Shown one piece after another: positions 1 to 64,000 of a stretch of DNA of 64,000 bases (position 1 is its first letter; every line of letters begins with the position of its first letter). Under the pieces are notes generated by a model. The model was not told the DNA's origin and ran no database searches. It saw only the letters and a program-made list of their open reading frames with translations. The DNA is from Bacteroidota bacterium. Lineage in GTDB: Bacteria > Bacteroidota > Bacteroidia > B-17B0 > Aurantibacillaceae. The translations under genes and the position numbers were made by a program. Where the stretch lies: assembly GCA_021156365.1 (NCBI GenBank), contig JAJNDK010000004.1, forward strand, positions 124,001 to 188,000. Direction: 5' to 3'.

Positions 1-1932
1 AGGGCATTCAAAGAAAAAACATTCAGGCCCTATTTTACCGGACTCGCAGTTTTTCTTGCAGCCTTTCTTGTAAGTATTTTACCGAACTCGGGCAGCCTGC
101 TCTGTACCTATGAATACGGAAAATACAGCAGCCGGGGAAAAACAGAGCTGACGATAGATCCTTCCGGTGCATCGAACAAAGAAGTGCTGACATCCGGTCT
201 GGATAAAGACTATGCTTTGCAATACAGCTATGGGATCAGTGAGAGCTTCACCTTCCTGGTGCCGGATTTTAAAGGCGGCGGATCCGGTGACAGGATCGCT
301 TCGCATAAAAAAGCGCTCGATCAGGTAGATCCGGAAATGAAACAATTGGTGGGACAGTTCGGATCCTATTACGGTCCGCAGGAATACAGCGCGGGCCCTT
401 CGTATGTGGGTGTTATTGTTATGCTCTTAGCTTTCCTGAGCCTGCTGATCGTTGATCATACCATTAAGTGGCCTTTGCTGATTGCCACGCTGTTTTCAGT
501 CATGCTGGCCTGGGGAAAATATTTCGAGCCATTGAGCGCTTTCTTTTTAGATTATTTTCCGGGCTACAACAAGTTCAGGGCCGTGTCTATCATCAACATT
601 ATTGCAGAGCTCTGTATTCCGCTGCTGGCAGTACTTGCACTCGATAAGATAATAAAGACGAAAGGATCCATACAAAGTAAAATCCCCTTCCTGAAAACAC
701 AAACAGATCTGAAAAGATCCCTGCTTCTATCCGTGCTGGTAATCGGAGGTTTCTGCTTTCTCTGTTTCGTGCTTCCGGGAAGTGTAAACGAATTCACACA
801 AGATGGCGAAGAAGCTCAGATAGCCGGCAGTTTTAAAAATGCAGGATATCCGCCGGCAGATGTTCAGCAGCTATTGCCATCTTTTATGGATAATCTGGTT
901 CGTGCGCGGACTTCCGTGTTCACAAGCGATGCCCTCCGTTCGCTGATCTTTGTTCTGCTGGCGGCCGCTCTTCTTTTTCTCTTCATCAAGGGGAAGATCA
1001 AACACAGTATCCTCGTGTTGGGAGTATGCATTGCGGTAACAGCCGATCTGTGGCCGGTAGCCAAACGGTATCTGAATGAAAAGAGTTTTGTACCCAAAAC
1101 ACAGTTCGACGCTATTCCCATGAGCAAAGCTGACGAGGAAATACTCCGGGACAAGGATCCGGATTACCGGGTATTGAATATTGCTGCAAGCCCGTTTCAG
1201 GATGCAGTCACATCTTATTACCACAAATCGATAGGCGGTTACCACGGCGCGAAGCTGAAAAAATATGACGAGCTGATCCGTTTCCATTTGTTCCGTGAAA
1301 TAGATTATTTCCGGAAAAATGGATCTGTGGCCTGGCCGGACGATTCGCTTCGTAAGACATTGCTGAACAGCTTGCCGGTACTCAATATGCTCAACACGAA
1401 ATACATTATCTGCCCTACCACGCAGGAGCCGCTTGTGTTGAGAAATACAGAAAGCAACGGAAATGCCTGGTTCGTGGAAAAGGTAGAGGGTGTAGCGACG
1501 GCAGATGAGGAGATGATGGCCTTAAAAAACACAGATACCAAATCGACCTGCCTGCTCCGGAAAAAAAACAGGAAGGACCTGAAAAGCACATATACTGCGG
1601 CAGGAAACATTCAATTGATCTCTTATAAACCGGATCAGCTCGTGTATGAAACAAGTACTTCTGAGAACCAGTTTGCTGTTTTTTCCGAGATCTTTTACCC
1701 CGAAGGATGGAATGCCTCCATCGATGGAAAAGAAAAAACGTATTACTGCGTTAATTACCTGCTGAGAGGCATGGAGATCCCTGCAGGAAAACACAAAGTC
1801 GAATTCCGCTTCGAACCGGAGACCTACCACATGGGAAACAGGCTAGCTTATGCCGGATCCGGAGTATTGATCGGATTGGTGCTGGCGGCCTTGTATATGG
1901 CAAAAAGAGGGAACGGCAGGGAAAATAGCTAA
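1..1932 (+). CDS. YfhO-family multi-pass membrane protein, 5'-truncated by the window edge
   Basis: The frame is open from base 1, so the N-terminus lies outside the window; 643 residues are visible. A GTG at 184 is not needed as a start because coding continues upstream of it. Hydrophobic spans are seen near residues 12-27, 135-165, 185-215, 240-258 and 310-335, then a soluble region, then a last membrane span just before the stop. The soluble part has signatures known from YfhO proteins: a VLNMLNTKYII segment and a FYPEGWNASIDG segment. YfhO proteins are GT-C-like integral membrane proteins linked to glycosylation of cell-wall polymers in Firmicutes; the substrate in Bacteroidota is not known. 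The family assignment is firm, the function is inference. Confidence 0.85.
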   Translation, partial: RAFKEKTFRPYFTGLAVFLAAFLVSILPNSGSLLCTYEYGKYSSRGKTELTIDPSGASNKEVLTSGLDKDYALQYSYGISESFTFLVPDFKGGGSGDRIASHKKALDQVDPEMKQLVGQFGSYYGPQEYSAGPSYVGVIVMLLAFLSLLIVDHTIKWPLLIATLFSVMLAWGKYFEPLSAFFLDYFPGYNKFRAVSIINIIAELCIPLLAVLALDKIIKTKGSIQSKIPFLKTQTDLKRSLLLSVLVIGGFCFLCFVLPGSVNEFTQDGEEAQIAGSFKNAGYPPADVQQLLPSFMDNLVRARTSVFTSDALRSLIFVLLAAALLFLFIKGKIKHSILVLGVCIAVTADLWPVAKRYLNEKSFVPKTQFDAIPMSKADEEILRDKDPDYRVLNIAASPFQDAVTSYYHKSIGGYHGAKLKKYDELIRFHLFREIDYFRKNGSVAWPDDSLRKTLLNSLPVLNMLNTKYIICPTTQEPLVLRNTESNGNAWFVEKVEGVATADEEMMALKNTDTKSTCLLRKKNRKDLKSTYTAAGNIQLISYKPDQLVYETSTSENQFAVFSEIFYPEGWNASIDGKEKTYYCVNYLLRGMEIPAGKHKVEFRFEPETYHMGNRLAYAGSGVLIGLVLAALYMAKRGNGRENS

Positions 1933-1943
1933 GCAAAAAATTC

Positions 1944-1951
1944 TATATTTG
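1944..1951 (+). promoter_or_regulatory. -7 box of the SRPBCC gene at 1981
   Basis: TATATTTG matches the Bacteroidota -7 consensus TAnnTTTG and lies 29 bases before the start codon. No convincing TTG is seen 19 bases upstream, so only the -7 element is claimed. Confidence 0.5.
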
Positions 1952-1980
1952 TTTGACCTGCCTATAGGACAGTCAATAGT

Positions 1981-2418
1981 ATGAAAGATCCGATAGAAAA
2001 GACCGTTACGATCCATGCACCACCTTCAGCCGTGTGGAAAACCCTCACAGAGCCGGCGCTGATGACACAATGGATGGGTGAGCCCGAAATGCAGATCGAT
2101 ATCCAAACCGACTGGAAAGTAAATGAGCCATTTGTTGTTTCAGGTGTCCATCATGGCAGGTTCGTCAATTCAGGATTGGTGTTGGAATTTGAGCCTGACA
2201 GGAAACTTACTTATACTCATCTCAGCTCCGTATCGCGGCTGGAAGACAAACCGGAGAACTATACGATCTTCGGATTCACTCTACAACCAGACAAGGATCA
2301 AACCATATTGAAGTTACAGATCCACAACTTCCCTACAGAAAGTATTTACAAACATTTGGAGTTTTATTGGGGAACGACATTAACAATCCTGAAGGATTTT
2401 ATAGAAAAAGCAGTTTAA
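1981..2418 (+). CDS. SRPBCC / AHSA1-like (activator of Hsp90 ATPase homolog 1-like) protein
   Basis: A 145-residue soluble protein with the SRPBCC (START-like) layout. The N-terminal strand (EKTVTIHAPPSAVWKTLTEP) is followed by a W-M-G segment and a C-terminal amphipathic helix (YWGTTLTILKDFIEKA). This matches the AHSA1 domain at its usual length. Such bacterial proteins form a hydrophobic ligand cavity; a specific ligand or partner cannot be read from the sequence. It is a single-gene unit with its own -7 box and converges with the ankyrin lipoprotein gene (13-base gap). Confidence 0.8.
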   Translation: MKDPIEKTVTIHAPPSAVWKTLTEPALMTQWMGEPEMQIDIQTDWKVNEPFVVSGVHHGRFVNSGLVLEFEPDRKLTYTHLSSVSRLEDKPENYTIFGFTLQPDKDQTILKLQIHNFPTESIYKHLEFYWGTTLTILKDFIEKAV

Positions 2419-2431
2419 ATATACGCTGATC

Positions 2432-3637
2432 TTACTGTTCCTTCGTTTTCAATATCTCCAGGCACTCTTTGCACTTTGGGTCACTGCCGGCAAACTGCGG
2501 GTGTTCTTTTATATCATACTCCAATTGTTTTATCAACTTTTTTCTATTGACTTTTTTCGGGGAGCGTTCCAGCAAAATTTTGAGACACTCTGTAGCGCAG
2601 GCATCGAGGCAAACCTCAAGAGGATCGGGCTCATCATGCCGGAAGCCGCTCCAGGTTGTATATTGTTTCCATTCCGCACCTTTATCCAGCAGCAGGTTCA
2701 TAATCTTTGGGTTGTCTCCTTTGATGGCATATGCGAGAGCCGATAGCTCCGTGTCGTACTGCTCATTCACGCTCAGGCCGGAATCGACCAGTAGCTTCAC
2801 CTGTTCGTAACAGGTGTCGGCTTTCGAATGAATAATAAGATCCTGCAGCACGGTGAGATTGTCGTAGTAATAACCTCTGAATTTTACCCCATGGCGCAGC
2901 ATAAAAAAGAACAGGTCTTTTTGCCTGCACCCCGTAGCATGAAAAATAATTGGTTTGAGATGGCCAATGTGACTGGATCGTTTTGGACCGTAACCGAGGT
3001 CGGCGCCATTCTTTACAAGGAGATCGAGTAGGGAGGTATCGTTGTCCTTTTTTTCATACAGGTAGATTGTCAACAAGGTTGTTCCGTTACTGTCAAGCGG
3101 CTCGTTTACACCAAAGCCATGATCCAGCAGGAATTGTATATGAGCAGTGTCTTTCACGGCGTCTGTCCGCAGGAAGGTGAAATCTTTTTTTGTGAAGCCT
3201 TTTCCAAACAAATAGGTCCACATCCGGATGTTCTTGCTCCTTGCAATATCAATGGAGTCAAGCTTGCCACCATGTTTAACCATGAAATCGAGCAGGGCAA
3301 TGCTGTCAGCCTCAAAGGAGAGTTGCACGGGCGTGAGCTGTACGGACCAGGAAGACCCCGGCTTTCTTAATATAAAATCGACAATATCATAGGAAGAGTG
3401 CGTGATCGTACAGCTACAATTGGCATCCGCCCCGGCCTCTATAAGCGCCCTGATTTTGTCCGATGGAAGATAGCGGGGAGAGGTTCTCATTAGCTTACAC
3501 AGTTCCTCGTTCCTTTTATCAGGGGGCATTTTTTTCCATTCAACGATCTTCGCTTCCCGCTTTTCCGCTTCGGTAGGCTCACAGGAAAAGGCCACTACAC
3601 ACAGGGAAAAAATGCAGAACACGGAAAATAACTTCAT
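2432..3637 (-). CDS. ankyrin-repeat lipoprotein
   Basis: A 401-residue protein beginning with a lipoprotein signal peptide: a hydrophobic stretch ending VVAFSC, with the lipidated cysteine at about residue 19. The body contains several degenerate ankyrin repeats, recognised by segments such as LIEAGADAN, LLDHGFGVNEP, LLVKNGADLGYG, LLVDSGLSVNEQ and LLLDKGAEW. It is therefore expected to be anchored to a membrane and to bind proteins. It follows the Fe-S protein gene on the same strand after 17 bases and may be the last gene of that operon. No enzymatic motif is seen. Confidence 0.8.
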   Translation of the reverse strand: MKLFSVFCIFSLCVVAFSCEPTEAEKREAKIVEWKKMPPDKRNEELCKLMRTSPRYLPSDKIRALIEAGADANCSCTITHSSYDIVDFILRKPGSSWSVQLTPVQLSFEADSIALLDFMVKHGGKLDSIDIARSKNIRMWTYLFGKGFTKKDFTFLRTDAVKDTAHIQFLLDHGFGVNEPLDSNGTTLLTIYLYEKKDNDTSLLDLLVKNGADLGYGPKRSSHIGHLKPIIFHATGCRQKDLFFFMLRHGVKFRGYYYDNLTVLQDLIIHSKADTCYEQVKLLVDSGLSVNEQYDTELSALAYAIKGDNPKIMNLLLDKGAEWKQYTTWSGFRHDEPDPLEVCLDACATECLKILLERSPKKVNRKKLIKQLEYDIKEHPQFAGSDPKCKECLEILKTKEQ

Positions 3638-3654
3638 GATCAGAAGATATGGAA

Positions 3655-4974
3655 TCAGACTTCCTTCGCCCAGTTCAGACGATCAGCCTGTGCAAACTGC
3701 CATGGAGCGCCGTTGTTCTCGATATTGGTGAACATACCGTTCAGCTCGTTCGGTGCAGAGCTTTGCTCCATTACCAGGTATTGGCGCATATCCATAATGA
3801 TCCCCATCGGATCGATATTCACCGGGCATTCCTGCACACAGGCATTACAGGTGTTGCAGGCCCACAGCTCTTCGGTAGTGATATAGTCGCCTAAAAGAGA
3901 TTTCCCGTCGTCCACGAACTTACCACCATTGGCATCCATGATCTTGCTGATGTCTTCCACCCGATCGCGGGTACTCATCATGATCTTGCGTGGTGATAAG
4001 AGCTTACCGGTAATATTCTGCGGACAGGCCGAAGTACAGCGACCACACTCGGTGCAGGTGTATGCGTCCAGCAATTGTTTCCAGTTGAGGTCGAAAACGT
4101 CTTTGGCCCCAAAGCGTTCCGGGTTGTTAGGATCGGTAACCGGCTGGTATGCCGGATCGAAATTGGGTTTTACCACATCGATCACACTCACCAGGTTTTT
4201 GAATTTCCCTTTTTTTTCCAGGTTGCTGAAATATGTATTCGGGAAGGCAAGGATAATGTGCAAATGCTTGGAGTAGGGCAGGTAGTTGAGGAAAGCAAAG
4301 ATACCTACCATGTGCACCCACCAGCAGATCCGTTCGATCATCACCAGTCCGCCATCGCTGATACCGCTCAGCAGAGGAGCAACAAAGCCGCTTACCGGGA
4401 ACGAGCCTGCAGTTTTGTAGTGTTCGCGGATATGCGGATCCAGGCTGTTTTGAAGGTTCTGGTCGGCGGCATTCATAAGCACTAAAGCTGTCATCATTAC
4501 GACCTCCGCCATCAGGATCAGGTTGGCATCTAACTTCGGCCAGCCTTTCAGATCGCCATGGATCAGTCGTTTGATCTTTGCTACATTCCGACGCAACCAG
4601 AACACAACTACACCGATAAATACACCCAAAGCGAGGATCTCGAAAAAGCCGATCAGGAAATTATAAAACCCGCCAAGGAAAGAAAAAATACGGTGTTGCC
4701 CGGAAAAGCCGTCTACTAACATTTCCAGTACTTCAATATTGATGAGGATAAAGCCTACATACACAAGAAAGTGCATGATAGCCGGCAGCGGACGGGTAAC
4801 CATTTTGGATTGCCCTAAAGCTACGCGGATCATCGTATTCAAACGCGCGGCCTTGTTGTCGGTAATGTCAATGTTTTTCCCGATCAGGATATTGCGCCTT
4901 AATTTTCTTGCATTGATGGTGAAAAAAACCACCGAAGCAACAAACAGTACAGAAAATAGAATGATCGAGATCAT
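3655..4974 (-). CDS. membrane-anchored 4Fe-4S dicluster protein (HdrC/GlpC/DUF3483-like electron carrier)
   Basis: A 439-residue protein with four to five N-terminal membrane spans followed by a cytoplasmic ferredoxin-type domain. The cluster motifs are CTECGRCTSACP starting at C307 and CNTCNACVQECP starting at C373, both with normal CxxCxxCxxxCP spacing. In many Bacteroidota a similar protein is paired with a second Fe-S protein carrying CCG domains (HdrB/GlpC type) next to MlaD genes. Here the MlaD genes are adjacent (2-base gap upstream), but the CCG partner is not next to it and an ankyrin lipoprotein follows instead. It probably moves electrons between the quinone pool and an unknown acceptor. 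Confidence 0.85.
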   Translation of the reverse strand: MISIILFSVLFVASVVFFTINARKLRRNILIGKNIDITDNKAARLNTMIRVALGQSKMVTRPLPAIMHFLVYVGFILINIEVLEMLVDGFSGQHRIFSFLGGFYNFLIGFFEILALGVFIGVVVFWLRRNVAKIKRLIHGDLKGWPKLDANLILMAEVVMMTALVLMNAADQNLQNSLDPHIREHYKTAGSFPVSGFVAPLLSGISDGGLVMIERICWWVHMVGIFAFLNYLPYSKHLHIILAFPNTYFSNLEKKGKFKNLVSVIDVVKPNFDPAYQPVTDPNNPERFGAKDVFDLNWKQLLDAYTCTECGRCTSACPQNITGKLLSPRKIMMSTRDRVEDISKIMDANGGKFVDDGKSLLGDYITTEELWACNTCNACVQECPVNIDPMGIIMDMRQYLVMEQSSAPNELNGMFTNIENNGAPWQFAQADRLNWAKEV

Positions 4975-4976
4975 GC

Positions 4977-5951
4977 TTACGTTTTAGGTTTCTTCCGGTC
5001 TTTTCTTCCGAATACAGAAATATGAACATAGCGCTCCGGGTTGATCCGGAGGTCTTTCACTAATTTATCCAGGTCCTCAGCCGATTTGTTGAGGTTGTTG
5101 TACAAAGAATCGTTTTTGATCAGCTTGCCCATGGTTCCTTGCCCGCTGTTGATCTGCGCAAGCAAGAGGTTCGCATCGGCCAGGGCTTTGTTCGTCTCCT
5201 CGATCGTTTTCTTAACGTTCGCTTTGGCTAATGAGTCACTGATATTGCTGAAATTATTAATGACATTGCTCAGCTTATCATTGTTTTGTTCGATATTGGA
5301 GGTAATAGAATTCACTTTTTGGATGATGCTGGCAATCGCATACTGCTGGCTGCTGAGCAGGGTATCCACTTTGTAAGTCGTATGCTCAAGCGTAGTAATG
5401 GTGTTTTTGATGCTTTCGAAGCTGGCGATCAGGTTCCGGCGCACATCCGCATTCAATACCTGCGTCACTACCTGCATTACCGAATCGATGGAGGAGATCA
5501 GGGCTTCCGCTTTTTTCTGCAGGGGAGCAATACGCTTATCTACCGAGGTTTTCAGGTCTTCTTCCGAATCGCCGATCAGGTAATCACCGTCCTGCAAAAG
5601 CATTGTTTCTTTGGTCAGATTAAGCTCCACCGCCTTAGAACCAAGGAAATCGGAAGACACTACTTTGGCAACAGAATTTTTTGGAATAGCGACATCGGAG
5701 GTCAGGAAAAAAGTAACAAGCACATCGTATTTTCCTTCTTTTTCGCGCAGCTCGATCTTGCTTACCTGCCCCACTTTGTATCCGTTCAGTAAAAGTGGAT
5801 TGGCTTCCTGTAATCCGTCTATCCGGGGATAAACAGCATACAATTTGCGTTGTGGATTGAAAATATTGTGCCCTCTCAGGAAGTTGAAACCATAAATAAA
5901 TACCCCTATGGCCACCAGAACAACTATACCAACTTTGACTTCTTTTTTCAC
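4977..5951 (-). CDS. MlaD/MCE-family protein (second of a tandem pair)
   Basis: A 324-residue protein with one N-terminal membrane anchor (about residues 7-25), then the MCE domain with the typical LLLNGYKVGQVSKIEL segment, then a long helical C-terminal region. MlaD-type proteins are the periplasmic, lipid-binding part of Mla-like phospholipid transporters of the inner membrane. The start is GTG (5949-5951); no better ATG is present. It is 77 bases downstream of a clear paralogue and 2 bases upstream of the Fe-S protein gene. The permease (MlaE) and ATPase (MlaF) partners are not in this window. Confidence 0.88.
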   Translation of the reverse strand: MKKEVKVGIVVLVAIGVFIYGFNFLRGHNIFNPQRKLYAVYPRIDGLQEANPLLLNGYKVGQVSKIELREKEGKYDVLVTFFLTSDVAIPKNSVAKVVSSDFLGSKAVELNLTKETMLLQDGDYLIGDSEEDLKTSVDKRIAPLQKKAEALISSIDSVMQVVTQVLNADVRRNLIASFESIKNTITTLEHTTYKVDTLLSSQQYAIASIIQKVNSITSNIEQNNDKLSNVINNFSNISDSLAKANVKKTIEETNKALADANLLLAQINSGQGTMGKLIKNDSLYNNLNKSAEDLDKLVKDLRINPERYVHISVFGRKDRKKPKT

Positions 5952-6028
5952 AGATCGTATTGAATGTTCAAATGTACAGTTTTTTATGGAAAAAAGAAAG
6001 TCCGGACTGAGTGCGGAGCTGGCTATTA

Positions 6029-7012
6029 TCAGAGAGAATCAGAAGGAACAGGCGCTTTTTTAGGAGCAAATACCGAAACTTTGAAGAACCGGTCGGGATT
6101 GCGCAGCATTTCTTTCAGCAGAACGTCCATATTCTTATTGGCTTTGTCCAGATTGTCCTGTATGGCTTTGGTGTTCATGAATTTACCGGCTGTTCCTTTT
6201 CCTGACTGGATGTATGCGACAGCGCTTTTGGCCTCGGCTATGGAAGAATTTACAGAGGCTATTGCATTTTTAACCCGGTCTTTTGTTGGCTGATCTATCA
6301 GATTGTCAAAATTAGAGGTCATTTTATCAATGGCGGGTTTGTTTTTTGTAAGATTGTCTTTGATGGAATTGACATGGAGCATGATCCCTTTCACTGCCGA
6401 TTTATCCGGATCCATCAGCGTGTCTACTTTGCTTGTGGTAAGCTTCAATGCTGTAATGGACTTATTGATGCTCCTGAAACTGGCAGAAAGTGCCTGCTTT
6501 ACATTCGTGCCTTTGATCTCTTTGAAAATGGCGCTCACAGAGTCAAAGGAAGAGGCTACGTTGCTGACCTTGCCTTTGAGGGGGGCAAGCTCTTTATCGA
6601 TCTTTTCTTTAAAGGTTTCTTCGGTGATGCCTACCAGCACCTCGTTATCCGCCATCAGGTTTTGTCCATTGCTAAAGATAAGCTCTACCGCCTTGGTGCC
6701 TAAAAGATCGGAAGAAATGATCCGTGCGTGTGACTTTTCGGGGATCTTAAGATCCGTGCTGAGTTTAAAATAAACCATAAGCTCAAACTTTCCGCTGTCT
6801 AAGGAACGAAGGTCGATTTTTTTTACTTCACCTACCCGGAAGCCATTCAGCAGCAGGGGGCTTGCCTCAATAAGCCCGTCGACGGAAGGGAAAATGACGC
6901 GAAGTTCTTTTTCTTTGTTCAGAGCCGTGTTGCCCCTTGTATACATAAAAATAAAGACAAGGAGTCCGCAGGCTGCCGCAATTCCTATCCCGATTTTAAG
7001 TCCTTTTTTCAC
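6029..7012 (-). CDS. MlaD/MCE-family protein (first of a tandem pair)
   Basis: A 327-residue protein with an N-terminal membrane anchor, an MCE domain (FPSVDGLIEASPLLLNGFRV region) and a helical C-terminal tail that would reach across the periplasm. It aligns along its whole length with the protein of 4977-5951, so the pair looks like a tandem duplication; two different MCE subunits could form mixed hexamers or serve different routes. It starts with GTG, five bases after the stop of the TPR/OmpA gene, which argues for translational coupling. Confidence 0.88.
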   Translation of the reverse strand: MKKGLKIGIGIAAACGLLVFIFMYTRGNTALNKEKELRVIFPSVDGLIEASPLLLNGFRVGEVKKIDLRSLDSGKFELMVYFKLSTDLKIPEKSHARIISSDLLGTKAVELIFSNGQNLMADNEVLVGITEETFKEKIDKELAPLKGKVSNVASSFDSVSAIFKEIKGTNVKQALSASFRSINKSITALKLTTSKVDTLMDPDKSAVKGIMLHVNSIKDNLTKNKPAIDKMTSNFDNLIDQPTKDRVKNAIASVNSSIAEAKSAVAYIQSGKGTAGKFMNTKAIQDNLDKANKNMDVLLKEMLRNPDRFFKVSVFAPKKAPVPSDSL

Positions 7013-7017
7013 AATGC

Positions 7018-9525
7018 TTATTTAGTGCCCTCAAAGCTCAGTTTAAAAACAGTTCTGCGGTTCTGTTTGTGCTCTGCATCCGAACAATCCACACCGTTCA
7101 GGCAGCGGTTGCTGAGCTGTGTTTCACCCAGGCCGGTTGCCAGCAGGCGTTTTTTGTTCACCCCTTTTTTCGCCAGGTATTCCACCACGGCATTGGCTCT
7201 CTTTTGCGAAAGCTCCATATTAAAATCATCTCCGGCCAGCGCATCGGTATGCGACTGTACTTCCAGCATGATCTTCGGGTTTTCGGTAAGCGCCGTATAT
7301 GCTTTATCAAGGATAAGCTCCGCTTCTTTCGGGATCACAAAGGAGCCGGAAGGATAGTAGATGTTCTCGATAATGCTTATTTCTTTTTTCGTTGCGTTCA
7401 GCTTGATAGCTCCGATCCAGGGATCCGCGATCTCTTCCGAAACCTCGCTTAGCTGGGTACTTTCGGTAGGCAGCAGGCGGTACGAGAATTTGCCGAACTG
7501 ATCTTTGGAGATCTCTTTGATCACATGGTTTTGCTCGTCGGTAATGATGATACGGTTATACGTAATGTTCTTGCCGTCTTCCTCATCGATCTTGATCATA
7601 TAGCTCTGAGCAGGCAGCAGGTTCTTGAAAATGAACAAACCATTCTGATCTGTTTTTTTCGTTGCAACGATCTCGCCTTTTTCATTTACCAGCAATATGG
7701 TAATATTCGATAAAGGCTCTTTCGCTCCGTCGGCCGCAAGGATCTTACCCTTCATATCGATCATCATCGGCGCATCGTCAATGGTCATCAGCGACATACT
7801 CACCGGATCGTTTTTAAGCAGCTCAAAGGTAAAGGAGCCTTTCGGGCCTTTTGTGCTTTTCAGCACTTCCACGCCTTTTTCATTCACCACCACAAAGCTC
7901 TTAATGCCCGAAAGCAGAGTGTTGTCTTCCACATCAAAAGCGAGGAGATAATTTTTATCGTAAGGAAGTTTTTCGAAAATGAATTTACCCTGGTTGTCTG
8001 TGAAAGCAGTATAGAAGATCTCACCCCGCTCGTTGATCAGGTTTATTTTCTTACCGGATACCGGTGTTTTGTTGGCATCATCGGAAAGGATCTGGCCGGC
8101 AAAACGCACCACCACACTTGTTTCTTCTGCTATCCGTCCTATTTTGATGGTCCTGGTAGTAGTGTTCATGTATACATCCTTTACCACTATTTCAAGTGTT
8201 TTTTTATCACCAAGCGGAACAATGCTGCTGAAGTCAGGGTTCTTTTCGTCGTTCCTGTATTTGGCATCTACGCCGTTCACCGTAATGGAGGAGATCAGGC
8301 TTTTATCTTTTACCGATCCTTCCACCACCGTGGAGATCTGCGATGCATATACATTGGCAAAACCTGATCCGTCAATAAACGGAAAGGACAATTTCACATC
8401 CGGCTCATCACTTTCACGGTTGGCTTCGTATAGTTTTTTGGTAACGATATCCAACTGTTGTTTTACCTCTGCATCCGCAGGATTCAGCTTTAGCGAGCGG
8501 CTATAGTCCCCGATGGCTTCAGCCCAGGATGCCAGCTCGCGGTAGCACTCTGCCCGGCGTTTGTAGGCCAGTGCATTTTTTTCATCAAGCAGGATCACCT
8601 TGGTATAATCGCTGATGGCGCTTTGAAACTGGCTTGTTTTTTTATAGACATTTCCCCGCTCGAAGAAACCCTCTTTGAACTCACTGTTCAGCACCAACGC
8701 TTTGTTGAGGTCACCGATAGGGTTCAGGTAGTCCTGTGTGGCGAGGTAGGACTGGCTTCGTTTGTAGAAGACCATGTAATGCTTTGGCTCGTAGGCATCG
8801 CTATTGTCAATATCCACAGCAGTTGTATAGTCCTTTATGGCATTTACATAATCGCCCATGTGGTGAAGGCAGCCGGCGTGATCGTAGAAATACGACTTGA
8901 ATTTCGGCAGTACTTTTTTGTTGCCGTCCAGCTCGTAGTTATACAATAGTTTGATGGCAATAACATAATCGGTATTGGCATCGTTGTACTTTTTCAGGCT
9001 GTCGAGCGCGAGGGCTTTGTAGTAATGTGTGGTATGGTTGTATTGCTCTCTATCCAGGGCTTTGTTGCAGAGATCCACTGCCGTCTGAAACTGTTTCAGC
9101 ATAATGGAACACCAGGCAGATTTGCGGTAGGCTTCAGTATTTTTAGAGCTTTTGGCGATCAGCAGGTCTGCATATTCTTTGCCTTTTTTATAATCTTTCA
9201 GATCGATAGCAATATCAGTGATCTTCAGGTAAAGCAATTTGTCGGAGTTCTTTACACGAAAGGCTGCTTCATAATCTTTCAATGCGTTCTCTTTCTGGTT
9301 CAGCAGCATATAATCACCGGCCCTGCCTAACAGGTACTTGTAGTTGTCTTTTTTCAGCTCAAGGGCGCGGGTGTAGTTATCAATAGCAACTGGGTAGTTT
9401 TTATTCTTTTCATTCTCGCGGGCTAATTTGTAATAGGATTTTGCCGATTGAGAAAAAACAGAGTAGGAGCAAAGGAAACAGAGAGCCAGTGCAAAATAGG
9501 TTTTTATGCAGAGTACTTTAAACAT
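7018..9525 (-). CDS. TPR - carboxypeptidase-regulatory-like - OmpA peptidoglycan-binding envelope protein
   Basis: An 835-residue secreted protein. A signal peptide (about residues 1-25) is followed by about eight TPR units up to residue 365, a short beta region, then at least two carboxypeptidase-regulatory-like beta folds (segments such as TDQNGLFIFKNLLP), and a C-terminal OmpA domain with the peptidoglycan-binding signature (SHTDALAGDDFNMELSQKRA and a final NRRTVFKLSF). The architecture recalls T9SS/gliding proteins of the PorE kind, but it lacks a recognisable PD40 propeller, so PorE is not claimed. It is the first gene of the MlaD operon and probably links the outer membrane to peptidoglycan. 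Confidence 0.82.
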   Translation of the reverse strand: MFKVLCIKTYFALALCFLCSYSVFSQSAKSYYKLARENEKNKNYPVAIDNYTRALELKKDNYKYLLGRAGDYMLLNQKENALKDYEAAFRVKNSDKLLYLKITDIAIDLKDYKKGKEYADLLIAKSSKNTEAYRKSAWCSIMLKQFQTAVDLCNKALDREQYNHTTHYYKALALDSLKKYNDANTDYVIAIKLLYNYELDGNKKVLPKFKSYFYDHAGCLHHMGDYVNAIKDYTTAVDIDNSDAYEPKHYMVFYKRSQSYLATQDYLNPIGDLNKALVLNSEFKEGFFERGNVYKKTSQFQSAISDYTKVILLDEKNALAYKRRAECYRELASWAEAIGDYSRSLKLNPADAEVKQQLDIVTKKLYEANRESDEPDVKLSFPFIDGSGFANVYASQISTVVEGSVKDKSLISSITVNGVDAKYRNDEKNPDFSSIVPLGDKKTLEIVVKDVYMNTTTRTIKIGRIAEETSVVVRFAGQILSDDANKTPVSGKKINLINERGEIFYTAFTDNQGKFIFEKLPYDKNYLLAFDVEDNTLLSGIKSFVVVNEKGVEVLKSTKGPKGSFTFELLKNDPVSMSLMTIDDAPMMIDMKGKILAADGAKEPLSNITILLVNEKGEIVATKKTDQNGLFIFKNLLPAQSYMIKIDEEDGKNITYNRIIITDEQNHVIKEISKDQFGKFSYRLLPTESTQLSEVSEEIADPWIGAIKLNATKKEISIIENIYYPSGSFVIPKEAELILDKAYTALTENPKIMLEVQSHTDALAGDDFNMELSQKRANAVVEYLAKKGVNKKRLLATGLGETQLSNRCLNGVDCSDAEHKQNRRTVFKLSFEGTK

Positions 9526-9530
9526 GCCTT

Positions 9531-9538
9531 TAAAGATA
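9531..9538 (-). promoter_or_regulatory. -7 box of the TPR/OmpA-MlaD operon
   Basis: On the minus strand the sequence reads TATCTTTA, one mismatch from TAnnTTTG, only five bases before the ATG. This implies a nearly leaderless mRNA. Confidence 0.4.
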
Positions 9539-9604
9539 AAAACTTTTTTGATACAGGTGAATTTAATCGGCCAATACGGCGGCTTAAAACGATTCAGTCA
9601 GGAA

Positions 9605-9640
9605 AATAAAAAAGCACGCACATAAAATGTATGTGCGTGC
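9605..9640 (-). terminator. rho-independent terminator after siaC
   Basis: A perfect 11-bp stem (GCACGCACATA / TATGTGCGTGC, loop of five) is followed on the minus strand by TTTTTTATTTT. It lies 31 bases after the stop of the siaC-like gene. Confidence 0.85.
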
Positions 9641-9670
9641 CGGTGTAGTATAATAGAAGAAGAATAGGTT

Positions 9671-10051
9671 TTATTCTTCGATCTGAACCATTTTGAATGG
9701 TACGCTGATAATTGCCTGGTAATCTTCACCGGCTTCCAGCATATCTTCATCATCTTCTTCGTAATGCCAGTTGATAGTAACTGCACTTCCGCCTTTATGG
9801 ATCGCTTCTAATTTTTTGAACACATCCAGGATACATTTGGAAGAACTTGTATTGAAGTATTCCAGCTGAATGTTAACATTCGTAGCAGATTTAGGGCTGC
9901 CAGCGTATTTTTCCAAAGAATCTACCAGCGGTTTGTAGAACTCGATAGAGTTTTCCGGGATAGAACGACCTTTGATTTCAAGAACTCCTGAAGCTAAATC
10001 AAAGCTGATGGATGGAGTTTTAGGTGTACCGTCGATTGAGAACTTTTCCAT
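9671..10051 (-). CDS. siaC: SiaC-like (DUF1987) phospho-switch protein
   Basis: A 126-residue soluble protein matching the DUF1987/SiaC family over its full length. In Pseudomonas aeruginosa SiaC is phosphorylated by SiaB on T68, and its unphosphorylated form binds and activates the diguanylate cyclase SiaD. Here a threonine falls exactly at position 68 inside the conserved EYFNTSSSK motif, so the phosphorylation site is kept. The gene follows siaB after 23 bases and is closed by a strong terminator. The SiaA phosphatase and SiaD are not in the window, so the output partner in this organism is unknown. Confidence 0.85.
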   Translation of the reverse strand: MEKFSIDGTPKTPSISFDLASGVLEIKGRSIPENSIEFYKPLVDSLEKYAGSPKSATNVNIQLEYFNTSSSKCILDVFKKLEAIHKGGSAVTINWHYEEDDEDMLEAGEDYQAIISVPFKMVQIEE

Positions 10052-10074
10052 ATTACCTATTGTTTATTTATTTT

Positions 10075-10626
10075 TTATACTTGTGAAATTTTTATTTTTA
10101 AACTAAAGAACGAAACTTTTTCATCAATGTGTTGAAACTCGTAACCGAGCTTCTGGCCGGTCTTGCGGGCGATATCGATCATTCCCAATCCGCCACCGCC
10201 TTTCAGCGACATCTCTCCGTTGTTAAGCGTTTGTTTGTAGTACTCTTTCAACTCTTCTTTGGAAAGAGCATTTACATCATCCAAACGTTTTTTCATACCC
10301 GATACGTTCTCATTGGCAATGTAATTACCCGTAATGATGTCGTATTCGGCACCGGTTTTCCCGATCGTGAAGATAGCTGTGCTTTTTCCCCTGTCGCCGT
10401 TCTCAGCAGCAGTATCATCCATATGGTGATACAGGTTCTGAAGACATTCTACCAGTACATTGTACACTTTCTTTTTCATCTTGGGCTCTTCCTGCATATT
10501 GTCCATTTTACTTTCCATGATCTGTAAAATAGAGGTAAGAAGCTCTGACGTAATATCTCCTTTAAAGGAGAGCAAAATATTATTGCGCTCCATTTTGTCG
10601 TAAAAGTCGAAGATATCAAGTGCCAT
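10075..10626 (-). CDS. siaB: SiaB-family protein kinase
   Basis: A 183-residue protein with the features of SiaB-like kinases of the GHKL fold: an N-box (NVLVECLQNLYHH) and a glycine-rich lid (GGGGLGMIDIARKTG). The expected role is to phosphorylate SiaC. The start is chosen at ATG 10624-10626 (MALDIF). A longer reading from 10656 uses a TTG that is itself the last three bases of the -7 promoter box, so it cannot be translated from that promoter. It forms an operon with siaC. Confidence 0.85.
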   Translation of the reverse strand: MALDIFDFYDKMERNNILLSFKGDITSELLTSILQIMESKMDNMQEEPKMKKKVYNVLVECLQNLYHHMDDTAAENGDRGKSTAIFTIGKTGAEYDIITGNYIANENVSGMKKRLDDVNALSKEELKEYYKQTLNNGEMSLKGGGGLGMIDIARKTGQKLGYEFQHIDEKVSFFSLKIKISQV

Positions 10627-10653
10627 ACTTGGGTTGTACTGTTTTCTTATGAG

Positions 10654-10682
10654 CAAATATAGTAATTTGTTTTAACCTGCAA
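10654..10682 (-). promoter_or_regulatory. siaBC promoter
   Basis: Minus strand: TTG at 10682-10680, 18-base spacer, TATATTTG at 10661-10654. It matches the Bacteroidota consensus and places the transcription start about 20-25 bases before the ATG at 10626. Confidence 0.7.
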
Positions 10683-10688
10683 GTTTTT

Positions 10689-11543
10689 TTATTGCATGGT
10701 GAAAGTGTAGGTATTACCGTTCACTGTGAAGGTTCCGGTATTATCGCAGGAGCCGCTTCCAAAGTCAACAGTTCTTGTTTTTAACCCATCAGGAGTGATA
10801 TCTACGGTACCTTGCTGTATCCATTTGCAGCTGGCTTTTTTCACCAAAGGAGTTTTTACTGCTACAGTGAAGGTTCTGCCCTCACGGTTTTTACCGCTGG
10901 AGTTCCCCGTGATCTGGATAATATCATCCGACGGATCGCCCGGTGTGTTGTATCCTTGCTGGTAGGTGATCGTTTTATCCGTCAGGAAGTCGATGTCCCA
11001 GTTGGCAGTATGGCAGTGCCCGTTCAATACTTCCGTACGGAACGATGGGGTGTTTCCTCCGGCAAGGCGTGTAACGCGGATCGTGCCGCTATAGATGATG
11101 TTTCCTACTTTATAGTTGGTTGGAGTGATCGTGATCACACATCCGACAGAATCGTAACTTTTGGAAAAAGTGGTAACCAGCTTACCGGAACGGAACACAC
11201 CGTCAATATCCGTACAGCCTGCTCCCCAATCCATGGTAAGTGTAGGAAGGTTGTTCGCATTAAAATTGCCCTGTGCATCGGCAACCGTATCACCGGTCAA
11301 AGAATCTACTGCGCAGGTAGAGAATACCTCGAATGCATATCCCGGAATCATTTTCTTAACACCTGCAGTGGAAACGGCTCTTTCGCTTACGGAAGGTCCG
11401 ATCCGCATAAATTCCTGCTCACACACTGCATTATCCACCACAGTTTGTGTTTCGTTGTCCACTTCTTTGTTATCCTTTTTACAGCTGTTCAGCAACAATA
11501 TGCCAAACGCGATCGCAACGATAGTAAAGCCTGGTTTTTTCAT
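10689..11543 (-). CDS. putative lipoprotein with repeated beta modules, function unknown
   Basis: A 284-residue protein with a lipoprotein signal (GILLLNSC, lipidated C at about residue 21) followed by a charged KKDNKEVD linker that can act as a surface-export-like tether. The body is beta-rich. Two related units can be seen, with the segments MDWGAGCTDIDGVFRSGK and VDFGSGSCDNTGTFTVNG. This kind of lipoprotein is common in Bacteroidota, but I know no function. It is monocistronic: a terminator of the upstream gene lies at 11659-11696 and the siaB promoter starts right after its stop. Confidence 0.75.
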   Translation of the reverse strand: MKKPGFTIVAIAFGILLLNSCKKDNKEVDNETQTVVDNAVCEQEFMRIGPSVSERAVSTAGVKKMIPGYAFEVFSTCAVDSLTGDTVADAQGNFNANNLPTLTMDWGAGCTDIDGVFRSGKLVTTFSKSYDSVGCVITITPTNYKVGNIIYSGTIRVTRLAGGNTPSFRTEVLNGHCHTANWDIDFLTDKTITYQQGYNTPGDPSDDIIQITGNSSGKNREGRTFTVAVKTPLVKKASCKWIQQGTVDITPDGLKTRTVDFGSGSCDNTGTFTVNGNTYTFTMQ

Positions 11544-11658
11544 GTTTCTTGTTTTTATTTCTTTGCCAAAACAGCCTTTGTCTATGCCATCTGGCTCAAA
11601 TCCTTCGATAAAGCTACAAAAAAAACTTCAAACCGAAACCAGAAATTAGTTTACGCAA

Positions 11659-11696
11659 AAAAGGCGCCCCGACGAGAATCTGTCAGGGCGCCTTTT
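11659..11696 (-). terminator. terminator after the PKD/SprB adhesin gene
   Basis: A 15-position stem (AAAAGGCGCCCCGAC with GTCAGGGCGCCTTTT, one mismatch) lies 24 bases beyond the stop. On the minus strand it is followed by an unbroken T-tract; the A/T flanks on both sides could also let it work on the plus strand. Confidence 0.85.
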
Positions 11697-11719
11697 GATG
11701 ATCGGTTTTTGAAAAAAAA

Positions 11720-14700
11720 CTATCTGTTAATAATGATCCTTTGTACCGAATGACCGGACGATTGTTTAACCTTCATGAAATAAACACCATTCGAAAGCCC
11801 TGACAGATCAAGGGTTTTGTCCTGCGAACCTGCGGTCAGCACCGTTCCACTCACCAAAGCACCAAGTGAGTTGTATACTTCCAACTGCGCGTTTTCCGTA
11901 AGTGCCCTTCCCATATGCACAGTTAACAAACCTTCTGTAGGATTCGGGTATACGCTCATCTGTGCAATAGTTCCGTATGACTTAATGCCAATTGAGACAG
12001 AGTTCGGTGATTTGATATTGGAGCGCGATGTGTTGATCGCTCCACGGGTAGGATCACAGAGCGTCAGCGGCCCGCCTTCTACATAATAGTACAGGTCTGG
12101 AGAAGTAGTGCTGTTAGGCGCATTCAGATCGGTATAGCTGAACAGGTTCGAAGGGATACTGTCGATCTTCTCCCAGCCAATGGATGTGGTATAACGCCAG
12201 ATGTAGAATTTGTTAAAGCTAAGCCCTTCGTAATTATCCCAGATCAGGTTGATCGTATTTCCCAATCCCTGGTTAAGTGTAAGATGAATGGTTTTGTGCA
12301 GATCGCTTTTTGCCGATTCTTCGCCGCAGAAGCTTACTGTAGAGAGTTTGTATCTCCAGCCCCTGATGGAAGGATCAGCTGATGGATCAGTGAATTCATG
12401 CAGGCTGTCTGCATCCACATTTCCTACAAGGTAATATAAACCTGCCTGCGAGCTTTCCCTGTATATATTGAACGATTCTATATCCGTGCGGCTGTACATT
12501 TCCCAGATCACTTTGTTCGTTTGTGTGATGCTGTCTACTGTAACGGCACAGATCGAAAGTCCCTGCGGGATCTGTTCATTCACATCCACTGTCAATATGG
12601 ATTTACATCCGTTTGCGCCAGTAACCAGTAAGGAATAAAAGCCCGGTGCAACGTTCGTAAGGTCCGGAGTGGACGCTCCGTTGTTCCAGTTGTATATATA
12701 CGGGGAGCTGCCCAGGTAGGTGCTGGTATATACGTCTGCACCGTTACCGGATAAATTACAATCCAGTACTGAAACAGAATCCAGTACTACTATCGGAGCT
12801 GTTTGTTCGTTCACGCTGGTGATCTTTTCTTTCAGACAGCCATTGCCATCTACCACGGTAAGCGAATAAATACCTACCGACAGGCCGCTCAATGATGCTC
12901 CTGTGAATCCATTGCTCCATAAATAATTATAAGGTCCGGTGCTGCCTTGTACTGAGGTCTGGATGACACCGGTATTGAATCCGCAAACAGAAGGATAAGC
13001 CACATAGGAGATCGTGAAATCATCCGGCTGATCTACCAATACGCTTTTTGTAGCCTGGCAGCCCAAAGCATCGGTCACAATTACTTCGTACGGACCGGCA
13101 ACCAATTGGTTAACGTCTTCTGTTGTTTTTCCGTTCGACCACACGAAAGTATACGGTGCAGAGCTTCCGATCAGCGTGATATCAATAGCTCCTGAGGATT
13201 CACCATAACAGTTGGCATCGATCACATTGTTCACGGAAATAGTAGGTGCCTGTTGATCGCTTACAGTAGCTACCGCAAAACTGGAGCAACCTTTGGAATC
13301 TGTAATGGTTACATAATAAATACCGGCACTTAGCGAATCGGCAATAAAAGAATGATCTGCGTTGGTCCAGTTGTAAGAGAAAGGGGCATTGGAACCGCTT
13401 ACGATCGCAATGGCTTTACCATCCGACTGATTACAGTGCGAAGAAACAGTGCTTGTATTGATGTTGATGTATGAATCGGGAATGATGATCGGGCGGAGGA
13501 AGGTATCAACTGCCCCGCAGGAATTGCGCATTACCACACGGATGTTATATTCGCCCGGTGCGGTGTAAGCGTGATTTACAGCCAGCAACGAATAGTTCGT
13601 AATAAGAGAACCACTGCCATCACCGAAATCCCATTCGTAATTGCTGGCGCCGTATGCTATGAAAGAAATAGGCTCGTTCAGACAATAGTAGCGTGACTCA
13701 TCGAAGAAGAAGCCCGCATCATTGCTCACACTGTTATTGCTCGACACGTCGATAGTGCCCGCAGATTGTGTAAGTGTTGATCCGCATGGAGAAACAATGG
13801 TCGCCGATGCATTGTACTGACCTACGGCAGAATACGAGTGTTTGTAAATGGCGTATAAAGTTCCGTCGGGCCCTGTAAGGAAATCATGCGGGGTCGAAGA
13901 AGAATTCCCGTCTCCGAAATCAATGGTAACAGCACCAATATCCGGTGGACTTACCAGGAAGAAAATACTGTCGTTCGGGCAGCTATGGTCGGTCGGAGCC
14001 CCTACTATGAACGCTGCAGGATCCAACGTTGCCGCCGCATTCACGATGATCGTGTTGTTGGTGCTGTATGAAAGGCCGCAGCCATTAACCTGTGTGGCCG
14101 TAATGGTATAAGTACCGGGGTTGGTATATAAATGTGTGGTTTCGTCCTGGTTTTGGGCGGTGCCTGTGCTACCGTCTCCAAAGTTGAGGTACACGATATC
14201 ATCCCCTACCGAATTGAAATCAACAAGCAGGCTTGTGTTGGGGCAAATGGAATCGGTAATGGAAAAAGAGAAAGGATCAACAGGAATCCCGTTTTGTACA
14301 TGAACATTTTGGCTGATAGTTTTGGAATATCCGCAGCCGTTTGTTATCGTTAGTGTTACCGGGTAAGTACCTACAGTACCATATGCATGTGATGGATTGT
14401 AAATAGTGGAAGTACCGCCATCGCCGAAATTCCAGTTATACTGGCTGAAGGAGCCCGGAGGATAAAAATCGACCTGTGTGGTTGGACAAACACTGGTGTC
14501 GCTGATGCTGAAATGATTGGTGTATGCTGAAATAGGAATGTTCGCTACTACATGAACAGTGTCGGTAGCAGCAGCAGAGTTTCCGCATCCGTTGAAAAAA
14601 GTGCAGGTAACGATATAGGTTCCTGGAAGGAAGTAGGTGTGCTCGCGGCTGCCCGACTGAACAGTACCGTCACCATAGTCCATAATAAAGTTGTCGTCGC

Positions 14701-15334
14701 CGGAAGGATGATAAAAATAAATGTTATCGCCCGGGCAAACCGAATCGCTTTGTGCCTGCACATACACATTCCCTATCTGCGCATTGGTGACAACAGAAAC
14801 CGGATAGGTAAGACTCTGTGTTCCGCAGATGGAAGTAACTGTGGCGGTTACCGTATAGTTACCAAGCGTATTGAACTCATGCTCGGCGCTGAGGTTGGAC
14901 CCTGAAACCACGGGCGATCCGTCGCCATAATTCCAGGAAACGGAGATCGAACCGGAAGGATAATAGCCGTTCAGATAAAAATTTACGCGATCACCCGGGC
15001 AGGCGCTGTTGGCTGCCAGTGTGGTGTTGATGTTATTAAATCCATAACCAATTATATAGGTATAATCATTATAGATCATATTGAAATTTCCATCGTAAAC
15101 ATAAAGCGTAATGCCGTATGAACCGGATTGTGGGATGGGAAAATTGTTAATGGTTTGTGTATTTCCTGCAGGGTTACCATTTACAAACCACTCCCAGGAA
15201 GCAGCTCCGGAGACGGTAGGGGCGGAAAGAGTTGTGGTAAAAGGTGCACAACCCGAAGAAGGAACAGCGCCGATCTGTGCCTGAGCACCTATTGCTGCGA
15301 TCACAATAAAGAAGGAAAGTAATATTTTTTTCAT
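11720..15334 (-). CDS. T9SS-sorted giant adhesin with PKD and SprB-type repeats
   Basis: A 1204-residue secreted protein. The start is set at ATG 15334 (MKKILLSFF), which gives a normal signal peptide ending AQAQ; a longer frame adds 17 non-signal residues. About the first 620 residues are PKD-like domains, each with a W/L-x-F-G-D-G-S/T motif and an HxY/HxF segment. Then come four SprB-type repeats (SYNWTNAD, FVWSNGKTTEDV, YLWSNGFTG, YNWNNGAST), two fibronectin-like modules and a C-terminal type A sorting domain (MSVYPNPTEGLLTVHMGRAL ... GVYFMKVKQ). It should be exported by T9SS and attached to the surface. SprB repeats are known from the gliding adhesin of Flavobacterium. Confidence 0.9.
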   Translation of the reverse strand: MKKILLSFFIVIAAIGAQAQIGAVPSSGCAPFTTTLSAPTVSGAASWEWFVNGNPAGNTQTINNFPIPQSGSYGITLYVYDGNFNMIYNDYTYIIGYGFNNINTTLAANSACPGDRVNFYLNGYYPSGSISVSWNYGDGSPVVSGSNLSAEHEFNTLGNYTVTATVTSICGTQSLTYPVSVVTNAQIGNVYVQAQSDSVCPGDNIYFYHPSGDDNFIMDYGDGTVQSGSREHTYFLPGTYIVTCTFFNGCGNSAAATDTVHVVANIPISAYTNHFSISDTSVCPTTQVDFYPPGSFSQYNWNFGDGGTSTIYNPSHAYGTVGTYPVTLTITNGCGYSKTISQNVHVQNGIPVDPFSFSITDSICPNTSLLVDFNSVGDDIVYLNFGDGSTGTAQNQDETTHLYTNPGTYTITATQVNGCGLSYSTNNTIIVNAAATLDPAAFIVGAPTDHSCPNDSIFFLVSPPDIGAVTIDFGDGNSSSTPHDFLTGPDGTLYAIYKHSYSAVGQYNASATIVSPCGSTLTQSAGTIDVSSNNSVSNDAGFFFDESRYYCLNEPISFIAYGASNYEWDFGDGSGSLITNYSLLAVNHAYTAPGEYNIRVVMRNSCGAVDTFLRPIIIPDSYININTSTVSSHCNQSDGKAIAIVSGSNAPFSYNWTNADHSFIADSLSAGIYYVTITDSKGCSSFAVATVSDQQAPTISVNNVIDANCYGESSGAIDITLIGSSAPYTFVWSNGKTTEDVNQLVAGPYEVIVTDALGCQATKSVLVDQPDDFTISYVAYPSVCGFNTGVIQTSVQGSTGPYNYLWSNGFTGASLSGLSVGIYSLTVVDGNGCLKEKITSVNEQTAPIVVLDSVSVLDCNLSGNGADVYTSTYLGSSPYIYNWNNGASTPDLTNVAPGFYSLLVTGANGCKSILTVDVNEQIPQGLSICAVTVDSITQTNKVIWEMYSRTDIESFNIYRESSQAGLYYLVGNVDADSLHEFTDPSADPSIRGWRYKLSTVSFCGEESAKSDLHKTIHLTLNQGLGNTINLIWDNYEGLSFNKFYIWRYTTSIGWEKIDSIPSNLFSYTDLNAPNSTTSPDLYYYVEGGPLTLCDPTRGAINTSRSNIKSPNSVSIGIKSYGTIAQMSVYPNPTEGLLTVHMGRALTENAQLEVYNSLGALVSGTVLTAGSQDKTLDLSGLSNGVYFMKVKQSSGHSVQRIIINR

Positions 15335-15473
15335 GAACATATATTTTAATAGGGTAAAAGTAGGGCTTTCGTCGACATTTTTCAAATTAAAAAAGGATCA
15401 AATGTTGTAGTTGGCTCAATCCAAAAGCAATCATAATATTATTATAATCAATACTATATGTTGTTTTTTTGTT

Positions 15474-15481
15474 TAATTTTG
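15474..15481 (+). promoter_or_regulatory. -7 box of the gene at 15489
   Basis: TAATTTTG matches TAnnTTTG and is only seven bases upstream of the ATG, so the transcript should be almost leaderless. Confidence 0.5.
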
Positions 15482-15488
15482 AAGTATT

Positions 15489-16982
15489 ATGAAGGACCGG
15501 GATTTTCTTTTTCATTTGATCAAAAATCTGAATGTTTCCGAAAAAGGATATTTTACCAAATACGGATTCAAGAACCAACAGGCCTCTTCCGACAAGCTGC
15601 AGCTCCGGGTCTTCAACTATCTTTCCAAACAGGAACATTATGATGAAAAATCGCTGAAACAGCTTTTCTTTAAAGAAAACCCCGATCAGCTGCGGATAGT
15701 GAAACACCACCTCTACAACAGGATCGTCGCTGCTCTGAACGAATATGCAAAAGACGAAGGAGTGGAAAATTTTGTATGGAAAAAACTGGCCTCGGCCAAA
15801 ACCCTTATAGGCAAAGGGATCTACGACTCCGCCGAAAAACATGCATTCAGTGCATATGAAGAGGCATTACTGGCAGAACGGTATGATCTTGCCTACACGG
15901 CTCTTCTCACAAGCCGGGATTCTACCGCAACGATAACGGTCAGTGAAGACATGTATATGCGCCGGAGTGAAATGGATGCGCAACAGAAAGATTGTCTCCG
16001 GAAGCTGGAAAACCTGATGATATACCGTTTTCTACTCGACAAGATCAAGCGGATAGAATCAAAGTTGAGCAGTATCGATTATTTCAACAATGAGTTCAGG
16101 CAGGAGATGGATGAAATAAATACTTCGCCGTATCTGAAAGAAAAAGAAATGGCGCTTTCTTTCGAGGCTACCTGTATGTACTACATGTGCATGTCCTATG
16201 TATTCAGCACCGAAAAGAATCTCGGGAAACGTCATGAGAACGCGCTTCAGCTGGTACGACATATCGAATCGCAGCCGCAAAAGATGAAGTATTACACATC
16301 GAAATACCGTACGGCTATCAATCAGTACCTTAACAGTTGTTTTTCACTGAGAAAATTCGACAACTTTGATCAGTACCTGGAGAAGCTCGTCAACAGCAGT
16401 AAAAATCTGAGCCCGCATTTCAGTGCCCGGAATTTTCTGATGATCGAAAACCTGCGACTGAACAGGAATTTTGCAGTGGACAGGATACCGGATAATATCA
16501 GTGGTATCCGGAATTTTGAAACAAGCCTGAAAAAACACGAGACACAATTGCCCGCAGAATCGTTCCATGCATTATACATGAATGCCGCCATCAGCTTCTT
16601 TCATGAAGAGATGTACAGAGAAGCGATCGGCTATGTAAACAAGATCCTGAATGAATTTGACGAGCGCCACAACAAAGCGGTAATTGCAATGGCCAAATCC
16701 ATTAACATGATCGCACACTACGAGCTCGAGAACGAAGAATTGCTTTCTTACCTGCTGAAGACGTACCTCGCAGATGAAAAAAAACAAGGCGGGAACATAA
16801 CAATGGTAGGCCTTGTAGCCAATGCGATCCAATGGCTGTTACAACCTGCCAAAAAACGGACCGGTACTGTTGCGGGTATCCGCGGGCAATGGAACGTTCT
16901 GAATACCGACAAAATGCAGAAACGCCTCACAGAGGATGCTTATATCGACCGATGGCTGGCAAAAAGAATAAAGCCGGAGTAA
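15489..16982 (+). CDS. conserved helical protein of unknown function
   Basis: A 497-residue protein without signal peptide or membrane span. It is strongly alpha-helical and charged, with TPR-like helical hairpins in the middle and C-terminal parts (for example AKTLIGKGIYDSAEKHAFSA and EMYREAIGYVNKILNEFDER). It resembles uncharacterised Bacteroidota proteins, but I recognise no catalytic motif. It is probably a scaffold or regulatory protein; this is inference. The next gene (tyrS) has its own promoter box and starts 45 bases later. Confidence 0.75.
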   Translation: MKDRDFLFHLIKNLNVSEKGYFTKYGFKNQQASSDKLQLRVFNYLSKQEHYDEKSLKQLFFKENPDQLRIVKHHLYNRIVAALNEYAKDEGVENFVWKKLASAKTLIGKGIYDSAEKHAFSAYEEALLAERYDLAYTALLTSRDSTATITVSEDMYMRRSEMDAQQKDCLRKLENLMIYRFLLDKIKRIESKLSSIDYFNNEFRQEMDEINTSPYLKEKEMALSFEATCMYYMCMSYVFSTEKNLGKRHENALQLVRHIESQPQKMKYYTSKYRTAINQYLNSCFSLRKFDNFDQYLEKLVNSSKNLSPHFSARNFLMIENLRLNRNFAVDRIPDNISGIRNFETSLKKHETQLPAESFHALYMNAAISFFHEEMYREAIGYVNKILNEFDERHNKAVIAMAKSINMIAHYELENEELLSYLLKTYLADEKKQGGNITMVGLVANAIQWLLQPAKKRTGTVAGIRGQWNVLNTDKMQKRLTEDAYIDRWLAKRIKPE

Positions 16983-17000
16983 AATAAACCTGCAAATTCG

Positions 17001-17008
17001 TATTTTTG
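17001..17008 (+). promoter_or_regulatory. -7 box of tyrS
   Basis: TATTTTTG lies 19 bases before the tyrS ATG, in the short gap behind the preceding gene. Confidence 0.5.
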
Positions 17009-17027
17009 CTCCTTTATCAGAATACTT

Positions 17028-18308
17028 ATGACAGATTTCATCGAAGAGCTTACATGGCGCGGATTGCTGCATGACACCACACCGGGTACACAGGAACAAC
17101 TGAGTAAAGAAATGACTGCTGCCTATATCGGCTTTGACCCTACGGCGGATTCTCTTCACGTTGGCAGTCTTTCGCAGATCATGACACTGGTGCGTTTTCA
17201 AAAAGCCGGCCACAAGCCGATCGCTTTGGTGGGTGGCGCAACCGGCATGGTGGGCGATCCGAGCGGAAAATCCAACGAGCGTAATTTGCTGGATGAAAAA
17301 ACACTGCAGCACAATGTGGACTGCATTCACAGGCAGCTCGAAAAATTTCTTGATTTTAACTGCGGCGCCAACAGTGCCGAAATGGTGAATAATTACGATT
17401 GGTTCAAAAGCTTTTCCTTTCTCGATTTCATTCGCGATGCAGGTAAACACATCACTGTCAATTATATGATGGCCAAGGATTCGGTGAAGAACCGCCTCGA
17501 TGGCACCGGGAATGGCATGTCCTTTACGGAGTTCAGTTACCAGCTGATCCAGGGTTATGATTTTTATCATTTATACAAAGAGAAGAACTGTCTGCTTCAA
17601 ATGGGTGGAAGCGATCAGTACGGAAATATAACTACGGGCACGGAGTTCATACGCCGGAAGTCTGGCGGGCACGCCTTTGCTGTGACTACACGCCTGATCA
17701 CCAAAGCAGATGGAACCAAAATGGGAAAGACCGAGGGTGGCAATGTGTGGCTCGATCCGAAAAAAACATCACCGTATAAATTCTACCAATTCTGGTTGAA
17801 TGTAAGCGATGAGGATGCTAAAAAATACATACGCTTTTTCACTTTACTGAATAAGGAAGATATCGAAACCATCGAAACAGAGCACGCGAAAGATCCGGGA
17901 AGATATCTGCTGCAAAAAACCCTTGCAAAGGATATTACCATTCGGGTACACAGCGAAGCAGACTATAATGCGGCGGTGATGGCGTCCAATATCCTGTTCA
18001 AAGGAACACCGGAAGATCTGGGCGGCCTGGATGAGCAAACCTTTCTGGATGTTTTTTCGGGAGTGCCACAATTTGATGTTGAACGATCCACACTTAAAGA
18101 AGGGATTGGTATTGTATCCCTGGCAGTAGGAGCTACTATTTTTGCCAGCAACGGCAAAGCCCGTGAAATGATCACCGGTGGCGGCGTTCAGGTAAACAAA
18201 CAAAAAATAACGGACCCGGAACATGTGATCTCCGAAAAGGATCTCATCAACAATAAATACATACTGGTGCAGGCGGGGAAGAAGAACTATTACCTGCTGA
18301 AGGTTTAG
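17028..18308 (+). CDS. tyrS: tyrosine--tRNA ligase
   Basis: A 426-residue class I aminoacyl-tRNA synthetase that charges tRNA-Tyr in the cytosol. The HIGH-type motif reads HVGS (from H44), the KMSKS loop reads KMGKT (in [12 protein letters not shown]), and the tyrosine-binding QxxGSDQYGN segment is present. The C-terminus carries an S4 RNA-binding domain ([13 protein letters not shown]). Length and domain order are those of the bacterial TyrRS of the TyrS type. Its stop codon overlaps the stop of the convergent gene by 3 bases of a 4-base overlap. Confidence 0.97.
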
Positions 18309-18646
18309 ATCATCCCGTTGTTCTTAAAATAATCAATAATAGCGCCTACCATCAGTTTGTTCTGTTGTTTGGAATCCAATGGTGGCAGGTTCTCTTTTAA
18401 TGTCCAGTGCGGCCAGCCGTCTTTATCGCGGCCATCGAACACATAAAAACCATAAGGCTCCAGCAGCGTGCAAATGGCAATATGCATGATGTTTACCTTA
18501 TCGTCTTTTTTGAATTTTTTGTAACCCATGCCCAGCTCCTGCACACCGATCAGGAAAAGGATGCTGTCGATCTGCGGCTCTTCGCCATGGATCTCTTTCA
18601 TCTTTGCCAGCAAGCGGTCCCAGTCGTTCTGTTTTTTTTCCTGCAC
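18305..18646 (-). CDS. conserved small protein, function unknown
   Basis: A 113-residue soluble protein ([36 protein letters not shown]). It resembles an uncharacterised protein conserved in Bacteroidota. Its gene converges with tyrS and overlaps it by four bases, so both stop codons share sequence. No cofactor or catalytic motif can be recognised. Confidence 0.75.
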
Positions 18647-18660
18647 GTGTTAAATCGTTT

Positions 18661-18668
18661 TATCTTTG
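18661..18668 (+). promoter_or_regulatory. -7 box of the 2H phosphoesterase gene
   Basis: TATCTTTG lies 33 bases before ATG 18702. A TTG start at 18666 that would extend the reading frame falls inside this box, which supports the later ATG. Confidence 0.55.
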
Positions 18669-18701
18669 AGTGCTCAAAATTACGAAACAAAACAACACCA
18701 A

Positions 18702-19241
18702 ATGGAACAGCGGTATTTTATAGCTATAGTGCCTCCACAACAGGTAGCGGATGAGCTTGTTGCCGTTAAAAAAGAATTCGCAGAACGCTTCAATAGCAAA
18801 GCCGCCCTGCGATCGCCCGCACACATTACCCTGCACATGCCTTTTGTGTGGAAAGAAGAGAAAGAAGAGCAGCTGTTGGAAACGCTCGCCGGTTTTTCGT
18901 ACAGTGCGGCAGGGCAAAAAATCGGGTTGAAGAACTTCGGTCATTTCGGCGACCGCGTGATCTTTATAGATGTATTGAAAAACGAAACATTGGTTGACCT
19001 GCAGCAAAAACTGGTGCAGCATGCCAAAGAGAAACTGCAGCTATTCAATCAATCCGACAGTCTGCGCGGTTTTCACCCACATGTAACGGTTGCCTTCCGC
19101 GATCTGCGTAAACGTTTTTTTGAAGAAGCCTGGAAGGAATTTGCAGGCAGGGAATATACCGCTTCATTCCCGCTGTGCGACTTTTCGCTGCTGAAGCACG
19201 ATGGAAAGCAATGGAATGTATTGCGTACCTTTGCATTGTAA
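18702..19241 (+). CDS. 2'-5' RNA ligase-like 2H phosphoesterase
   Basis: A 179-residue protein of the LigT/2H superfamily with both signature histidine motifs: H41-I-T in SPAHITLHMPF and H127-V-T in FHPHVTVAFR. 2H enzymes hydrolyse or form 2',3'-cyclic phosphate or 2'-5' phosphodiester bonds in RNA or nucleotides; the physiological substrate here is unknown. Start ATG 18702 is preferred over the upstream TTG that belongs to the promoter. It is followed by a long perfect palindrome and then queG on the same strand. Confidence 0.85.
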   Translation: MEQRYFIAIVPPQQVADELVAVKKEFAERFNSKAALRSPAHITLHMPFVWKEEKEEQLLETLAGFSYSAAGQKIGLKNFGHFGDRVIFIDVLKNETLVDLQQKLVQHAKEKLQLFNQSDSLRGFHPHVTVAFRDLRKRFFEEAWKEFAGREYTASFPLCDFSLLKHDGKQWNVLRTFAL

Positions 19242-19249
19242 TTTTTCAT

Positions 19250-19285
19250 GGTGGCAGATCCCGATAGCTATCGGGATCTGCCACC
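19250..19285. repeat. 36-bp perfect palindrome with CCCGATAGCTATCGGG core
   Basis: Each half is 18 bases; the left half reads GGTGGCAGATCCCGATAG and the right half is its exact reverse complement. The core 16-mer CCCGATAGCTATCGGG recurs at 56582-56597. It fills the spacer between the 2H gene and queG. There is no T-tract, so it is a dispersed repeat or an mRNA-end hairpin rather than a classical terminator. Confidence 0.85.
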
Positions 19286-19295
19286 GGTATAAAAA

Positions 19296-20222
19296 ATGTC
19301 GCTGAAATCCAAATATACCTCGCTTGTAAAACAACACGCCAAACGCCTGGGCTTCGATTATTGCGGTATTTCCGAAGCCCGTTTCCTTGAAGAAGAAGCG
19401 CCGCGTCTTGAAAGATGGTTGAAGCAAAACATGCATGGCGAAATGAAGTACATGGAAAATCATTTCGACAAACGCCTTGATCCGCGGCTGTTGGTAGAGG
19501 GGTCCAAATCGGTGATCTCACTTTTATTGAATTATTTTCCTGCGCAGGAACAACATTCCGATGCGCCGAAGATCTCCAAGTATGCCTACGGCAATGACTA
19601 CCACGATGTGATCAAAGAAAAATGCAAAGAGCTGGTAGACAGCCTGCGCGAGGATATCGGCGACATCAACGGACGCTGTTTTGTGGATTCTGCTCCGGTG
19701 CTCGACAAAGCCTGGGCCCGGCAATCAGGCCTGGGATGGATCGGGAAGAACGCCAACCTCATTAACAAACAAAGCGGATCTTTTTATTTTGTGGCGGAGA
19801 TCATCTGCGACCTTGATCTCGAGTACGATTCGCCCATCGGGGATTTCTGCGGGACCTGCACCAAATGCATTGATGCCTGTCCCACACAGGCGATTGTCAA
19901 TCCTTATATAGTCGACGGCAGCAAATGTATTTCCTATCTCACCATAGAGCTGAAGAACAATATCCCCGGCGAGTTCAAAGACAAAATGAATAACTGGGCT
20001 TTTGGCTGCGATGTGTGCCAGGATGTATGTCCATGGAATCGCTTCAGCAAGCCGCACAATGAGCCTTTGTTTGAAAATAAAAATGGCCTGCTCGACTGGA
20101 CGAAAAACGAGTGGCAGGAAATAACGGAGGAAACGTTTAAGAAGGTATTCGGTAAAAGCGCTGTGAAGAGGACGAAATATGAGGGATTGAAGCGGAATAT
20201 CAGCTTTTTGAAGAATGGTTAA
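19296..20222 (+). CDS. queG: epoxyqueuosine reductase
   Basis: A 308-residue cobalamin-dependent iron-sulfur enzyme that reduces epoxyqueuosine to queuosine at position 34 of GUN-anticodon tRNAs. Two 4Fe-4S motifs are seen: [12 protein letters not shown] (C185, C188, C191, C195) and the second cluster with C211, C238, C241 and C245 ([13 protein letters not shown]). The conserved [20 protein letters not shown] segment around residues 130-149 is intact. The C-terminus is the short form without an extended HEAT domain. QueA, the preceding step, is encoded at 45404. Confidence 0.95.
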
Positions 20223-20296
20223 TATGTTTTTAAATTATTTGGCTCTTTTGGTTTAGAAATCAGGAATAGAATGATGGGTTTTCATTAAAATAAGCC

Positions 20297-20304
20297 TATC
20301 TTTG
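20297..20304 (+). promoter_or_regulatory. -7 box of the helicase gene
   Basis: TATCTTTG lies 19 bases upstream of the ATG at 20324; a clear TTG partner at the ideal distance is not seen. Confidence 0.5.
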
Positions 20305-20323
20305 CAAGTCCCTTTTTTGAACT

Positions 20324-21859
20324 ATGCAAGAAGAACAGGTTACCGAGCAGCAAATCTTTACTACCGAGCCGAAAAAACTCTACCCGTACCAACAGGCAGC
20401 GGTGGATACTATTTTTTCGAAACTGGTAGACCTGCCTCCTAATTCCAACCTGCTTTTTCAATTACCGACAGGTGGGGGCAAGACCATCATCTTTGCAGAG
20501 ATCGCTTACCGTTATATCAACCAGTTTGGTAAAAAAGTTTTGATCCTTACACACCGCATCGAGCTTTCCAAACAAACCTCGGATGTACTGAGCGACAAAG
20601 GGATCCGCAATACGGTGATCAACAGCTCCGTAAAACAATTACCGAAAGAAGATCCGCACGATTGTTACACTGCATTGGTGGAAACACTCAATAACCGTCT
20701 TCAGGAGAATGACAGATTCCTTGAAGGAATAGGCCTGGTGATCGTTGATGAGGCACATTACAATTCGTTCCGCAAGATCTTCCATCACTTCGAGGATATT
20801 AATATTTTAGGAGTTACCGCAACACCATTGAGCAGCAATAAAAAACTGCCCTTGCGTGATACCTACCACGACATCATTATCGGCGAAAGCATTGCCTCCC
20901 TTATCGGGCAAGGATACCTCTGCGAAGCCACCACCTATAGCTACGATGTGAACCTGAGCACGTTGAAGATCGGTACGACGGGTGAGTTTACAGTGGGTTC
21001 TTCCGAATTGCTGTACAGCTCGGCCATGATGCAGAGCAAGCTGATCGACGCTTACGAAGAGGTTGGGTTCAACACCAAAACACTGATCTTCAACAGCGGG
21101 ATCCTGTCGAGCAGGGCCGTATGTGAGATGTTCAAAAAGAAGAACTACCCGGTGAAACACCTGGACAGCACCTTCACCGACAAAGAGCGGGCAGAAGTAT
21201 TGGACTGGTTCCGTCACACTCCGAATGGTATACTTACTTCCGTAAGTATCCTTACCACTGGCTTTGATGAGCCGGGTGTGGAAACCATTATGCTGAACCG
21301 CGCCACGAAATCGCTTACACTGTATCACCAGATGATCGGCCGTGGCTCACGTGTATTGCCGCAAAAGAAAAAATTCAATATTGTTGATCTTGGTAACAAT
21401 GCCCGCCGCTTTGGTTTGTGGCAGCTACCGGTGGACTGGAAACATGTGTTCATTGCTCCGCATCTGTATCTCGAGAACAGGTATAAAGACGAGTGGGATT
21501 TCGAAATGGAGCATGATTATGAAATGCCGGAAGAGATCAAACAGCGTTTCCTCAGCTCATCCAGGGAAGCCTTCATTGTGAAGGACCGCTATTCGGCCTG
21601 CATCCGCCGTGGTGCCAAACCGCAAACAGTGCTGGAAGAATCACTGGAAGATCATTTCCTGCGTATCCGCGAAAATTCGGCCGATATGGAAGAGGCCTTC
21701 GAACTGTTCAACCTGCTCGAAGAAGAAGCAAAATACCGCATCCGCCAGTTCTGCAAATGCATCAATGCCACGGACAACTACGCCGACTGGCAGTTTCAGA
21801 CTTATACCAGCAAGCTCCGGAGAAAGATCATTTCCTGGTTCGCTGCTATTGACCAATAG
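20324..21859 (+). CDS. superfamily 2 DEAD/DEAH helicase (RadD/SSL2-like)
   Basis: A 511-residue SF2 helicase. Motif I (LPTGGGKT, residues 47-54), motif Ia (LTHRIEL), motif II (VDEAH), motif III-like (VTATPL), motif V (LTTGFDEPGVE) and motif VI (YHQMIGRGSR) are all visible in the right order. The layout resembles RadD/SSL2-type helicases involved in DNA repair. The C-terminal 130 residues are a helical extension without a zinc motif. It appears to be monocistronic. Confidence 0.88.
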   Translation: MQEEQVTEQQIFTTEPKKLYPYQQAAVDTIFSKLVDLPPNSNLLFQLPTGGGKTIIFAEIAYRYINQFGKKVLILTHRIELSKQTSDVLSDKGIRNTVINSSVKQLPKEDPHDCYTALVETLNNRLQENDRFLEGIGLVIVDEAHYNSFRKIFHHFEDINILGVTATPLSSNKKLPLRDTYHDIIIGESIASLIGQGYLCEATTYSYDVNLSTLKIGTTGEFTVGSSELLYSSAMMQSKLIDAYEEVGFNTKTLIFNSGILSSRAVCEMFKKKNYPVKHLDSTFTDKERAEVLDWFRHTPNGILTSVSILTTGFDEPGVETIMLNRATKSLTLYHQMIGRGSRVLPQKKKFNIVDLGNNARRFGLWQLPVDWKHVFIAPHLYLENRYKDEWDFEMEHDYEMPEEIKQRFLSSSREAFIVKDRYSACIRRGAKPQTVLEESLEDHFLRIRENSADMEEAFELFNLLEEEAKYRIRQFCKCINATDNYADWQFQTYTSKLRRKIISWFAAIDQ

Positions 21860-21932
21860 GAACAAAAAAAGACTGGTTGAAAACAACCTTTCAGTTGTGA
21901 CTTATTGAGATCTCCATGCTACTACTGATGGT

Positions 21933-23123
21933 TTAGTTTATTTTTATGTAATAATATACGGAGACGTTTTTGGATCTGGTTTCGGAAGAATTACCTGCAA
22001 AATCAATTGTTGCACCGCTACCACCATAATTTGGATCGCCATGTCCTTCTTCGAAACTGCCTCCTCCACCCGAAATTGCATTTGAATTATGATTATGCCG
22101 CTTAAATTCGTCCTTTTGATACTTCCCCAATCCAGGTTGATCCGGATTTAATTGACTAAGGTCTGAAGGTGGGGTTGTGTATTTTGGGTCAAAATCATTT
22201 AAACCCCGCAAAAAAAGGCCCCTCAGATCGGGAGCATTTGGGAGAGATGAAATGGTTGAATATTTAGAATCAGGCAGAGATCTGCCATCACAGGGCGCCC
22301 ATTTACTCTTTTTCGAAGACCATGTTTTACCATCAAGACTTTTCTCATTATTTTTTGTGGTAAAGCTAAACTGTTCAAAATTCAGCAATGACGATACAAT
22401 GGTGCCGATTGGCAAATCTTTGCTTGAACTCAAAGCCCCCTCGGCTACTGACTTACTCACATAAGGTCCCCGATTCGTTTGTAGTGATAAAATCAAATCC
22501 TTTTCAGCGTCTCTTTTACACGTAATTACAAAACTGAAAGCGCTTAATGTTTGCCCGACAGACAGGCCACCACTTATTACACTACCTTCAGGTTGAACAT
22601 TAAAACTGGATACTACCGGCATTGCATCTCCGGGAGCTTGTGGCCGATAATAAAAATTAAATACAACAATATCCTCCGTTTCAACATTGGTTCCTTGTAT
22701 AAAACCTGTTCGACTTTTATCATTAACAATTTCAACACATTTAACATATGCGTCGTAAAGATTGGTGTTTGGTATGGTGCTAAATGTGGTTTGATAAAAG
22801 TCTTTAGAAATGTTTAACTCTGTCTGATTTATTATTTTATTTCTGAACTCGTTGTAATTGTTTTCTGAAAAATCCATTCCTAATGTTACAGGAACGCCTT
22901 CGATCGGTAATGTGACAGAACCACCCCATTTCCCGTTTTTCATATCTGTCCTGAACCCTTCGGATAAGTAATATGTTCTTAAATCCTTACTGAATGAACC
23001 TGTATTTGTCATTTGAGTGAACGAATAAAGAGATTGATGAAGCAGTTTGTCACAGTCTTGGGCAAGAGCTGAAACACTTAACAGTAGGAAAAGGCCTAAA
23101 AAAACGGATGTGTTCTTTTTCAT
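21933..23123 (-). CDS. secreted protein with a phage tail-collar-like C-terminal domain
   Basis: A 396-residue protein with a clear signal peptide (FLLLSVSALAQ). The middle part is beta-rich and unknown. The C-terminal 120 residues look like the tip region of phage/short tail fibre collar proteins: WAPCDGRSLPDSKYS, PDLRGLFLRGLND, a histidine/glycine-rich insertion (KRHNHNSNAISGGGG) and the final ETRSKNVSVYYYIKIN. There are no phage genes nearby, so this is a host-encoded surface or secreted protein using that fold. It starts 21 bases after the SBBP adhesin gene on the same strand and may be co-transcribed with it. Confidence 0.75.
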   Translation of the reverse strand: MKKNTSVFLGLFLLLSVSALAQDCDKLLHQSLYSFTQMTNTGSFSKDLRTYYLSEGFRTDMKNGKWGGSVTLPIEGVPVTLGMDFSENNYNEFRNKIINQTELNISKDFYQTTFSTIPNTNLYDAYVKCVEIVNDKSRTGFIQGTNVETEDIVVFNFYYRPQAPGDAMPVVSSFNVQPEGSVISGGLSVGQTLSAFSFVITCKRDAEKDLILSLQTNRGPYVSKSVAEGALSSSKDLPIGTIVSSLLNFEQFSFTTKNNEKSLDGKTWSSKKSKWAPCDGRSLPDSKYSTISSLPNAPDLRGLFLRGLNDFDPKYTTPPSDLSQLNPDQPGLGKYQKDEFKRHNHNSNAISGGGGSFEEGHGDPNYGGSGATIDFAGNSSETRSKNVSVYYYIKIN

Positions 23124-23144
23124 TTGAGTTTGTTATTTATAAAG

Positions 23145-26100
23145 TTAATTAATAATAATTTTTTTTATATTCATCATTTTCTCTCCCGCGATCTTCACCA
23201 GGTAAACACCGGATGGCAACGGTTCAATATCGATGCTGTGTTTGTTCTCTTTCACATTGGTTTTATACACACATTGGCCGAGTGTATTCTCAAGCTCAAT
23301 GCGGATCGTCTCGTTTTTATCAATGGTATATTCAATCGTTAGAACGTTCTGTGCGGGATTTGGATACACTTTAAAAAAATCGTTCACATCCATTTTATTT
23401 ATGCCGATACTCGTAGGGCTTTTGATATTGGAGCGTGATGTATTGATAGCTCCCAGTACCTGGTTGTTACCATTCCCGTTTCGCATAGAAGAAGTACATA
23501 CCTGGCCGCTTAGCCAGTTTACATCCACGCGATAGGAGGCCAGGGGAAAGGAGGCATAGTTCACATCCGTATACGAATTATTTGTTCCGGGAATGATCTG
23601 CTGCAGCACAAAGTTCCCGGTTGAATTATCGTCCCTGTAGAAATTATAAGAAGCCACCTGGTTACTTGTGTTCTCAATTTCATAATACGACCACTGAAAA
23701 TTCCCTAAACTGAGATATTGCAGGTGTATGGATTTGTGGTAAAGTCCCGGATCGCCCTCTCCTCCGCAGGTATCCAATACGGTAACCCTGTATTTGTAGG
23801 AGGTAGAATTAGGATTTGCCCCCATATCATGATATTCACTTAAAGAATCACCATGAACAGCGCCTATTTGCTGAAATACATTGGTTGTGATCTCCCGGTA
23901 TATTTTAAAACTGTCGATATTACCTACATTGGAGGGCTTTTCCCAAACGATGATATTGTGAGTGGCTGTTGCTGAATCAGCAGTTACCACGCATATTTCC
24001 TGTATCTCCGCAAGATACTGAACGGTAACCGTATTAGATGTAACACAGCCCTTGTTATCGGTAGTTTGCAAAGTATAGTTTCCTGCGCTAAGGCCTGAAG
24101 CTGTATTACCTGAGCCACCTACAGGCTGCCAATTATACGAATAAGGTACTGTTCCACCTGTAACAGTGACGGTTGCTCCTCCATTGGTTTGGCCAAAACA
24201 GGTGATATGCGTAACCGAAGCTACCGCACCTGCAAGAACTGCCGGTTGTGTAATGATGACATTGGTTTGTGCAATACATCCGTTCAGATCAATAGCAGTA
24301 ACAGTATAATTGTTTGCAGAAAGCCCTGTTGCGGTTGTTGTTGTATAACCACCCGGCGACCAGGAATACACATTGCCTCCAGATCCTCCGGTTGCGTTTA
24401 CAGAAGCAATCCCGTTAGATCCGCCAAAACAGGAAACATTTATTTGGGAAGCCGTAACGAGGTTGAATTGTCCGGGCTGGGAAACAAAGAAAGTAACAGA
24501 AGCCGGACACCCGTTATTATCAGTGATGCTTACTGTATAATTACCTGCAATGAGCGAAGAAGAAGAGCTACCGGTACCTCCCGCGGGAGACCAGCTATAC
24601 GTGTACGGCAAGCTTCCTCCACTTGTATTTAATGAGACAAAGCCGTTCGTTCCACCGAAACAGGTTACGTTGGACTGTGAACCAACGCCGGAAGTGAGAG
24701 CAGTAGGTTGAGTAATGCTGACAGTAAGTGTTACTGTGGTTCCAATAGCATCAGTAACTGTTACCGTGTGTGTGCCTGCTCCGAGGTTGTTAACGGCAGC
24801 ACTTGTCTGTCCGCCAGGCTGCCATAAATAAACGAAAGGAGATTGATTTCCTGTTGCACCGACGGTAGCAGAGCCATTTGTTCCGCCAAAGCAGCTTACA
24901 TTATTATTTACAGTAAGCGTCGCTGTAAGTACAGACTGGAGGTATTGGCCAATAAAAAGATCATCGTCCTGCGTAGCTGTTAAGTTGTTAGTCCCTGTAC
25001 CGGGATCAAAGTCCACCACATCGCTGAATGTCCCAAAGACATTTACAATACCGGTGTTTTTAATACTTAAACCGGTAGCCCGATCGTTATTTACTCCACC
25101 CATTTTTTTTGCATAAATGATGTTTCCACTGCCATTGTATCTCGAGATAAAAACATCTTCACTACCTGCATTGGAAACAAGGAAGTTGCTGGTGGGTGTC
25201 GGATCAAAATCAGCGGTTCCCGAAAAATACCCGGTTATGTTTACGTTTCCGTTTGCATCTACAGCAATATCATTTGCCACATCATCGTTGATGCCCCCGA
25301 TCTGTTTGGCGTAGACATAATTTCCGGCAGCGTCATAACGCGCAAAAAAGGCATCTTTGTTCCCGGCAGCGCTTAATGTTGCGGTGGCCGCGCCCGGATC
25401 AAAATCGCCGGAGCCCGAAAAATAACCCGTTACATATATATTGCCGGACGCATCCACATCAATGCCCTGCATATAAGTGCTGGCGGTCCCGAATTGTTTG
25501 GTAAGCACAAGTGTACCAAAGGAATCATATTTTCTGAAAACGGTACCGCCGGTTGTATACGCATTTCCGGCCGCGTCAAGAGCTATCGATTGTTTATTTC
25601 CTGCGCCTGCCGTGGTTTCCGCGAAAGCATACACATAGTTTCCATTAATATCATATTTAGCAATAAACGTAGTAGGACTTCCCCCGACAAGATTAGCTGT
25701 TCCTGCGCCGGGGTTAAAATCAATAGTTCCCTGGAAAGTGCCTGTTACATAAAGACTTCCTGATCCGTCCACTTTAATTCCCGAAATATAATCAGCATTG
25801 GTGCCCCCGATTCTTTTTGCAAAAACATAATTACCATTTGCATCATATTTGGCGAAGAATATATCCTGTGCGCCGGTTGAGGTTAAGGCAGAGTATCCCA
25901 CACCCGGATCGAAATCAGTGGTGCCATTAAAATTGCCTGCGATATAAATTGCATTGGTAACAGTATCTACTGCAATACTAAAGAAGGCATTGGTACTGAT
26001 ATTAGCAGGGATCGTTTTTGCAAGTACTGCGTTTCCTGCCGCATCGTGTTTGGCGAAAAAACATTCGTTTGCACCCGAATGACTGTTGGCAACGATTCCT

Positions 26101-27695
26101 GTTCCTCCCTCGAAATCCAGGGCTCCGAATGAGCAGCCGGTTGTGTATACATTTCCTGCCGCGTCCTTTGTAATATTATAAGAAAAATCGCTGCCCTGGT
26201 TATTTCCGACATAACTCAAAAAGCCGCCAACCCAGCTATAGTTTCCCGCGTTTGTGTATTTTGCTATGTATCCCGAATAGGAGCTTGGGTATCCTGAAAG
26301 CGTTTGTGTACCTGCTCCCGGGTCAAAATCCAGTCCGGTACTATTGCCGGCAAAGGAACCACCGATCCATATATTTCCCAAAGGACTGAGGGCAATTGCA
26401 TAATTTTTTTCAAGGGTGGTTCCCCCGATTTGTTTGGCATGAATGTATGCCCCGGAAGAACTGTATTTTGCAAAGAACACATCGTTGGCCCCAAAAGTAC
26501 TAAGATTGGCTGTTGCCCCGCCTGCATCAAAGTCTACGGTTCCGGTAAATGTTCCGCTTACATATACATTTTCCGAGGCATCGGTAGCAAGTGAAAAGCC
26601 CTCTACATTTGGTATATTCGTTGTTCCGCCCATGTCTATAGCATACACATAGTTTCCGGCGCTGTTATATTTAGCTACGAAGGCATCCTTACCACCCGAA
26701 GTGCTTAAATTGGCTGTTCCCCCACCCGGATCAAAGTCCACCGTGTTTTGAAAACAACCGCTTATGTAAATATTATTATTTACATCTACAGCCAATGCCC
26801 TCAAAAAATCCTGGCCGGTATTACCAATTGGTTTTGCCAAAAGATAATCGCCACTCGCATTGTATTTTGCAAAGAAAAGATCCGGAGCACTTCCGTTACT
26901 GCCAATATTATCTGTACCGGCTCCGGGATCCATATCTACCGTTCCGTTCAGATAACCGGCAATTATAATATTTCCTGCCCCGTCTGTTTTAATGCCAGTG
27001 CTATAACAGCCACTTGATGCAGTGGATACAAGTTGTTTTGCAAACGAAAAAGTACCGGAGTTATCATACTTGGCAATAAAGCTACTGGCAGTACCTCCGG
27101 GGCTAAGAACGAAAGAAGCTGCGGAGGGATCAAAGTCGGCAGTAAGGGAAAAGTCGCCGGTTATATATATATTATTACTCAGATCTGTAGTCAGGCCTAA
27201 AGAATTGTCCACTCCGGCACCACCAATTTGTTTTACAAACAGAAATGCACCGCTGGCATCATACTTCGCAATATAAACATCGTTGCTACCGAATGAGATC
27301 AGGTTGGCGGAGCCTGTTCCCGGATCAAAATCCCGGGTTCCCGTAAATTCACCTGTAATCACTATTTCGTTGTTCTGATTGATAGCAATGGACCGTCCTG
27401 TTCCTCCGATTTGTTTTGCAAACAGCATCGCACCGTTTGCATCGTATTTGGCAAAATATCCTTTAGTTACGCCTACGGTAAGAGGGAATCCAATTGATCC
27501 GGTGCCAGGATCAAAATCTACAAGGCCGGTGTACGACCCTGTTACATATACGTTTTCGCTCGCATCCGTGCACATCGAAAAGACGTCTACCTGCCCTGTG
27601 GAAAAATTTTGTGAATTGAATGACCATTGATGTTGCACCTGACCAAAAACGACAACACTGAATGCAAACAGAAAAAGAACCGCAGGTTTTCTCAT
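23145..27695 (-). CDS. T9SS-sorted adhesin with SBBP beta-propeller and SprB repeats
   Basis: A 1516-residue secreted protein. After the signal peptide (AFSVVVFGQ), about 900 residues consist of SBBP-type repeats of roughly 50 residues, each with an AxDxxGNxYxTG-like strand and a D-F-D-P-G motif (about 13 copies, some degenerate). Four SprB repeats follow (each with a CFGGTNG-like core), then two fibronectin-like modules, the motif GAINTSRSNIKSP and a type A sorting domain (VYPNPAQNVLTIEY ... GVYLVKIAG). It should be exported by T9SS and anchored to the cell surface, probably as an adhesin. No catalytic motif is seen. Confidence 0.9.
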   Translation of the reverse strand: MRKPAVLFLFAFSVVVFGQVQHQWSFNSQNFSTGQVDVFSMCTDASENVYVTGSYTGLVDFDPGTGSIGFPLTVGVTKGYFAKYDANGAMLFAKQIGGTGRSIAINQNNEIVITGEFTGTRDFDPGTGSANLISFGSNDVYIAKYDASGAFLFVKQIGGAGVDNSLGLTTDLSNNIYITGDFSLTADFDPSAASFVLSPGGTASSFIAKYDNSGTFSFAKQLVSTASSGCYSTGIKTDGAGNIIIAGYLNGTVDMDPGAGTDNIGSNGSAPDLFFAKYNASGDYLLAKPIGNTGQDFLRALAVDVNNNIYISGCFQNTVDFDPGGGTANLSTSGGKDAFVAKYNSAGNYVYAIDMGGTTNIPNVEGFSLATDASENVYVSGTFTGTVDFDAGGATANLSTFGANDVFFAKYSSSGAYIHAKQIGGTTLEKNYAIALSPLGNIWIGGSFAGNSTGLDFDPGAGTQTLSGYPSSYSGYIAKYTNAGNYSWVGGFLSYVGNNQGSDFSYNITKDAAGNVYTTGCSFGALDFEGGTGIVANSHSGANECFFAKHDAAGNAVLAKTIPANISTNAFFSIAVDTVTNAIYIAGNFNGTTDFDPGVGYSALTSTGAQDIFFAKYDANGNYVFAKRIGGTNADYISGIKVDGSGSLYVTGTFQGTIDFNPGAGTANLVGGSPTTFIAKYDINGNYVYAFAETTAGAGNKQSIALDAAGNAYTTGGTVFRKYDSFGTLVLTKQFGTASTYMQGIDVDASGNIYVTGYFSGSGDFDPGAATATLSAAGNKDAFFARYDAAGNYVYAKQIGGINDDVANDIAVDANGNVNITGYFSGTADFDPTPTSNFLVSNAGSEDVFISRYNGSGNIIYAKKMGGVNNDRATGLSIKNTGIVNVFGTFSDVVDFDPGTGTNNLTATQDDDLFIGQYLQSVLTATLTVNNNVSCFGGTNGSATVGATGNQSPFVYLWQPGGQTSAAVNNLGAGTHTVTVTDAIGTTVTLTVSITQPTALTSGVGSQSNVTCFGGTNGFVSLNTSGGSLPYTYSWSPAGGTGSSSSSLIAGNYTVSITDNNGCPASVTFFVSQPGQFNLVTASQINVSCFGGSNGIASVNATGGSGGNVYSWSPGGYTTTTATGLSANNYTVTAIDLNGCIAQTNVIITQPAVLAGAVASVTHITCFGQTNGGATVTVTGGTVPYSYNWQPVGGSGNTASGLSAGNYTLQTTDNKGCVTSNTVTVQYLAEIQEICVVTADSATATHNIIVWEKPSNVGNIDSFKIYREITTNVFQQIGAVHGDSLSEYHDMGANPNSTSYKYRVTVLDTCGGEGDPGLYHKSIHLQYLSLGNFQWSYYEIENTSNQVASYNFYRDDNSTGNFVLQQIIPGTNNSYTDVNYASFPLASYRVDVNWLSGQVCTSSMRNGNGNNQVLGAINTSRSNIKSPTSIGINKMDVNDFFKVYPNPAQNVLTIEYTIDKNETIRIELENTLGQCVYKTNVKENKHSIDIEPLPSGVYLVKIAGEKMMNIKKIIIN

Positions 27696-27759
27696 AATTA
27701 TTTTGATTTAAAGGAAGAAATAGTGAAGAACAAAATAAATCAAATGCGGAGGAGCAGGC

Positions 27760-27779
27760 AACACTCATTAATGAGTGTT
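27760..27779. promoter_or_regulatory. 20-bp perfect palindrome, candidate operator
   Basis: AACACTCATTAATGAGTGTT is a perfect 20-bp palindrome in the 116-base gap between the PAS-LuxR gene and the SBBP adhesin gene. The minus strand has no T-tract behind it, so it does not look like the terminator of the LuxR gene. It lies about 65 bases upstream of the adhesin start, where a regulator could bind. Confidence 0.45.
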
Positions 27780-27811
27780 TTTTGAGACGAAGAGAAAAAT
27801 AATAGAGTATA

Positions 27812-28543
27812 TTATAGAATACCGTTGCTCTTGGAGAAATTGATCAGGTCGATCGTGTTCTCACAATTGCTTTTCGACAGCATCTTGCGGCGATGGCCAT
27901 CTACCGTGTGTTTACTGATGCAAAGCTCGTCTGCGATCACTGCGCTTTTCTTTCCCTGCTTCAAGAGTCGTAACACTTCCAATTCCCTGTCGGAAAAGAA
28001 GCCGCTGTATTCCTTTGTCACATACTGCCTGAATTTTTCCTTATCCAGCCCCGGAGCATGGAATTCCCACTGCACCTGTTTGCTGTTGTCGATGAATGAA
28101 ATATCCGTCATCAGTGAAGTGTTGCTGATGATCTTTCCCTTTTCATCTATATCAAACACATTGGATTGACGAAGGACCTTAAGATAATTCCCGTCTTTCT
28201 TTCTTATCCGGCAAGTCACAAAATAGCCCACATCCTTGCTTACATTGTTTTCGGAGGCGAACATGAGCGTGGCCTTGATAAGGCGCGTTACCATGTCATA
28301 ATCTTCCGGGTGAAAATAGCCGATCACCAGATCGAAGTTGAACTCATGCGGCTCATATCCTAAGATCTCTTTCACACCTTTCTGGTAGGTGATCTCCCGT
28401 TTCTGGTAATCGATAATGTAGAAGAACTGACCTACAGCAAGCGGAAAATTCGAAATATCTTTCACGGGACCGTTTATCACGTATTTTCCGCGAAGCTTGA
28501 CACTCAGGGTTTCCAGGTATTTAGCTATAGTCGACTCTTTCAT
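27812..28543 (-). CDS. PAS-LuxR transcriptional regulator
   Basis: A 243-residue cytoplasmic regulator. Residues about 35-150 form a PAS-like sensor (FFYIIDYQKREITYQKG, GYEPHEFNFD, ending in a PAC-type CRIRKKDGNYLKVLRQS strand). Residues about 178-240 are a LuxR/GerE helix-turn-helix (FSDRELEVLRLLKQGKKSAVIADELCI, SKHTVDGHRRKM). It follows the alpha/beta hydrolase gene after three bases, so both are in one operon. A 20-bp palindrome lies just downstream, in front of the SBBP adhesin gene, and is a possible target. Confidence 0.85.
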   Translation of the reverse strand: MKESTIAKYLETLSVKLRGKYVINGPVKDISNFPLAVGQFFYIIDYQKREITYQKGVKEILGYEPHEFNFDLVIGYFHPEDYDMVTRLIKATLMFASENNVSKDVGYFVTCRIRKKDGNYLKVLRQSNVFDIDEKGKIISNTSLMTDISFIDNSKQVQWEFHAPGLDKEKFRQYVTKEYSGFFSDRELEVLRLLKQGKKSAVIADELCISKHTVDGHRRKMLSKSNCENTIDLINFSKSNGIL

Positions 28544-28546
28544 AGT

Positions 28547-29338
28547 TTACGCCGACACGTGTTGATGGAATTTTTTAAGCAGGGCGGCAAAGGCTTCCGG
28601 TTGTTCCATTTGTGGCGAGTGACCAGAGTTCTTAATGAGGTGTATTTTGTTTTCCCAAAGTGTAGGTTTGTCAAGCGCTTCGAGGTACTGCAGGTTTATT
28701 ACGCTGTCGAGCTCACCGTGTGCAATGGCCAGAGGTATCTGCAGGCTCTTCACGATCTCCGGTTCGTTTTTCTGTTTGCCTGCACCTACGCTGTGAAGCA
28801 GGTAGGTGCGCGCATTGCCGTCGCTGCAACGGAGCTGTTCTTTTATATTCTCTTTTAGTGAAGAGGCGGCCACCGGATCTAAAAGGGCATCACAAAGCGG
28901 ATCCATCTCGTCTTCCGACAGGTCTTTCTGAAAAAGCAGGCCTAATGCAGGATTCGGCAGGAATGCTGTGTCCATATCAGGAGGAATACCCAAAGGCGGG
29001 GTCCCGAACAAAAAAACACCTTTCACTCCTTTCAGCTCATCGATGGCTTCAAGAGCAATGTGGCCACCTAAGGAATGTCCTGTGAGGATAAAATCCGTCA
29101 GCTTAAATTCTTCCACCAATTGTTTGATCGCTTCTACATACCCGGGAATGGAGTAGGTGGCTTCGGGATTCACCGCTTTCTGTGACCGGCCGTGGCCGGG
29201 AAGATCTACAGCAATAAGCGGGATATCATCAATCAGATCAAACACCCTGCGAAAAGAAGTACCGTTTAAAGAGTTTCCATGAATGAATAGAATAGCGCCT
29301 TTTTCAATAGCACCTTTGGTATAGACATTGGTTTTCAT
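28547..29338 (-). CDS. alpha/beta hydrolase
   Basis: A 263-residue alpha/beta-hydrolase. The nucleophile elbow is GHSLGGH, the oxyanion-hole strand is FIHGNSLNG, the acid is in HGELDSV, and the catalytic histidine is in NSGHSPQMEQP. The substrate cannot be told; haloperoxidase- or esterase-like enzymes have this layout. ATG 29338 (MKTNVY) is chosen because a longer reading from 29404 runs through the promoter (29372-29401). It is the first gene of an operon with the PAS-LuxR regulator. Confidence 0.85.
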   Translation of the reverse strand: MKTNVYTKGAIEKGAILFIHGNSLNGTSFRRVFDLIDDIPLIAVDLPGHGRSQKAVNPEATYSIPGYVEAIKQLVEEFKLTDFILTGHSLGGHIALEAIDELKGVKGVFLFGTPPLGIPPDMDTAFLPNPALGLLFQKDLSEDEMDPLCDALLDPVAASSLKENIKEQLRCSDGNARTYLLHSVGAGKQKNEPEIVKSLQIPLAIAHGELDSVINLQYLEALDKPTLWENKIHLIKNSGHSPQMEQPEAFAALLKKFHQHVSA

Positions 29339-29371
29339 ACGCCTTTCAGAGAATCTTTGTTTTTTCCTAAA

Positions 29372-29401
29372 CAAAAATAGGAAAATACTGCTCTTTACCA
29401 A
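29372..29401 (-). promoter_or_regulatory. promoter of the hydrolase-LuxR operon
   Basis: Minus strand: TTG at 29401-29399, spacer of exactly 19 bases, TATTTTTG at 29379-29372. A full consensus Bacteroidota promoter. Leader length is about 28 bases. Confidence 0.75.
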
Positions 29402-29448
29402 CACAAATGTCTTCAGCGGGAAGGAGACGGATAAACAGGAGGTATATC

Positions 29449-30291
29449 TTAAACGACAAAAGACAGGGATGCTACGATCAGCTGCAGGATCAGCATTCCA
29501 TCTACCGCGAGGTAAAAATAGAAGGCATGTTTTTTATCCGTACTCAGCAAAGTCACAAGGAGAGTGGCAGATAAAGAGAAAAGGAAGAACAGAGCAAGGC
29601 GCGGATCAAAGAACCAGCGGCAAACAAAACTGCCAGCCAGCATGACCGAGCACAGCACTTTGGTAAACCGTTCGCCCAGAACATTTGCGTAAGTATATAC
29701 GCCTCCTGCAAAATCTACACTTGCATCTTTTATATCGAAGGCCATACAAAGCACAGCTATGAATAAGAATTGTGCCGCAATAAAATAATAGCTCGTAGCA
29801 TGTGTTGGCGGATCCATCATATTGTTTTCCACCAGGGGCACTACCACACAGCTTACTGCCCACACAGCCGATATGAGGAAGGGTTTTATGTAGCCATATT
29901 TCCGCAGGTTGAAAGGCGGTAGATAATAGAAGGAAGAGATCACTTCCGCAACGACCATAATGATGATGGAAGTCCAGCTCAGCGAGTTGCACAGGCATAG
30001 CAGGATCACCAGGCCAACAATGTTGGTGTAGAGCATGATCCGTTTGTTTTTATGCAGCCATTGCGAACGCTCCGTACCCAGGTTGTAATGGGAGACCATA
30101 TATCCGCGCTGAATGTTGTATTGTACAAAGGTGGCCACAGGCACAAACACGAGGTAGGAAACAGAATCAAACGTATAAGGAATATGAAACAGAAGCTGTG
30201 TAAGGAGCACTTGTGAAAAAGCGCAAAGTGCAATGAACACATTGGCATACACCAATACTTTAACGAAAGGATGCTTTATAAACGAACTCAC
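29449..30291 (-). CDS. UbiA-like polytopic membrane protein
   Basis: A 280-residue protein with eight to nine predicted membrane spans. Position and pattern of the segment FDIKDASVDFAGGVYTYANV match the second aspartate motif (DxxD...D) of UbiA prenyltransferases. The first motif (NDxxDxxxD) is not found; the corresponding loop reads QYNIQRGYMVSH. It may therefore be a diverged UbiA-family enzyme or a non-catalytic relative. It is alone between the MORN-repeat gene and the hydrolase promoter. Confidence 0.65.
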   Translation of the reverse strand: MSSFIKHPFVKVLVYANVFIALCAFSQVLLTQLLFHIPYTFDSVSYLVFVPVATFVQYNIQRGYMVSHYNLGTERSQWLHKNKRIMLYTNIVGLVILLCLCNSLSWTSIIIMVVAEVISSFYYLPPFNLRKYGYIKPFLISAVWAVSCVVVPLVENNMMDPPTHATSYYFIAAQFLFIAVLCMAFDIKDASVDFAGGVYTYANVLGERFTKVLCSVMLAGSFVCRWFFDPRLALFFLFSLSATLLVTLLSTDKKHAFYFYLAVDGMLILQLIVASLSFVV

Positions 30292-30354
30292 TCCGTGAAG
30301 ATACGGATTATTAAAAAGGTGCGGGCGCCGCTTTAACTATTTTAAGTTTTCGGA

Positions 30355-32121
30355 TCAGGGTGTGTGACTGATCTTCTCGCCGTTTTTGTATACGATACGG
30401 CTCATTTCCTGTCCGTTCTTGTCGTAGAAGATCCAGGTGCCGTGCGGAACACTGTTTGTCTTTACTGCAAGCTGTCCTCTCACCTTATCTTTCTTCACGA
30501 TCTTAAAACTGGTAACGCTCTGTATCGTATTGTTAGGATTGTAATTGATCGATTTGCCCGATAAACGTCCTTTGTCGAAGTTCTGTACTTTCATCAGGCC
30601 ACCGGTCGGGAAATAATATTTCCACTCACCGTCCTGCTTACCCCGGCGGTATTTTCCTTCCGTGTCCACAAATCCGTTCTCTGTCCATTGGATGTATTTA
30701 CCATGCCGGATCGCTAACACATAATTGGAGATCTCCCGGTACTTACCTGTTTTTTCATACCAGTATTCCCATTTGCCATGTCGCTTACCGTCGATATAAT
30801 TTCCTTTGTAATTCTGTTTTCCGTTGCTGTACCAGCCTTCCCAGGGCCCGGTTATGGCGCCCATTTTGAAAACTCCTTTGTCTTTCAACTGCCCGTTATT
30901 GAACCAGGCATTCCATTCGCCGTCCTCTTTACCGTTTGTATAAGATCCTTCCTGCAATTTTTGCCCATTCTCGAACCAGGTTGTCCACACGCCGGTTTTT
31001 TCACCGTTGTTGTAATTTCCCTGTTTCCATTTTTCTCCTGTTTTGTACCAGAACAGCCAGGTACCACTTTCCTTGTCGTTTACAAAGCTTCCTTCGCTGC
31101 CGGTCTTTTCATTATCGTAATAGTATTTCCAGTTCCCGTTGCGTATACCGTTCTCAAACTCACCTTCCATCTCCAGCTTACCGTCTTTTGTATAGAACAT
31201 CCATTTGCCCGATTTCAGGTTGTTGCTGTAAAAGCCTTTTGATTTTACCTGCTTGTCTTCAAAATAGCTGATATACAGGCCTTCGAGCTTATTGTTCACA
31301 TATGTAGCCTGGTAATCGGTAGCGCCGTTCGGGTGGAAAAAGAACCAATCGCCGTTCTGCATTCCACCATCATACATTCCGGAAGCTTTCACCATTTTGT
31401 TGTTGTAAGAGATCACCAGCTTTCCTTTTCCATTGGTGATGATCTGGTTGCCAGCTTCATTCCATAGGTTCCAGATCAGGATATTGGTGGAGTCTTTGTA
31501 TTCTTTTTCCGCCTTTTGTTTTCCGTTCTCAAAATATTCTTTCCACATCCCGCAACGTTTGTCGGCGCAGTAATTGCCCCGTTCGGATAATTGCCCTGTT
31601 TTGTAATACCCGCTGTAGAGGCCCTCCTGGACATTGTTTTTAAAAGTGCCTTCACTCTCCGGTTTTCCGGTATCAAAATAATACTTCCAGGTACCCTCTC
31701 TTTTTCCCTTATTGAACACTTCAAGGCTTTTTATTTCTCCGTTCTCATACCAGGCGGTCCATACGCTGTCGGGCCGGTCCTCGTTAAAAACTGTTTGCTG
31801 CGCCGGCTTCCCGGTTTTGTAGAAATAGGTGTTTCTCCCTGTTTTTAGTCCGCGCGAAAAACGCTCTTCTGCCTTGAGTACGCCGCTTTCGTAATAGTAT
31901 TTCCAAACGCTGTCCTGTTTGCCGTATTTGTTCCAGCCCTGCTTGGAAACCTTTCCGTTCTGGAAGTAGGTAGTGGTTTTTCCGTGTGGGTTCCCTTTCA
32001 GGAAATTCTCTTCCGATTTCAAAATTTTCTGGTCTTCGTCGTAATATTCTTTTTTTGGCTGCGCGTTGGCAAGGAAGCAAAAACAAACAAAGAGAATGGC
32101 TAAAAAGGCGGATCTGGTCAT
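30355..32121 (-). CDS. secreted MORN/YwqK-type repeat protein
   Basis: A 588-residue protein with a signal peptide (FVCFCFLANAQ) followed by some twenty tandem units of about 23 residues with the pattern G-x-W-x-Y-Y-x-x-G-x-x-x-x-x-G-x-(Y/F) (examples: GTWKYYFDTGKPESEGTF, GNWKYYYDNEKTGSEGSF). This is the MORN-variant repeat often labelled as the YwqK 'antitoxin' family; the label is historical and no toxin is nearby. The protein should form a long beta sheet in the periplasm or outside. Its -7 box lies five bases before the ATG. Confidence 0.82.
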   Translation of the reverse strand: MTRSAFLAILFVCFCFLANAQPKKEYYDEDQKILKSEENFLKGNPHGKTTTYFQNGKVSKQGWNKYGKQDSVWKYYYESGVLKAEERFSRGLKTGRNTYFYKTGKPAQQTVFNEDRPDSVWTAWYENGEIKSLEVFNKGKREGTWKYYFDTGKPESEGTFKNNVQEGLYSGYYKTGQLSERGNYCADKRCGMWKEYFENGKQKAEKEYKDSTNILIWNLWNEAGNQIITNGKGKLVISYNNKMVKASGMYDGGMQNGDWFFFHPNGATDYQATYVNNKLEGLYISYFEDKQVKSKGFYSNNLKSGKWMFYTKDGKLEMEGEFENGIRNGNWKYYYDNEKTGSEGSFVNDKESGTWLFWYKTGEKWKQGNYNNGEKTGVWTTWFENGQKLQEGSYTNGKEDGEWNAWFNNGQLKDKGVFKMGAITGPWEGWYSNGKQNYKGNYIDGKRHGKWEYWYEKTGKYREISNYVLAIRHGKYIQWTENGFVDTEGKYRRGKQDGEWKYYFPTGGLMKVQNFDKGRLSGKSINYNPNNTIQSVTSFKIVKKDKVRGQLAVKTNSVPHGTWIFYDKNGQEMSRIVYKNGEKISHTP

Positions 32122-32126
32122 GTGAG

Positions 32127-32134
32127 CAAAATTA
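32127..32134 (-). promoter_or_regulatory. -7 box of the MORN-repeat gene
   Basis: TAATTTTG on the minus strand, five bases before the ATG at 32121, with TTTG at 32160-32157 upstream (22-base spacer). The transcript should be leaderless or nearly so. Confidence 0.5.
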
Positions 32135-32288
32135 GCCCCTATAACGCAGGAGATGGCAAATAATTACAGTAGTTGTAAACATTACACTGTAGAAAAGGGT
32201 AGTATTAACGTTTTTTAAATCCAGCCTGTTTCTGCATAAAATCTTGTAAACACAGCCCGGAAAACTGAAAATCGCATTCAAAAATGTA

Positions 32289-32296
32289 TATATTTG
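32289..32296 (+). promoter_or_regulatory. -7 box of gcvH
   Basis: TATATTTG lies 25 bases before the gcvH ATG. The region upstream (32135-32288) shows no conserved glycine-riboswitch elements. Confidence 0.5.
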
Positions 32297-32321
32297 CCCT
32301 AAAATTAAAAAAAACAATTGT

Positions 32322-32702
32322 ATGAATTTTCCTGACAATCTGAAATACACAAAAGATCACGAATGGGTTCGTGTGGAAGGCAATGAAGCGGTTATCGGCA
32401 TCACCGATTTTGCACAAAAAGAGCTGGGCGATATCGTTTATGTGGATGTTACTGCCCTGAACGAAACAGTTGAAAAAGAAGCTGTTTTCGGTTCGGTGGA
32501 AGCTGTGAAAACCGTATCGGATCTATTTATGCCTGTGGCAGGAAAAATACTGGAAATGAATTCAAAAATTGATGCCAACCCGGAGCTGGTAAACACCGAT
32601 CCTTACGGGGACGGCTGGATGATCCGTTGCACCATCGATAATGCGGCGGATGTGGATGCCCTGTTGTCGGCAGCGGATTACAAAGCGCTGGTTGGCGCTT
32701 AA
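32322..32702 (+). CDS. gcvH: glycine cleavage system H protein
   Basis: A 126-residue lipoyl-carrier protein that shuttles the aminomethyl group between P, T and L proteins of the glycine cleavage system. The lipoylated lysine is K63 in [14 protein letters not shown], and the GDIVYVDV strand is typical. Length fits the family. P, T and L protein genes are not in the window, as is usual for Bacteroidota where they are dispersed. Confidence 0.97.
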
Positions 32703-32753
32703 ATTTAAAGCTACTTTTTAATTTCAGACGTTTAACTTTAAAATTATTATAAC

Positions 32754-33383
32754 ATGTCATTAGTAGGAAAAAAAGCGCCTGCATTCAAGGCAGCAGCTGT
32801 GGTTCACGGCGGCGAGATCGTAGAGAACTTTTCTCTCGAACAATACATCGGTAAAAAGTACGTAGTGTTCTTTTTCTACCCAAAAGATTTCACGTTCGTT
32901 TGCCCGACCGAATTACATGCATTCCAGGAGAAATTAGGAGAGTTTGAAAAACGCAATGTAGCAGTGGTTGCCTGCTCTACAGATACGGAACAAAGCCATT
33001 GGGGCTGGCTGCAGGTAGAAAAATCGCATGGCGGGATCAAGGGAATTACCTATCCTATCGTAGCTGACACGACCAAAACCATTACCAGCAATTACGATTG
33101 TATGTTCGGCGATTATGATGTGAACGAAGAAGGAGAATTAGTGGCAGATGGCCCTATGATCGCTTTCCGTGCATTGTACCTGATCGACAAAGAAGGAAAA
33201 ATACGCCACCAGCTGGTCAACGATCTTCCCCTGGGAAGAAATGTGGACGAAGCGATCCGTATGGTGGATGCATTGCAGTTCAATGAAGAGAACGGCGAAG
33301 TATGTCCTGCGAACTGGGTGAAGGGCAAAGAAGGAATGAAGGCGGACCATAAAGGTGTGGCCGAATACCTGGCAAAGCACTAA
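32754..33383 (+). CDS. 2-Cys peroxiredoxin (AhpC/Prx1 family)
   Basis: A 209-residue thiol peroxidase that reduces hydrogen and alkyl peroxides. The peroxidatic cysteine is C50 in FTFVCPTELHAFQ and the resolving cysteine is C184 in GEVCPANW. The AhpF-type reductase is not adjacent. A weak -7 box (TAACTTTA, 32733-32740) lies in front, so it may be transcribed alone or with gcvH (51-base gap). Confidence 0.93.
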   Translation: MSLVGKKAPAFKAAAVVHGGEIVENFSLEQYIGKKYVVFFFYPKDFTFVCPTELHAFQEKLGEFEKRNVAVVACSTDTEQSHWGWLQVEKSHGGIKGITYPIVADTTKTITSNYDCMFGDYDVNEEGELVADGPMIAFRALYLIDKEGKIRHQLVNDLPLGRNVDEAIRMVDALQFNEENGEVCPANWVKGKEGMKADHKGVAEYLAKH

Positions 33384-33456
33384 GCCCGCCTAATACCTTT
33401 CACTATTGAAAACCTTGTTCCTGCCTGAGGGCAAGTCCAACACTTAGCTAAGCTCA

Positions 33457-34881
33457 ATGATATTCAGCAGCAGTGTTTTTTTAGTTTATTTTTTGCCGGT
33501 ATTCCTTGCGGTTTATTTCCTGGCACCAAAGCGACTAAAGAACGCAGTCCTCCTGGTAGCGAGTATTTTCTTTTACAGCTACGGAGCACCGAAATTCATC
33601 TTTGCTATTCTTGCAACTACCACACTCGATTTTTATCTCGTACAACAAATGGACAAGGCTTCCTCTGAACAACGGAGGAAGCTTTTTCTTGTTCTTTCGG
33701 TCGTACTCAATGTGGGGATGCTGTTTTACTTCAAGTATTGTAATTTCTTTGTGGAGAACGTCAACTCCATGCTTTCGGGAATGGGCATGAAGAACATTGG
33801 CTGGACGGAGATCGTACTGCCTATCGGAATTTCCTTTTATACCTTTGAGAGCCTGACCTATGTGATCGATGTATACCGTCGTGTTCACAAGCCACTCGAC
33901 AATTTCTGGCAATACCAGATGTATATTTTACTATTTCCCAAGCTGATCGCCGGACCTATCGTTACCTATCATGAGATCTCCGGCCAGATCAAAGACCGGT
34001 CAGCCAATGACACCATCGATAATAAGCTCGACGGTTTCTACCGGTTTTGTCTGGGCCTGGCAAAAAAAGTGCTGATCGCTAACGTGATCGCGGTAAAGGC
34101 CGATGCGGTGTTTGCCATGAAACCCGAAGAGCTGAATGCATCGCTGGCCTGGATAGGTGCATTGTCCTATACATTCCAGATCTATTTCGATTTCTCCGGC
34201 TACTCGGATATGGCCATCGGCATAGGGAAAATGATCGGATTTAAATTTCCGGAGAATTTTAATAATCCCTACACTTCGGCCAGCATTACCGAGTTCTGGC
34301 GGCGCTGGCACATGACACTCGGAAATTGGATGAGGAATTACCTGTATATACCCCTTGGTGGGAACAAAGTAAGTACACCGCGTCTGTATTTCAATCTCTG
34401 GCTGGTGTTTCTGGCTTCCGGTTTCTGGCATGGTGCGGCCTGGACCTTTATTATCTGGGGGATTTACCACGGCGTTTTCCTGATCCTTGAACGTATGTTC
34501 CTGCTGAAGGTATACGAACGCATCGGTAAAATTCCGGCTGTCCTCATCACTTTTTTTATTGTGGTGATCGGATGGATCTATTTCAGGGCCGATTCCGTTC
34601 ACTATGCCAATGCAATGGTAAGCAGGTTGTTTTCGTCGGGATGGGAATTGCCGCCTTTGTTCCTCGACAAAGAATTTATCACCATTGCCTGTCTGGCGAT
34701 CCTTTTCTCTTTTTTCACCCTTGTGCCTGCAGGCAAAAAGATCCTGAACACCGTCTATTACGATCCTCATTCAAAAACGGGGCATGTGTGCCTTCTGCTT
34801 GTTTCCATCACACTGTACGACTTGTCGCTTGCCTCCATCACTACTTCCGGATTCAACCCATTTATTTATTTCAGGTTCTAA
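33457..34881 (+). CDS. MBOAT-family O-acyltransferase (AlgI-like)
   Basis: A 474-residue polytopic membrane acyltransferase of the AlgI/DltB group, with about ten membrane spans. The segment FWRRWHMTLGNWMRNYLYIP and the active-site histidine H325 in GFWHGAAW are typical of AlgI. These proteins pass an acetyl group across the inner membrane to a periplasmic partner that modifies a polysaccharide. The partner is the next gene, three bases downstream. The polymer being acetylated is unknown. Confidence 0.92.
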   Translation: MIFSSSVFLVYFLPVFLAVYFLAPKRLKNAVLLVASIFFYSYGAPKFIFAILATTTLDFYLVQQMDKASSEQRRKLFLVLSVVLNVGMLFYFKYCNFFVENVNSMLSGMGMKNIGWTEIVLPIGISFYTFESLTYVIDVYRRVHKPLDNFWQYQMYILLFPKLIAGPIVTYHEISGQIKDRSANDTIDNKLDGFYRFCLGLAKKVLIANVIAVKADAVFAMKPEELNASLAWIGALSYTFQIYFDFSGYSDMAIGIGKMIGFKFPENFNNPYTSASITEFWRRWHMTLGNWMRNYLYIPLGGNKVSTPRLYFNLWLVFLASGFWHGAAWTFIIWGIYHGVFLILERMFLLKVYERIGKIPAVLITFFIVVIGWIYFRADSVHYANAMVSRLFSSGWELPPLFLDKEFITIACLAILFSFFTLVPAGKKILNTVYYDPHSKTGHVCLLLVSITLYDLSLASITTSGFNPFIYFRF

Positions 34882-34884
34882 ACT

Positions 34885-36180
34885 ATGAAAAAAGTACTGT
34901 TATATATCCTGTTCGCATTTCTTTTTGCTCCTATCATACAGGGCAGTTTCAAGCTCGTGGATGAATCGGTGCTGATGGGCAGTTTTACAACAGCACCTGA
35001 TACCACTTTCTCGCCGGAGGCCTGGCTGAGCGGAGAGTACCAGCAGCAAAAAGAGAAATACCTCAATGAGCATTTTGGGTTCAGGAGAACCATGGTGAGG
35101 ATCTACAACGAGTATCGTTACAGGCTTTTTCATATGTCGACCAATGCGGAAGTGGTGTTTGGAAATAACAACATGCTATTTGCAGAAGCATATATTGATT
35201 CTTACACCGGAAAAGATTATATCGGAAATGAAAAGATCCGAGCTGTGGCAAAACAATTGAAAAAGGATCAGGACAGCCTGAAAGCCTGGAACATTGTACT
35301 TCTTCCGGTACTGGCGCCCAATAAAGCGCGTATCTATAAAGAATTCATCCCCGATCAGTATCCGCGGCCCGGCAAGAGTAATTATGAAGATCTTACGAAG
35401 GCTTTTAAGAACGAAGGTGTTCAATTCATCGATTTCAACAGCCTGTTTCAGCAGATGCGGGACACAGCACCTTATATACTGTTTTCTCCCTATGGCATTC
35501 ATTGGTCGGCATACGGACATTCGCTTGCAGCCGATTCCATCATTGTGTATGTAGAAAAGGAGCGGGGAGAAAAACTGCCATCCTTTAGCTGGAAAGACCA
35601 GATCGAGCAAAGCGACAGGCTTCGGGGACTCGACTATGATATTGCTGGCGCCATGAATCTTTTCACCACGCAGCTACCGGCTCCCCCGATGCCATATCCC
35701 CGCTACAGCTTTGGGCATAGCAACCGGAAGCGCCCTTCACTTCTTGTGATCGGCGATAGTTTTTATTTCGGCATACAGGACACAAAAGTGCAGGAGAAGG
35801 TATTCTCGAACGAGAAGTTCATTTACTATTTTGCGAGGGAACAAAAACCCGGTGAAGGAGAGAAAATGAGCCTGCCTACGGAAGCCGATAAAGAAGCCAT
35901 GAGGACAACCGATCTGCTTAAACTGGTGAGATCTTACGATGTGATCCTGATCCTGTGTACGGAGCATAGCCTCGATACCTTTGGCTGGGGCTTCGTGGAA
36001 AGGCTTGATGCTATACTGAGCAGGGATCCGGCCACCAAAGCAGCAGAAGAAAAGATCCGGAACAATCCGGAGTGGATGCTCCAGATCAGTCAAAAAGCCC
36101 GTGAACGCGGGGTCAGCATAGATGAAATGGTAACCATGGATGCTTTGTATACTCTCAGCCAGGAAAAGCAGAAGAAATAA
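34885..36180 (+). CDS. AlgJ/AlgX-like (SGNH-type) polysaccharide O-acetyltransferase
   Basis: A 431-residue protein with an N-terminal membrane anchor/signal (about residues 3-20) and a periplasmic SGNH-like domain. The nucleophile motif is LVIGDSFYFG. The usual D-x-H-W motif is seen as PYGIHWSAYG, with the catalytic histidine kept and the aspartate replaced by glycine. It should receive acetyl groups from the MBOAT protein encoded three bases upstream and transfer them to an extracellular polymer. The C-terminal 100 residues are charged and helical. Confidence 0.85.
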   Translation: MKKVLLYILFAFLFAPIIQGSFKLVDESVLMGSFTTAPDTTFSPEAWLSGEYQQQKEKYLNEHFGFRRTMVRIYNEYRYRLFHMSTNAEVVFGNNNMLFAEAYIDSYTGKDYIGNEKIRAVAKQLKKDQDSLKAWNIVLLPVLAPNKARIYKEFIPDQYPRPGKSNYEDLTKAFKNEGVQFIDFNSLFQQMRDTAPYILFSPYGIHWSAYGHSLAADSIIVYVEKERGEKLPSFSWKDQIEQSDRLRGLDYDIAGAMNLFTTQLPAPPMPYPRYSFGHSNRKRPSLLVIGDSFYFGIQDTKVQEKVFSNEKFIYYFAREQKPGEGEKMSLPTEADKEAMRTTDLLKLVRSYDVILILCTEHSLDTFGWGFVERLDAILSRDPATKAAEEKIRNNPEWMLQISQKARERGVSIDEMVTMDALYTLSQEKQKK

Positions 36181-36206
36181 GGAAGTGAGCCCGGTCCGGA
36201 TTTCTG

Positions 36207-36983
36207 TCAGCCGATCTTTTTGAGAACTTCTTCCCTGTCCATGTTTTTTACATGCCTGTATCCGAGCTCCACCATTTCCATCATGTGTTTATAATCGAAA
36301 AGGCGGTGATTTTCCAATCCTTTGGGCTCAATGAAAACCGCACATTTTCCAATTCCTTCTTTCATATTCTCGCGCAGGAATAAATTGAAAGTACGGTCGA
36401 GGTTTTCCATGAAACCGATGTCGCTCCGGTAATCATTCACGGGATTTACGTGCACGCCAATTATTTTTTCGGGCTTGTTTAGCAAAGGTTCTACAGGCAG
36501 ATTAGCGCTCAGTCCGCCATCTACATACGGGATATCGTTGATAAAAACGGGAGGGAACACCAATGGCACTGACGAAGATGCAATGACAGCCGGAACGATC
36601 GGGCCTTCGGAAAAAGCTACGGGTTTCCCGGTATTCAGATCGGCTGCTGTTGCATAAAAAGGGATTTGCAGCTGCTCGAAATTTTTACTGCGCAGATTAT
36701 TTTTCAATAGTTTTTCGATCGGCTCGATAGAAAAAAATCCTTTCCGGAAATTGAGAAAGCTGATCTTGTTTTTGAATTCAAAAGAATGCATAATGGCTGC
36801 GGTTTCTTCCGGGCTGAACCCATCGCAGATAAATGCTCCTACAATGCTGCCTGCGCTGGTTCCACTAATAGCCGAAGGATGGATATTCCATTCACGCAAA
36901 GCCTTCAGCACACCGATATGCGCGGCACCTCTTGCTCCCCCGCCCGATAAGGCAAATCCGGCTTTGATCGTTGTTCCTGTCAT
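36207..36983 (-). CDS. patatin-like phospholipase (RssA type)
   Basis: A 258-residue cytoplasmic patatin with a Ser-Asp dyad: nucleophile S43 in GTSAGS, aspartate D155 in YVDGGLS, and oxyanion loop SGGGARGAAHIGVLK (residues 13-27). Likely a lipid acyl hydrolase; the substrate is unknown. Its gene converges with the AlgX-like gene (26 bases between stops). Confidence 0.92.
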   Translation of the reverse strand: MTGTTIKAGFALSGGGARGAAHIGVLKALREWNIHPSAISGTSAGSIVGAFICDGFSPEETAAIMHSFEFKNKISFLNFRKGFFSIEPIEKLLKNNLRSKNFEQLQIPFYATAADLNTGKPVAFSEGPIVPAVIASSSVPLVFPPVFINDIPYVDGGLSANLPVEPLLNKPEKIIGVHVNPVNDYRSDIGFMENLDRTFNLFLRENMKEGIGKCAVFIEPKGLENHRLFDYKHMMEMVELGYRHVKNMDREEVLKKIG

Positions 36984-37103
36984 TCGAAATGTCAGTTTGT
37001 ATTTCTCTTCTTCAAAGATAAAGGATTATTCAGCATGGATAAATTCTTCTCCATCCGAATAACAGATAAGCTTCATACAAAACAGGAGTTGTCTGGCAGT
37101 TAA

Positions 37104-37625
37104 TTATTTGTATTCCACCCAATCCGAAAACGCCGTTCCGCTCCATACAAAGCCATGATACGAATCGGCTTCATTGATAGTGAATTTTGCCCGGATCTTT
37201 ATTCCGTGGGGAAGGGAACTGAGCCCCGCTTTTTGAAGCATGGCTTTGTTTACAATCCGTTCCGCCCAGTCGGTCAGACTGATCGTGCAGGAAAAGTCTT
37301 CGTTTGGTCTCAGAAAAGCAAGAACCGGCGCATAGGTTGGTCTGTCGTCATAAAAACTGAATAAAAGCTCTTTTTGATTGAAAGTGAGGCCTTCTATCTC
37401 TAAATAATCGTATTGATTTTCGCGGCAAATGACGTGACTGTATGCTGCAATGGTTTTTTTACCGGTGTTCTTTACCGTGATCCGGATGCTGTCCTTGTCT
37501 ACTACCTTCAACACAACACCAACTTCATTTGCTTTGGCTGATTTATTTTGGCTCCAGGCTGTCCGGGCGCTGATTGACAGGATAAAAAGGAAAAGATATG
37601 TGTAAAAGGAAACGTGTGTTTTCAT
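37104..37625 (-). CDS. secreted protein of unknown function, paralogue 1
   Basis: A 173-residue protein with a signal peptide ending TAWSQ. The mature part is beta-rich (VVLKVVDKDSIRITVKNTGKKTIAAYSHVI; FLRPNEDFSCTISLTDWAER; GIKIRAKF). It shares these blocks with the protein of 38234-38746. Both are small periplasmic proteins; I do not recognise a family. The gene has a complete promoter (37643-37670). Confidence 0.75.
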   Translation of the reverse strand: MKTHVSFYTYLFLFILSISARTAWSQNKSAKANEVGVVLKVVDKDSIRITVKNTGKKTIAAYSHVICRENQYDYLEIEGLTFNQKELLFSFYDDRPTYAPVLAFLRPNEDFSCTISLTDWAERIVNKAMLQKAGLSSLPHGIKIRAKFTINEADSYHGFVWSGTAFSDWVEYK

Positions 37626-37642
37626 GGTTTTAAATAGGGCTG

Positions 37643-37670
37643 CAAAGATACCCTATTCTAAAAAACGCAA
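37643..37670 (-). promoter_or_regulatory. promoter of the secreted-protein gene at 37104-37625
   Basis: Minus strand: TTG at 37670-37668, 17-base spacer, TATCTTTG at 37650-37643, 17 bases before the ATG. Confidence 0.6.
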
Positions 37671-37771
37671 AAGCTAAAACAGGTTAAAACTGCCTCCAAT
37701 TCCCCGCATCAGGGAGGCAGCCGTTTCAAACAGTGGTAACAAGGGTTGATACATATTTGTATTTTTATGGT

Positions 37772-38179
37772 ATGAAAGATTTTTTCCGGCCTTTATTTTT
37801 AGAAGGTAATTGGCTTTCGTTTTATATTTCGATAATTACCATTGCCTTTTTGCTGGGCACTTTAGAAACACTTTCCCGGAATGACCTGGGTGGCGTTTTA
37901 CTTTCCTGCCTCCTGTGCTATGCTTTACTGTCCATAGCAATTGTTTTTCACTATAAAAAAATCGGGGGCGTTTCAATAGGGATTGCCATACTCCTGCTGC
38001 TTTTGGTTTCCATTATTGGAATTGTTTTAATAATCCTGATTGAAGCAAATGTTTATATATTATCGTATGATCATCCTTTAAAACATAACTTTTTTCTCGA
38101 CTGGTCCCTGCCGAATCTGGGAATCGGTCTGATCAACGGCCTTGCTATTTTTATTTGCTCAAAATTCAAACGAAAATAA
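37772..38179 (+). CDS. small polytopic membrane protein, unknown
   Basis: A 135-residue protein with four predicted membrane spans (about residues 15-31, 38-57, 66-89, 110-130). Start ATG 37772 is preferred; an upstream GTG at 37733 would add 13 residues that overlap the likely promoter. No family recognised. It is the only plus-strand gene between two minus-strand paralogues. Confidence 0.65.
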   Translation: MKDFFRPLFLEGNWLSFYISIITIAFLLGTLETLSRNDLGGVLLSCLLCYALLSIAIVFHYKKIGGVSIGIAILLLLLVSIIGIVLIILIEANVYILSYDHPLKHNFFLDWSLPNLGIGLINGLAIFICSKFKRK

Positions 38180-38233
38180 CGGGAAGGCTACCTTGTTCTT
38201 TTGGTTATTTGGATCGCCAGGTCCGGCTGCTTG

Positions 38234-38746
38234 TTAAAACGGCGTCCATTCCGAGTACACATATCCTGTCCAGATGGATTTGTAATAGTCATTGCAATTA
38301 TCACAGGGGCTGTTGCGGTATTTGGCCCGGATCTTTATTCCGCGTGGCAGGTAATTGAAACCGGCTTTTTTCAGCATTCCTTTATTAATGCTTCTTTCCG
38401 ACCATTTTTGAAGATTTAGGGTATGCGAAAAGCTTTCACCTGGTTTTAGCATGACGATCACCGGCGCTGATTTATTCCTGTTATCCACAAAATCAAAATA
38501 CAATTGCTCACCGTCGGGGGTAATTGCTTCTAACTCAAAATAATCATAGTGTTTTTCATGCGTGATCACATGGCTGTAGGCGGTAATGGTTTTCGGATTG
38601 ATGTTCTTTACAAGAATAGAGATACTATCAGGCTTCAGTACCTTTAATGAAACACTTAGCTCCTGCGGTTTTTCAACTATAGCCGGATGATGAACGGGCC
38701 GTAGTGACCAAAACAGGAGAATCGATAGAGAAACAAATAGCTTCAT
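38234..38746 (-). CDS. secreted protein of unknown function, paralogue 2
   Basis: A 170-residue protein with a signal peptide (SLSILLFWSL). The mature part repeats the pattern of the protein of 37104-37625: VSLKVLKPDSISILVKN, KTITAYSHVI, MLKPGESFSHTLNLQKWSER, GMLKKAGFNYLPRGIKIRAK. The two genes look like a duplication later separated by the small membrane gene. Two cysteines (SPCDNCND) are unique to this copy. Confidence 0.75.
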   Translation of the reverse strand: MKLFVSLSILLFWSLRPVHHPAIVEKPQELSVSLKVLKPDSISILVKNINPKTITAYSHVITHEKHYDYFELEAITPDGEQLYFDFVDNRNKSAPVIVMLKPGESFSHTLNLQKWSERSINKGMLKKAGFNYLPRGIKIRAKYRNSPCDNCNDYYKSIWTGYVYSEWTPF

Positions 38747-38780
38747 ATTAATTTCAGATCTAAGGCAAAAAAATTAATAA

Positions 38781-38809
38781 TAAAAAAAGGCGGAATCTCC
38801 ATCCCGCCT
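38781..38809 (-). terminator. terminator after the bacilliredoxin gene
   Basis: A 6-bp GC-rich stem (AGGCGG / CCGCCT, ten-base loop) is followed on the minus strand by a run of Ts. It lies about 40 bases beyond the stop of the bacilliredoxin gene. Confidence 0.7.
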
Positions 38810-38846
38810 CTTATATCTTTCACTTTATTTTATCCGCCTAAGCGGC

Positions 38847-39257
38847 TTAACAAAATTCGTCGTAAACCATTTTCAGGTGCTCTGCGATCATCTGTGCATT
38901 GCGGCCTTCGATGTTGTGGCGTTCTACAAAATGAACGAGTTCCCCGTTTTTGAAAAGGGCGATCGCCGGTGAGGAAGGAGGATACGGAGCAAAATGTTTG
39001 CGCGCTTCACCTACTGCATCAATATCAAAGCCTGCAAATACAGTGGTCAGCTTCGATGGTTTTTTATCACCGCTAAGGCTCATTTTAACGCCTGGTCTGG
39101 CAGCGCCTGCAGCACAGCCACATACACTGTTCACCACCATTAAAACGGTCCCTTCGTTTTTTAATGCGTTGTTTACTGCTTCCGGTGTGGAGCAGTCTTC
39201 AAAACCTACCGTGGTAAGTTCTTCTTTCATGGGTTTTACTATACTTTCCGGATACAT
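38847..39257 (-). CDS. bacilliredoxin (BrxA/BrxB, YphP/YqiW family)
   Basis: A 136-residue thioredoxin-fold protein with the CGC active site of bacilliredoxins at C46-G-C48 (NSVCGCAAGAARPG). In Bacillus these proteins remove bacillithiol from S-bacillithiolated proteins after oxidative stress. The same role, with bacillithiol as low-molecular-weight thiol, is likely here. It has its own -7 box and terminator. Confidence 0.93.
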   Translation of the reverse strand: MYPESIVKPMKEELTTVGFEDCSTPEAVNNALKNEGTVLMVVNSVCGCAAGAARPGVKMSLSGDKKPSKLTTVFAGFDIDAVGEARKHFAPYPPSSPAIALFKNGELVHFVERHNIEGRNAQMIAEHLKMVYDEFC

Positions 39258-39289
39258 ATTTTCTGATTGAATTTTTGATTTCTATTATA

Positions 39290-39297
39290 CAAAGATA
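39290..39297 (-). promoter_or_regulatory. -7 box of the bacilliredoxin gene
   Basis: Minus strand TATCTTTG, 32 bases before the ATG; no exact TTG at the ideal distance. Confidence 0.5.
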
Positions 39298-39381
39298 AGA
39301 AGGAAATAGGCAGAAAGCACCTTTTTTTGCCTTTTTTACCATCTCTGCCGGCGGTATATCAAATACAAAGGTATCTATCTT

Positions 39382-40497
39382 CTATGCCAGCAATTCCTTT
39401 ATTCGTTGCGCATTCCGGATCACATCGAAATTCTTTAGCAGTTCTCCGCGTCTGTCGATCGTCTCCTGTGTGAATGCTTCTTTCATCAGGCTCTGAAGCG
39501 CGCTTACAAATTGCTCCGGTGTATTAGCGATCTCACAGGCAGCCTCCAGTCCGGTTCCATGCAACATCTTATCATTTACAAGACAATGACGGCCGGCAAA
39601 AAGAGCATTCAGTAATTTTAATTTTAATCCTGTGGCCTGGTGGGTGTACAAACAATTTACCTGCGCCTCCCGGATCATTCGTTGTAATATCTCTTCAGAA
39701 GGGTTTGCAATTAGTTCGATGTTTTTATGGCGCGCAATAAGCTGTTTTAGTTTTTCATCCGGGTTCAGTCCTGCGATCTTTACTGTATAATCGGTTTTAC
39801 CGAATGCATGTTCGATCAGGTATTCGGCCCCCAGCACGTTCTCTGCAATACTCAGGTTGCCATGATACAAAATAAAATCTCCTTTGCCTGTTTCGGAAAC
39901 CACCGTTTCGTAGGGATGAAAGCTCGGCAGGTATTCGACATCATTTTTCGGGAATTGCTTCTTCAGGTAAGTTGTGTCTTCCTGCGATACAACCAGCATC
40001 TTATTGGCATGTGACAGGATCGCTTCGAAGCGTTTCAGCTTTCGCGCTTCTGTCCGGAAATAAAGACGGCGCAAAGGATTCCGTTCTGCTTCTGCGAGGT
40101 GATGATAATACTCGTGCTCGATATTGCTCTCGCGGTAGATCTTAAGGCGTCCGGCAAGCCGTTTGTCGTCCAGGATACCACAGGTATGCAGACCCTCGAA
40201 AAGAACGGGATATTCGTCTTTAAGCAAACGGCTCACGAGCTCCTGCGAAATACGTGTTTTTACAATAAAAGGCAGGGAGCTGAATTGATACCGGAAAGCA
40301 GTAGTGCGTTTATAATAATGAACTTCCCTGCAATACTTTGTAAGCTCCGGTTGTTGCCCACGGCCATATTCGAAGCAATGCAGGATAATGTCAATGCCTG
40401 CCTTGTGCAATTGTTTTAGTTTGTAGAACACATCGATCACCCCTCCATAATTGGCTGGATAAGGCACATCAAAGGAAATAATATGCAGGGTCTTCAC
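39382..40497 (-). CDS. glycosyltransferase (GT-B, GT4-like)
   Basis: A 371-residue GT-B-fold glycosyltransferase. The N-terminal half has the YPANYGGVIDVFYKL acceptor-side loop. The C-terminal half has FILYHGNLSIAENV, VKIAGLNPDEKL and the LKLLNALFAGRHCLVND segment that corresponds to the nucleotide-sugar binding region. Sugar and acceptor are unknown. The start is GTG (40495-40497). Weak -7 boxes (TACTTTTC, TAATTTTA) sit right in front, back to back with the promoter of the next gene. Confidence 0.82.
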   Translation of the reverse strand: MKTLHIISFDVPYPANYGGVIDVFYKLKQLHKAGIDIILHCFEYGRGQQPELTKYCREVHYYKRTTAFRYQFSSLPFIVKTRISQELVSRLLKDEYPVLFEGLHTCGILDDKRLAGRLKIYRESNIEHEYYHHLAEAERNPLRRLYFRTEARKLKRFEAILSHANKMLVVSQEDTTYLKKQFPKNDVEYLPSFHPYETVVSETGKGDFILYHGNLSIAENVLGAEYLIEHAFGKTDYTVKIAGLNPDEKLKQLIARHKNIELIANPSEEILQRMIREAQVNCLYTHQATGLKLKLLNALFAGRHCLVNDKMLHGTGLEAACEIANTPEQFVSALQSLMKEAFTQETIDRRGELLKNFDVIRNAQRIKELLA

Positions 40498-40536
40498 TTT
40501 TCGAAAAGTAGTAAAATTATTGTAATTTTAGCCGGG

Positions 40537-42057
40537 ATGAACCGGACTTATTTTACCCTTCTGTTGTTGACAATGCTTTTCCGTACCTGGAAGGCAAATG
40601 CCCAGTATACCGCGAAGGATCTCTGCCGTCCGGATGCGATCAGTCTTTCAGGGCGTATTTACACCTTTGGCTATATAGAGAACGGGAAAAGCCTCAGCCT
40701 GAAGGTACAGCGTCTTTCTGCCGCACTGGCTTCTGAAAAGGAAATATCCGTAGAGCTCGGCAATTATAGCTGCAGCAGTCTTTACAACATACAGGCCGAT
40801 ACCTTGCATGGCTATCTCAACCTGATGATCCAGGAGGTTAACAACGATAAGACCTGCCGGATACTGCGCTTCGACCGGAGCCTGAGAACAGTAGCCGATA
40901 TTCCGAATGCCGACATTACGCGTGTCAATACCTTCACGGCTTACGACAAGGAGGTTTCATACTATAAGAACGAGCTTTACCTGGTGCGCCCTTTTTCTAA
41001 GGATTCGGTCAATCATTTTTTTCTGCAGAAATACACGCTCAAAGACAGCAGTAAGGTGTTTGAGTACACATATGGCTGGCAGATCAATTTCGGTAAGCAG
41101 GAGTATCACCGCTGCCACATCATCCGCACGGATGACCATTTCGTATACCTGTTTGCAAATGTTATCAAAGGCAGTAAAGAAGGGCAGTGGATTTTGTTCA
41201 TTGATACGAAAAGAGGAGAGATCATTCACTCCGAACGCCTGAACGAAGAGAACGAAGGATATGTGTTTTTGTACGGCGCGCATCACTACGATCCGAAAAC
41301 GGGTAGCATATGTGTGGCAGGCTACAAGCTGAAAAGGAACCAGGTGGCTGCAGACTATACAAAAATAGATTTTACCGTAGGCAAGAGCAAAACGGCTCCG
41401 GTCTTTATCTGTACCTTCGATTCATCCGGCTTTGTGACCGAGCGAATGGACGATTGTGTGGCTGTTCCCACAGATATAGAGCGGGAAAAAGAATTCAAAC
41501 AATACCTGTTCAAGATCAATAAACTGCAGTATGCCAATAATCAATACAACCTGTTAACGGAAGTGATCGCATCGCCGGGAACGGGCAACGTTTTCAAAAC
41601 ATATGGCTTTAATTATACCGTACTGGAGCACAACCCGGAAAACGTACTAAAGACCAAATCCAACACTTTTGTGTGCACCTATCGCGATTCGAAGAACAAG
41701 GACGCGAAAAGCATGTTCAATATTCACGAGCTGAATATCAAAAAGAATGTGGACGAGATCCTTTACAAACCGGCTGTTTCAGGACCGTTTAAGAACTTTT
41801 CATTGAACATACAGTTTTCGGGAGATAAGATCGCGGGTTATTCGGCCTATTCCACCAAGAAAGAAACAGCTTTTTTCAAATACCTGTTCGCCGACAATAA
41901 ATGGCAGATGAGTGAGGTGGCAAGAATGCCGCTACCTGAAGTACTGAAGTCCTTTCAGCCGGATGTGAACGGAGTGCTGTATTTTAAGAATACTTCCTAC
42001 GATCCCGAAACCAAGATCAGCAGGGGATTGGAAGGCATATTGTTTAAGACCTTTTAG
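40537..42057 (+). CDS. secreted protein of unknown function
   Basis: A 506-residue protein with a signal peptide ending KANAQ when read from ATG 40537 (MNRTYF); an ATG at 40483 would add 18 residues and overlap the divergent glycosyltransferase gene. The mature part is beta-rich and probably propeller-like, with repeated hydrophobic-aromatic strands, but no named repeat can be assigned. The -7-like box TAATTTTA (40523-40530) is six bases from the ATG. It converges with rnr (two bases between stops). Confidence 0.7.
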   Translation: MNRTYFTLLLLTMLFRTWKANAQYTAKDLCRPDAISLSGRIYTFGYIENGKSLSLKVQRLSAALASEKEISVELGNYSCSSLYNIQADTLHGYLNLMIQEVNNDKTCRILRFDRSLRTVADIPNADITRVNTFTAYDKEVSYYKNELYLVRPFSKDSVNHFFLQKYTLKDSSKVFEYTYGWQINFGKQEYHRCHIIRTDDHFVYLFANVIKGSKEGQWILFIDTKRGEIIHSERLNEENEGYVFLYGAHHYDPKTGSICVAGYKLKRNQVAADYTKIDFTVGKSKTAPVFICTFDSSGFVTERMDDCVAVPTDIEREKEFKQYLFKINKLQYANNQYNLLTEVIASPGTGNVFKTYGFNYTVLEHNPENVLKTKSNTFVCTYRDSKNKDAKSMFNIHELNIKKNVDEILYKPAVSGPFKNFSLNIQFSGDKIAGYSAYSTKKETAFFKYLFADNKWQMSEVARMPLPEVLKSFQPDVNGVLYFKNTSYDPETKISRGLEGILFKTF

Positions 42058-42059
42058 AA

Positions 42060-44336
42060 TTATTTCTTCCGTTTCGGCTTTCCGCTTGGCCAGGTTTTTT
42101 TCTCCTGCCCGCGCGGCGATCTGTTATCACGGCTGTTGCTGTTTCCTCCCGGTCCTTTCGAAGAGTCTGTCTTTTCGGTCTTTCCATCGGGATTGCTTAC
42201 AAATGCATAATCCAGCTGTTTACGTTGCAAGTCGGCTTTTTTCACTTCCACCCACACTACATCTCCTAATGCATATACCGTGTTTTTGTTGCGCCCGATA
42301 TAGCGGTAATTATCTTCATCAAAATAATAGCTATCGTCTTTCATATCGCGCATCCGGATCATACCCTCGCATTTGTTCTCAATGATCTCCACATAAACGC
42401 CCCATTCGGTCACCCCGGAGATCACGCCTTTGAAAGATTGTCCCACCTTGTCTTCCATAAACTCCACCTGCTTGAACTTGATAGAGGCCCTTTCTGCATC
42501 GGCAGCCGTACGCTCCATATCCGAAGAGTGCTTAGAGAGCATTTCCAGCTCATTGGCATCCGAATAGGTAAAGCCCTTTAAATGCGCTTCTAACAGGCGA
42601 TGCACCAATACATCCGGGTAACGGCGGATCGGCGAGGTAAAATGCGTGTAATAATCGAAGCCCAGACCGTAGTGACCTACATTCTGAATGGTATACACTG
42701 CTTTCGGCATGGAGCGCAGAGTAAGCAATTCGATCATGCTCGCTTCTTTTTTCCCCTTTACTTCTGCCAGTAATTTATTGATGGATTGGGCAGTGGATTG
42801 TTTGTCTTTCAGACTCACATTGTAGCCGAATTTACCAACGAACTCATTTAATCCGCTTAGCTTTTCGCTGGACGGAACATCATGGATACGATAGACCATC
42901 GGTGGCCCTTCGTGTTTTTTACCGCTTTTCTTTGCGTTATCGCTTTTAGGCTTACCAAGTAGCTCTGCCACTTTACGGTTCGCCAATAACATGAAGTCTT
43001 CGATCAGTTTGTGTGCATCTTGCTGCACTTTGAAAAATACGCCGAGAGGATTTCCTTCTTCATCTAACTGGAATTTTACCTCTTCCTTATCAAAGAAAAT
43101 GGAGCCTTTACGAGTACGCTCCGCACGTAGTTTTTTTGCTAAACGATCCAATACAAAAATTTCTTCTTTGTAATCACCCTCCCCGGTTTCAATGACCTGC
43201 TGCACTTCTTCGTAGGCAAAGCGCCTGTCGGAATAGATAATGGTTTTTCCGTACCACTCGTTCACAACTTTCGCTTCTTCATCCATTTCGAAAACCGCAC
43301 TGAAACAATATTTTTCCTCGTGCGGGCGAAGGGAGCACACAAAATTACTCAGCACTTCCGGTAGCATTGGGATCACGCGATCCACGAGGTACACGGATGT
43401 GGCACGCTGTACAGCTTCCTTGTCCAGAATACTGTCCGGTTTCAGGTAATGCGTTACATCTGCAATGTGTACGCCGATCTCGTAATTTCCGTTTGGTAAT
43501 TTTTCGAGAGAAAGCGCATCATCAAAATCCTTTGCATCGATCGGATCGATGGTGAAGGTGGTAATATTCCGGAAATCCCTTCTGCGGGCAATCTCCGTTT
43601 CGGTGATCGTTGTATTGATCTGTTTGGCAGCTTTCTCCACTTCCGGCGGGAAATGAGGAGGCAGGCCGAATTCCGCCATGATGGCGTTCATCTCGGTTTT
43701 ATGCTCGCCCGGTTTACCGAACACCTGGATGATCTCAGCTGTAGGATTTGACTTACCGGGTTTCCAGTCTACAATGCGCACCATCACCTTGTATCCGTGC
43801 TCTACATTCTTTACGTTTTCGAAGGGAATATAAAAATCGACGTGGATCTTGTTGTTGTCCGGGATGAAGAAACAGGTTTTTCCGGTAAGCTGGATGGTTC
43901 CTACATATTCACTTCGCTTGCGGGTGATCACCTCTACCACTTCACCTTCTTTTTTTCTGCGACTTCCGGGCAATACGTACACTTTCACCAGGTCACCCTG
44001 GAGCGCATCTTTTGTTTTCTTTTCGGAAATATAAATATCGTGCTCGGAATTGGCTACCACCACGTAGGCAGCCCCTGTAGCGGTGAAATCGATCACCCCG
44101 CTTACATAGGATTTGTTCTCTTTGTATGAATATTTTCCTTTTTCTTTTTCGATGATGAAACCTTCCTGCAGCAGTTTTTCCAGTACTTCGATTACGAGAA
44201 AACGTTCTGATTCGCTCGTGATCTCCAGTCCTGCAGCGATCTGCTTATAGTTGAGTGCCTTTCCGGCATTGTGTTTCATCAGGTCAGCAACCTCTTCAAA
44301 TAAGTAGCGTTGCTTGGGTTTGTTTGCTTTTGACAT
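42060..44336 (-). CDS. rnr: ribonuclease R
   Basis: A 758-residue 3'-5' exoribonuclease of the RNase II/R family. Order: N-terminal winged-helix/RNase B OB region, cold-shock domains, the catalytic RNB domain with DPIDAKDFDDALSLE, and a C-terminal S1 domain (GVISGVTEWGVYVEIIENK). A basic, low-complexity tail follows (KKTWPSGKPKRKK). ATG 44336 (MSKANK) is chosen over the upstream ATG at 44360 because a -7-like box (TAACTTTA, 44350-44343) lies between them. It degrades structured RNA in the cytosol. Confidence 0.95.
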   Translation of the reverse strand: MSKANKPKQRYLFEEVADLMKHNAGKALNYKQIAAGLEITSESERFLVIEVLEKLLQEGFIIEKEKGKYSYKENKSYVSGVIDFTATGAAYVVVANSEHDIYISEKKTKDALQGDLVKVYVLPGSRRKKEGEVVEVITRKRSEYVGTIQLTGKTCFFIPDNNKIHVDFYIPFENVKNVEHGYKVMVRIVDWKPGKSNPTAEIIQVFGKPGEHKTEMNAIMAEFGLPPHFPPEVEKAAKQINTTITETEIARRRDFRNITTFTIDPIDAKDFDDALSLEKLPNGNYEIGVHIADVTHYLKPDSILDKEAVQRATSVYLVDRVIPMLPEVLSNFVCSLRPHEEKYCFSAVFEMDEEAKVVNEWYGKTIIYSDRRFAYEEVQQVIETGEGDYKEEIFVLDRLAKKLRAERTRKGSIFFDKEEVKFQLDEEGNPLGVFFKVQQDAHKLIEDFMLLANRKVAELLGKPKSDNAKKSGKKHEGPPMVYRIHDVPSSEKLSGLNEFVGKFGYNVSLKDKQSTAQSINKLLAEVKGKKEASMIELLTLRSMPKAVYTIQNVGHYGLGFDYYTHFTSPIRRYPDVLVHRLLEAHLKGFTYSDANELEMLSKHSSDMERTAADAERASIKFKQVEFMEDKVGQSFKGVISGVTEWGVYVEIIENKCEGMIRMRDMKDDSYYFDEDNYRYIGRNKNTVYALGDVVWVEVKKADLQRKQLDYAFVSNPDGKTEKTDSSKGPGGNSNSRDNRSPRGQEKKTWPSGKPKRKK

Positions 44337-44425
44337 ATATAGTAAAGTTATGGAATACAAGAGCCCGTTCCCTTGTTATTGTAATAATTTAACTAACCGG
44401 GTTATAAACAGGTAAACTGAACTGG

Positions 44426-44550
44426 CCAGACACAGATTCCGCTGATGCTTCAGATAATGGCTTGTATAGATTTAGCGATAAAATTAACGCAGATTATCTG
44501 TGCCAATTTCAATGCTAAATATCTGTGCTATCTGTGAAATCCGTGTCTGC
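44426..44550. repeat. about 120-bp inverted-repeat element with ATCTGTG motifs
   Basis: The ends are near-perfect inverted repeats (CAGACACAGATT at 44428-44439 and AATCCGTGTCTG at 44538-44549, 11 of 12 matching). Inside are a CAGATTATCTG palindrome and two further ATCTGTG copies. It occupies most of the gap between purN and rnr and has no open reading frame. This looks like a non-coding dispersed element of the kind seen in Bacteroidota intergenic regions. Confidence 0.6.
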
Positions 44551-44551
44551 A

Positions 44552-45127
44552 TTAGCTTAATTGATCCACGACTTTTTGAACTGCTTTCGGGAAATGATCA
44601 TACTCCAACTGATGAACTTTAGCAGCAAGGCTTTCGCGTGTTTCATCTGGGCTGATATCACATGTTGCCTGGAGGATCACATCGCCTTTGTCGTATTCCT
44701 CATCTACAAAATGAACCGTGATACCGCTTTCTTTTTCTCCCGCTTCCAGCACGGCTTTGTGCACATTCATTCCGTACATCCCTTTACCACCGAATTTCGG
44801 AAGCAGAGCAGGATGAATATTGATGATCCGGTTCGGGAAGGCTTTCACTAATTTCTCCGGTACTTTCAACAGAAAACCGGCAAGCACGATCAGGTCTGTT
44901 TTTTCCGTCTGCAGGAAATCAATAAGCTGATCGGTGTAATTGTTGAGACTGGTTCTGGAAATGATCTGCAGGTTTTTTTTGTATTTCTCTGCTTTTGCAA
45001 CGATGCCGGCATTCTCATTATTGGTGACCACCAATTTGATCTTTACTTTGGTGGAAGTGGAAAAATAATTGAACAGGTTCTCGGCATTGGTCCCTTCGCC
45101 CGAGGCAAAAACAGCGATGTTAATCAT
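44552..45127 (-). CDS. purN: phosphoribosylglycinamide formyltransferase
   Basis: A 191-residue enzyme that transfers the formyl group of 10-formyl-THF to GAR in purine synthesis. The nucleotide-binding loop is FASGEGTNAENL (residues 7-18); the catalytic Asn-His-Asp set is in IINIHPALLPKFGG and VDEEYDKGDVI. Length fits PurN. The -7 box is only five bases before the ATG, so the mRNA is probably leaderless. Confidence 0.95.
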   Translation of the reverse strand: MINIAVFASGEGTNAENLFNYFSTSTKVKIKLVVTNNENAGIVAKAEKYKKNLQIISRTSLNNYTDQLIDFLQTEKTDLIVLAGFLLKVPEKLVKAFPNRIINIHPALLPKFGGKGMYGMNVHKAVLEAGEKESGITVHFVDEEYDKGDVILQATCDISPDETRESLAAKVHQLEYDHFPKAVQKVVDQLS

Positions 45128-45132
45128 GGCGC

Positions 45133-45140
45133 AAAGATAA
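45133..45140 (-). promoter_or_regulatory. -7 box of purN
   Basis: Minus strand TATCTTTG, five bases from the ATG; the expected transcription start is at or next to the ATG. Confidence 0.55.
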
Positions 45141-45259
45141 AATTTTGTTGGTTATGAGAAGCTTCCGGACGAAGATAAGTTTGAAAGGCCCTTAAGACAG
45201 CATACACAGATGCTCGATGCTCCGAATCCCTTTATTAACAATGCTTCTGAAAATAACAC

Positions 45260-45290
45260 TTGACAAGGCCCCCTTATTGTAGTATATTTG
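45260..45290 (+). promoter_or_regulatory. queA promoter
   Basis: TTG at 45260-45262, 20-base spacer, TATATTTG at 45283-45290. The expected leader is about 108 bases, unusually long for this window, and contains two weak hairpins but no recognisable preQ1 riboswitch. Confidence 0.75.
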
Positions 45291-45403
45291 CGCCCTTAAT
45301 AATCCTGTAAGATTATGCAACACGTCTTAAAAGCACACATTATACTGCTGTGCCGCCTTATTCGAAAAGGTCGTTCCCATCAGATTACAGACAAAAAACA
45401 CGT

Positions 45404-46453
45404 ATGAAATTATCAGCATTTAAATTCAATCTGCCAAAAGAACTATTGGCCGAACATCCTGCAAAAAACCGTGACGAAAGCCGTTTGATGGTTGTTGACC
45501 GCAAAACCGGAAAGATCCAGCACAAAGTATTCAAAGATATTATTAATTATTTCGACGACGGCGATGTGATGCTGTTCAACGATACCAAAGTATTCCCTGC
45601 CCGTATGTACGGGAACAAGGAAAAAACCGGGGCAAAGATCGAAGTGTTCCTGCTGCGCGAATTGAATGCGGAGAGCCGTCTTTGGGATGTATTGGTAGAT
45701 CCGGCGCGTAAGATCCGTATCGGGAACAAATTATATTTCGGCGACAACGATGTGCTCGTAGCTGAGGTGATCGATAACACCACTTCCCGCGGAAGAACAT
45801 TACGTTTCCTGTTCGATGGCTCCTACGAAGAATTCCGTAAATGCCTGTATGAAATGGGCGAAACCCCGCTTCCGAAATACATCAAACGTAAAGTGGAAGA
45901 CAGCGATGTGGATCGTTACCAGACAGTATTTGCGGCAAATGAAGGAGCGGTGGCTGCACCAACGGCAGGTCTGCACTTTAGCCGTGAGTTGCTGAAACGC
46001 CTCGAGATCAAAGGTGTTGATCTGGAATACCTGACACTGCACGTTGGTTTGGGAACATTCCGTATGGTAGAGGTGGAAGATTTAACGAAGCATAAAATGG
46101 AATCGGAAGAAGTGATCATTGCCGCAAAAACCGCAGCGATGGTAAACAAAGCGAAAGACAATAAAAAACGTGTATGCGCTGTAGGAACGACTGTGATGCG
46201 TGGTATGGAAACATCCGTTTCTGTTTCGGGGCACCTGAATGAATACAGGGGCTGGACGAATAAGTTCATTTTCCCTCCGTATGAGTTCAATGTGGCCAAT
46301 TGTATGATCACGAACTTCCACATGCCGGAGTCTACACTATTGATGATGGTTACAGCTTTCGGTGGATACGACCTGGTGATGAAAGCATACAGGGAAGCGA
46401 TCAAAGAAAAATACAAATTCTATTCCTATGGTGATGCTATGCTGATCCTGTAA
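45404..46453 (+). CDS. queA: S-adenosylmethionine:tRNA ribosyltransferase-isomerase
   Basis: A 349-residue QueA that transfers the ribosyl part of SAM to preQ1 in tRNA, giving epoxyqueuosine. Recognisable blocks: [48 protein letters not shown] and the terminal [18 protein letters not shown]. The start is ATG 45404 (MKLSAF); a GTG at 45350 would add 18 residues not found in the family. The product feeds QueG (19296). A strong terminator follows. Confidence 0.96.
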
Positions 46454-46473
46454 TCAGCGGATCATATAAATTT

Positions 46474-46505
46474 AAAACGCCCGCCGATCATTCGGCGGGC
46501 GTTTT
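46474..46505. terminator. bidirectional terminator between queA and the M43 protease gene
   Basis: A perfect 13-bp stem (AAAACGCCCGCCG / CGGCGGGCGTTTT, six-base loop) with A- and T-tracts on both sides, placed between two convergent genes. Confidence 0.92.
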
Positions 46506-46535
46506 GTTTATACACCGTATTCGGATGACCCCGGC

Positions 46536-49500
46536 TTATTTCAAAATCATCCATTTCAGATAATAGATCTTTTTTCCTGCAACTATCTTTACAATATAAA
46601 TGCCCTGGCTCATCTCCTGCATCATCTTATTCATAAAGAAGTTCACATCATCCAGGTCCCCTTCTTTTTTCCCCAGTATCCTGCCATCGCTCCCTGTTAT
46701 AGAAACGATAAGATCACGGGAATGTACACATCTTGCGCCCAGCGCCACCCTATCGCTTCCGGGATTCGGAGTCAGGTAAAACGGATCATCACAAGCTTTT
46801 GCCTCTGCAAGACCGACAGGGCAAACGATCAGTATAGTATCGCGGGCTATACATCCGTTCAGCCCAACCTCTATAGTGAATTGACCACTGTTGGTAACAG
46901 TCAGCTGCTGACCGGTTTGTCCGTTGTTCCAATAATACCAATCGAAGCCACTGCCTGCATCAAGGTTTAGAGTGATTGGTGGACAAAGCGATTGATCGGG
47001 TCCCAGGCTAACGGTTAATGAACTGTCTCTTGTAATAACGATCGTGTCCACGTAATCAAATCCGCAGTAACGGGCAGTGACACTATAGGCGCCAAATCCA
47101 TAGACGGTAGTGAACGAGTCAATAGCGCCTGTATTCCAGTGATAAGTTTCGAAGCCGGCCCCTGCATTCAGTGGCAGCACATAACCTTCACAATACGTTG
47201 CATCCGGTCCGAGGTTTATTGTCCTGGCGGGCATTACCAGTGCTGTATCTACCAGCACCGTAATATTCTGCAGCAGTACACAACCGCTGGCCATATCGGG
47301 GTAATAAATGATCCCTACATAATCGCCCGAACGATAAATGTCCGCTGTATCGCCATGCAGGATATAGCTGTTATACGCCAAGTTGGAAGAGCCGATCGCT
47401 TCGAGGGGCAGGTCTGCGATCACTCGGATCGTATCGGCACAGCTCACCAGCGTATCCTGCGAGAAGATCCGCGGTATGTAATGCAGGAGAGAATCGGTGG
47501 CGCTGCCGCAATGGTTGCTGTATGTAAGTATGTAATAGCCCGGATCACCGATAGAGACGGTGTCGGTATGCATCAATGCACCGGAGGGCAGTTGCCAGCT
47601 ATAACTGTCGAAACCGGAAGGAGCTGTATAGAAAGAAGCAGAGCCTCCACACAGCACCAGCGTATCCGGGATAACATGCAGTAACACATCTTTTCTTACG
47701 AGGATGGTATCTTTGAACAGGCAACCGTATTTCCCCACTGTTACTACATAAGTTCCGGAATCACTAACCATGATACTGTTGCTTGTTGCGCCGTTGCTCC
47801 ACAGATAAGAGCTTGCACCTGCAGGAGCAGTTAATGTAAGCATTTCGGCAGTACAGATAGAGGTGTCGTTGCCCAGGTTCAGTCCGGGCAGGCTGTAATA
47901 TACCACCATCAGCGAATCTTTCAGCACGCATCCCGATTGTGTGATCATTTCCACCCGGACTTTGCCATCGGTGGTCACTGTGTTGGTAGGTAGATTGGTA
48001 TTGTTGTTCCAGTGATAATCAAACATACCGGGTGTTGCGTTTATGGTAACAGGCGTTCCGGGACACACGAGGAAATCAGGGCCAATGTCGAACGCAGGCG
48101 CAGTACCGGACGTGATGAAAAGGGTATCATAGCTGTTGCCGCAGGGAGCTGTACGTGTTACGATCAATGTATCAATACCGGTCGTATGGTAATTTATGCT
48201 GGCAGTGCTTGTGTTGACGAATGAAAACGTATTGGGTCCATGATGCACCCAGGTATAGGTAGCATTGCCAATCGGATCGAAGGTGTATTGCACTGACTGC
48301 GGAGCACCGTTGAGGCAGATCTTGTCGGGCCCCGTGATCACAGGATCTACAGATAACAGTACGCTTTGCACCGGATTTGGCAGGCCGTAGATAGAAGAGG
48401 TATAATCCACGAGCCTGAAACCGTCCAGCACAAATCCACAATTAGCGGGAATTACTGCATTCGGGTTAGAGATGACTGCAAGGTATTTTTTGTCTCTGCG
48501 TGCTCCGTATATTTTTCCGTCGGGCGCCAGTTGTAATGCCCCTCCGCCTCCGGAAGAAACAGAACAGATAAGTGCTTCCGAGGCAAGAATACCCGCTGAA
48601 TTCCCCGAGCTGAGATCAAAACGGATAATATTGGTGGGCCCGATGGCAGAACTATAAAGAAAGCGCTCGTTAGGGGAGAACGCAACACCATAACATTCCG
48701 ACTGCTGGGTGCTGTGAATAGAAACAGGGTTTGACAGAACACCTGTAGCAGTATTGAAATCGAAAATCTCCAGGAGGTTGGGACCGGAATAAGCTACGGC
48801 AATCTTTTTGCCTGACGGGGATGCTTTCATTTCGCCAAGCGCGGCCCTTCCCGAATAAGGAGTAGGCGCATTGGTATGGATGGCGCCCGTATGACTTATA
48901 ACAGGCGCGCCGATACCTGTACTTGTAATAAGCCAGGCATAGAATGCATCCGAGTTCCATTGATGAGAGATGACCCAGATACCATCGCCTGCCATATTTT
49001 TTACAGCGGTTACCTTTTCGGGCACGGGCGCTAATAACAGCTGATTTTTGGTAGTTACCGAACCGTTGCCTCCGTCACCCTGGCGGTCGATGATCGAATA
49101 ATAAATGCCCCCGGCAAATGAACTGAGGTCACCTGCCTGGAAATCGACTGTAAATAAATATACATAACGGCTGGATCCGGGCATCGGAACAAACATGGCC
49201 GATTGTGTAGTTGTACTGTGGCCCGTAAGACCGGTTCCGTTTTGAAGTGTAAATCCTGTTTGACTATTGCCTACCGTTACTCCGTCCGAATGAAAGATAG
49301 GAGCGCCCGTAACAGCATCGCTGATAACGGAGCAACCTTCTTCTGTAGATATCTTCCCCTGAATAGCCTGAGGTGGATTGGCGTTAAAATCAATACCGGC
49401 CGCCGAGCCGAAATACCAGGTACTGTTAGCTTTACTGCCGGCACAATTGTTAGGGTCGATATAATAAGAAGAGCTCACTGCCTGGCAGGTGCCATTGCTT

Positions 49501-50960
49501 GCAACAAGGGTCAGCAACCGTCCGTAATCACCGGTAACTGTGTAATTAAAGGTAGTGCCTGTGCCTATCGCCACACCGTCAATATTCCAGGTATAACTAT
49601 AACCGGTATTTGGCGCTGTGAAAGTGATGTTTTGTCCCGGGCTTGTAAGACCGGCAGGAGTAACGGTAAAAGTAGGTGTGGGGACAATACAGGTAAAAAC
49701 AACCGTGTCTCTGAGCACAAGATTACAACCAGGAGATGCGGTATTAATAACATATACGGTTACAGCTACAGTTGCCGCTCCGGCTATGGTTTGCGTTACT
49801 GTTTGCCCGGTTGCCGTCTGCCCGTTGAATTGCCAGAAGTAGAAAAAATTTGGGTCGGCTCCGTTAACCGTAAAGTTTGCAGGAACACCGGCAGGCAACG
49901 TATCCGGAATGCTTAAAGTCGCTACGATGGGAGCAGGGCAGGGGATACAATAGGTGGGGTGTTCCAGCAGGCTGTGTCGTATCGTACGCAGGACGTCACG
50001 CATACGTGTGCGCTGCCCGTCGGTGAAGGTGGTTTGGCAGGATTGAAATCCGTAGTCCATGTAATTCCTGAACATATCCGGCTGATCACCCAGTCCGCCT
50101 AAGGAAACGTCCCGGAAAGGATTGTTTACGGAAGGATCGTCGGAATCGGAATGACAGGTATTTGCTGAACCCGAACACAGAACGGGGGCTATCGAATTAT
50201 CCGGGGGCGTATCGCAAACCTTGTCCCCGTCGGTCATGCAGTCATTGTTGCCGCAGCCTCCTTCAAAGGTGTGATACAAGCCGAGGTAATGGCCGATTTC
50301 GTGCGCCAGCACTTTTACATCGTCGGGATTATTTGTAATGAAATCAGCTTCTATTACGATCCCGTCTATAGTACTTCCATGCGAAGCGGGCATCATGGCA
50401 TAGCCTGCAACATTAGGGCCCATGTTAAGCGAGTAGATGGAATTGACCACCCAGATGTTAAGATAAATAGTAGGATCTAACTGGCCGATCTGTTTCACAT
50501 CATAATCCTCCGTTTCCATGGTCATATTAGTAAGAGGGGAAACGTGGTGTGATATAAGTGAGGAGACCAGGCAAAAATCCACATTGATATTGGTGCTCGC
50601 GGACGGGTTAAAAGGCACCTGGTTTGCAAACGCATTGTTGATAAGGGCGAATGCATCCCACACCTGCTGATCAGGTATGTTCTCTGCACCGTTCTGGTGA
50701 AGGATATGAAAAGCGATCGGGATGGTGTATTGTTCCGTGTCGGGTGGGGTTAAGATCGTATGGCTCATGACCCTGCTGTACATGTTTTGTTCAAAATCCT
50801 GTAGCTTGACGGGGTCCATCGACCGAAGTAAAAAATCAGAACCGCAACTATGCGATCCGTTGTTTTGCGGCTGGGTTTGCGCCTGCACAGGCTGCTGCGA
50901 GAGCATTCCAAAAAAAAGGAAGCAGGCGAAAGGTCGGAAAAGTGGGGCTAATTTCTTCAT
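46536..50960 (-). CDS. T9SS-sorted M43 (pappalysin-like) metalloprotease with PKD-like repeats
   Basis: A 1474-residue secreted protein. Signal peptide (QQPVQAQ), then an M43 zinc protease domain with HEIGHYLGLYH (H220, E221, H224, H230) and nearby cysteines (GGCGNNDCMTDGDKVCDTPPD) typical of the cytophagalysin/pappalysin group. Two beta modules follow, then a beta-propeller-like region (about residues 510-870), a series of PKD/Ig-like repeats (LGNDTSICTAEM, LGPDATYCEGYV, LGPDQSLCPPIT) and a sorting domain (LTPNPGSDRVALGA ... GIYIVKIVAGKKIYYLKW). It should act outside the cell as a protease. Confidence 0.9.
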   Translation of the reverse strand: MKKLAPLFRPFACFLFFGMLSQQPVQAQTQPQNNGSHSCGSDFLLRSMDPVKLQDFEQNMYSRVMSHTILTPPDTEQYTIPIAFHILHQNGAENIPDQQVWDAFALINNAFANQVPFNPSASTNINVDFCLVSSLISHHVSPLTNMTMETEDYDVKQIGQLDPTIYLNIWVVNSIYSLNMGPNVAGYAMMPASHGSTIDGIVIEADFITNNPDDVKVLAHEIGHYLGLYHTFEGGCGNNDCMTDGDKVCDTPPDNSIAPVLCSGSANTCHSDSDDPSVNNPFRDVSLGGLGDQPDMFRNYMDYGFQSCQTTFTDGQRTRMRDVLRTIRHSLLEHPTYCIPCPAPIVATLSIPDTLPAGVPANFTVNGADPNFFYFWQFNGQTATGQTVTQTIAGAATVAVTVYVINTASPGCNLVLRDTVVFTCIVPTPTFTVTPAGLTSPGQNITFTAPNTGYSYTWNIDGVAIGTGTTFNYTVTGDYGRLLTLVASNGTCQAVSSSYYIDPNNCAGSKANSTWYFGSAAGIDFNANPPQAIQGKISTEEGCSVISDAVTGAPIFHSDGVTVGNSQTGFTLQNGTGLTGHSTTTQSAMFVPMPGSSRYVYLFTVDFQAGDLSSFAGGIYYSIIDRQGDGGNGSVTTKNQLLLAPVPEKVTAVKNMAGDGIWVISHQWNSDAFYAWLITSTGIGAPVISHTGAIHTNAPTPYSGRAALGEMKASPSGKKIAVAYSGPNLLEIFDFNTATGVLSNPVSIHSTQQSECYGVAFSPNERFLYSSAIGPTNIIRFDLSSGNSAGILASEALICSVSSGGGGALQLAPDGKIYGARRDKKYLAVISNPNAVIPANCGFVLDGFRLVDYTSSIYGLPNPVQSVLLSVDPVITGPDKICLNGAPQSVQYTFDPIGNATYTWVHHGPNTFSFVNTSTASINYHTTGIDTLIVTRTAPCGNSYDTLFITSGTAPAFDIGPDFLVCPGTPVTINATPGMFDYHWNNNTNLPTNTVTTDGKVRVEMITQSGCVLKDSLMVVYYSLPGLNLGNDTSICTAEMLTLTAPAGASSYLWSNGATSNSIMVSDSGTYVVTVGKYGCLFKDTILVRKDVLLHVIPDTLVLCGGSASFYTAPSGFDSYSWQLPSGALMHTDTVSIGDPGYYILTYSNHCGSATDSLLHYIPRIFSQDTLVSCADTIRVIADLPLEAIGSSNLAYNSYILHGDTADIYRSGDYVGIIYYPDMASGCVLLQNITVLVDTALVMPARTINLGPDATYCEGYVLPLNAGAGFETYHWNTGAIDSFTTVYGFGAYSVTARYCGFDYVDTIVITRDSSLTVSLGPDQSLCPPITLNLDAGSGFDWYYWNNGQTGQQLTVTNSGQFTIEVGLNGCIARDTILIVCPVGLAEAKACDDPFYLTPNPGSDRVALGARCVHSRDLIVSITGSDGRILGKKEGDLDDVNFFMNKMMQEMSQGIYIVKIVAGKKIYYLKWMILK

Positions 50961-51009
50961 AGTAGTTGTTTTTTTCCCGGAGTGCGGGCGTTTTGTATCC
51001 TGAATTTAA

Positions 51010-51038
51010 TAAAGATAAAAGCATGGATTATAAAACAA
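51010..51038 (-). promoter_or_regulatory. promoter of the M43 protease gene
   Basis: Minus strand: TTG at 51038-51036, 18-base spacer, TATCTTTA at 51017-51010 (last base deviates). The rest of the 279-base gap up to gpsA (51039-51239) holds nothing I can identify apart from a small CCGG-rich inverted repeat near 51160. Confidence 0.55.
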
Positions 51039-51239
51039 TCGGAGTTGGTGAGCTAATTGAGGTAAATAGTAAAAAGAGAGGATCAGATGATAAATAATTT
51101 TTAAGCACTGTAAATATAAGCATACTATAATAATATAGCGTAAAACTGGAGGCACCCCGGGATATCCGGATTTTTTGAATGGGGATGAAAAATGACAGAA
51201 CATAAAAGATCTTTCAGGGATATAGAACAGAAGAGTAGG

Positions 51240-52235
51240 TTAGCTCAGCTTCTCCGTGAGCAAACGAATCTCAATCGCCGGGGCTATCTTTTCGTACACG
51301 ATATTATATACCGCATTTACGATCGGCATATCCACCTTATATTTCTGGTTGATCTCGTGCACACACTTCACGGCATAATAACCTTCTGCGATCATGTTCA
51401 TTTCCAGCTGCGCCATCTTCACCGAATAGCCTTTACCCAGCATGGTCCCAAACATCCGGTTCCGGCTGAACTGCGAATAGGCAGTTACCAGCAGATCTCC
51501 CAGGTAAGCTGAAGCTTTTATGTCCCGGTCGATCGGGTGTACCACTTCCACAAAGCGTTCGATCTCCTGGATAGCATTGGATACCAATACACTCAGGAAA
51601 TTATCCCCATAACCAAGCCCATGACAGATGCCACCGGCTACTGCTACCACATTCTTCAGTACCGCCGAATATTCCGTTCCGTAAATATCATCGCTGGAAG
51701 TTACTTTGATGTAGCGGCAACGCATCTGTTCTGCCAGTAATTCTGCATTGACGGTTTCGCTGCAGGCGATCGTGAGGTACGAAAGTTTTTCCATAGCCAC
51801 TTCCTCCGCATGACAGGGACCGGTGATCACACCGATGTTATTCAGTGGCACATCCCAGATACTGTTGAGGTATTCGCCTACAATTAAATTATGTTCCGGA
51901 ATAATACCTTTGATGGCGGAGAAAACAAGCTTGTGCTTCAGGGCATCTTTCGGCAGGTCTTTCAGTGTATCGTGGCAAAAAGCAGAGGGAACGGCCAGTA
52001 TCAGTATTTCCGATTCCTGCACAGCCTTGTGGATATCGGCAGTGAGGTGCAGCTTATCGGTATCAAACTCCACCGAGCTCAGGTAACGCGGATTGTGGTG
52101 ATACTTTTTTATGTACTCGATGTCTTCTTCCTTCCGTGTGAACCAGCACAATTCGTCTGTATTGTTCAGTAATATTTTCACAATGGCTGTTGCCCAGCTC
52201 CCACTTCCTATTACCGATATTTTTTTTGTAGTCAT
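51240..52235 (-). CDS. gpsA: NAD(P)-dependent glycerol-3-phosphate dehydrogenase
   Basis: A 331-residue enzyme that reduces dihydroxyacetone phosphate to sn-glycerol 3-phosphate for phospholipid synthesis. N-terminal Rossmann motif VIGSGSWATAIVKIL, the ITGPCHAEEVAMEK block, and the catalytic lysine region EYSAVLKNVVAVAGGI are all present. Length fits GpsA. Confidence 0.96.
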   Translation of the reverse strand: MTTKKISVIGSGSWATAIVKILLNNTDELCWFTRKEEDIEYIKKYHHNPRYLSSVEFDTDKLHLTADIHKAVQESEILILAVPSAFCHDTLKDLPKDALKHKLVFSAIKGIIPEHNLIVGEYLNSIWDVPLNNIGVITGPCHAEEVAMEKLSYLTIACSETVNAELLAEQMRCRYIKVTSSDDIYGTEYSAVLKNVVAVAGGICHGLGYGDNFLSVLVSNAIQEIERFVEVVHPIDRDIKASAYLGDLLVTAYSQFSRNRMFGTMLGKGYSVKMAQLEMNMIAEGYYAVKCVHEINQKYKVDMPIVNAVYNIVYEKIAPAIEIRLLTEKLS

Positions 52236-52351
52236 TTTTTGTTTTCTCTTATAAACAGGTAGCTTCGAGTACCTCAGCCACCTTCTTATTTCGGTTCATA
52301 TTAAGCACGGCACTGAAAACCCGAAACCCCAAATAACAAACCCGAAATAAA

Positions 52352-53065
52352 TCAAACCGTTGCAAATATAAGCTGTTCATCGGAAACAGGAGCCTCCCCG
52401 TTCAGAATGCAATATACACTGGCCAGCGTTATCACATCACGCAGGCAGTAGTTCTTTATTTTTTCCAGGTCATTCTCTTCCCAGTAGGTGCGGGCCACGT
52501 CACTTCCGTCGATCTCGCCTTTAGGAGAAGGGAGCTTGAACACATGCGCGAGCAGGTCCAGCGATGTGAAATTTTTATGATCGCCGAATTTCCACATTTC
52601 CATGGTGTCCAGGAATTTCACATCCCAGGGTTTTTTGCCTGAGATAGAAAGGATCTTTGGTAGCTTCACACCATTGATCAGCATACGGCGGCACAGGAAG
52701 GGGAAATCAAATTCCTTTCCATTGTGGGCACATAAATTGTGAATGTCCTTGTTGTAGAATGTGTTGAGGTGTTCGGCAAACAGCTCTAACAGATGTTTTT
52801 CATCATGTCCCGAAAAGGCTTTTACATAGAACTTGCCATTGTAAAAATTCCCGAAAGAGATGCACACTACTTTGGCAAACTCTGCATAAATGCCTGCTTT
52901 CTGGTAACGTTCTGCGGGATCGATATCTTCCGAGAACTGCCATTTCTTGTCCCAGAGACGTTTCGTGTTTTCGTCCAGCTCGCTGTATTTATATACAACC
53001 GGAGCCGTTTCTATATCTAAAAAAAGAATTTTATCTGTTTCGGTGGCGTTGATGATTGTTTTCAT
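52352..53065 (-). CDS. predicted 3'-5' exonuclease (PolB-exonuclease-like, RNase H fold)
   Basis: A 237-residue DnaQ-like exonuclease. The Exo I motif is FLDIETAP (D17, E19), Exo II is in HNGKEFDFPFLCRR, and Exo III is in YCLRDVITLASVY. It matches the family described as related to the exonuclease domain of B-family polymerases, here as a stand-alone protein. Its gene follows the DUF6702 gene after 11 bases and is probably co-transcribed. Confidence 0.9.
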   Translation of the reverse strand: MKTIINATETDKILFLDIETAPVVYKYSELDENTKRLWDKKWQFSEDIDPAERYQKAGIYAEFAKVVCISFGNFYNGKFYVKAFSGHDEKHLLELFAEHLNTFYNKDIHNLCAHNGKEFDFPFLCRRMLINGVKLPKILSISGKKPWDVKFLDTMEMWKFGDHKNFTSLDLLAHVFKLPSPKGEIDGSDVARTYWEENDLEKIKNYCLRDVITLASVYCILNGEAPVSDEQLIFATV

Positions 53066-53076
53066 AAACTATAGTT

Positions 53077-53592
53077 TTAAAAGCTAAAATCGATTTTTTT
53101 ATCCGGATTGCTAACCTTGGAGCTCTGTCTGCTGGTGCCGTTTACCATCACATGCACCATGTTGATCTGGTTCGGAAGAAAGTCATACAACAGGCTGTTC
53201 TCAATGCTTACTGTTTTAGGACTGATATCTTTTTTTATTTCGAGATAGGCCCAGATGGCATCTTCTTCTTTTTCAAATCCGATGATCTCCAGGGGGAGCT
53301 TTTGTCCGTTACTTGTGATCTTCAGGTGTTTGTTGATGTAATCGGCCAGCAGTTTTTCCGTTTCTTTTTTGTCTTTCGGATGCAGTAGATCTACTTCTTT
53401 TTTGTAGATCTTTTTAAGCGCTTCTTCGAGATTATCGGTAAACATACGGCAAGTGATCTCTATTGTTTTCCCCGGATTATTGTAGTTGATTTCGGTAGTG
53501 CTTACAAAATACGGATGAAAGCCGGAACAGAGCATCCAACAAAATACGCATATAAACAGCATTTTAACCGATCGTATAATATTTGATCCCAT
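53077..53592 (-). CDS. DUF6702-like periplasmic protein
   Basis: A protein of 171 residues when read from ATG 53592 (MGSNII); the upstream start at 53661 lies beyond the -7 box at 53626-53619 and is rejected. An ATG at 53562 is also possible and would give the shortest signal peptide. The mature part begins HPYFVSTTEINYN, which is typical of DUF6702, a family often found beside HupE/UreJ and M1 peptidase genes in Bacteroidota. Both of those are next to it here. Function unknown. Confidence 0.8.
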   Translation of the reverse strand: MGSNIIRSVKMLFICVFCWMLCSGFHPYFVSTTEINYNNPGKTIEITCRMFTDNLEEALKKIYKKEVDLLHPKDKKETEKLLADYINKHLKITSNGQKLPLEIIGFEKEEDAIWAYLEIKKDISPKTVSIENSLLYDFLPNQINMVHVMVNGTSRQSSKVSNPDKKIDFSF

Positions 53593-53607
53593 CGCCTGGC
53601 TTTCTGC

Positions 53608-53626
53608 TAACTTTGTACCAAAGGTA
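53608..53626. promoter_or_regulatory. interlocked divergent -7 boxes for DUF6702 and HupE/UreJ genes
   Basis: Plus strand TAACTTTG at 53608-53615 serves the gene at 53633; minus strand TACCTTTG at 53626-53619 serves the gene ending at 53592. The two boxes form an interrupted palindrome with a three-base centre, so each predicted start site lies inside the box of the other promoter. A TTTG at 53582-53585 may be the -33 of the plus promoter (22-base spacer). Confidence 0.6.
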
Positions 53627-53632
53627 AAAAAA

Positions 53633-54211
53633 ATGAGCAATTTTGGTTTATGGTTTTCCACCGGATTTGGGCATATCCTCGACTGGCAGGGCTACGACCA
53701 TATTTGCTATATCCTCGTGCTTACCATTGCCTTCCCTTATACGGAATGGCGAAAATTGCTGGTGCTGATCACTGCTTTTACCATTGGTCACTCGCTTACA
53801 CTGGCCTTAAGTACCTGGAATATTATCCATCCGGCCCAAAAAACCATTGAGATCCTGATACCTCTCACCATATTGATAACATGCGTTTTTACTATTATAA
53901 AGCGCAATAAGCCTGTAAAAAAAGTGTCGCTGAACTATTTTTTAGCCTTATTTTTCGGACTGATCCACGGCATGGGCTTCTCTTATCTGCTCAAATCCAT
54001 GCTTGGTAGGGAAGAAAATCCTGTTGGTCCGCTTTTCTCATTCAACCTGGGCCTGGAGGCAGGACAGCTGGTAATTGTAGTGGCTGTTTTGCTTATTTCA
54101 GTAATTTTGGAGCGCTTGTTCCGCATAGCAAAAAAAGAGTATGTATTCTTTGTTTCTTCAGCTGTTTTCGGTGTTGCCGGTATGATGCTGATGGAACGGA
54201 TAAGTGAATAA
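53633..54211 (+). CDS. HupE/UreJ family membrane protein
   Basis: A 192-residue protein with six to seven membrane spans. It carries the HupE/UreJ pattern: GFGHILDWQGYDHICYILVL near the N-terminus, FTIGHSLTLALS and FGLIHGMGFSYLL. Histidine-rich HupE/UreJ proteins are linked to nickel or other metal uptake, but in Bacteroidota this variant sits with DUF6702 and an M1 peptidase rather than with hydrogenase or urease, so its substrate is uncertain. The M1 gene follows after five bases. Confidence 0.88.
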   Translation: MSNFGLWFSTGFGHILDWQGYDHICYILVLTIAFPYTEWRKLLVLITAFTIGHSLTLALSTWNIIHPAQKTIEILIPLTILITCVFTIIKRNKPVKKVSLNYFLALFFGLIHGMGFSYLLKSMLGREENPVGPLFSFNLGLEAGQLVIVVAVLLISVILERLFRIAKKEYVFFVSSAVFGVAGMMLMERISE

Positions 54212-54216
54212 AAAAG

Positions 54217-56574
54217 ATGATAATGGAAAAAACAAAACTACTGTTGTTGGTGAGTGCTGTTGGGTTGCAGCTGACTGCACAAAACATCCAGAACAATCCC
54301 AAATCCAACCACGGGAATAAATTCGAGCAATTGGGGACTATCCTCCCGGATGCAAACGTATACCGTGCTGCTTCCGGAGCTCCGGGACATAAATACTGGC
54401 AGCAGAAAGCAGACTATGATATTGAAGCAACGCTCGATGAAAAAACACTGACCTTAACGGGAACAGAGTTCATTACTTATTTCAACAACTCACCGGACAA
54501 ACTTACCTACCTGTGGTTACAGTTGGACGAGAACCAGCACGACCCGAATGGCGACAATAATTATTTTGACAACAACAGTGTGGCGAACCCTTTGACACTG
54601 GACGATGCAGAGAACCTGAACCTGAAAGAAAAGCTGAAAGAGTTAGGTGAGAAGATCCTCGAAGTGAGCGATGAGCTGGGCAAGCCTCTGAAATATACAG
54701 TCAACCAGACGATGATGCGTGTAGACCTTGCGACTACTTTACAACCCGGCGCGAAAGTAAAATTCAAAGTAAAATGGAAATACAAACTCTCCAACCGTTT
54801 GGAAACAGGGGGACGTGGAGGGTATGAATATTTTCCTGAAGACGGAAATCACTTATTCACAATGGCACAGTGGTATCCACGTATGTGTGTGTATTCCGAT
54901 TACCAGGGTTGGCAGAATAAGCAGTTCACCGGCAGGGGAGAATTTGCTCTGGCTTTCGGAAATTTTAAAGTGAAAGTAACAGTACCATCCGATCATCTGG
55001 TATGTGCGACAGGAACCGGACAAAACTATGCACAGACACTCACGCCTACACAACTGCAACGCTGGACAAAAGCACAGACGGCCAAAGACCCTGTGGAGAT
55101 TGTAACGCTGGAGGAAGCAACGAAAGCAGAGAAAACAAAAGCAAGCGGAACAAAGACCTGGATCTTCAAAGCGGACAGCGTACGTGATTTTGCCTGGGGC
55201 TCTTCGCGCAAATTTGTTTGGGACGCCATGGCTGTAAACATTGAAGGAAAGAAAACCATGTGCATGAGCTTTTATGGAAAAGAGGCGTATCTATTGTACC
55301 GCAAGTATTCTACAAAAACAGTAGCACATACCATTAAGACCTATTCAAAATTCACGATCCCCTATCCATACCCTGTTGCACAAAGCATCGAGGCTGCCAA
55401 TGGAATGGAGTACCCGATGATCTGTTTCAATTTCGGGAGAACAGAGAAGGATGGGACGTATTCGGAAGCTACCAAATATGGTATGTTGGGTGTGATCATC
55501 CACGAGGTGGGACACAATTTCTTCCCGATGATCGTAAACAGCGATGAGCGCCAGTGGAGCTGGATGGATGAGGGATTGAACACCTTTGTACAATTTTTAA
55601 CGGAACAGGAATTTGATAACAATTATCCTTCACAGCGCGGACCTGCACACAAGATCGTTGATTACATGAAAATGCCGAACAATATGCTGGAGCCGATCAT
55701 GACCAACAGTGAGAACATTGCTTTGTTCGGTCCGAATGCTTATGCAAAACCTGCTACAGCGCTTAACATACTTCGTGAAACAGTAATGGGGAGAGAGCTG
55801 TTTGATTATTCGTTTAAAGAATATGCAAGACGCTGGGCTTTCAAACATCCGACACCGGCCGATTTTTTCCGGACGATGGAGGATGCATCGGGTGTGGACC
55901 TCGATTGGTACTGGAGAGGCTGGTTCTATGATGTTGAGCCGGTGGATATTTCACTTGATTCGGTAAAGGCATTTACGGTAGTGAATACAAAACAGGTTCC
56001 TGTGAAGATAGACAGTACTTTTGCCAAGCAAACCCCGGTAGAATATATTCACGTTTCAAGATTGCGTAACAAAGAAGCAGGACTGAAGTTTTTGGTAGAT
56101 ACAGATACCACGCTTCGTGATTTTTATTATTTCTACAAACCGGAAGCGCCCGATACAAAAAAGACCGGCACCAACATTTACCAGAACATGGAGCCTGTGA
56201 GCGATTCAGCCTATACATCCAGAAATTTCCAGAATAAATATATGTATCAGCTCAATTTCACGAACAAGGGTGGATTGGTAATGCCATTGATCATCCAGTG
56301 GAACTATAAGGACGGCAGTTCGGAGATCGACCGCATCAACGCATATGTATGGCGGAAGAATGAAAAGAATGTAGTGAAAACCTTTTCAAAGAATAAAGAA
56401 GTTGCTTCTATCGTATTGGATCCTTACAAAGAAACGGCAGACATTGATGAAAAGAACAATACCTGGAATGTAAAAGCAGCGCCGTCTAAATTTGATATGT
56501 TCAAAGCAAAAACAGCAGGCCGCGGACAAAGCACGGGAGGAAATCCTATGCAGAAAGCAGCGGGGAAGAAGTAA
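54217..56574 (+). CDS. M1-family aminopeptidase-like metallopeptidase
   Basis: A 785-residue secreted gluzincin. A signal peptide (LLLLVSAVGLQLTAQ) is followed by the M1 N-terminal beta domain and the catalytic domain with HEVGH (H429, H433) and the third zinc ligand E452 after 18 residues (WMDEGLNTF). The exopeptidase GAMEN motif is replaced by NGMEYPM, as in many bacterial relatives. There is no T9SS sorting domain; the C-terminus is a basic, glycine/lysine-rich tail. It probably acts in the periplasm or on the outer membrane, in an operon with HupE/UreJ. Confidence 0.92.
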   Translation: MIMEKTKLLLLVSAVGLQLTAQNIQNNPKSNHGNKFEQLGTILPDANVYRAASGAPGHKYWQQKADYDIEATLDEKTLTLTGTEFITYFNNSPDKLTYLWLQLDENQHDPNGDNNYFDNNSVANPLTLDDAENLNLKEKLKELGEKILEVSDELGKPLKYTVNQTMMRVDLATTLQPGAKVKFKVKWKYKLSNRLETGGRGGYEYFPEDGNHLFTMAQWYPRMCVYSDYQGWQNKQFTGRGEFALAFGNFKVKVTVPSDHLVCATGTGQNYAQTLTPTQLQRWTKAQTAKDPVEIVTLEEATKAEKTKASGTKTWIFKADSVRDFAWGSSRKFVWDAMAVNIEGKKTMCMSFYGKEAYLLYRKYSTKTVAHTIKTYSKFTIPYPYPVAQSIEAANGMEYPMICFNFGRTEKDGTYSEATKYGMLGVIIHEVGHNFFPMIVNSDERQWSWMDEGLNTFVQFLTEQEFDNNYPSQRGPAHKIVDYMKMPNNMLEPIMTNSENIALFGPNAYAKPATALNILRETVMGRELFDYSFKEYARRWAFKHPTPADFFRTMEDASGVDLDWYWRGWFYDVEPVDISLDSVKAFTVVNTKQVPVKIDSTFAKQTPVEYIHVSRLRNKEAGLKFLVDTDTTLRDFYYFYKPEAPDTKKTGTNIYQNMEPVSDSAYTSRNFQNKYMYQLNFTNKGGLVMPLIIQWNYKDGSSEIDRINAYVWRKNEKNVVKTFSKNKEVASIVLDPYKETADIDEKNNTWNVKAAPSKFDMFKAKTAGRGQSTGGNPMQKAAGKK

Positions 56575-56581
56575 GTATTTT

Positions 56582-56597
56582 CCCGATAGCTATCGGG
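56582..56597. repeat. CCCGATAGCTATCGGG palindrome
   Basis: A 16-bp perfect palindrome directly after the M1 peptidase stop. It is identical to the core of the 36-bp palindrome at 19250-19285, also placed just after a stop codon. Dispersed intergenic repeat. Confidence 0.85.
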
Positions 56598-56638
56598 TTT
56601 GAGGTTTCTGGTTGGTAAAGCTCAGGGATACTTGTAGC

Positions 56639-57511
56639 TTAAATTTTTTTTAGACCAACAATTTCAAACGGGACCTCGAATTCCAGCCTGTCAATTTCAC
56701 CTGTTGGTTTTTTGAAGCGGAAAGTACCATATATCTTGTAAGATCCAGGGCTTAACGGTTTTGTTTTTAGCAGGAAACCCTTTTCGACCTGTCTGTTGGA
56801 AAAGAAAACATCGTTTATATAATCACGCATATGGGACTCTTTCTTGTCGATACTTTCGATACCCGTAATGTGAAGGCTGTCTGCGTTTTCATAGTAAGGC
56901 AATGTGAAATTATTTAAGTACAGGAATAAAGTATCCTCCATACGTTCTATGATAAGGTCATAATGAGTAACGGGTGATCCCCAGCTGCAGTTAGTGGAAA
57001 TTTTCCATGACGTTAAGGCTACTATCATGTTATCTAACCTTTGATAAGCCTGTTTTTGCAGGTAATAAGCGAGTATTCCTGCATCAGGTATAGATTCCCC
57101 GTATGCCGAAAAAGGCTGCATTCGCAAATCAAGAGTGTCTTTTGGAAAGAAAAACGGCCTTTCGAAAACACGTGTGGCAGAATCCAGGGCACGATTGTAT
57201 TTGGCTGCGAAATTACTATAAACACTCTCAATGTTTGCTGAGGTAAAATGATCACGTTTTAGTAATCCATTGATGGAAGCAATAAATTCATCCGAATTCT
57301 TTTTTTCATCAGTAGCGAGGTTCAGATAAATATTCTCCCTGATATAAAAGGGCTGATACTCTTTCTTAAGCTTTTGAAAATCCGTGTCGCATTTGGCCCG
57401 ATAGTACTTGCAATCTTTTTTTAACGAGTCCGTAAAAAAGACCTGATCGATTTTTTCTGAACAAGCAGTTAGTATTAAAAACAGCGAAAAGAAAAAGAAT
57501 AGTTTATTCAT
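56639..57511 (-). CDS. lipoprotein of unknown function
   Basis: A 290-residue protein with a lipoprotein signal peptide (FLILTAC, lipidated C17). The N-terminal part is helical and charged; the C-terminal part is beta-rich with a probable small Ig-like domain (SYKIYGTFRFKKPTGEIDRLEFEVPFEIV). No family recognised. It is monocistronic; its stop faces the palindrome after the M1 gene. Confidence 0.72.
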   Translation of the reverse strand: MNKLFFFFSLFLILTACSEKIDQVFFTDSLKKDCKYYRAKCDTDFQKLKKEYQPFYIRENIYLNLATDEKKNSDEFIASINGLLKRDHFTSANIESVYSNFAAKYNRALDSATRVFERPFFFPKDTLDLRMQPFSAYGESIPDAGILAYYLQKQAYQRLDNMIVALTSWKISTNCSWGSPVTHYDLIIERMEDTLFLYLNNFTLPYYENADSLHITGIESIDKKESHMRDYINDVFFSNRQVEKGFLLKTKPLSPGSYKIYGTFRFKKPTGEIDRLEFEVPFEIVGLKKI

Positions 57512-57576
57512 ACGGTCAGATTAAACATCTAACGGGAATTATGTGAAAAGTAACAAGAAACCTGCAACGAGAAACA

Positions 57577-58293
57577 TTAAACGGTTCTCGTAGAAACAGT
57601 AACGATACTCTCGTTCTGAAAATCACTTTCTACAAGCCCGTCTTTCAAGCGAACGATGCGGTGTGCATGGCGTGCGATATCCTCTTCGTGCGTAACAAGG
57701 ATGATGGTATTTCCTAATCTCTGGATCTCTTCAAACAATCCCATGATCTCTACCGATGTTTTGGAATCCAGATTTCCCGTAGGCTCATCGGCAAGGATGA
57801 TAGCAGGCTTGTTGACCAGTGCGCGTGCAATAGCAACACGCTGGCGTTGTCCGCCTGATAGTTCGTTGGGTTTATGTGTCATCCGGTTTCCCAGTCCTAC
57901 CTGTTCCAGTACTTCCTTCGCTCTTTTTTCACGATCCGCTTTTGCTATACCGGAGTATACAAGCGGAAGCGCTACATTGTCCAATGCGGTGGAACGCGGC
58001 AATAAATTGAATGTCTGAAAAACAAAACCGATCTCTTTGTTACGCACTTCGGCCAGATCGTTATCCAGCATATTGGCAACGGAAATATTGTTGAGGATGT
58101 ATTCTCCCGAAGTAGGCGTATCAAGGCAGCCAAGGATGTTCATCAGCGTGGACTTGCCCGATCCGGAAGGGCCCATCAGTGCTACATATTCATTGCGGTG
58201 GATGGAAAGCGATACGGATTTTAATGCGTGGATCTCTTCCGTACCGATCGTATATTGTCGGGCAATGTTTGTGAGTTTGATTATTTCCTGCAT
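57577..58293 (-). CDS. ABC transporter ATP-binding protein (MacB/LolD type)
   Basis: A 238-residue ATPase of the type VII (MacB/LolD/FtsE) group. Walker [11 protein letters not shown]-loop [10 protein letters not shown], signature [15 protein letters not shown], Walker [14 protein letters not shown] and switch histidine in VTHEED are all present. It should drive a MacB/LolC-type permease for lipoprotein release or export, but no permease gene is adjacent. A -7-like box (TAAAAGTA, 58321-58328, minus strand TACTTTTA) lies upstream. Confidence 0.94.
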
Positions 58294-58356
58294 AAAAAAT
58301 TCCGGAAGAAAATGAGTGCCTAAAAGTACAGAAATGAGTTTACAAAAATGTGGTCC

Positions 58357-58432
58357 AAAAAAAATCCCGCTTTTGAGGGCGGGATTTCGTAAGCCTTTCG
58401 GCTTACAACCTATGAAACACTAACTAAAACCT
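58357..58432 (-). ncRNA. predicted small non-coding RNA, about 76 nt
   Basis: An intergenic transcript predicted from three joined elements on the minus strand: a full consensus promoter (58437-58467), a 5' unpaired stretch of about 26 bases containing GUUUCAUAGG, a 7-bp hairpin with a GAAA tetraloop (GUAAGCC GAAA GGCUUAC, 58406-58389), and a rho-independent terminator (stem AAATCCCGC / GCGGGATTT, followed by eight Ts, ending near 58357). There is no open reading frame longer than a few codons. It is divergent to rprX and lies in front of the ABC ATPase gene, yet the terminator would stop read-through into it. I do not recognise a known RNA family; 5' and 3' ends are estimates. Confidence 0.7.
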
Positions 58433-58436
58433 GAGG

Positions 58437-58467
58437 CAAATATATATGATTAATCATCGTTAACAAA
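58437..58467 (-). promoter_or_regulatory. promoter of the predicted small RNA
   Basis: Minus strand: TTTG at 58467-58464, a spacer of exactly 19 bases, TATATTTG at 58444-58437. This is one of the best promoter matches in the window. Confidence 0.75.
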
Positions 58468-58528
58468 ATTTAAATCAGTTCAAGTTTGTTAAAATTTCTT
58501 AACAATCTGTTTTACAAGCAGTAAAAGT

Positions 58529-58536
58529 TAATTTTG
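58529..58536 (+). promoter_or_regulatory. -7 box of rprX
   Basis: TAATTTTG, nine bases before the ATG; the mRNA leader would be only a few bases. Confidence 0.5.
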
Positions 58537-58545
58537 TAAATTACA

Positions 58546-60144
58546 ATGTTTAAGCAGAACACCAGTGTTATCACGATTTTAGCCAGTATTTCCATCCTGG
58601 CACTCATCGGGGTTCAGCTTTTCTGGATCAATAATGCAGTTGAACTACGAGAGGAAGAATTCCGGGGCTCCATAAATGAGGCCCTTAACAGCGTAGTGGA
58701 AAAACTCGACAAAACTTCTGCAGCAGCCAAGATCAAAAAGAACATACGCCTGCGCAAACAAGGCATTCGCACCTATCCGGCCGACTACTCCATCAAAAAA
58801 GTGCTCACCTCCGATACGATGAAAAACAAGGTGAACGATATTTTTGAAAAGGATAAAGTAAATGTAAAGGTCTTCGAAGAGCTCACTACCGATTCGAACG
58901 GAGTGGTGACCACTACCTACAATAAATACGAAGGCGATACCATGGAAGCGAGTGGCATTCTCGGACCCTTATCATCAGATGAGCTGCAGGGCACCAACGA
59001 TGTGGAAAAACTGAAATTAGAGCTGATCCAGCAGCGTACGGAAATGGTGCACGATCTTTTTGAAGAGCTGGTAAGCATCAATATCTATAAGAATTACAAG
59101 CCGCAGATAGATACGGTGCTGTTAGACTCACTGTTGAAATCGGAGCTGTTGTATAAAGGGATCAATTCCAATTACATTTACCGGATCAGTATTGATGAAA
59201 CCAGGAATATCAATGACTTTATCCACTCGGTGCATGAATGTGATACCACGGGTTGTTATTTTAAGATCAACCTGGCGCCCAACAATGCATTTATCAAGCC
59301 TACCTTTCTTTCGGTATACTTCCCCAAACACAAGACCTATATATACAAAACCCTCTGGATCATGCTGACGGTATCAGGGGTTATAATAATTATCCTCACT
59401 TTTTCGTTCTATTATACGATCACGACCATCCAGAAGCAAAAGAAACTATCGCTGATCAAGAACGATTTCATCAGTAACATGACACACGAGTTTAAAACAC
59501 CCATTTCCACTATATCGCTGGCCAGTGAGTTCCTGAACGATGACAGCGTGATGAAAACCCCGGAAAAGGTGGGACGTTATGTAAAAATGATCAAGGACGA
59601 GAACAAACGGCTAAGTGTGTTAGTGGAGAGTATCCTGCAGACCGCTATCCTCGATAAGGGCGATTTTAAGCTGAAGATCACCGATATCGACCTCCATGAG
59701 ATCATCAACCAGGCCATTCAAAACATTCAGTTACAGGTAGAACAGCGAAAAGGCACAATAATTCCTAAATTTTTTGCCACTAATCCCAAAATATTTGCAG
59801 ATAAGGTACATATTACTAATATTGTCTTCAATTTAATGGACAATGCGATCAAGTATTCCAAAGAAGTACCTGAAATCACCATTACCACTGATAACCGGAT
59901 TGATGGCATAGTTTTTTCGGTGAAAGATGCAGGTGTGGGTATAACCAAGGATAACCTGAAAAAGGTTTTTGATCAGTTTTACCGGATACCAACCGGCAAC
60001 GTTCACAATATCAAGGGCTTCGGCCTCGGTCTCAGTTACGTGAGAGCTATTGTGATCAAGCATGGAGGTGATATTTCGGTAGAAAGTGAAATTAATAAAG
60101 GAAGTACATTCAGGGTGTTCCTTCCGTATAAACAAGAAGAATAA
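58546..60144 (+). CDS. rprX: sensor histidine kinase, RprX-like
   Basis: A 532-residue membrane kinase. Membrane spans at about residues 10-28 and 268-290 enclose a periplasmic sensor of about 240 residues. HisKA phospho-acceptor H314 in SNMTHEFKTPISTIS, then HATPase boxes N (FNLMDNAIKYS), G1 (VKDAGVGI), F (FDQFYRI) and G2 (GFGLGLSYV). Together with the next gene it resembles RprX/RprY of Bacteroides fragilis, a system linked to envelope stress and tetracycline response. The inducing signal is unknown. Confidence 0.85.
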   Translation: MFKQNTSVITILASISILALIGVQLFWINNAVELREEEFRGSINEALNSVVEKLDKTSAAAKIKKNIRLRKQGIRTYPADYSIKKVLTSDTMKNKVNDIFEKDKVNVKVFEELTTDSNGVVTTTYNKYEGDTMEASGILGPLSSDELQGTNDVEKLKLELIQQRTEMVHDLFEELVSINIYKNYKPQIDTVLLDSLLKSELLYKGINSNYIYRISIDETRNINDFIHSVHECDTTGCYFKINLAPNNAFIKPTFLSVYFPKHKTYIYKTLWIMLTVSGVIIIILTFSFYYTITTIQKQKKLSLIKNDFISNMTHEFKTPISTISLASEFLNDDSVMKTPEKVGRYVKMIKDENKRLSVLVESILQTAILDKGDFKLKITDIDLHEIINQAIQNIQLQVEQRKGTIIPKFFATNPKIFADKVHITNIVFNLMDNAIKYSKEVPEITITTDNRIDGIVFSVKDAGVGITKDNLKKVFDQFYRIPTGNVHNIKGFGLGLSYVRAIVIKHGGDISVESEINKGSTFRVFLPYKQEE

Positions 60145-60162
60145 CTTAATAAACACAAGAGT

Positions 60163-60864
60163 ATGAATACAGAGAAACTAAAAATACTATTAGTGGAAGA
60201 TGATCCGCACCTCGGCACCCTGTTGCAGGAATACCTGGAGGCGAAAGGATATGATACAAAGTTAGGCAAAGACGGTAAGGAGGGTTACGACCTTTTTTGC
60301 AAACAGGATTATGATCTTATCCTGCTGGATGTGATGATGCCGGTAAAAGACGGGATCACCCTGGCGAAAGAGATCCGGATGAACAATAAACACGTTCCGA
60401 TCATTTTCCTCACGGCTAAATCCATGAAGGAAGATACCCTCGAAGGATTTAATGCCGGGGCGGATGACTATATGACCAAGCCTTTCAGCATGGAAGAGCT
60501 CCTGGTACGTATTCAGGCGGTATTGCGCCGCAGCAACAAATCGATCTCCATCAACAACGAACAGGTAGAGTTTGTGCTGGGAAGCTATAAATTCAACAGC
60601 GAAAAACAGATCCTGGAGCACAATGGCATTCAGCAAAAACTGACCACCAAAGAATCAGGCTTATTACGTTTGCTCTGTGTGCATATGAACGATGTACTGG
60701 ACCGGAATTTTGCCCTGAAAACCATCTGGCACGATGATAATTATTTCAATGGCCGCAGTATGGATGTATATATTGCCAAGTTGCGTAAATACCTGAAAGA
60801 CGACCAGAAAGTGGAGATCATCAATATCCACGGAAAAGGCTTCAAACTGCTGGTAAATAACTAA
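60163..60864 (+). CDS. rprY: response regulator, OmpR family, RprY-like
   Basis: A 233-residue response regulator. The receiver domain has acidic pocket VEDD (residues 11-14), phospho-acceptor D56 in LLDVMMP, and the conserved K in TKPFS. The C-terminal winged helix (LTTKESGLLRLLCVHMND ... IHGKGFKLLV) is of OmpR type. It follows rprX after 18 bases, and a strong terminator closes the operon. Confidence 0.9.
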   Translation: MNTEKLKILLVEDDPHLGTLLQEYLEAKGYDTKLGKDGKEGYDLFCKQDYDLILLDVMMPVKDGITLAKEIRMNNKHVPIIFLTAKSMKEDTLEGFNAGADDYMTKPFSMEELLVRIQAVLRRSNKSISINNEQVEFVLGSYKFNSEKQILEHNGIQQKLTTKESGLLRLLCVHMNDVLDRNFALKTIWHDDNYFNGRSMDVYIAKLRKYLKDDQKVEIINIHGKGFKLLVNN

Positions 60865-60880
60865 AGAACAGATAATCGCA

Positions 60881-60925
60881 GAACCCTGTCGTTCCGATGC
60901 TTTGGAGCGACAGGGTTCTTTTTTT
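60881..60925 (+). terminator. terminator of the rprXY operon
   Basis: A 15-bp stem (GAACCCTGTCGTTCC / GGAGCGACAGGGTTC, one G-T pair, eight-base loop) followed by seven Ts, 17 bases after the rprY stop. Confidence 0.92.
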
Positions 60926-60938
60926 AAACGGACGAACG

Positions 60939-61289
60939 ATGCATTTGATAACGGTAGAAGGAATTAATGTGTATGCTTACCACGGCTGCCTGGAGGAAGA
61001 GGGAAAAATAGGCGGAAATTACAGGGTGGACGTGTATATGAAGACCAATTTTGCGGAAGCGGCCCTGCTGGATGACCTGAGCAAAACCATTGATTATGTG
61101 GAGGTGTATGACATCGTGAAAGCCGAAATGGCGATCCGCTCGAAGCTGATCGAACACGTAGGACAGCGCATCATGGACCGCCTGCAGCAACGGATTAAAA
61201 ACATGAAATCCTGCCGGGTACGTGTCACCAAATACAATCCGCCCATGAACGGCGATATCGAAAAGGTAAGCATTGAAATTGAGAGTTAG
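60939..61289 (+). CDS. folB: dihydroneopterin aldolase
   Basis: A 116-residue FolB that cleaves 7,8-dihydroneopterin in folate synthesis. Typical segments: VEGINVYAYHGCLEEEGKIGG near the N-terminus, the TIDYVEVYDIV helix, LIEHVGQRIMDRL and a C-terminal strand VRVTKYNPPM. ATG 60939 is chosen; an upstream start at 60897 would read through the rprXY terminator. The CWC gene starts directly after its stop. Confidence 0.93.
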   Translation: MHLITVEGINVYAYHGCLEEEGKIGGNYRVDVYMKTNFAEAALLDDLSKTIDYVEVYDIVKAEMAIRSKLIEHVGQRIMDRLQQRIKNMKSCRVRVTKYNPPMNGDIEKVSIEIES

Positions 61290-61490
61290 ATGGCTCAGAA
61301 GGAATGCTCCAAATGCGGTGTTTGTTTTACCTGTAGCAATGAAACAAGAGGTTGTTGGTGCGAAAGTCTTCAGCTAAATGCAGAAACCCTGCGCTTTTTG
61401 AAGGAACAATACGAGAATTGCCTCTGTCCGGGTTGTTTAAGAGGCTACGAAGAGAATCAAAAAAACACTTGCAGTATCGCAGAAAAGTAG
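61290..61490 (+). CDS. cysteine-rich CWC protein
   Basis: A 66-residue protein with ten cysteines, including the CWC motif (GCWCESL) and CxxC pairs (CSKCGVCFTC, CLCPGC) that suggest zinc or Fe-S binding. It belongs to the small 'cysteine-rich CWC' family of unknown function. Its ATG follows the folB stop without a gap, and the -33 element of the tRNA-Cys promoter lies inside its last codons. Confidence 0.88.
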   Translation: MAQKECSKCGVCFTCSNETRGCWCESLQLNAETLRFLKEQYENCLCPGCLRGYEENQKNTCSIAEK

Positions 61491-61498
61491 TACTTTTG
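61469..61498 (+). promoter_or_regulatory. tRNA-Cys promoter
   Basis: TTG at 61469-61471, spacer of exactly 19 bases, TACTTTTG at 61491-61498. The -33 element overlaps the 3' end of the CWC gene. Confidence 0.75.
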
Positions 61499-61529
61499 CT
61501 ATCCCAATTTTACTACTGGGAAACTAAAA

Positions 61530-61600
61530 GGTCCTGTGGCCGAGTGGCTAGGCTCAGCTCTGCAAAAGCTGCTACAGCGGTTCGAATCCGCTCGGGACCT
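61530..61600 (+). tRNA. tRNA-Cys (GCA)
   Basis: A 71-base cloverleaf. Acceptor GGTCCTG/CGGGACC (one G-T pair), D arm GCC/GGC, anticodon stem CAGCT/AGCTG with anticodon GCA at 61562-61564, T arm AGCGG/CCGCT with TTCGAAT loop, and discriminator U73 as required for cysteine. CCA is not encoded. Confidence 0.96.
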
Positions 61601-61613
61601 CAACACAATCGCG

Positions 61614-61650
61614 AAAACCCTCTGATAGCAAGACTTTCAGAGGGTTTTTT
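61614..61650 (+). terminator. terminator after tRNA-Cys
   Basis: A 12-bp perfect stem (AAAACCCTCTGA / TCAGAGGGTTTT) followed by Ts, 13 bases after the tRNA. Confidence 0.9.
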
Positions 61651-61721
61651 CTTTAGGGTTAAACATAGATAAAACAGTTATTCCTAATTGATAGCCCTTA
61701 CACAAGCTGGCGAACACTGTT

Positions 61722-61958
61722 TTACTTACGCGTAGGCCTTTTGGTGGTAGATTTTCTTTTTATAACGTAATGCCCGTTAAGGACCGCCCATTTCAGAAGT
61801 CCGATGTTGGAGCTTGTTTTGGTCTTTTTGAATAGTGCCGTTTTTATCTTCTCGATATAGCGAAGGCCGTATTCCATTTTTTCGGCGATCTCCGAATTAT
61901 TGTAATCGTCGCAAATGAGCCGCAATAGTTTCGATTCTTTAATGCTTAGTTCTGTCAT
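61722..61958 (-). CDS. single-domain LuxR/GerE-type DNA-binding protein
   Basis: A 78-residue protein consisting only of a LuxR-like helix-turn-helix (LSIKESKLLRLICDDYNNSEIAEKM, then GLRYIEKIKTALFKKT) with a basic tail (KRKSTTKRPTRK). There is no receiver or ligand domain. The layout resembles the DNA-binding half of NarL-type regulators that occurs alone in some Bacteroidota. It has a possible -7-like box but no clear promoter. Confidence 0.8.
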   Translation of the reverse strand: MTELSIKESKLLRLICDDYNNSEIAEKMEYGLRYIEKIKTALFKKTKTSSNIGLLKWAVLNGHYVIKRKSTTKRPTRK

Positions 61959-62003
61959 AGTAGTGCGAAAATAATCAATTTCCTGTTATTTAATTTTTCA
62001 CAC

Positions 62004-62036
62004 AAAAAAAGGAGTATTATTTGTACTCCTTTTTTT
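62004..62036 (-). terminator. terminator after csbD
   Basis: A 12- to 13-bp A/T-flanked stem (AAAAAAAGGAGTA / TACTCCTTTTTTT) lies just downstream of the csbD stop on the minus strand. It could also act on the plus strand. Confidence 0.85.
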
Positions 62037-62053
62037 GTCAGATCATAGTGTGA

Positions 62054-62245
62054 TCACAGGCTTTGAATCCATTCGATCACCTGGTCTTTTGTTTTACCGA
62101 TCTTTTTTTGAATACGACCGACAAGCTCGTCATCTTTGCCTTCTTCGTATACAAGATCATCATCGGTTAACTGGCCATACTGTTGCTTGATTTTGCCTTT
62201 CAGCTCGTTCCAGTTGCCTTTTAGTTTTAATTCCTTGCTATCCAT
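62054..62245 (-). CDS. CsbD-family stress protein
   Basis: A 63-residue hydrophilic protein ([20 protein letters not shown] ... [14 protein letters not shown]) of the CsbD family, small proteins often induced by general stress. ATG 62245 is chosen; a start at 62284 would add 13 residues and no promoter. An AAGGAG sequence lies 14 bases upstream, further than an ideal Shine-Dalgarno. The gap 62246-62461 (216 bases) holds nothing else I can identify except a weak CAAGCA/TGCTTG inverted repeat at 62417-62439. Confidence 0.92.
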
Positions 62246-62461
62246 AGTAATTGTTTTCTCCTTTTTATGCAAGTTGAATGCCAATGGTTAAAAGGCCTGC
62301 TACAAAGATGTTATACTCAAGGATTATCTTAGCGCGGGGAAAATAGTCCGCAGTGGAGAAGCAGTCCGGTAAAGCTTGAACCAATGAGTAAGATCAACTC
62401 CATATACAGAAGGGGGCAAGCAGTAAAAACACTTGCTTGTGAGGGGATACACTCTGACCGA

Positions 62462-62890
62462 TCACTTCAACTTCTTTTTAAGATTAGCCAAATAGCCGGT
62501 CCATGCGCTTGAGCAATTCTCATAGCACTCGATTTGAGGAACCAGGCCCTCGTGTGTAAACGCAATCGTTGTACTTTTTTCGTCTCCAGTCAGGTCGAAA
62601 CGTATTTTAGTCCCATTCCATTCGTTAGTCTTATTTAAAAAACTAAGATTACTATCTGTTACCAGCCATACAATTTTCTTGTCAGGAATGAGTTCTATTA
62701 ACTGTTGTTTGGAGTAATGCACACCTCCTCCTGCTTTAAAGGTAAACTCGTCGTTTACGTTTTGACTTTTCCCGTTAATGGTCTCAGCGAATAAGCCAGA
62801 CCACCATTGTTCGATATCCAACAGCAATTCAAAAACCTCATGAGCTGTTTTTGATGTTTTAAGGCTGTAGCTAAAATTATCTTTTTTCAT
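62462..62890 (-). CDS. SRPBCC / AHSA1-like protein, second of a coupled pair
   Basis: A 142-residue START-like protein. The start ATG 62890 (MKKDNF) overlaps the stop of the preceding gene as ATGA, so translation is coupled. Features: YSLKTSKTAHEVFELLLDIE, the WWSGLF segment, GGGVHYSKQQLIELIPDKKIV and GLVPQIECYENCSSAWTGYL. It is a paralogue of the protein of 62887-63381. Binds probably a small hydrophobic ligand; no enzymatic role can be read. Confidence 0.85.
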   Translation of the reverse strand: MKKDNFSYSLKTSKTAHEVFELLLDIEQWWSGLFAETINGKSQNVNDEFTFKAGGGVHYSKQQLIELIPDKKIVWLVTDSNLSFLNKTNEWNGTKIRFDLTGDEKSTTIAFTHEGLVPQIECYENCSSAWTGYLANLKKKLK

Positions 62891-63381
62891 TTTTTCGGCA
62901 GTCCCCATTTTTCTATTAATTCTTTGTTCAGATCATTTTCTTTGGTGTTGGGATTGCCTTTGCCCGTTGTGATCAGATTTTTCAAACTTCCCTGGATATA
63001 GCTGCTCCATGCATCCTGGCAAATTTTGTAGCACTCATATTCAGGCACCAGTCCTATCTGGGTAAAATCCAACCGGGTTTTTCCATCCTTCCCGGAAAGT
63101 TCAAAAACAATCTTGTTTCCTTTCCATTCGTTTTTGTCTTCGGTAAAATTGAATTGATTCTCTAATACCAGCCAAACCACTTTTTTGTCGGAAATAAATT
63201 CGACTATTCTCATTTTACAAATATGAACGTCCTTGTAGTTGTAAATGAACTCATCATTCAGTTTTACCGTACTACCCAGAATGTTCTCGCTCCACCACCC
63301 GGCAACATTATTGATGGCTTTGAAGACTTCTGTAGAGGATTTATCTACCGTGATGCTTGTTGTAAAGTTTTTGTTTTCCAT
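62887..63381 (-). CDS. SRPBCC / AHSA1-like protein, first of a coupled pair
   Basis: A 164-residue START-like protein with TSITVDKSSTEVFKAINNVA, GWWSENI, MRIVEFISDKKVVWLVLEN and GLVPEYECYKICQDAWSSYI. It shares most of these blocks with its downstream neighbour. A -7 box (TATTTTTG, 63421-63414 on the minus strand) lies 32 bases upstream of the ATG. The two genes form a two-gene operon divergent from a GlxA-like regulator gene. Confidence 0.85.
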   Translation of the reverse strand: MENKNFTTSITVDKSSTEVFKAINNVAGWWSENILGSTVKLNDEFIYNYKDVHICKMRIVEFISDKKVVWLVLENQFNFTEDKNEWKGNKIVFELSGKDGKTRLDFTQIGLVPEYECYKICQDAWSSYIQGSLKNLITTGKGNPNTKENDLNKELIEKWGLPKK

Positions 63382-63469
63382 ATCGTTTTATTTTAGAATT
63401 CGTACTTCCGGGACAAAAATACTGTCTTTATTCCCTTATTGTAATGTGTAAATTAGACATTTTAAAGGG

Positions 63470-63499
63470 TTGATTTGGACGGAGATTATTTTAACTTTG
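63470..63499 (+). promoter_or_regulatory. promoter of the glxA-like gene
   Basis: TTG at 63470-63472, spacer of exactly 19 bases, TAACTTTG at 63492-63499, 17 bases before the ATG. Confidence 0.7.
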
Positions 63500-63516
63500 G
63501 TGCAAAAACATAGCCT

Positions 63517-64000
63517 ATGAAGCATATTACAATCCTGGTACCTGATGGCCAGGTAAACATGGGGACTCTTGCCACTATCGTAGGTGCTTTCGAAATTTTT
63601 ACCGAGGCGAATCTATATTGGAAAAGAAAGGGTAAAGACATTCCTTATACAATTCAGACCGCGGGAGCATCTAAAAAAGTGGATTTCAGTAAAGGCATGA
63701 TCACCCTGCAGCCTGAGCTGAATGTTTCCGGCATTAAAAAAACTGACCTGATCATTGTTCCGCCATCGGGCTTACGGAGCGCTGAGGATGCTCAGAAGGG
63801 AAACAGAGCGATCATCAGTTGGATCGAGAAACAATACAAACTTGGTGCAGAGGTTGCCAGCATGTGTTCCGGGATATTTATGCTGGCTTCTTCCGGAATT
63901 TTGAATGGGAAAACATGTTCGGCTCATTGGGCGCATGCCGAAACATTCAGGAATGCTTTCCCTGGTATTAATTTGAAAGAAGACAGGCTGATAACGGCTG
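63517..64000 (+). CDS. GlxA-family transcriptional regulator, 3'-truncated by the window edge
   Basis: The first 161 codons of a protein with a DJ-1/PfpI-like domain: ITILVPDGQVNMGTLATIVG, DLIIVPPSGL, and the nucleophile-elbow-like VASMCSGIFMLASSGILNGK followed by AHWAHAETF. This is the N-terminal half of GlxA-type regulators, whose C-terminal AraC helix-turn-helix would lie beyond the window. The region around the start codon is complementary to the predicted small RNA at 58357-58432. Confidence 0.88.
   Translation, partial: MKHITILVPDGQVNMGTLATIVGAFEIFTEANLYWKRKGKDIPYTIQTAGASKKVDFSKGMITLQPELNVSGIKKTDLIIVPPSGLRSAEDAQKGNRAIISWIEKQYKLGAEVASMCSGIFMLASSGILNGKTCSAHWAHAETFRNAFPGINLKEDRLITA

Follow-up and report, generated by a model that had tools for sequence, protein, structure and literature searches.

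Bidirectional promoters and fused metal-capturing permeases

Bidirectional promoters of Escherichia coli and Salmonella were reportedly the subject of a study by Warman in 2021. The two directions of such promoters usually share one near-symmetric -10 element, and their starts lie mostly 18 bp apart, with distances of 10 and 23 bp also seen (PMC12825309, PMC10268837). In E. coli, 24% of them are placed between divergent genes (PMC12825309). A literature search for bidirectional promoters in Bacteroides or Bacteroidota found nothing. Promoters of the Bacteroidota sigma-A (sigma-ABfr) are described as carrying a TAnnTTTG -7 box and short leaders (PMC9723704, PMC7366714), and in F. psychrophilum the box occupies positions -12 to -5 (PMC9723704). 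A further described system that bears on the present locus is that of the HupE/UreJ-2 permeases of other phyla, which have fused metal-binding 'Ang' domains (anglerases; Ang-1, Ang-2; PMC12537917). Section 7 of that source, devoted to DUF6702, presents a DUF6702 protein as a metal binder with picomolar Ni affinity, reports that most members retain a histidine at the predicted mature N-terminus, and contains no mention of the PF13795 permease.

The locus described here lies in a stretch of 64,000 nucleotides (64 kb), referred to in full as the window. Like the promoters of E. coli and Salmonella, with divergent starts a few bases to about 20 bp apart, it would combine a near-symmetric core element with two possible polymerase orientations. 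Unlike them, it has two whole, separate boxes 3 bp apart in place of a shared -10 element, and the predicted distance of 6 bp between its starts falls just outside the range of 7-25 bp applied in published work. Each half agrees with Bacteroidota sigma-A promoters in its box and in the predicted box position and short leader, and departs from the usual form only in that the two boxes face each other and that DUF6702 has a weak -33 element or none. With the anglerase-HupE/UreJ-2 proteins, the gene pair shares a predicted secreted domain with a putative N-terminal histidine, an Ang-1-like fold and a PF13795 permease. It differs from them in that the Ang-like domain and the permease are separate divergent genes in Bacteroidota and not one fused protein.

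Architecture of the divergent locus

The DUF6702 gene (PF20420, E 1.6e-44) occupies 53077..53592 on the minus strand, with its ATG at 53592, and encodes a putative signal peptide whose cleavage would leave a mature protein beginning at the His of codon 53517-53515. On the plus strand, the HupE_UreJ_2 permease gene (PF13795, E 4e-45) extends over 53633..54211 from its ATG at 53633 and is followed, 5 nt downstream, by an M1-type metallopeptidase gene (54217..56574, plus strand; PF01433, E 4.1e-14) that is probably carried on the same transcript. NCBIfam holds no model for DUF6702 or HupE, no riboswitch or other known RNA reached the gathering threshold in 50000-60000, and the spacer showed no phage similarity. 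A scan for sigma-70 promoters like those of E. coli, which gave 6 where 3.3 were expected, was not informative.

The 40-nt spacer between the two start codons contains both -7 boxes. Between these back-to-back genes, the 19 bases at 53608-53626, TAACTTTGTACCAAAGGTA, read as TAACTTTG-TAC-CAAAGGTA, two arms that agree at seven of eight positions and that each fit TAnnTTTG, one per strand and facing. The box proposed for HupE_UreJ_2, TAACTTTG (53608..53615, plus strand), is a strict TAnnTTTG scoring 9.4 on a position matrix built from 501 regions upstream of tandem genes in nine genomes, for which the maximum is 10.36; the box proposed for DUF6702, TACCTTTG (53619..53626, minus strand), scores 9.7, and a three-base spacer (53616..53618) separates the two. 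Both boxes are near-consensus and appear plausible as Bacteroidota -7 elements. The HupE box ends 17 nt before the ATG, and box-to-start distances in tandem genes peak at 15-25 nt. A possible -33 TTTG for the HupE promoter (53582..53585, plus strand) is found within the DUF6702 coding region, 22 nt ahead of the box. The minus-strand box has no TTTG at the usual spacing, and reading the sequence revealed no good -33 TTTG for the DUF6702 promoter.

With the box at -12 to -5, as in F. psychrophilum, transcription would start at about 53620 for HupE (plus strand, leader 13 nt) and at about 53614 for DUF6702 (minus strand, leader 22 nt), on opposite strands and 6 bp apart. Both predicted transcripts would begin in the same sense, AAAG-like, each inside the CAAAG of one arm. 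When a strict TAnnTTTG is laid face to face over its own complement by hand, a base conflict arises at every offset and no overlap is possible, so that a shared -10 element of the E. coli type would be unavailable in that form. The first-pass annotation had described the boxes as the eight-base arms of one interrupted palindrome, which is confirmed, and had put each predicted start inside the other box, which holds if the box occupies -12 to -5. The sequence likewise supports its proposal that polymerase would be unable to open both interlocked boxes at once. Its further claim of complementarity between the initial bases of the two mRNAs was mistaken, and complementary 5' ends are rejected from the geometry: the transcripts predicted to start at 53620 (plus) and 53614 (minus) diverge, with five untranscribed bases between them.

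Facing boxes in the window and in the genome

The window contains 27 strict boxes on the forward strand and 31 on the reverse, and two face-to-face pairs at spacings of 0-40, at 53608 (spacing 3) and at 18661 (spacing 6). Box density leads one to expect 0.14 such pairs in the window at spacings of 0-10 and 0.013 at spacing 3, and dinucleotide shuffles of the 40-nt spacer gave a pair with spacing 0-10 in 4 of 20,000 cases and one with spacing 3 in 0 of 20,000, so that for this spacer the pair exceeds what chance would give. The second pair of the window (18661-18682), TATCTTTG-6-CAAAATTA, likewise lies in a divergent spacer.

Genome-wide, face-to-face pairs with spacings of 0-20 number 50 against 30 for a reversed control, and the excess is located at spacings 3-7 (18 against 7.1 expected; Poisson 5e-4); three sites have spacing 3, in the form TANNTTTGNNNCAAANNTA, and five of the 50 pairs belong to a single repeated element whose boxes have spacing 16. 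The pairs with spacing 0-10 (n = 30) divide into 17 in divergent spacers, which with their margins make up 2.9% of the sampled sequence, 6 within genes and 7 elsewhere, gene contexts in this count and in the next two being approximate (the crude gene caller put the DUF6702 start too deep in the gene, at 53535, for a gap of 97 nt). Counted as boxes in the sampled sequence of the genome, antisense boxes at most 30 nt from a gene start amount to 15 per 170 divergent starts and 2 per 251 tandem starts (Fisher 5e-5). When 2.06 Mb from nine genomes were sampled, the 199 divergent spacers held six strict pairs with a predicted start distance of 0-9, against 0 for the reversed control. The face-to-face arrangement is real and recurrent, but it is a minority.

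Two other arrangements were seen alongside these pairs. A back-to-back pair sharing TA, CAAANNTANNTTTG, occurs 24 times in the genome and 10 times in the reversed control, and such sites are candidate shared-TA bidirectional promoters whose starts would lie 23 bp apart. The repeated element with boxes 16 bp apart is 32 bp long and present in five copies (G000:C2:57, C8:467998, C14:12364, C17:158882 and C21:33750), at least three of them near contig ends; it probably represents a repeat, for instance the end of an insertion sequence.

Conservation of the spacer among relatives

A contig scan and a search of 60 relatives yielded 110 HupE loci, at 101 of which DUF6702 lies upstream on the opposite strand; leaving aside three with a gap of more than 260 nt and repeats of identical spacers, 92 distinct spacers were compared. 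Set beside these relatives, the spacer bears out the DUF6702 half of what the first-pass annotation had described and not the palindrome. The DUF6702 box, read as CAAAnnTA just before the HupE ATG, is kept in 18 of 19 distinct spacers whose HupE is at least 54% identical and in 36 of all 92. The strict face-to-face pair is found in 1 of 19 close spacers and 1 of 92 overall, that of the window alone. Only 6 of the 92 have a strict TAnnTTTG anywhere in the 60 nt ahead of HupE, and two congeners (L005 and L006) are without the strict HupE box at this place. Taken together, these comparisons would make a DUF6702 promoter well supported and a HupE promoter moderately so, and do not support the palindrome as such; that the DUF6702 box is a functional promoter is very probable indeed.

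In 14 close spacers out of 19, the pair of boxes that scores best on the matrix puts the predicted starts 1-6 bp from each other, mostly through a weaker TAnnTTTA box for HupE. In at least 11 of those 14, this weaker box reaches into the first codons of DUF6702, because DUF6702 there starts with GTG or ATG 3-4 nt past its own box, and the conservation of the weaker box in relatives could be explained by coding. Codon evidence for a selected weak HupE box, namely nTA at codon positions 2 and 4, is no more than suggestive, since the relatives lack independence and the regions around starts are rich in A+T. Given how rare the strict HupE box is, and that the two congeners lack it at this place, the HupE half of the promoter could be lineage-specific or accidental. 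Among 23 loci compared, 13 (L007, L009-L013, L015, L051, L052, L054, L055, L057 and L085) have a DUF6702 start codon, mostly GTG, 3-4 nt after the -7 box, from which a leaderless mRNA would be predicted, conserved across species; this placement confounds the argument for the HupE box.

The DUF6702 protein and its genomic partner

The assignment of DUF6702 to PF20420 holds in 59 of 59 members of set A2. HPYFVS follows the hydrophobic stretch of the window's DUF6702, and an HP-type motif is present in 92 of 94 distinct homologues counted with it, which is the figure relied on, the 100/100 obtained for His1 being by selection (the script sought an H motif). Searches by sequence for solved relatives returned none for HupE at E<=0.01 and one chance-level match for DUF6702. 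The predicted structure of DUF6702 (pLDDT 94.7) finds its best structural match in 9gce, the Ang-1 domain of a HupE/UreJ-2 protein (Foldseek E 1.5e-6), with a Z of 11.4 over 129 aligned residues, 3.2 A and 11% identity; ZrgA and PA4063 structures, several of them zinc-bound, come next. As modelled, DUF6702 is thus similar to the Ang-1 domain, which captures metal and which other phyla fuse to this permease, though a common fold is no proof of function.

Within the set of 60 genomes, 34 have both families, one has HupE only, three have DUF6702 only and 22 have neither (Fisher 3.5e-12). At 27 of 42 HupE/UreJ loci, the gene is divergent from DUF6702 at 300 nt or less, and at seven the two are in tandem with DUF6702 first; at the other eight, some of which are near contig ends, no DUF6702 lies within 300 nt. 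This pairing is, to judge from the genomes, the signature of one function in two genes and not of alternatives, and together with the model it makes DUF6702 and HupE/UreJ look like two halves of one metal-uptake device.

In one relative (L243, G033:C13:30000-44000), two tandem DUF6702-HupE pairs flank genes for a NicO nickel transporter and a CobW GTPase, and a TonB receptor adjoins the region, which is likely a metal-uptake island. The genome of the window itself has a second DUF6702-HupE pair (L242, G000:C9:44000-56000), in tandem and situated between purple-acid-phosphatase-like and PhoX-like genes, both with type IX secretion tails.

A candidate promoter for a proposed split metal-capture system

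The explanation that we hold to be fairly probable takes the site for a compact sigma-A promoter working in both directions, from which the two parts of a split system, a metal-capture protein and its permease, are expressed together. The two interlocked -7 boxes, with their opposed starts, would form one bidirectional sigma-A promoter driving a secreted, metal-binding DUF6702 protein with an N-terminal histidine on one side and a HupE/UreJ-2 metal permease on the other, a pair that would correspond, as two separate genes, to the fused Ang-HupE/UreJ-2 'anglerase' permeases found in other phyla. A single short stretch of accessible DNA, with leaders of roughly 13 and 22 nt, would allow both genes to be expressed together and would force no choice between them. 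The sequence itself shows the boxes, how far they lie from the genes, the retention of the DUF6702 box, the conserved pairing of the genes and the fold match; the start sites, the co-expression and a role of the locus in metal transport we infer. If both boxes work, mutual exclusion at polymerase binding is inevitable, but polymerases would exclude each other only at the moment of binding, which would matter only if one direction were strongly activated.

Were this explanation to hold, a metal-capture system for which only fusion proteins have been described until now would have a split form here, and DUF6702 would gain a partner in the PF13795 permease, linked to it by position, co-occurrence and fold in a two-protein model of metal capture. 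Bidirectional promoters would also extend to a phylum in which two facing directions cannot share the -7 box, with an alternative geometry shown. A broader proposal is offered tentatively and is more doubtful than not: that Bacteroidota have their own class of bidirectional promoter, with interlocked, non-shared TAnnTTTG boxes and starts 2-6 bp apart because the -7 box is unreadable both ways, which here would co-produce a trans-acting (split) anglerase and a HupE/UreJ-2 permease.

Operators of metal-sensing regulators are of a size like that of a 19-bp interrupted palindrome. The inverted repeat, lying between metal genes, might on these grounds be mainly such an operator, its resemblance to promoter boxes being secondary, but the symmetry is lost in relatives, and of the three TANNTTTGNNNCAAANNTA sites in the genome only 53608-53626 has CTTTG...CAAAG, so that there is no regulon of this sequence. 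With a single CTTTG-N3-CAAAG site in the genome, an operator with a regulon was rejected, and an operator role in general seems very improbable. A weightier alternative, though still an unlikely one, holds that only the DUF6702 box is functional and that the HupE box arose by chance or recent gain, HupE being transcribed from a weaker or different site. The contrast between the kept DUF6702 box and the strict pair, and the two congeners without the strict HupE box, are what this account would lead one to expect; it sits less easily with a HupE box scoring 9.4/10.36 at the usual distance from its ATG, and with the production of a strict forward box by only 425 of 20,000 spacer shuffles.

The bidirectional promoter has also to be set against the either/or choice between two functions that the first-pass annotation had suggested, in which steric exclusion would turn DUF6702 and HupE into alternative states. 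The predicted melted regions do overlap, and E. coli promoters strongly activated in one direction can be repressed in the opposite one (PMC12825309). Against such a switch, which we regard as improbable, the strict interlock is not conserved, and the two genes co-occur, stand in tandem with DUF6702 first at 7 of 42 loci, and would be halves of one device. The E. coli work points the same way, in that basal transcription of bidirectional promoters is described there as too low for competition, with exclusion arising only on substantial one-way activation, and basal competition was small in the five promoters tested (PMC12825309).

Follow-up and report, generated by a model that had tools for sequence, protein, structure and literature searches.

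A predicted small RNA with an invariant 5′ element encoded divergently from rprXY in two genera of one Bacteroidota family

The region upstream of an rprXY-like two-component system in a Bacteroidota genome carries, on the strand opposite to the kinase gene, a promoter, a hairpin and a terminator, raising the question of whether it encodes a stand-alone RNA and, if so, how such an RNA would act. A sequence-only reading of the 64,000-nt stretch of DNA analysed here (hereafter, the window) had proposed an unrecognised RNA of about 76 nt, with a consensus promoter, some 26 unpaired bases, a 7-bp hairpin with a GAAA loop and a terminator ending in eight Ts (Table 1). Direct reading of the minus strand bears out the promoter: TTTG (58467-58464) is followed by 19 bases and TATATTTG (58444-58437), the consensus in Bacteroidota being TTTG / TAnnTTTG (PMC7366714); a few bases further on stands CAGGTTTTAGTTAGTGTTTCATAGGTTGTAAGCCGAAAGGCTTACGAAATCCCGCCCTCAAAAGCGGGATTTTTTTT. 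Transcription would be expected to start at about 58433, giving a predicted RNA of ~73-77 nt, in agreement with the proposed size. The predicted fold likewise matches the proposal, with 27 unpaired nt at the 5′ end followed by the hairpin (stem GUAAGCC/GGCUUAC) and the terminator stem, and the eight Ts occupy 58364-58357. The folding energy is −26.0 kcal/mol compared with −14.6 (sd 2.8) for shuffled sequences (z −4.0), and none of 200 shuffles folded as well. A generic terminator scan did not list this terminator, the stem and T-run of which are plain in the sequence. The promoter pattern occurs 4 times in the window against 1.8 expected, which is near chance, so that the evidence of one genome by itself is suggestive and falls short of proving a gene; the case rests on conservation.

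Table 1. Positions of the predicted RNA, its parts and neighbouring features (window coordinates unless a locus is named).
Feature	Position	Strand	Basis or remark
Promoter TTTG-N19-TATATTTG, Bacteroidota housekeeping sigma type	58437-58467	minus	sequence
Unpaired 5′ element CAGGUUUUAGUUAGUGUUUCAUA, proposed seed	58411-58433	minus	22/23 positions invariant, n = 4 genomes; predicted P(unpaired) ~0.9
7-bp hairpin, GAAA loop	58389-58406	minus	fold and compensatory changes in relatives
Intrinsic terminator, G+C-rich stem and eight Ts	58357-58388	minus	fold, sequence
rprX-like sensor kinase gene	58546-60144	plus	Pfam HisKA/HATPase_c; adjoins the RNA in 4/4 genomes
rprY-like response regulator gene	60163-60864	plus	NCBIfam NF051850 RprY, 341 bits, under the 370 cut-off
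ABC transporter ATPase gene (MacB/LolD type), outside the RNA unit	57577-58293	minus	not adjoining the RNA in G050
TTAAAATTTCTTAAC, weak form (12/15) of TTAACNTTTTTTAAC, candidate RprY site near rprX	58489-58503	plus
TTAAATTTTGTTAAC, weak (12/15) match to the rprX-upstream box	58459-58473	minus	overlaps the −33 element of the sRNA promoter
Second predicted sRNA (genome G001)	L190 ~8357-8430	minus	same 17-nt 5′ element, unrelated body

The order to which the window genome (G000) belongs consists of one family, 87 genomes of which were examined. DNA searches revealed full-length matches in G001 and G002, from the same genus, and in G050, from another genus. When the 30 nearest family loci were inspected ahead of this kinase gene, the RNA was present in exactly these 4 genomes, and a search for the 23-mer that tolerated up to 3 mismatches found it in none of the other members of the 87-genome set. 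In all 4 genomes, the RNA is divergent to rprX and has its own promoter and terminator, the −7 element reading TACTTTTA in G001, TATATTTG in G002 and TATCTTTG in G050. Nucleotides 2-23 of the RNA are identical throughout the 4-sequence alignment, and this block starts at the transcript start predicted from the promoter. Outside the 22-nt block, 30% of the intergenic alignment columns are invariant; in these genomes, the kinase genes display 66-73% DNA identity, with 50% of codon-alignment columns invariant and a longest invariant run of 8 nt. The hairpin stem takes the forms GUAAGCC/GGCUUAC, GUAAGUC/GACUUAC and GUAAAUC/GAUUUAC and is A/U-rich in G050, its sequence varying while the pairing, the conservation of which the sequence-only reading had put forward as a check, is retained. 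Five pairs are changed on both sides, a signal equalled by 1 of 500 shuffles and abolished when the pairing partners are slid; coming from 4 sequences, the covariation lends modest support to the stem, good without being overwhelming. Each relative has an equivalent but differing terminator, and the 5′ element is predicted to be unpaired with a probability of ~0.9 in the orthologues as well.

The 5′ element also occurs away from rprXY. An exact copy of its 17-nt portion AGGTTTTAGTTAGTGTT was found in an unlinked region of G001 (G001:C19:34410-34426, minus strand; L095, L190), immediately downstream of TACATTTG and ahead of a different hairpin (GCCGA/UCGGC) and a different terminator, AACGGGUUAG/CUAACCCGUU with a U-run, the fold of this second RNA having a z of −3.4. 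Because the 5′ element alone is common to both RNAs, it is likely to be their working part, presumably a seed. Numerous proteins that match no family are encoded around it, in a region that may be variable or mobile.

Could the conserved unit be something other than an RNA gene? That a promoter-like sequence and an unrelated terminator came together by chance might be argued from the frequency of the promoter pattern in the window and from the similar terminators that are common in the family; 22 invariant nucleotides across two genera, the compensatory changes and the second RNA make this explanation hardly credible. A tiny protein-coding gene or a leader peptide, for which the RNA offers the mini reading frame GUG UUU CAU AGG UUG UAA, appears just as improbable: in G050 the frame diverges to GUG UUU CAU AAU AAA AAG UUU UAG, and the conservation ignores codons, with every position of the block invariant and the block ending inside the frame. 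This frame, the only mini-ORF in the RNA, was rejected as a candidate gene since it is not kept in G050. A 5′ leader with an attenuator for the ABC ATPase gene, the terminator being read through under some condition, called for closer attention. The sequence-only reading had held that no gene on the same strand could use the terminator, passing over the ABC ATPase gene, which lies on that very strand and the start codon of which is 63 bp past the T-run in the window, so that such a leader needed to be excluded; in each of the three genomes of the genus, the gene indeed comes next in the same orientation. However, the spacing between the RNA and the ABC gene varies widely among G000, G001 and G002, and an alternative antiterminator pairing is not apparent in the RNA, whose 5′ end is predicted to be open. 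Most informative is G050, in which the RNA is intact and the ABC gene absent, the next gene (L041 3267-4556) being convergent, with its 3′ end facing the terminator. Thus, not every member has a same-strand gene downstream, as would be expected of a cis-acting leader. The RNA appears independent of the ABC gene, with the kinase gene as its constant neighbour, and from these comparisons the leader reading is largely excluded, retaining a small probability. Collectively, the 4 orthologues with their invariant 5′ end and compensatory hairpin changes, the placement beside rprX without the ABC gene and the second copy of the 5′ element support the independent unit that had been proposed, and we consider it highly probable that the locus is an RNA gene in its own right.

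The description of the RNA as unrecognised was substantiated by comparison with Rfam 15, in which the whole window yielded nothing at the gathering score except one tRNA. The RNA stretch itself, searched at E up to 10, gave chance-like matches only, none of them to a family by the name of FopS or GibS, and neither the relatives nor the second RNA of G001 matched any family. The locus is very likely a genuine sRNA gene that had not been listed before, and its 5′ element is unusually clean. A scan for TTTTAGTTAGTGTTTC followed by a T-run in one genome for each of 84,980 species, which covers exact patterns of the rprX-adjacent RNA as distinct from second RNAs of the G001 type, recovered the known relatives and otherwise matches without the RNA unit. 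Exact-pattern matches in viral contigs all lacked the promoter/hairpin/terminator unit, and none were found in phage and plasmid collections. Across the family, sequences within 2 mismatches of the pattern were, exact copies aside, no commoner than those of a reversed control, and the one-mismatch matches, which were without RNA features, were rejected. Also discarded were covariance-model matches in 5 other genomes of the class (E 0.001-0.008 per genome, 395 genomes), which have no promoter and are at chance level, and DNA matches in ~20 further family genomes, nearly all of which correspond to a generic AAATCCCGCC terminator or other short stretches. Near-identical terminators of the form AAATCCCGCC...GGCGGGATTTTT recur across the family (e.g., L012-L037), sometimes more than once per genome. 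An ungapped search of the class produced one further match (L196), where there is no sRNA. As far as exact and near-exact patterns tell, the range of the RNA is two genera of one family.

How might the RNA act? We propose that the housekeeping sigma factor directs transcription of a ~75-nt stand-alone RNA away from rprXY, up to an intrinsic terminator of its own, that the unstructured 5′ end of this RNA, CAGGUUUUAGUUAGUGUUUCAUA, would serve as a seed pairing in trans with mRNAs, most likely at translation start regions, and that this pairing would repress the mRNAs without Hfq, while the hairpin and terminator would protect and define the RNA. Consistent with such target sites, UAUGAAACACUAACUAAAACCUG, the complement of the 5′ element, resembles an A-rich start region with AUGAAA. 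The closest parallels come from Bacteroides thetaiotaomicron, in which GibS and FopS use a single-stranded 5′ seed for pairing with translation start regions (PMC7366714, PMC11697453). The arrangement common to these RNAs, in which an intrinsic terminator comes after a conserved 5′ stretch that is left single-stranded, is also found here. Like the present RNA, GibS is intergenic, has a highly conserved single-stranded 5′ seed followed by hairpins and an intrinsic terminator, and has been described as acting by a mechanism in which Hfq does not figure (PMC7366714); it differs in its two seeds, its promoter, which is non-canonical, and its open 5′ part, which is longer (1-38) (PMC7366714), whereas the present RNA has ~75 nt, one hairpin and a canonical promoter. 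FopS shares with it the canonical housekeeping promoter, the single-stranded 5′ seed with a terminator and the occurrence of a shared seed on diverse bodies, but is present in 12-15 copies per genome in Bacteroidaceae (PMC11697453) compared with one or two here, and a FopS copy has been reported in a phage (PMC11697453). In addition, the FopS family is said to have been deposited, unlike the present RNA, which has no Rfam match. In enterobacteria, OmrA and OmrB similarly combine a common conserved 5′ seed with different middles and are tied to an OmpR-family two-component system, but they depend on Hfq and are themselves proven targets of OmpR (PMC12692685); here, Hfq was not found, the phylum is different and the parallel is an analogy only. 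The best reading, which likens the RNAs by their described architecture, is that the present RNA would work like GibS and FopS of Bacteroides.

A search for Hfq (PF17209) gave no match in G000, G001 or G050, although the same model matched 5 of 14 control genomes. Together with the GibS/FopS-like architecture and the open 5′ element, this favours a trans-acting, base-pairing repressor. We infer transcription, mRNA pairing and repression alike from the sequence, and judge it probable, leaving any role of RprY out of that estimate, that the RNA is an Hfq-free repressor of this kind, with a 5′ seed, a housekeeping promoter and its own terminator. Alternatively, the main role of the 5′ element might be to bind and sequester a protein, either a regulator or an RNA-binding protein, instead of pairing with mRNAs. 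Such a role would fit an invariant 22-nt stretch that exceeds a minimal seed and the outcome of the target search, in which antisense 15-mers with up to 2 mismatches were no commoner than in a reversed control and revealed no shared target, a null result that says little about shorter seeds. There is also precedent in RbpB of Bacteroides, a protein that binds FopS RNAs in their 5′ part (PMC11697453). Protein-sequestering RNAs, however, usually repeat the motif or show it in a stem, whereas the element here is single and predicted to be unpaired, and the known Bacteroides sRNAs with this architecture base-pair (PMC7366714, PMC11697453); a mainly protein-binding role is improbable, although less so than the leader. 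The L196 match (1480-1517) comes from G175, which lacks the sRNA; there, a MotA/TolQ/ExbB-like gene has the complement of the 17-nt element just ahead of its start codon. This is probably a chance match, though it illustrates the form that a target site would take.

Going by a non-exhaustive view of the literature, few trans-acting sRNAs of Bacteroidota have been described outside gut Bacteroides. The RNA described here combines a sharply bounded, invariant 5′ element with a constant neighbour in the genome, and there is a natural second RNA in which that element alone recurs; together, these features would make the seed function testable by changing 17-22 nt. The base-pairing repressor reading suggests that regulation in the style of GibS and FopS, without Hfq, extends to environmental Bacteroidota.

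The sequence-only reading had pointed to the position beside a two-component system as typical of regulatory RNAs. Adjacency to rprX is indeed kept in all 4 genomes, and the link to the system amounts to this conserved adjacency. A box, TTAACNTTTTTTAAC, with half-sites 10 bp apart precedes rprX by ~70 bp in 25 of 26 family loci (L042-L067) and looks like a putative RprY autoregulation site; RprY of P. gingivalis binds its own promoter (PMC3646045). The weak form of this box at the sRNA promoter, TTAAATTTTGTTAAC, is not kept in G001 and G050 and can be called a box only tentatively; RprY may control the sRNA, although this is speculative. A broader scheme, in which a lineage-specific sRNA family would place a 5′ seed module on unrelated bodies, with a core copy beside rprXY and an extra copy in a variable region of G001, and would form an Hfq-free RNA arm of the RprXY response, seems doubtful to us, though not far-fetched. 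The best copy of TTAACNTTTTTTAAC in the window, matching at 14 of 15 positions, lies at 32205-32219 on the plus strand.
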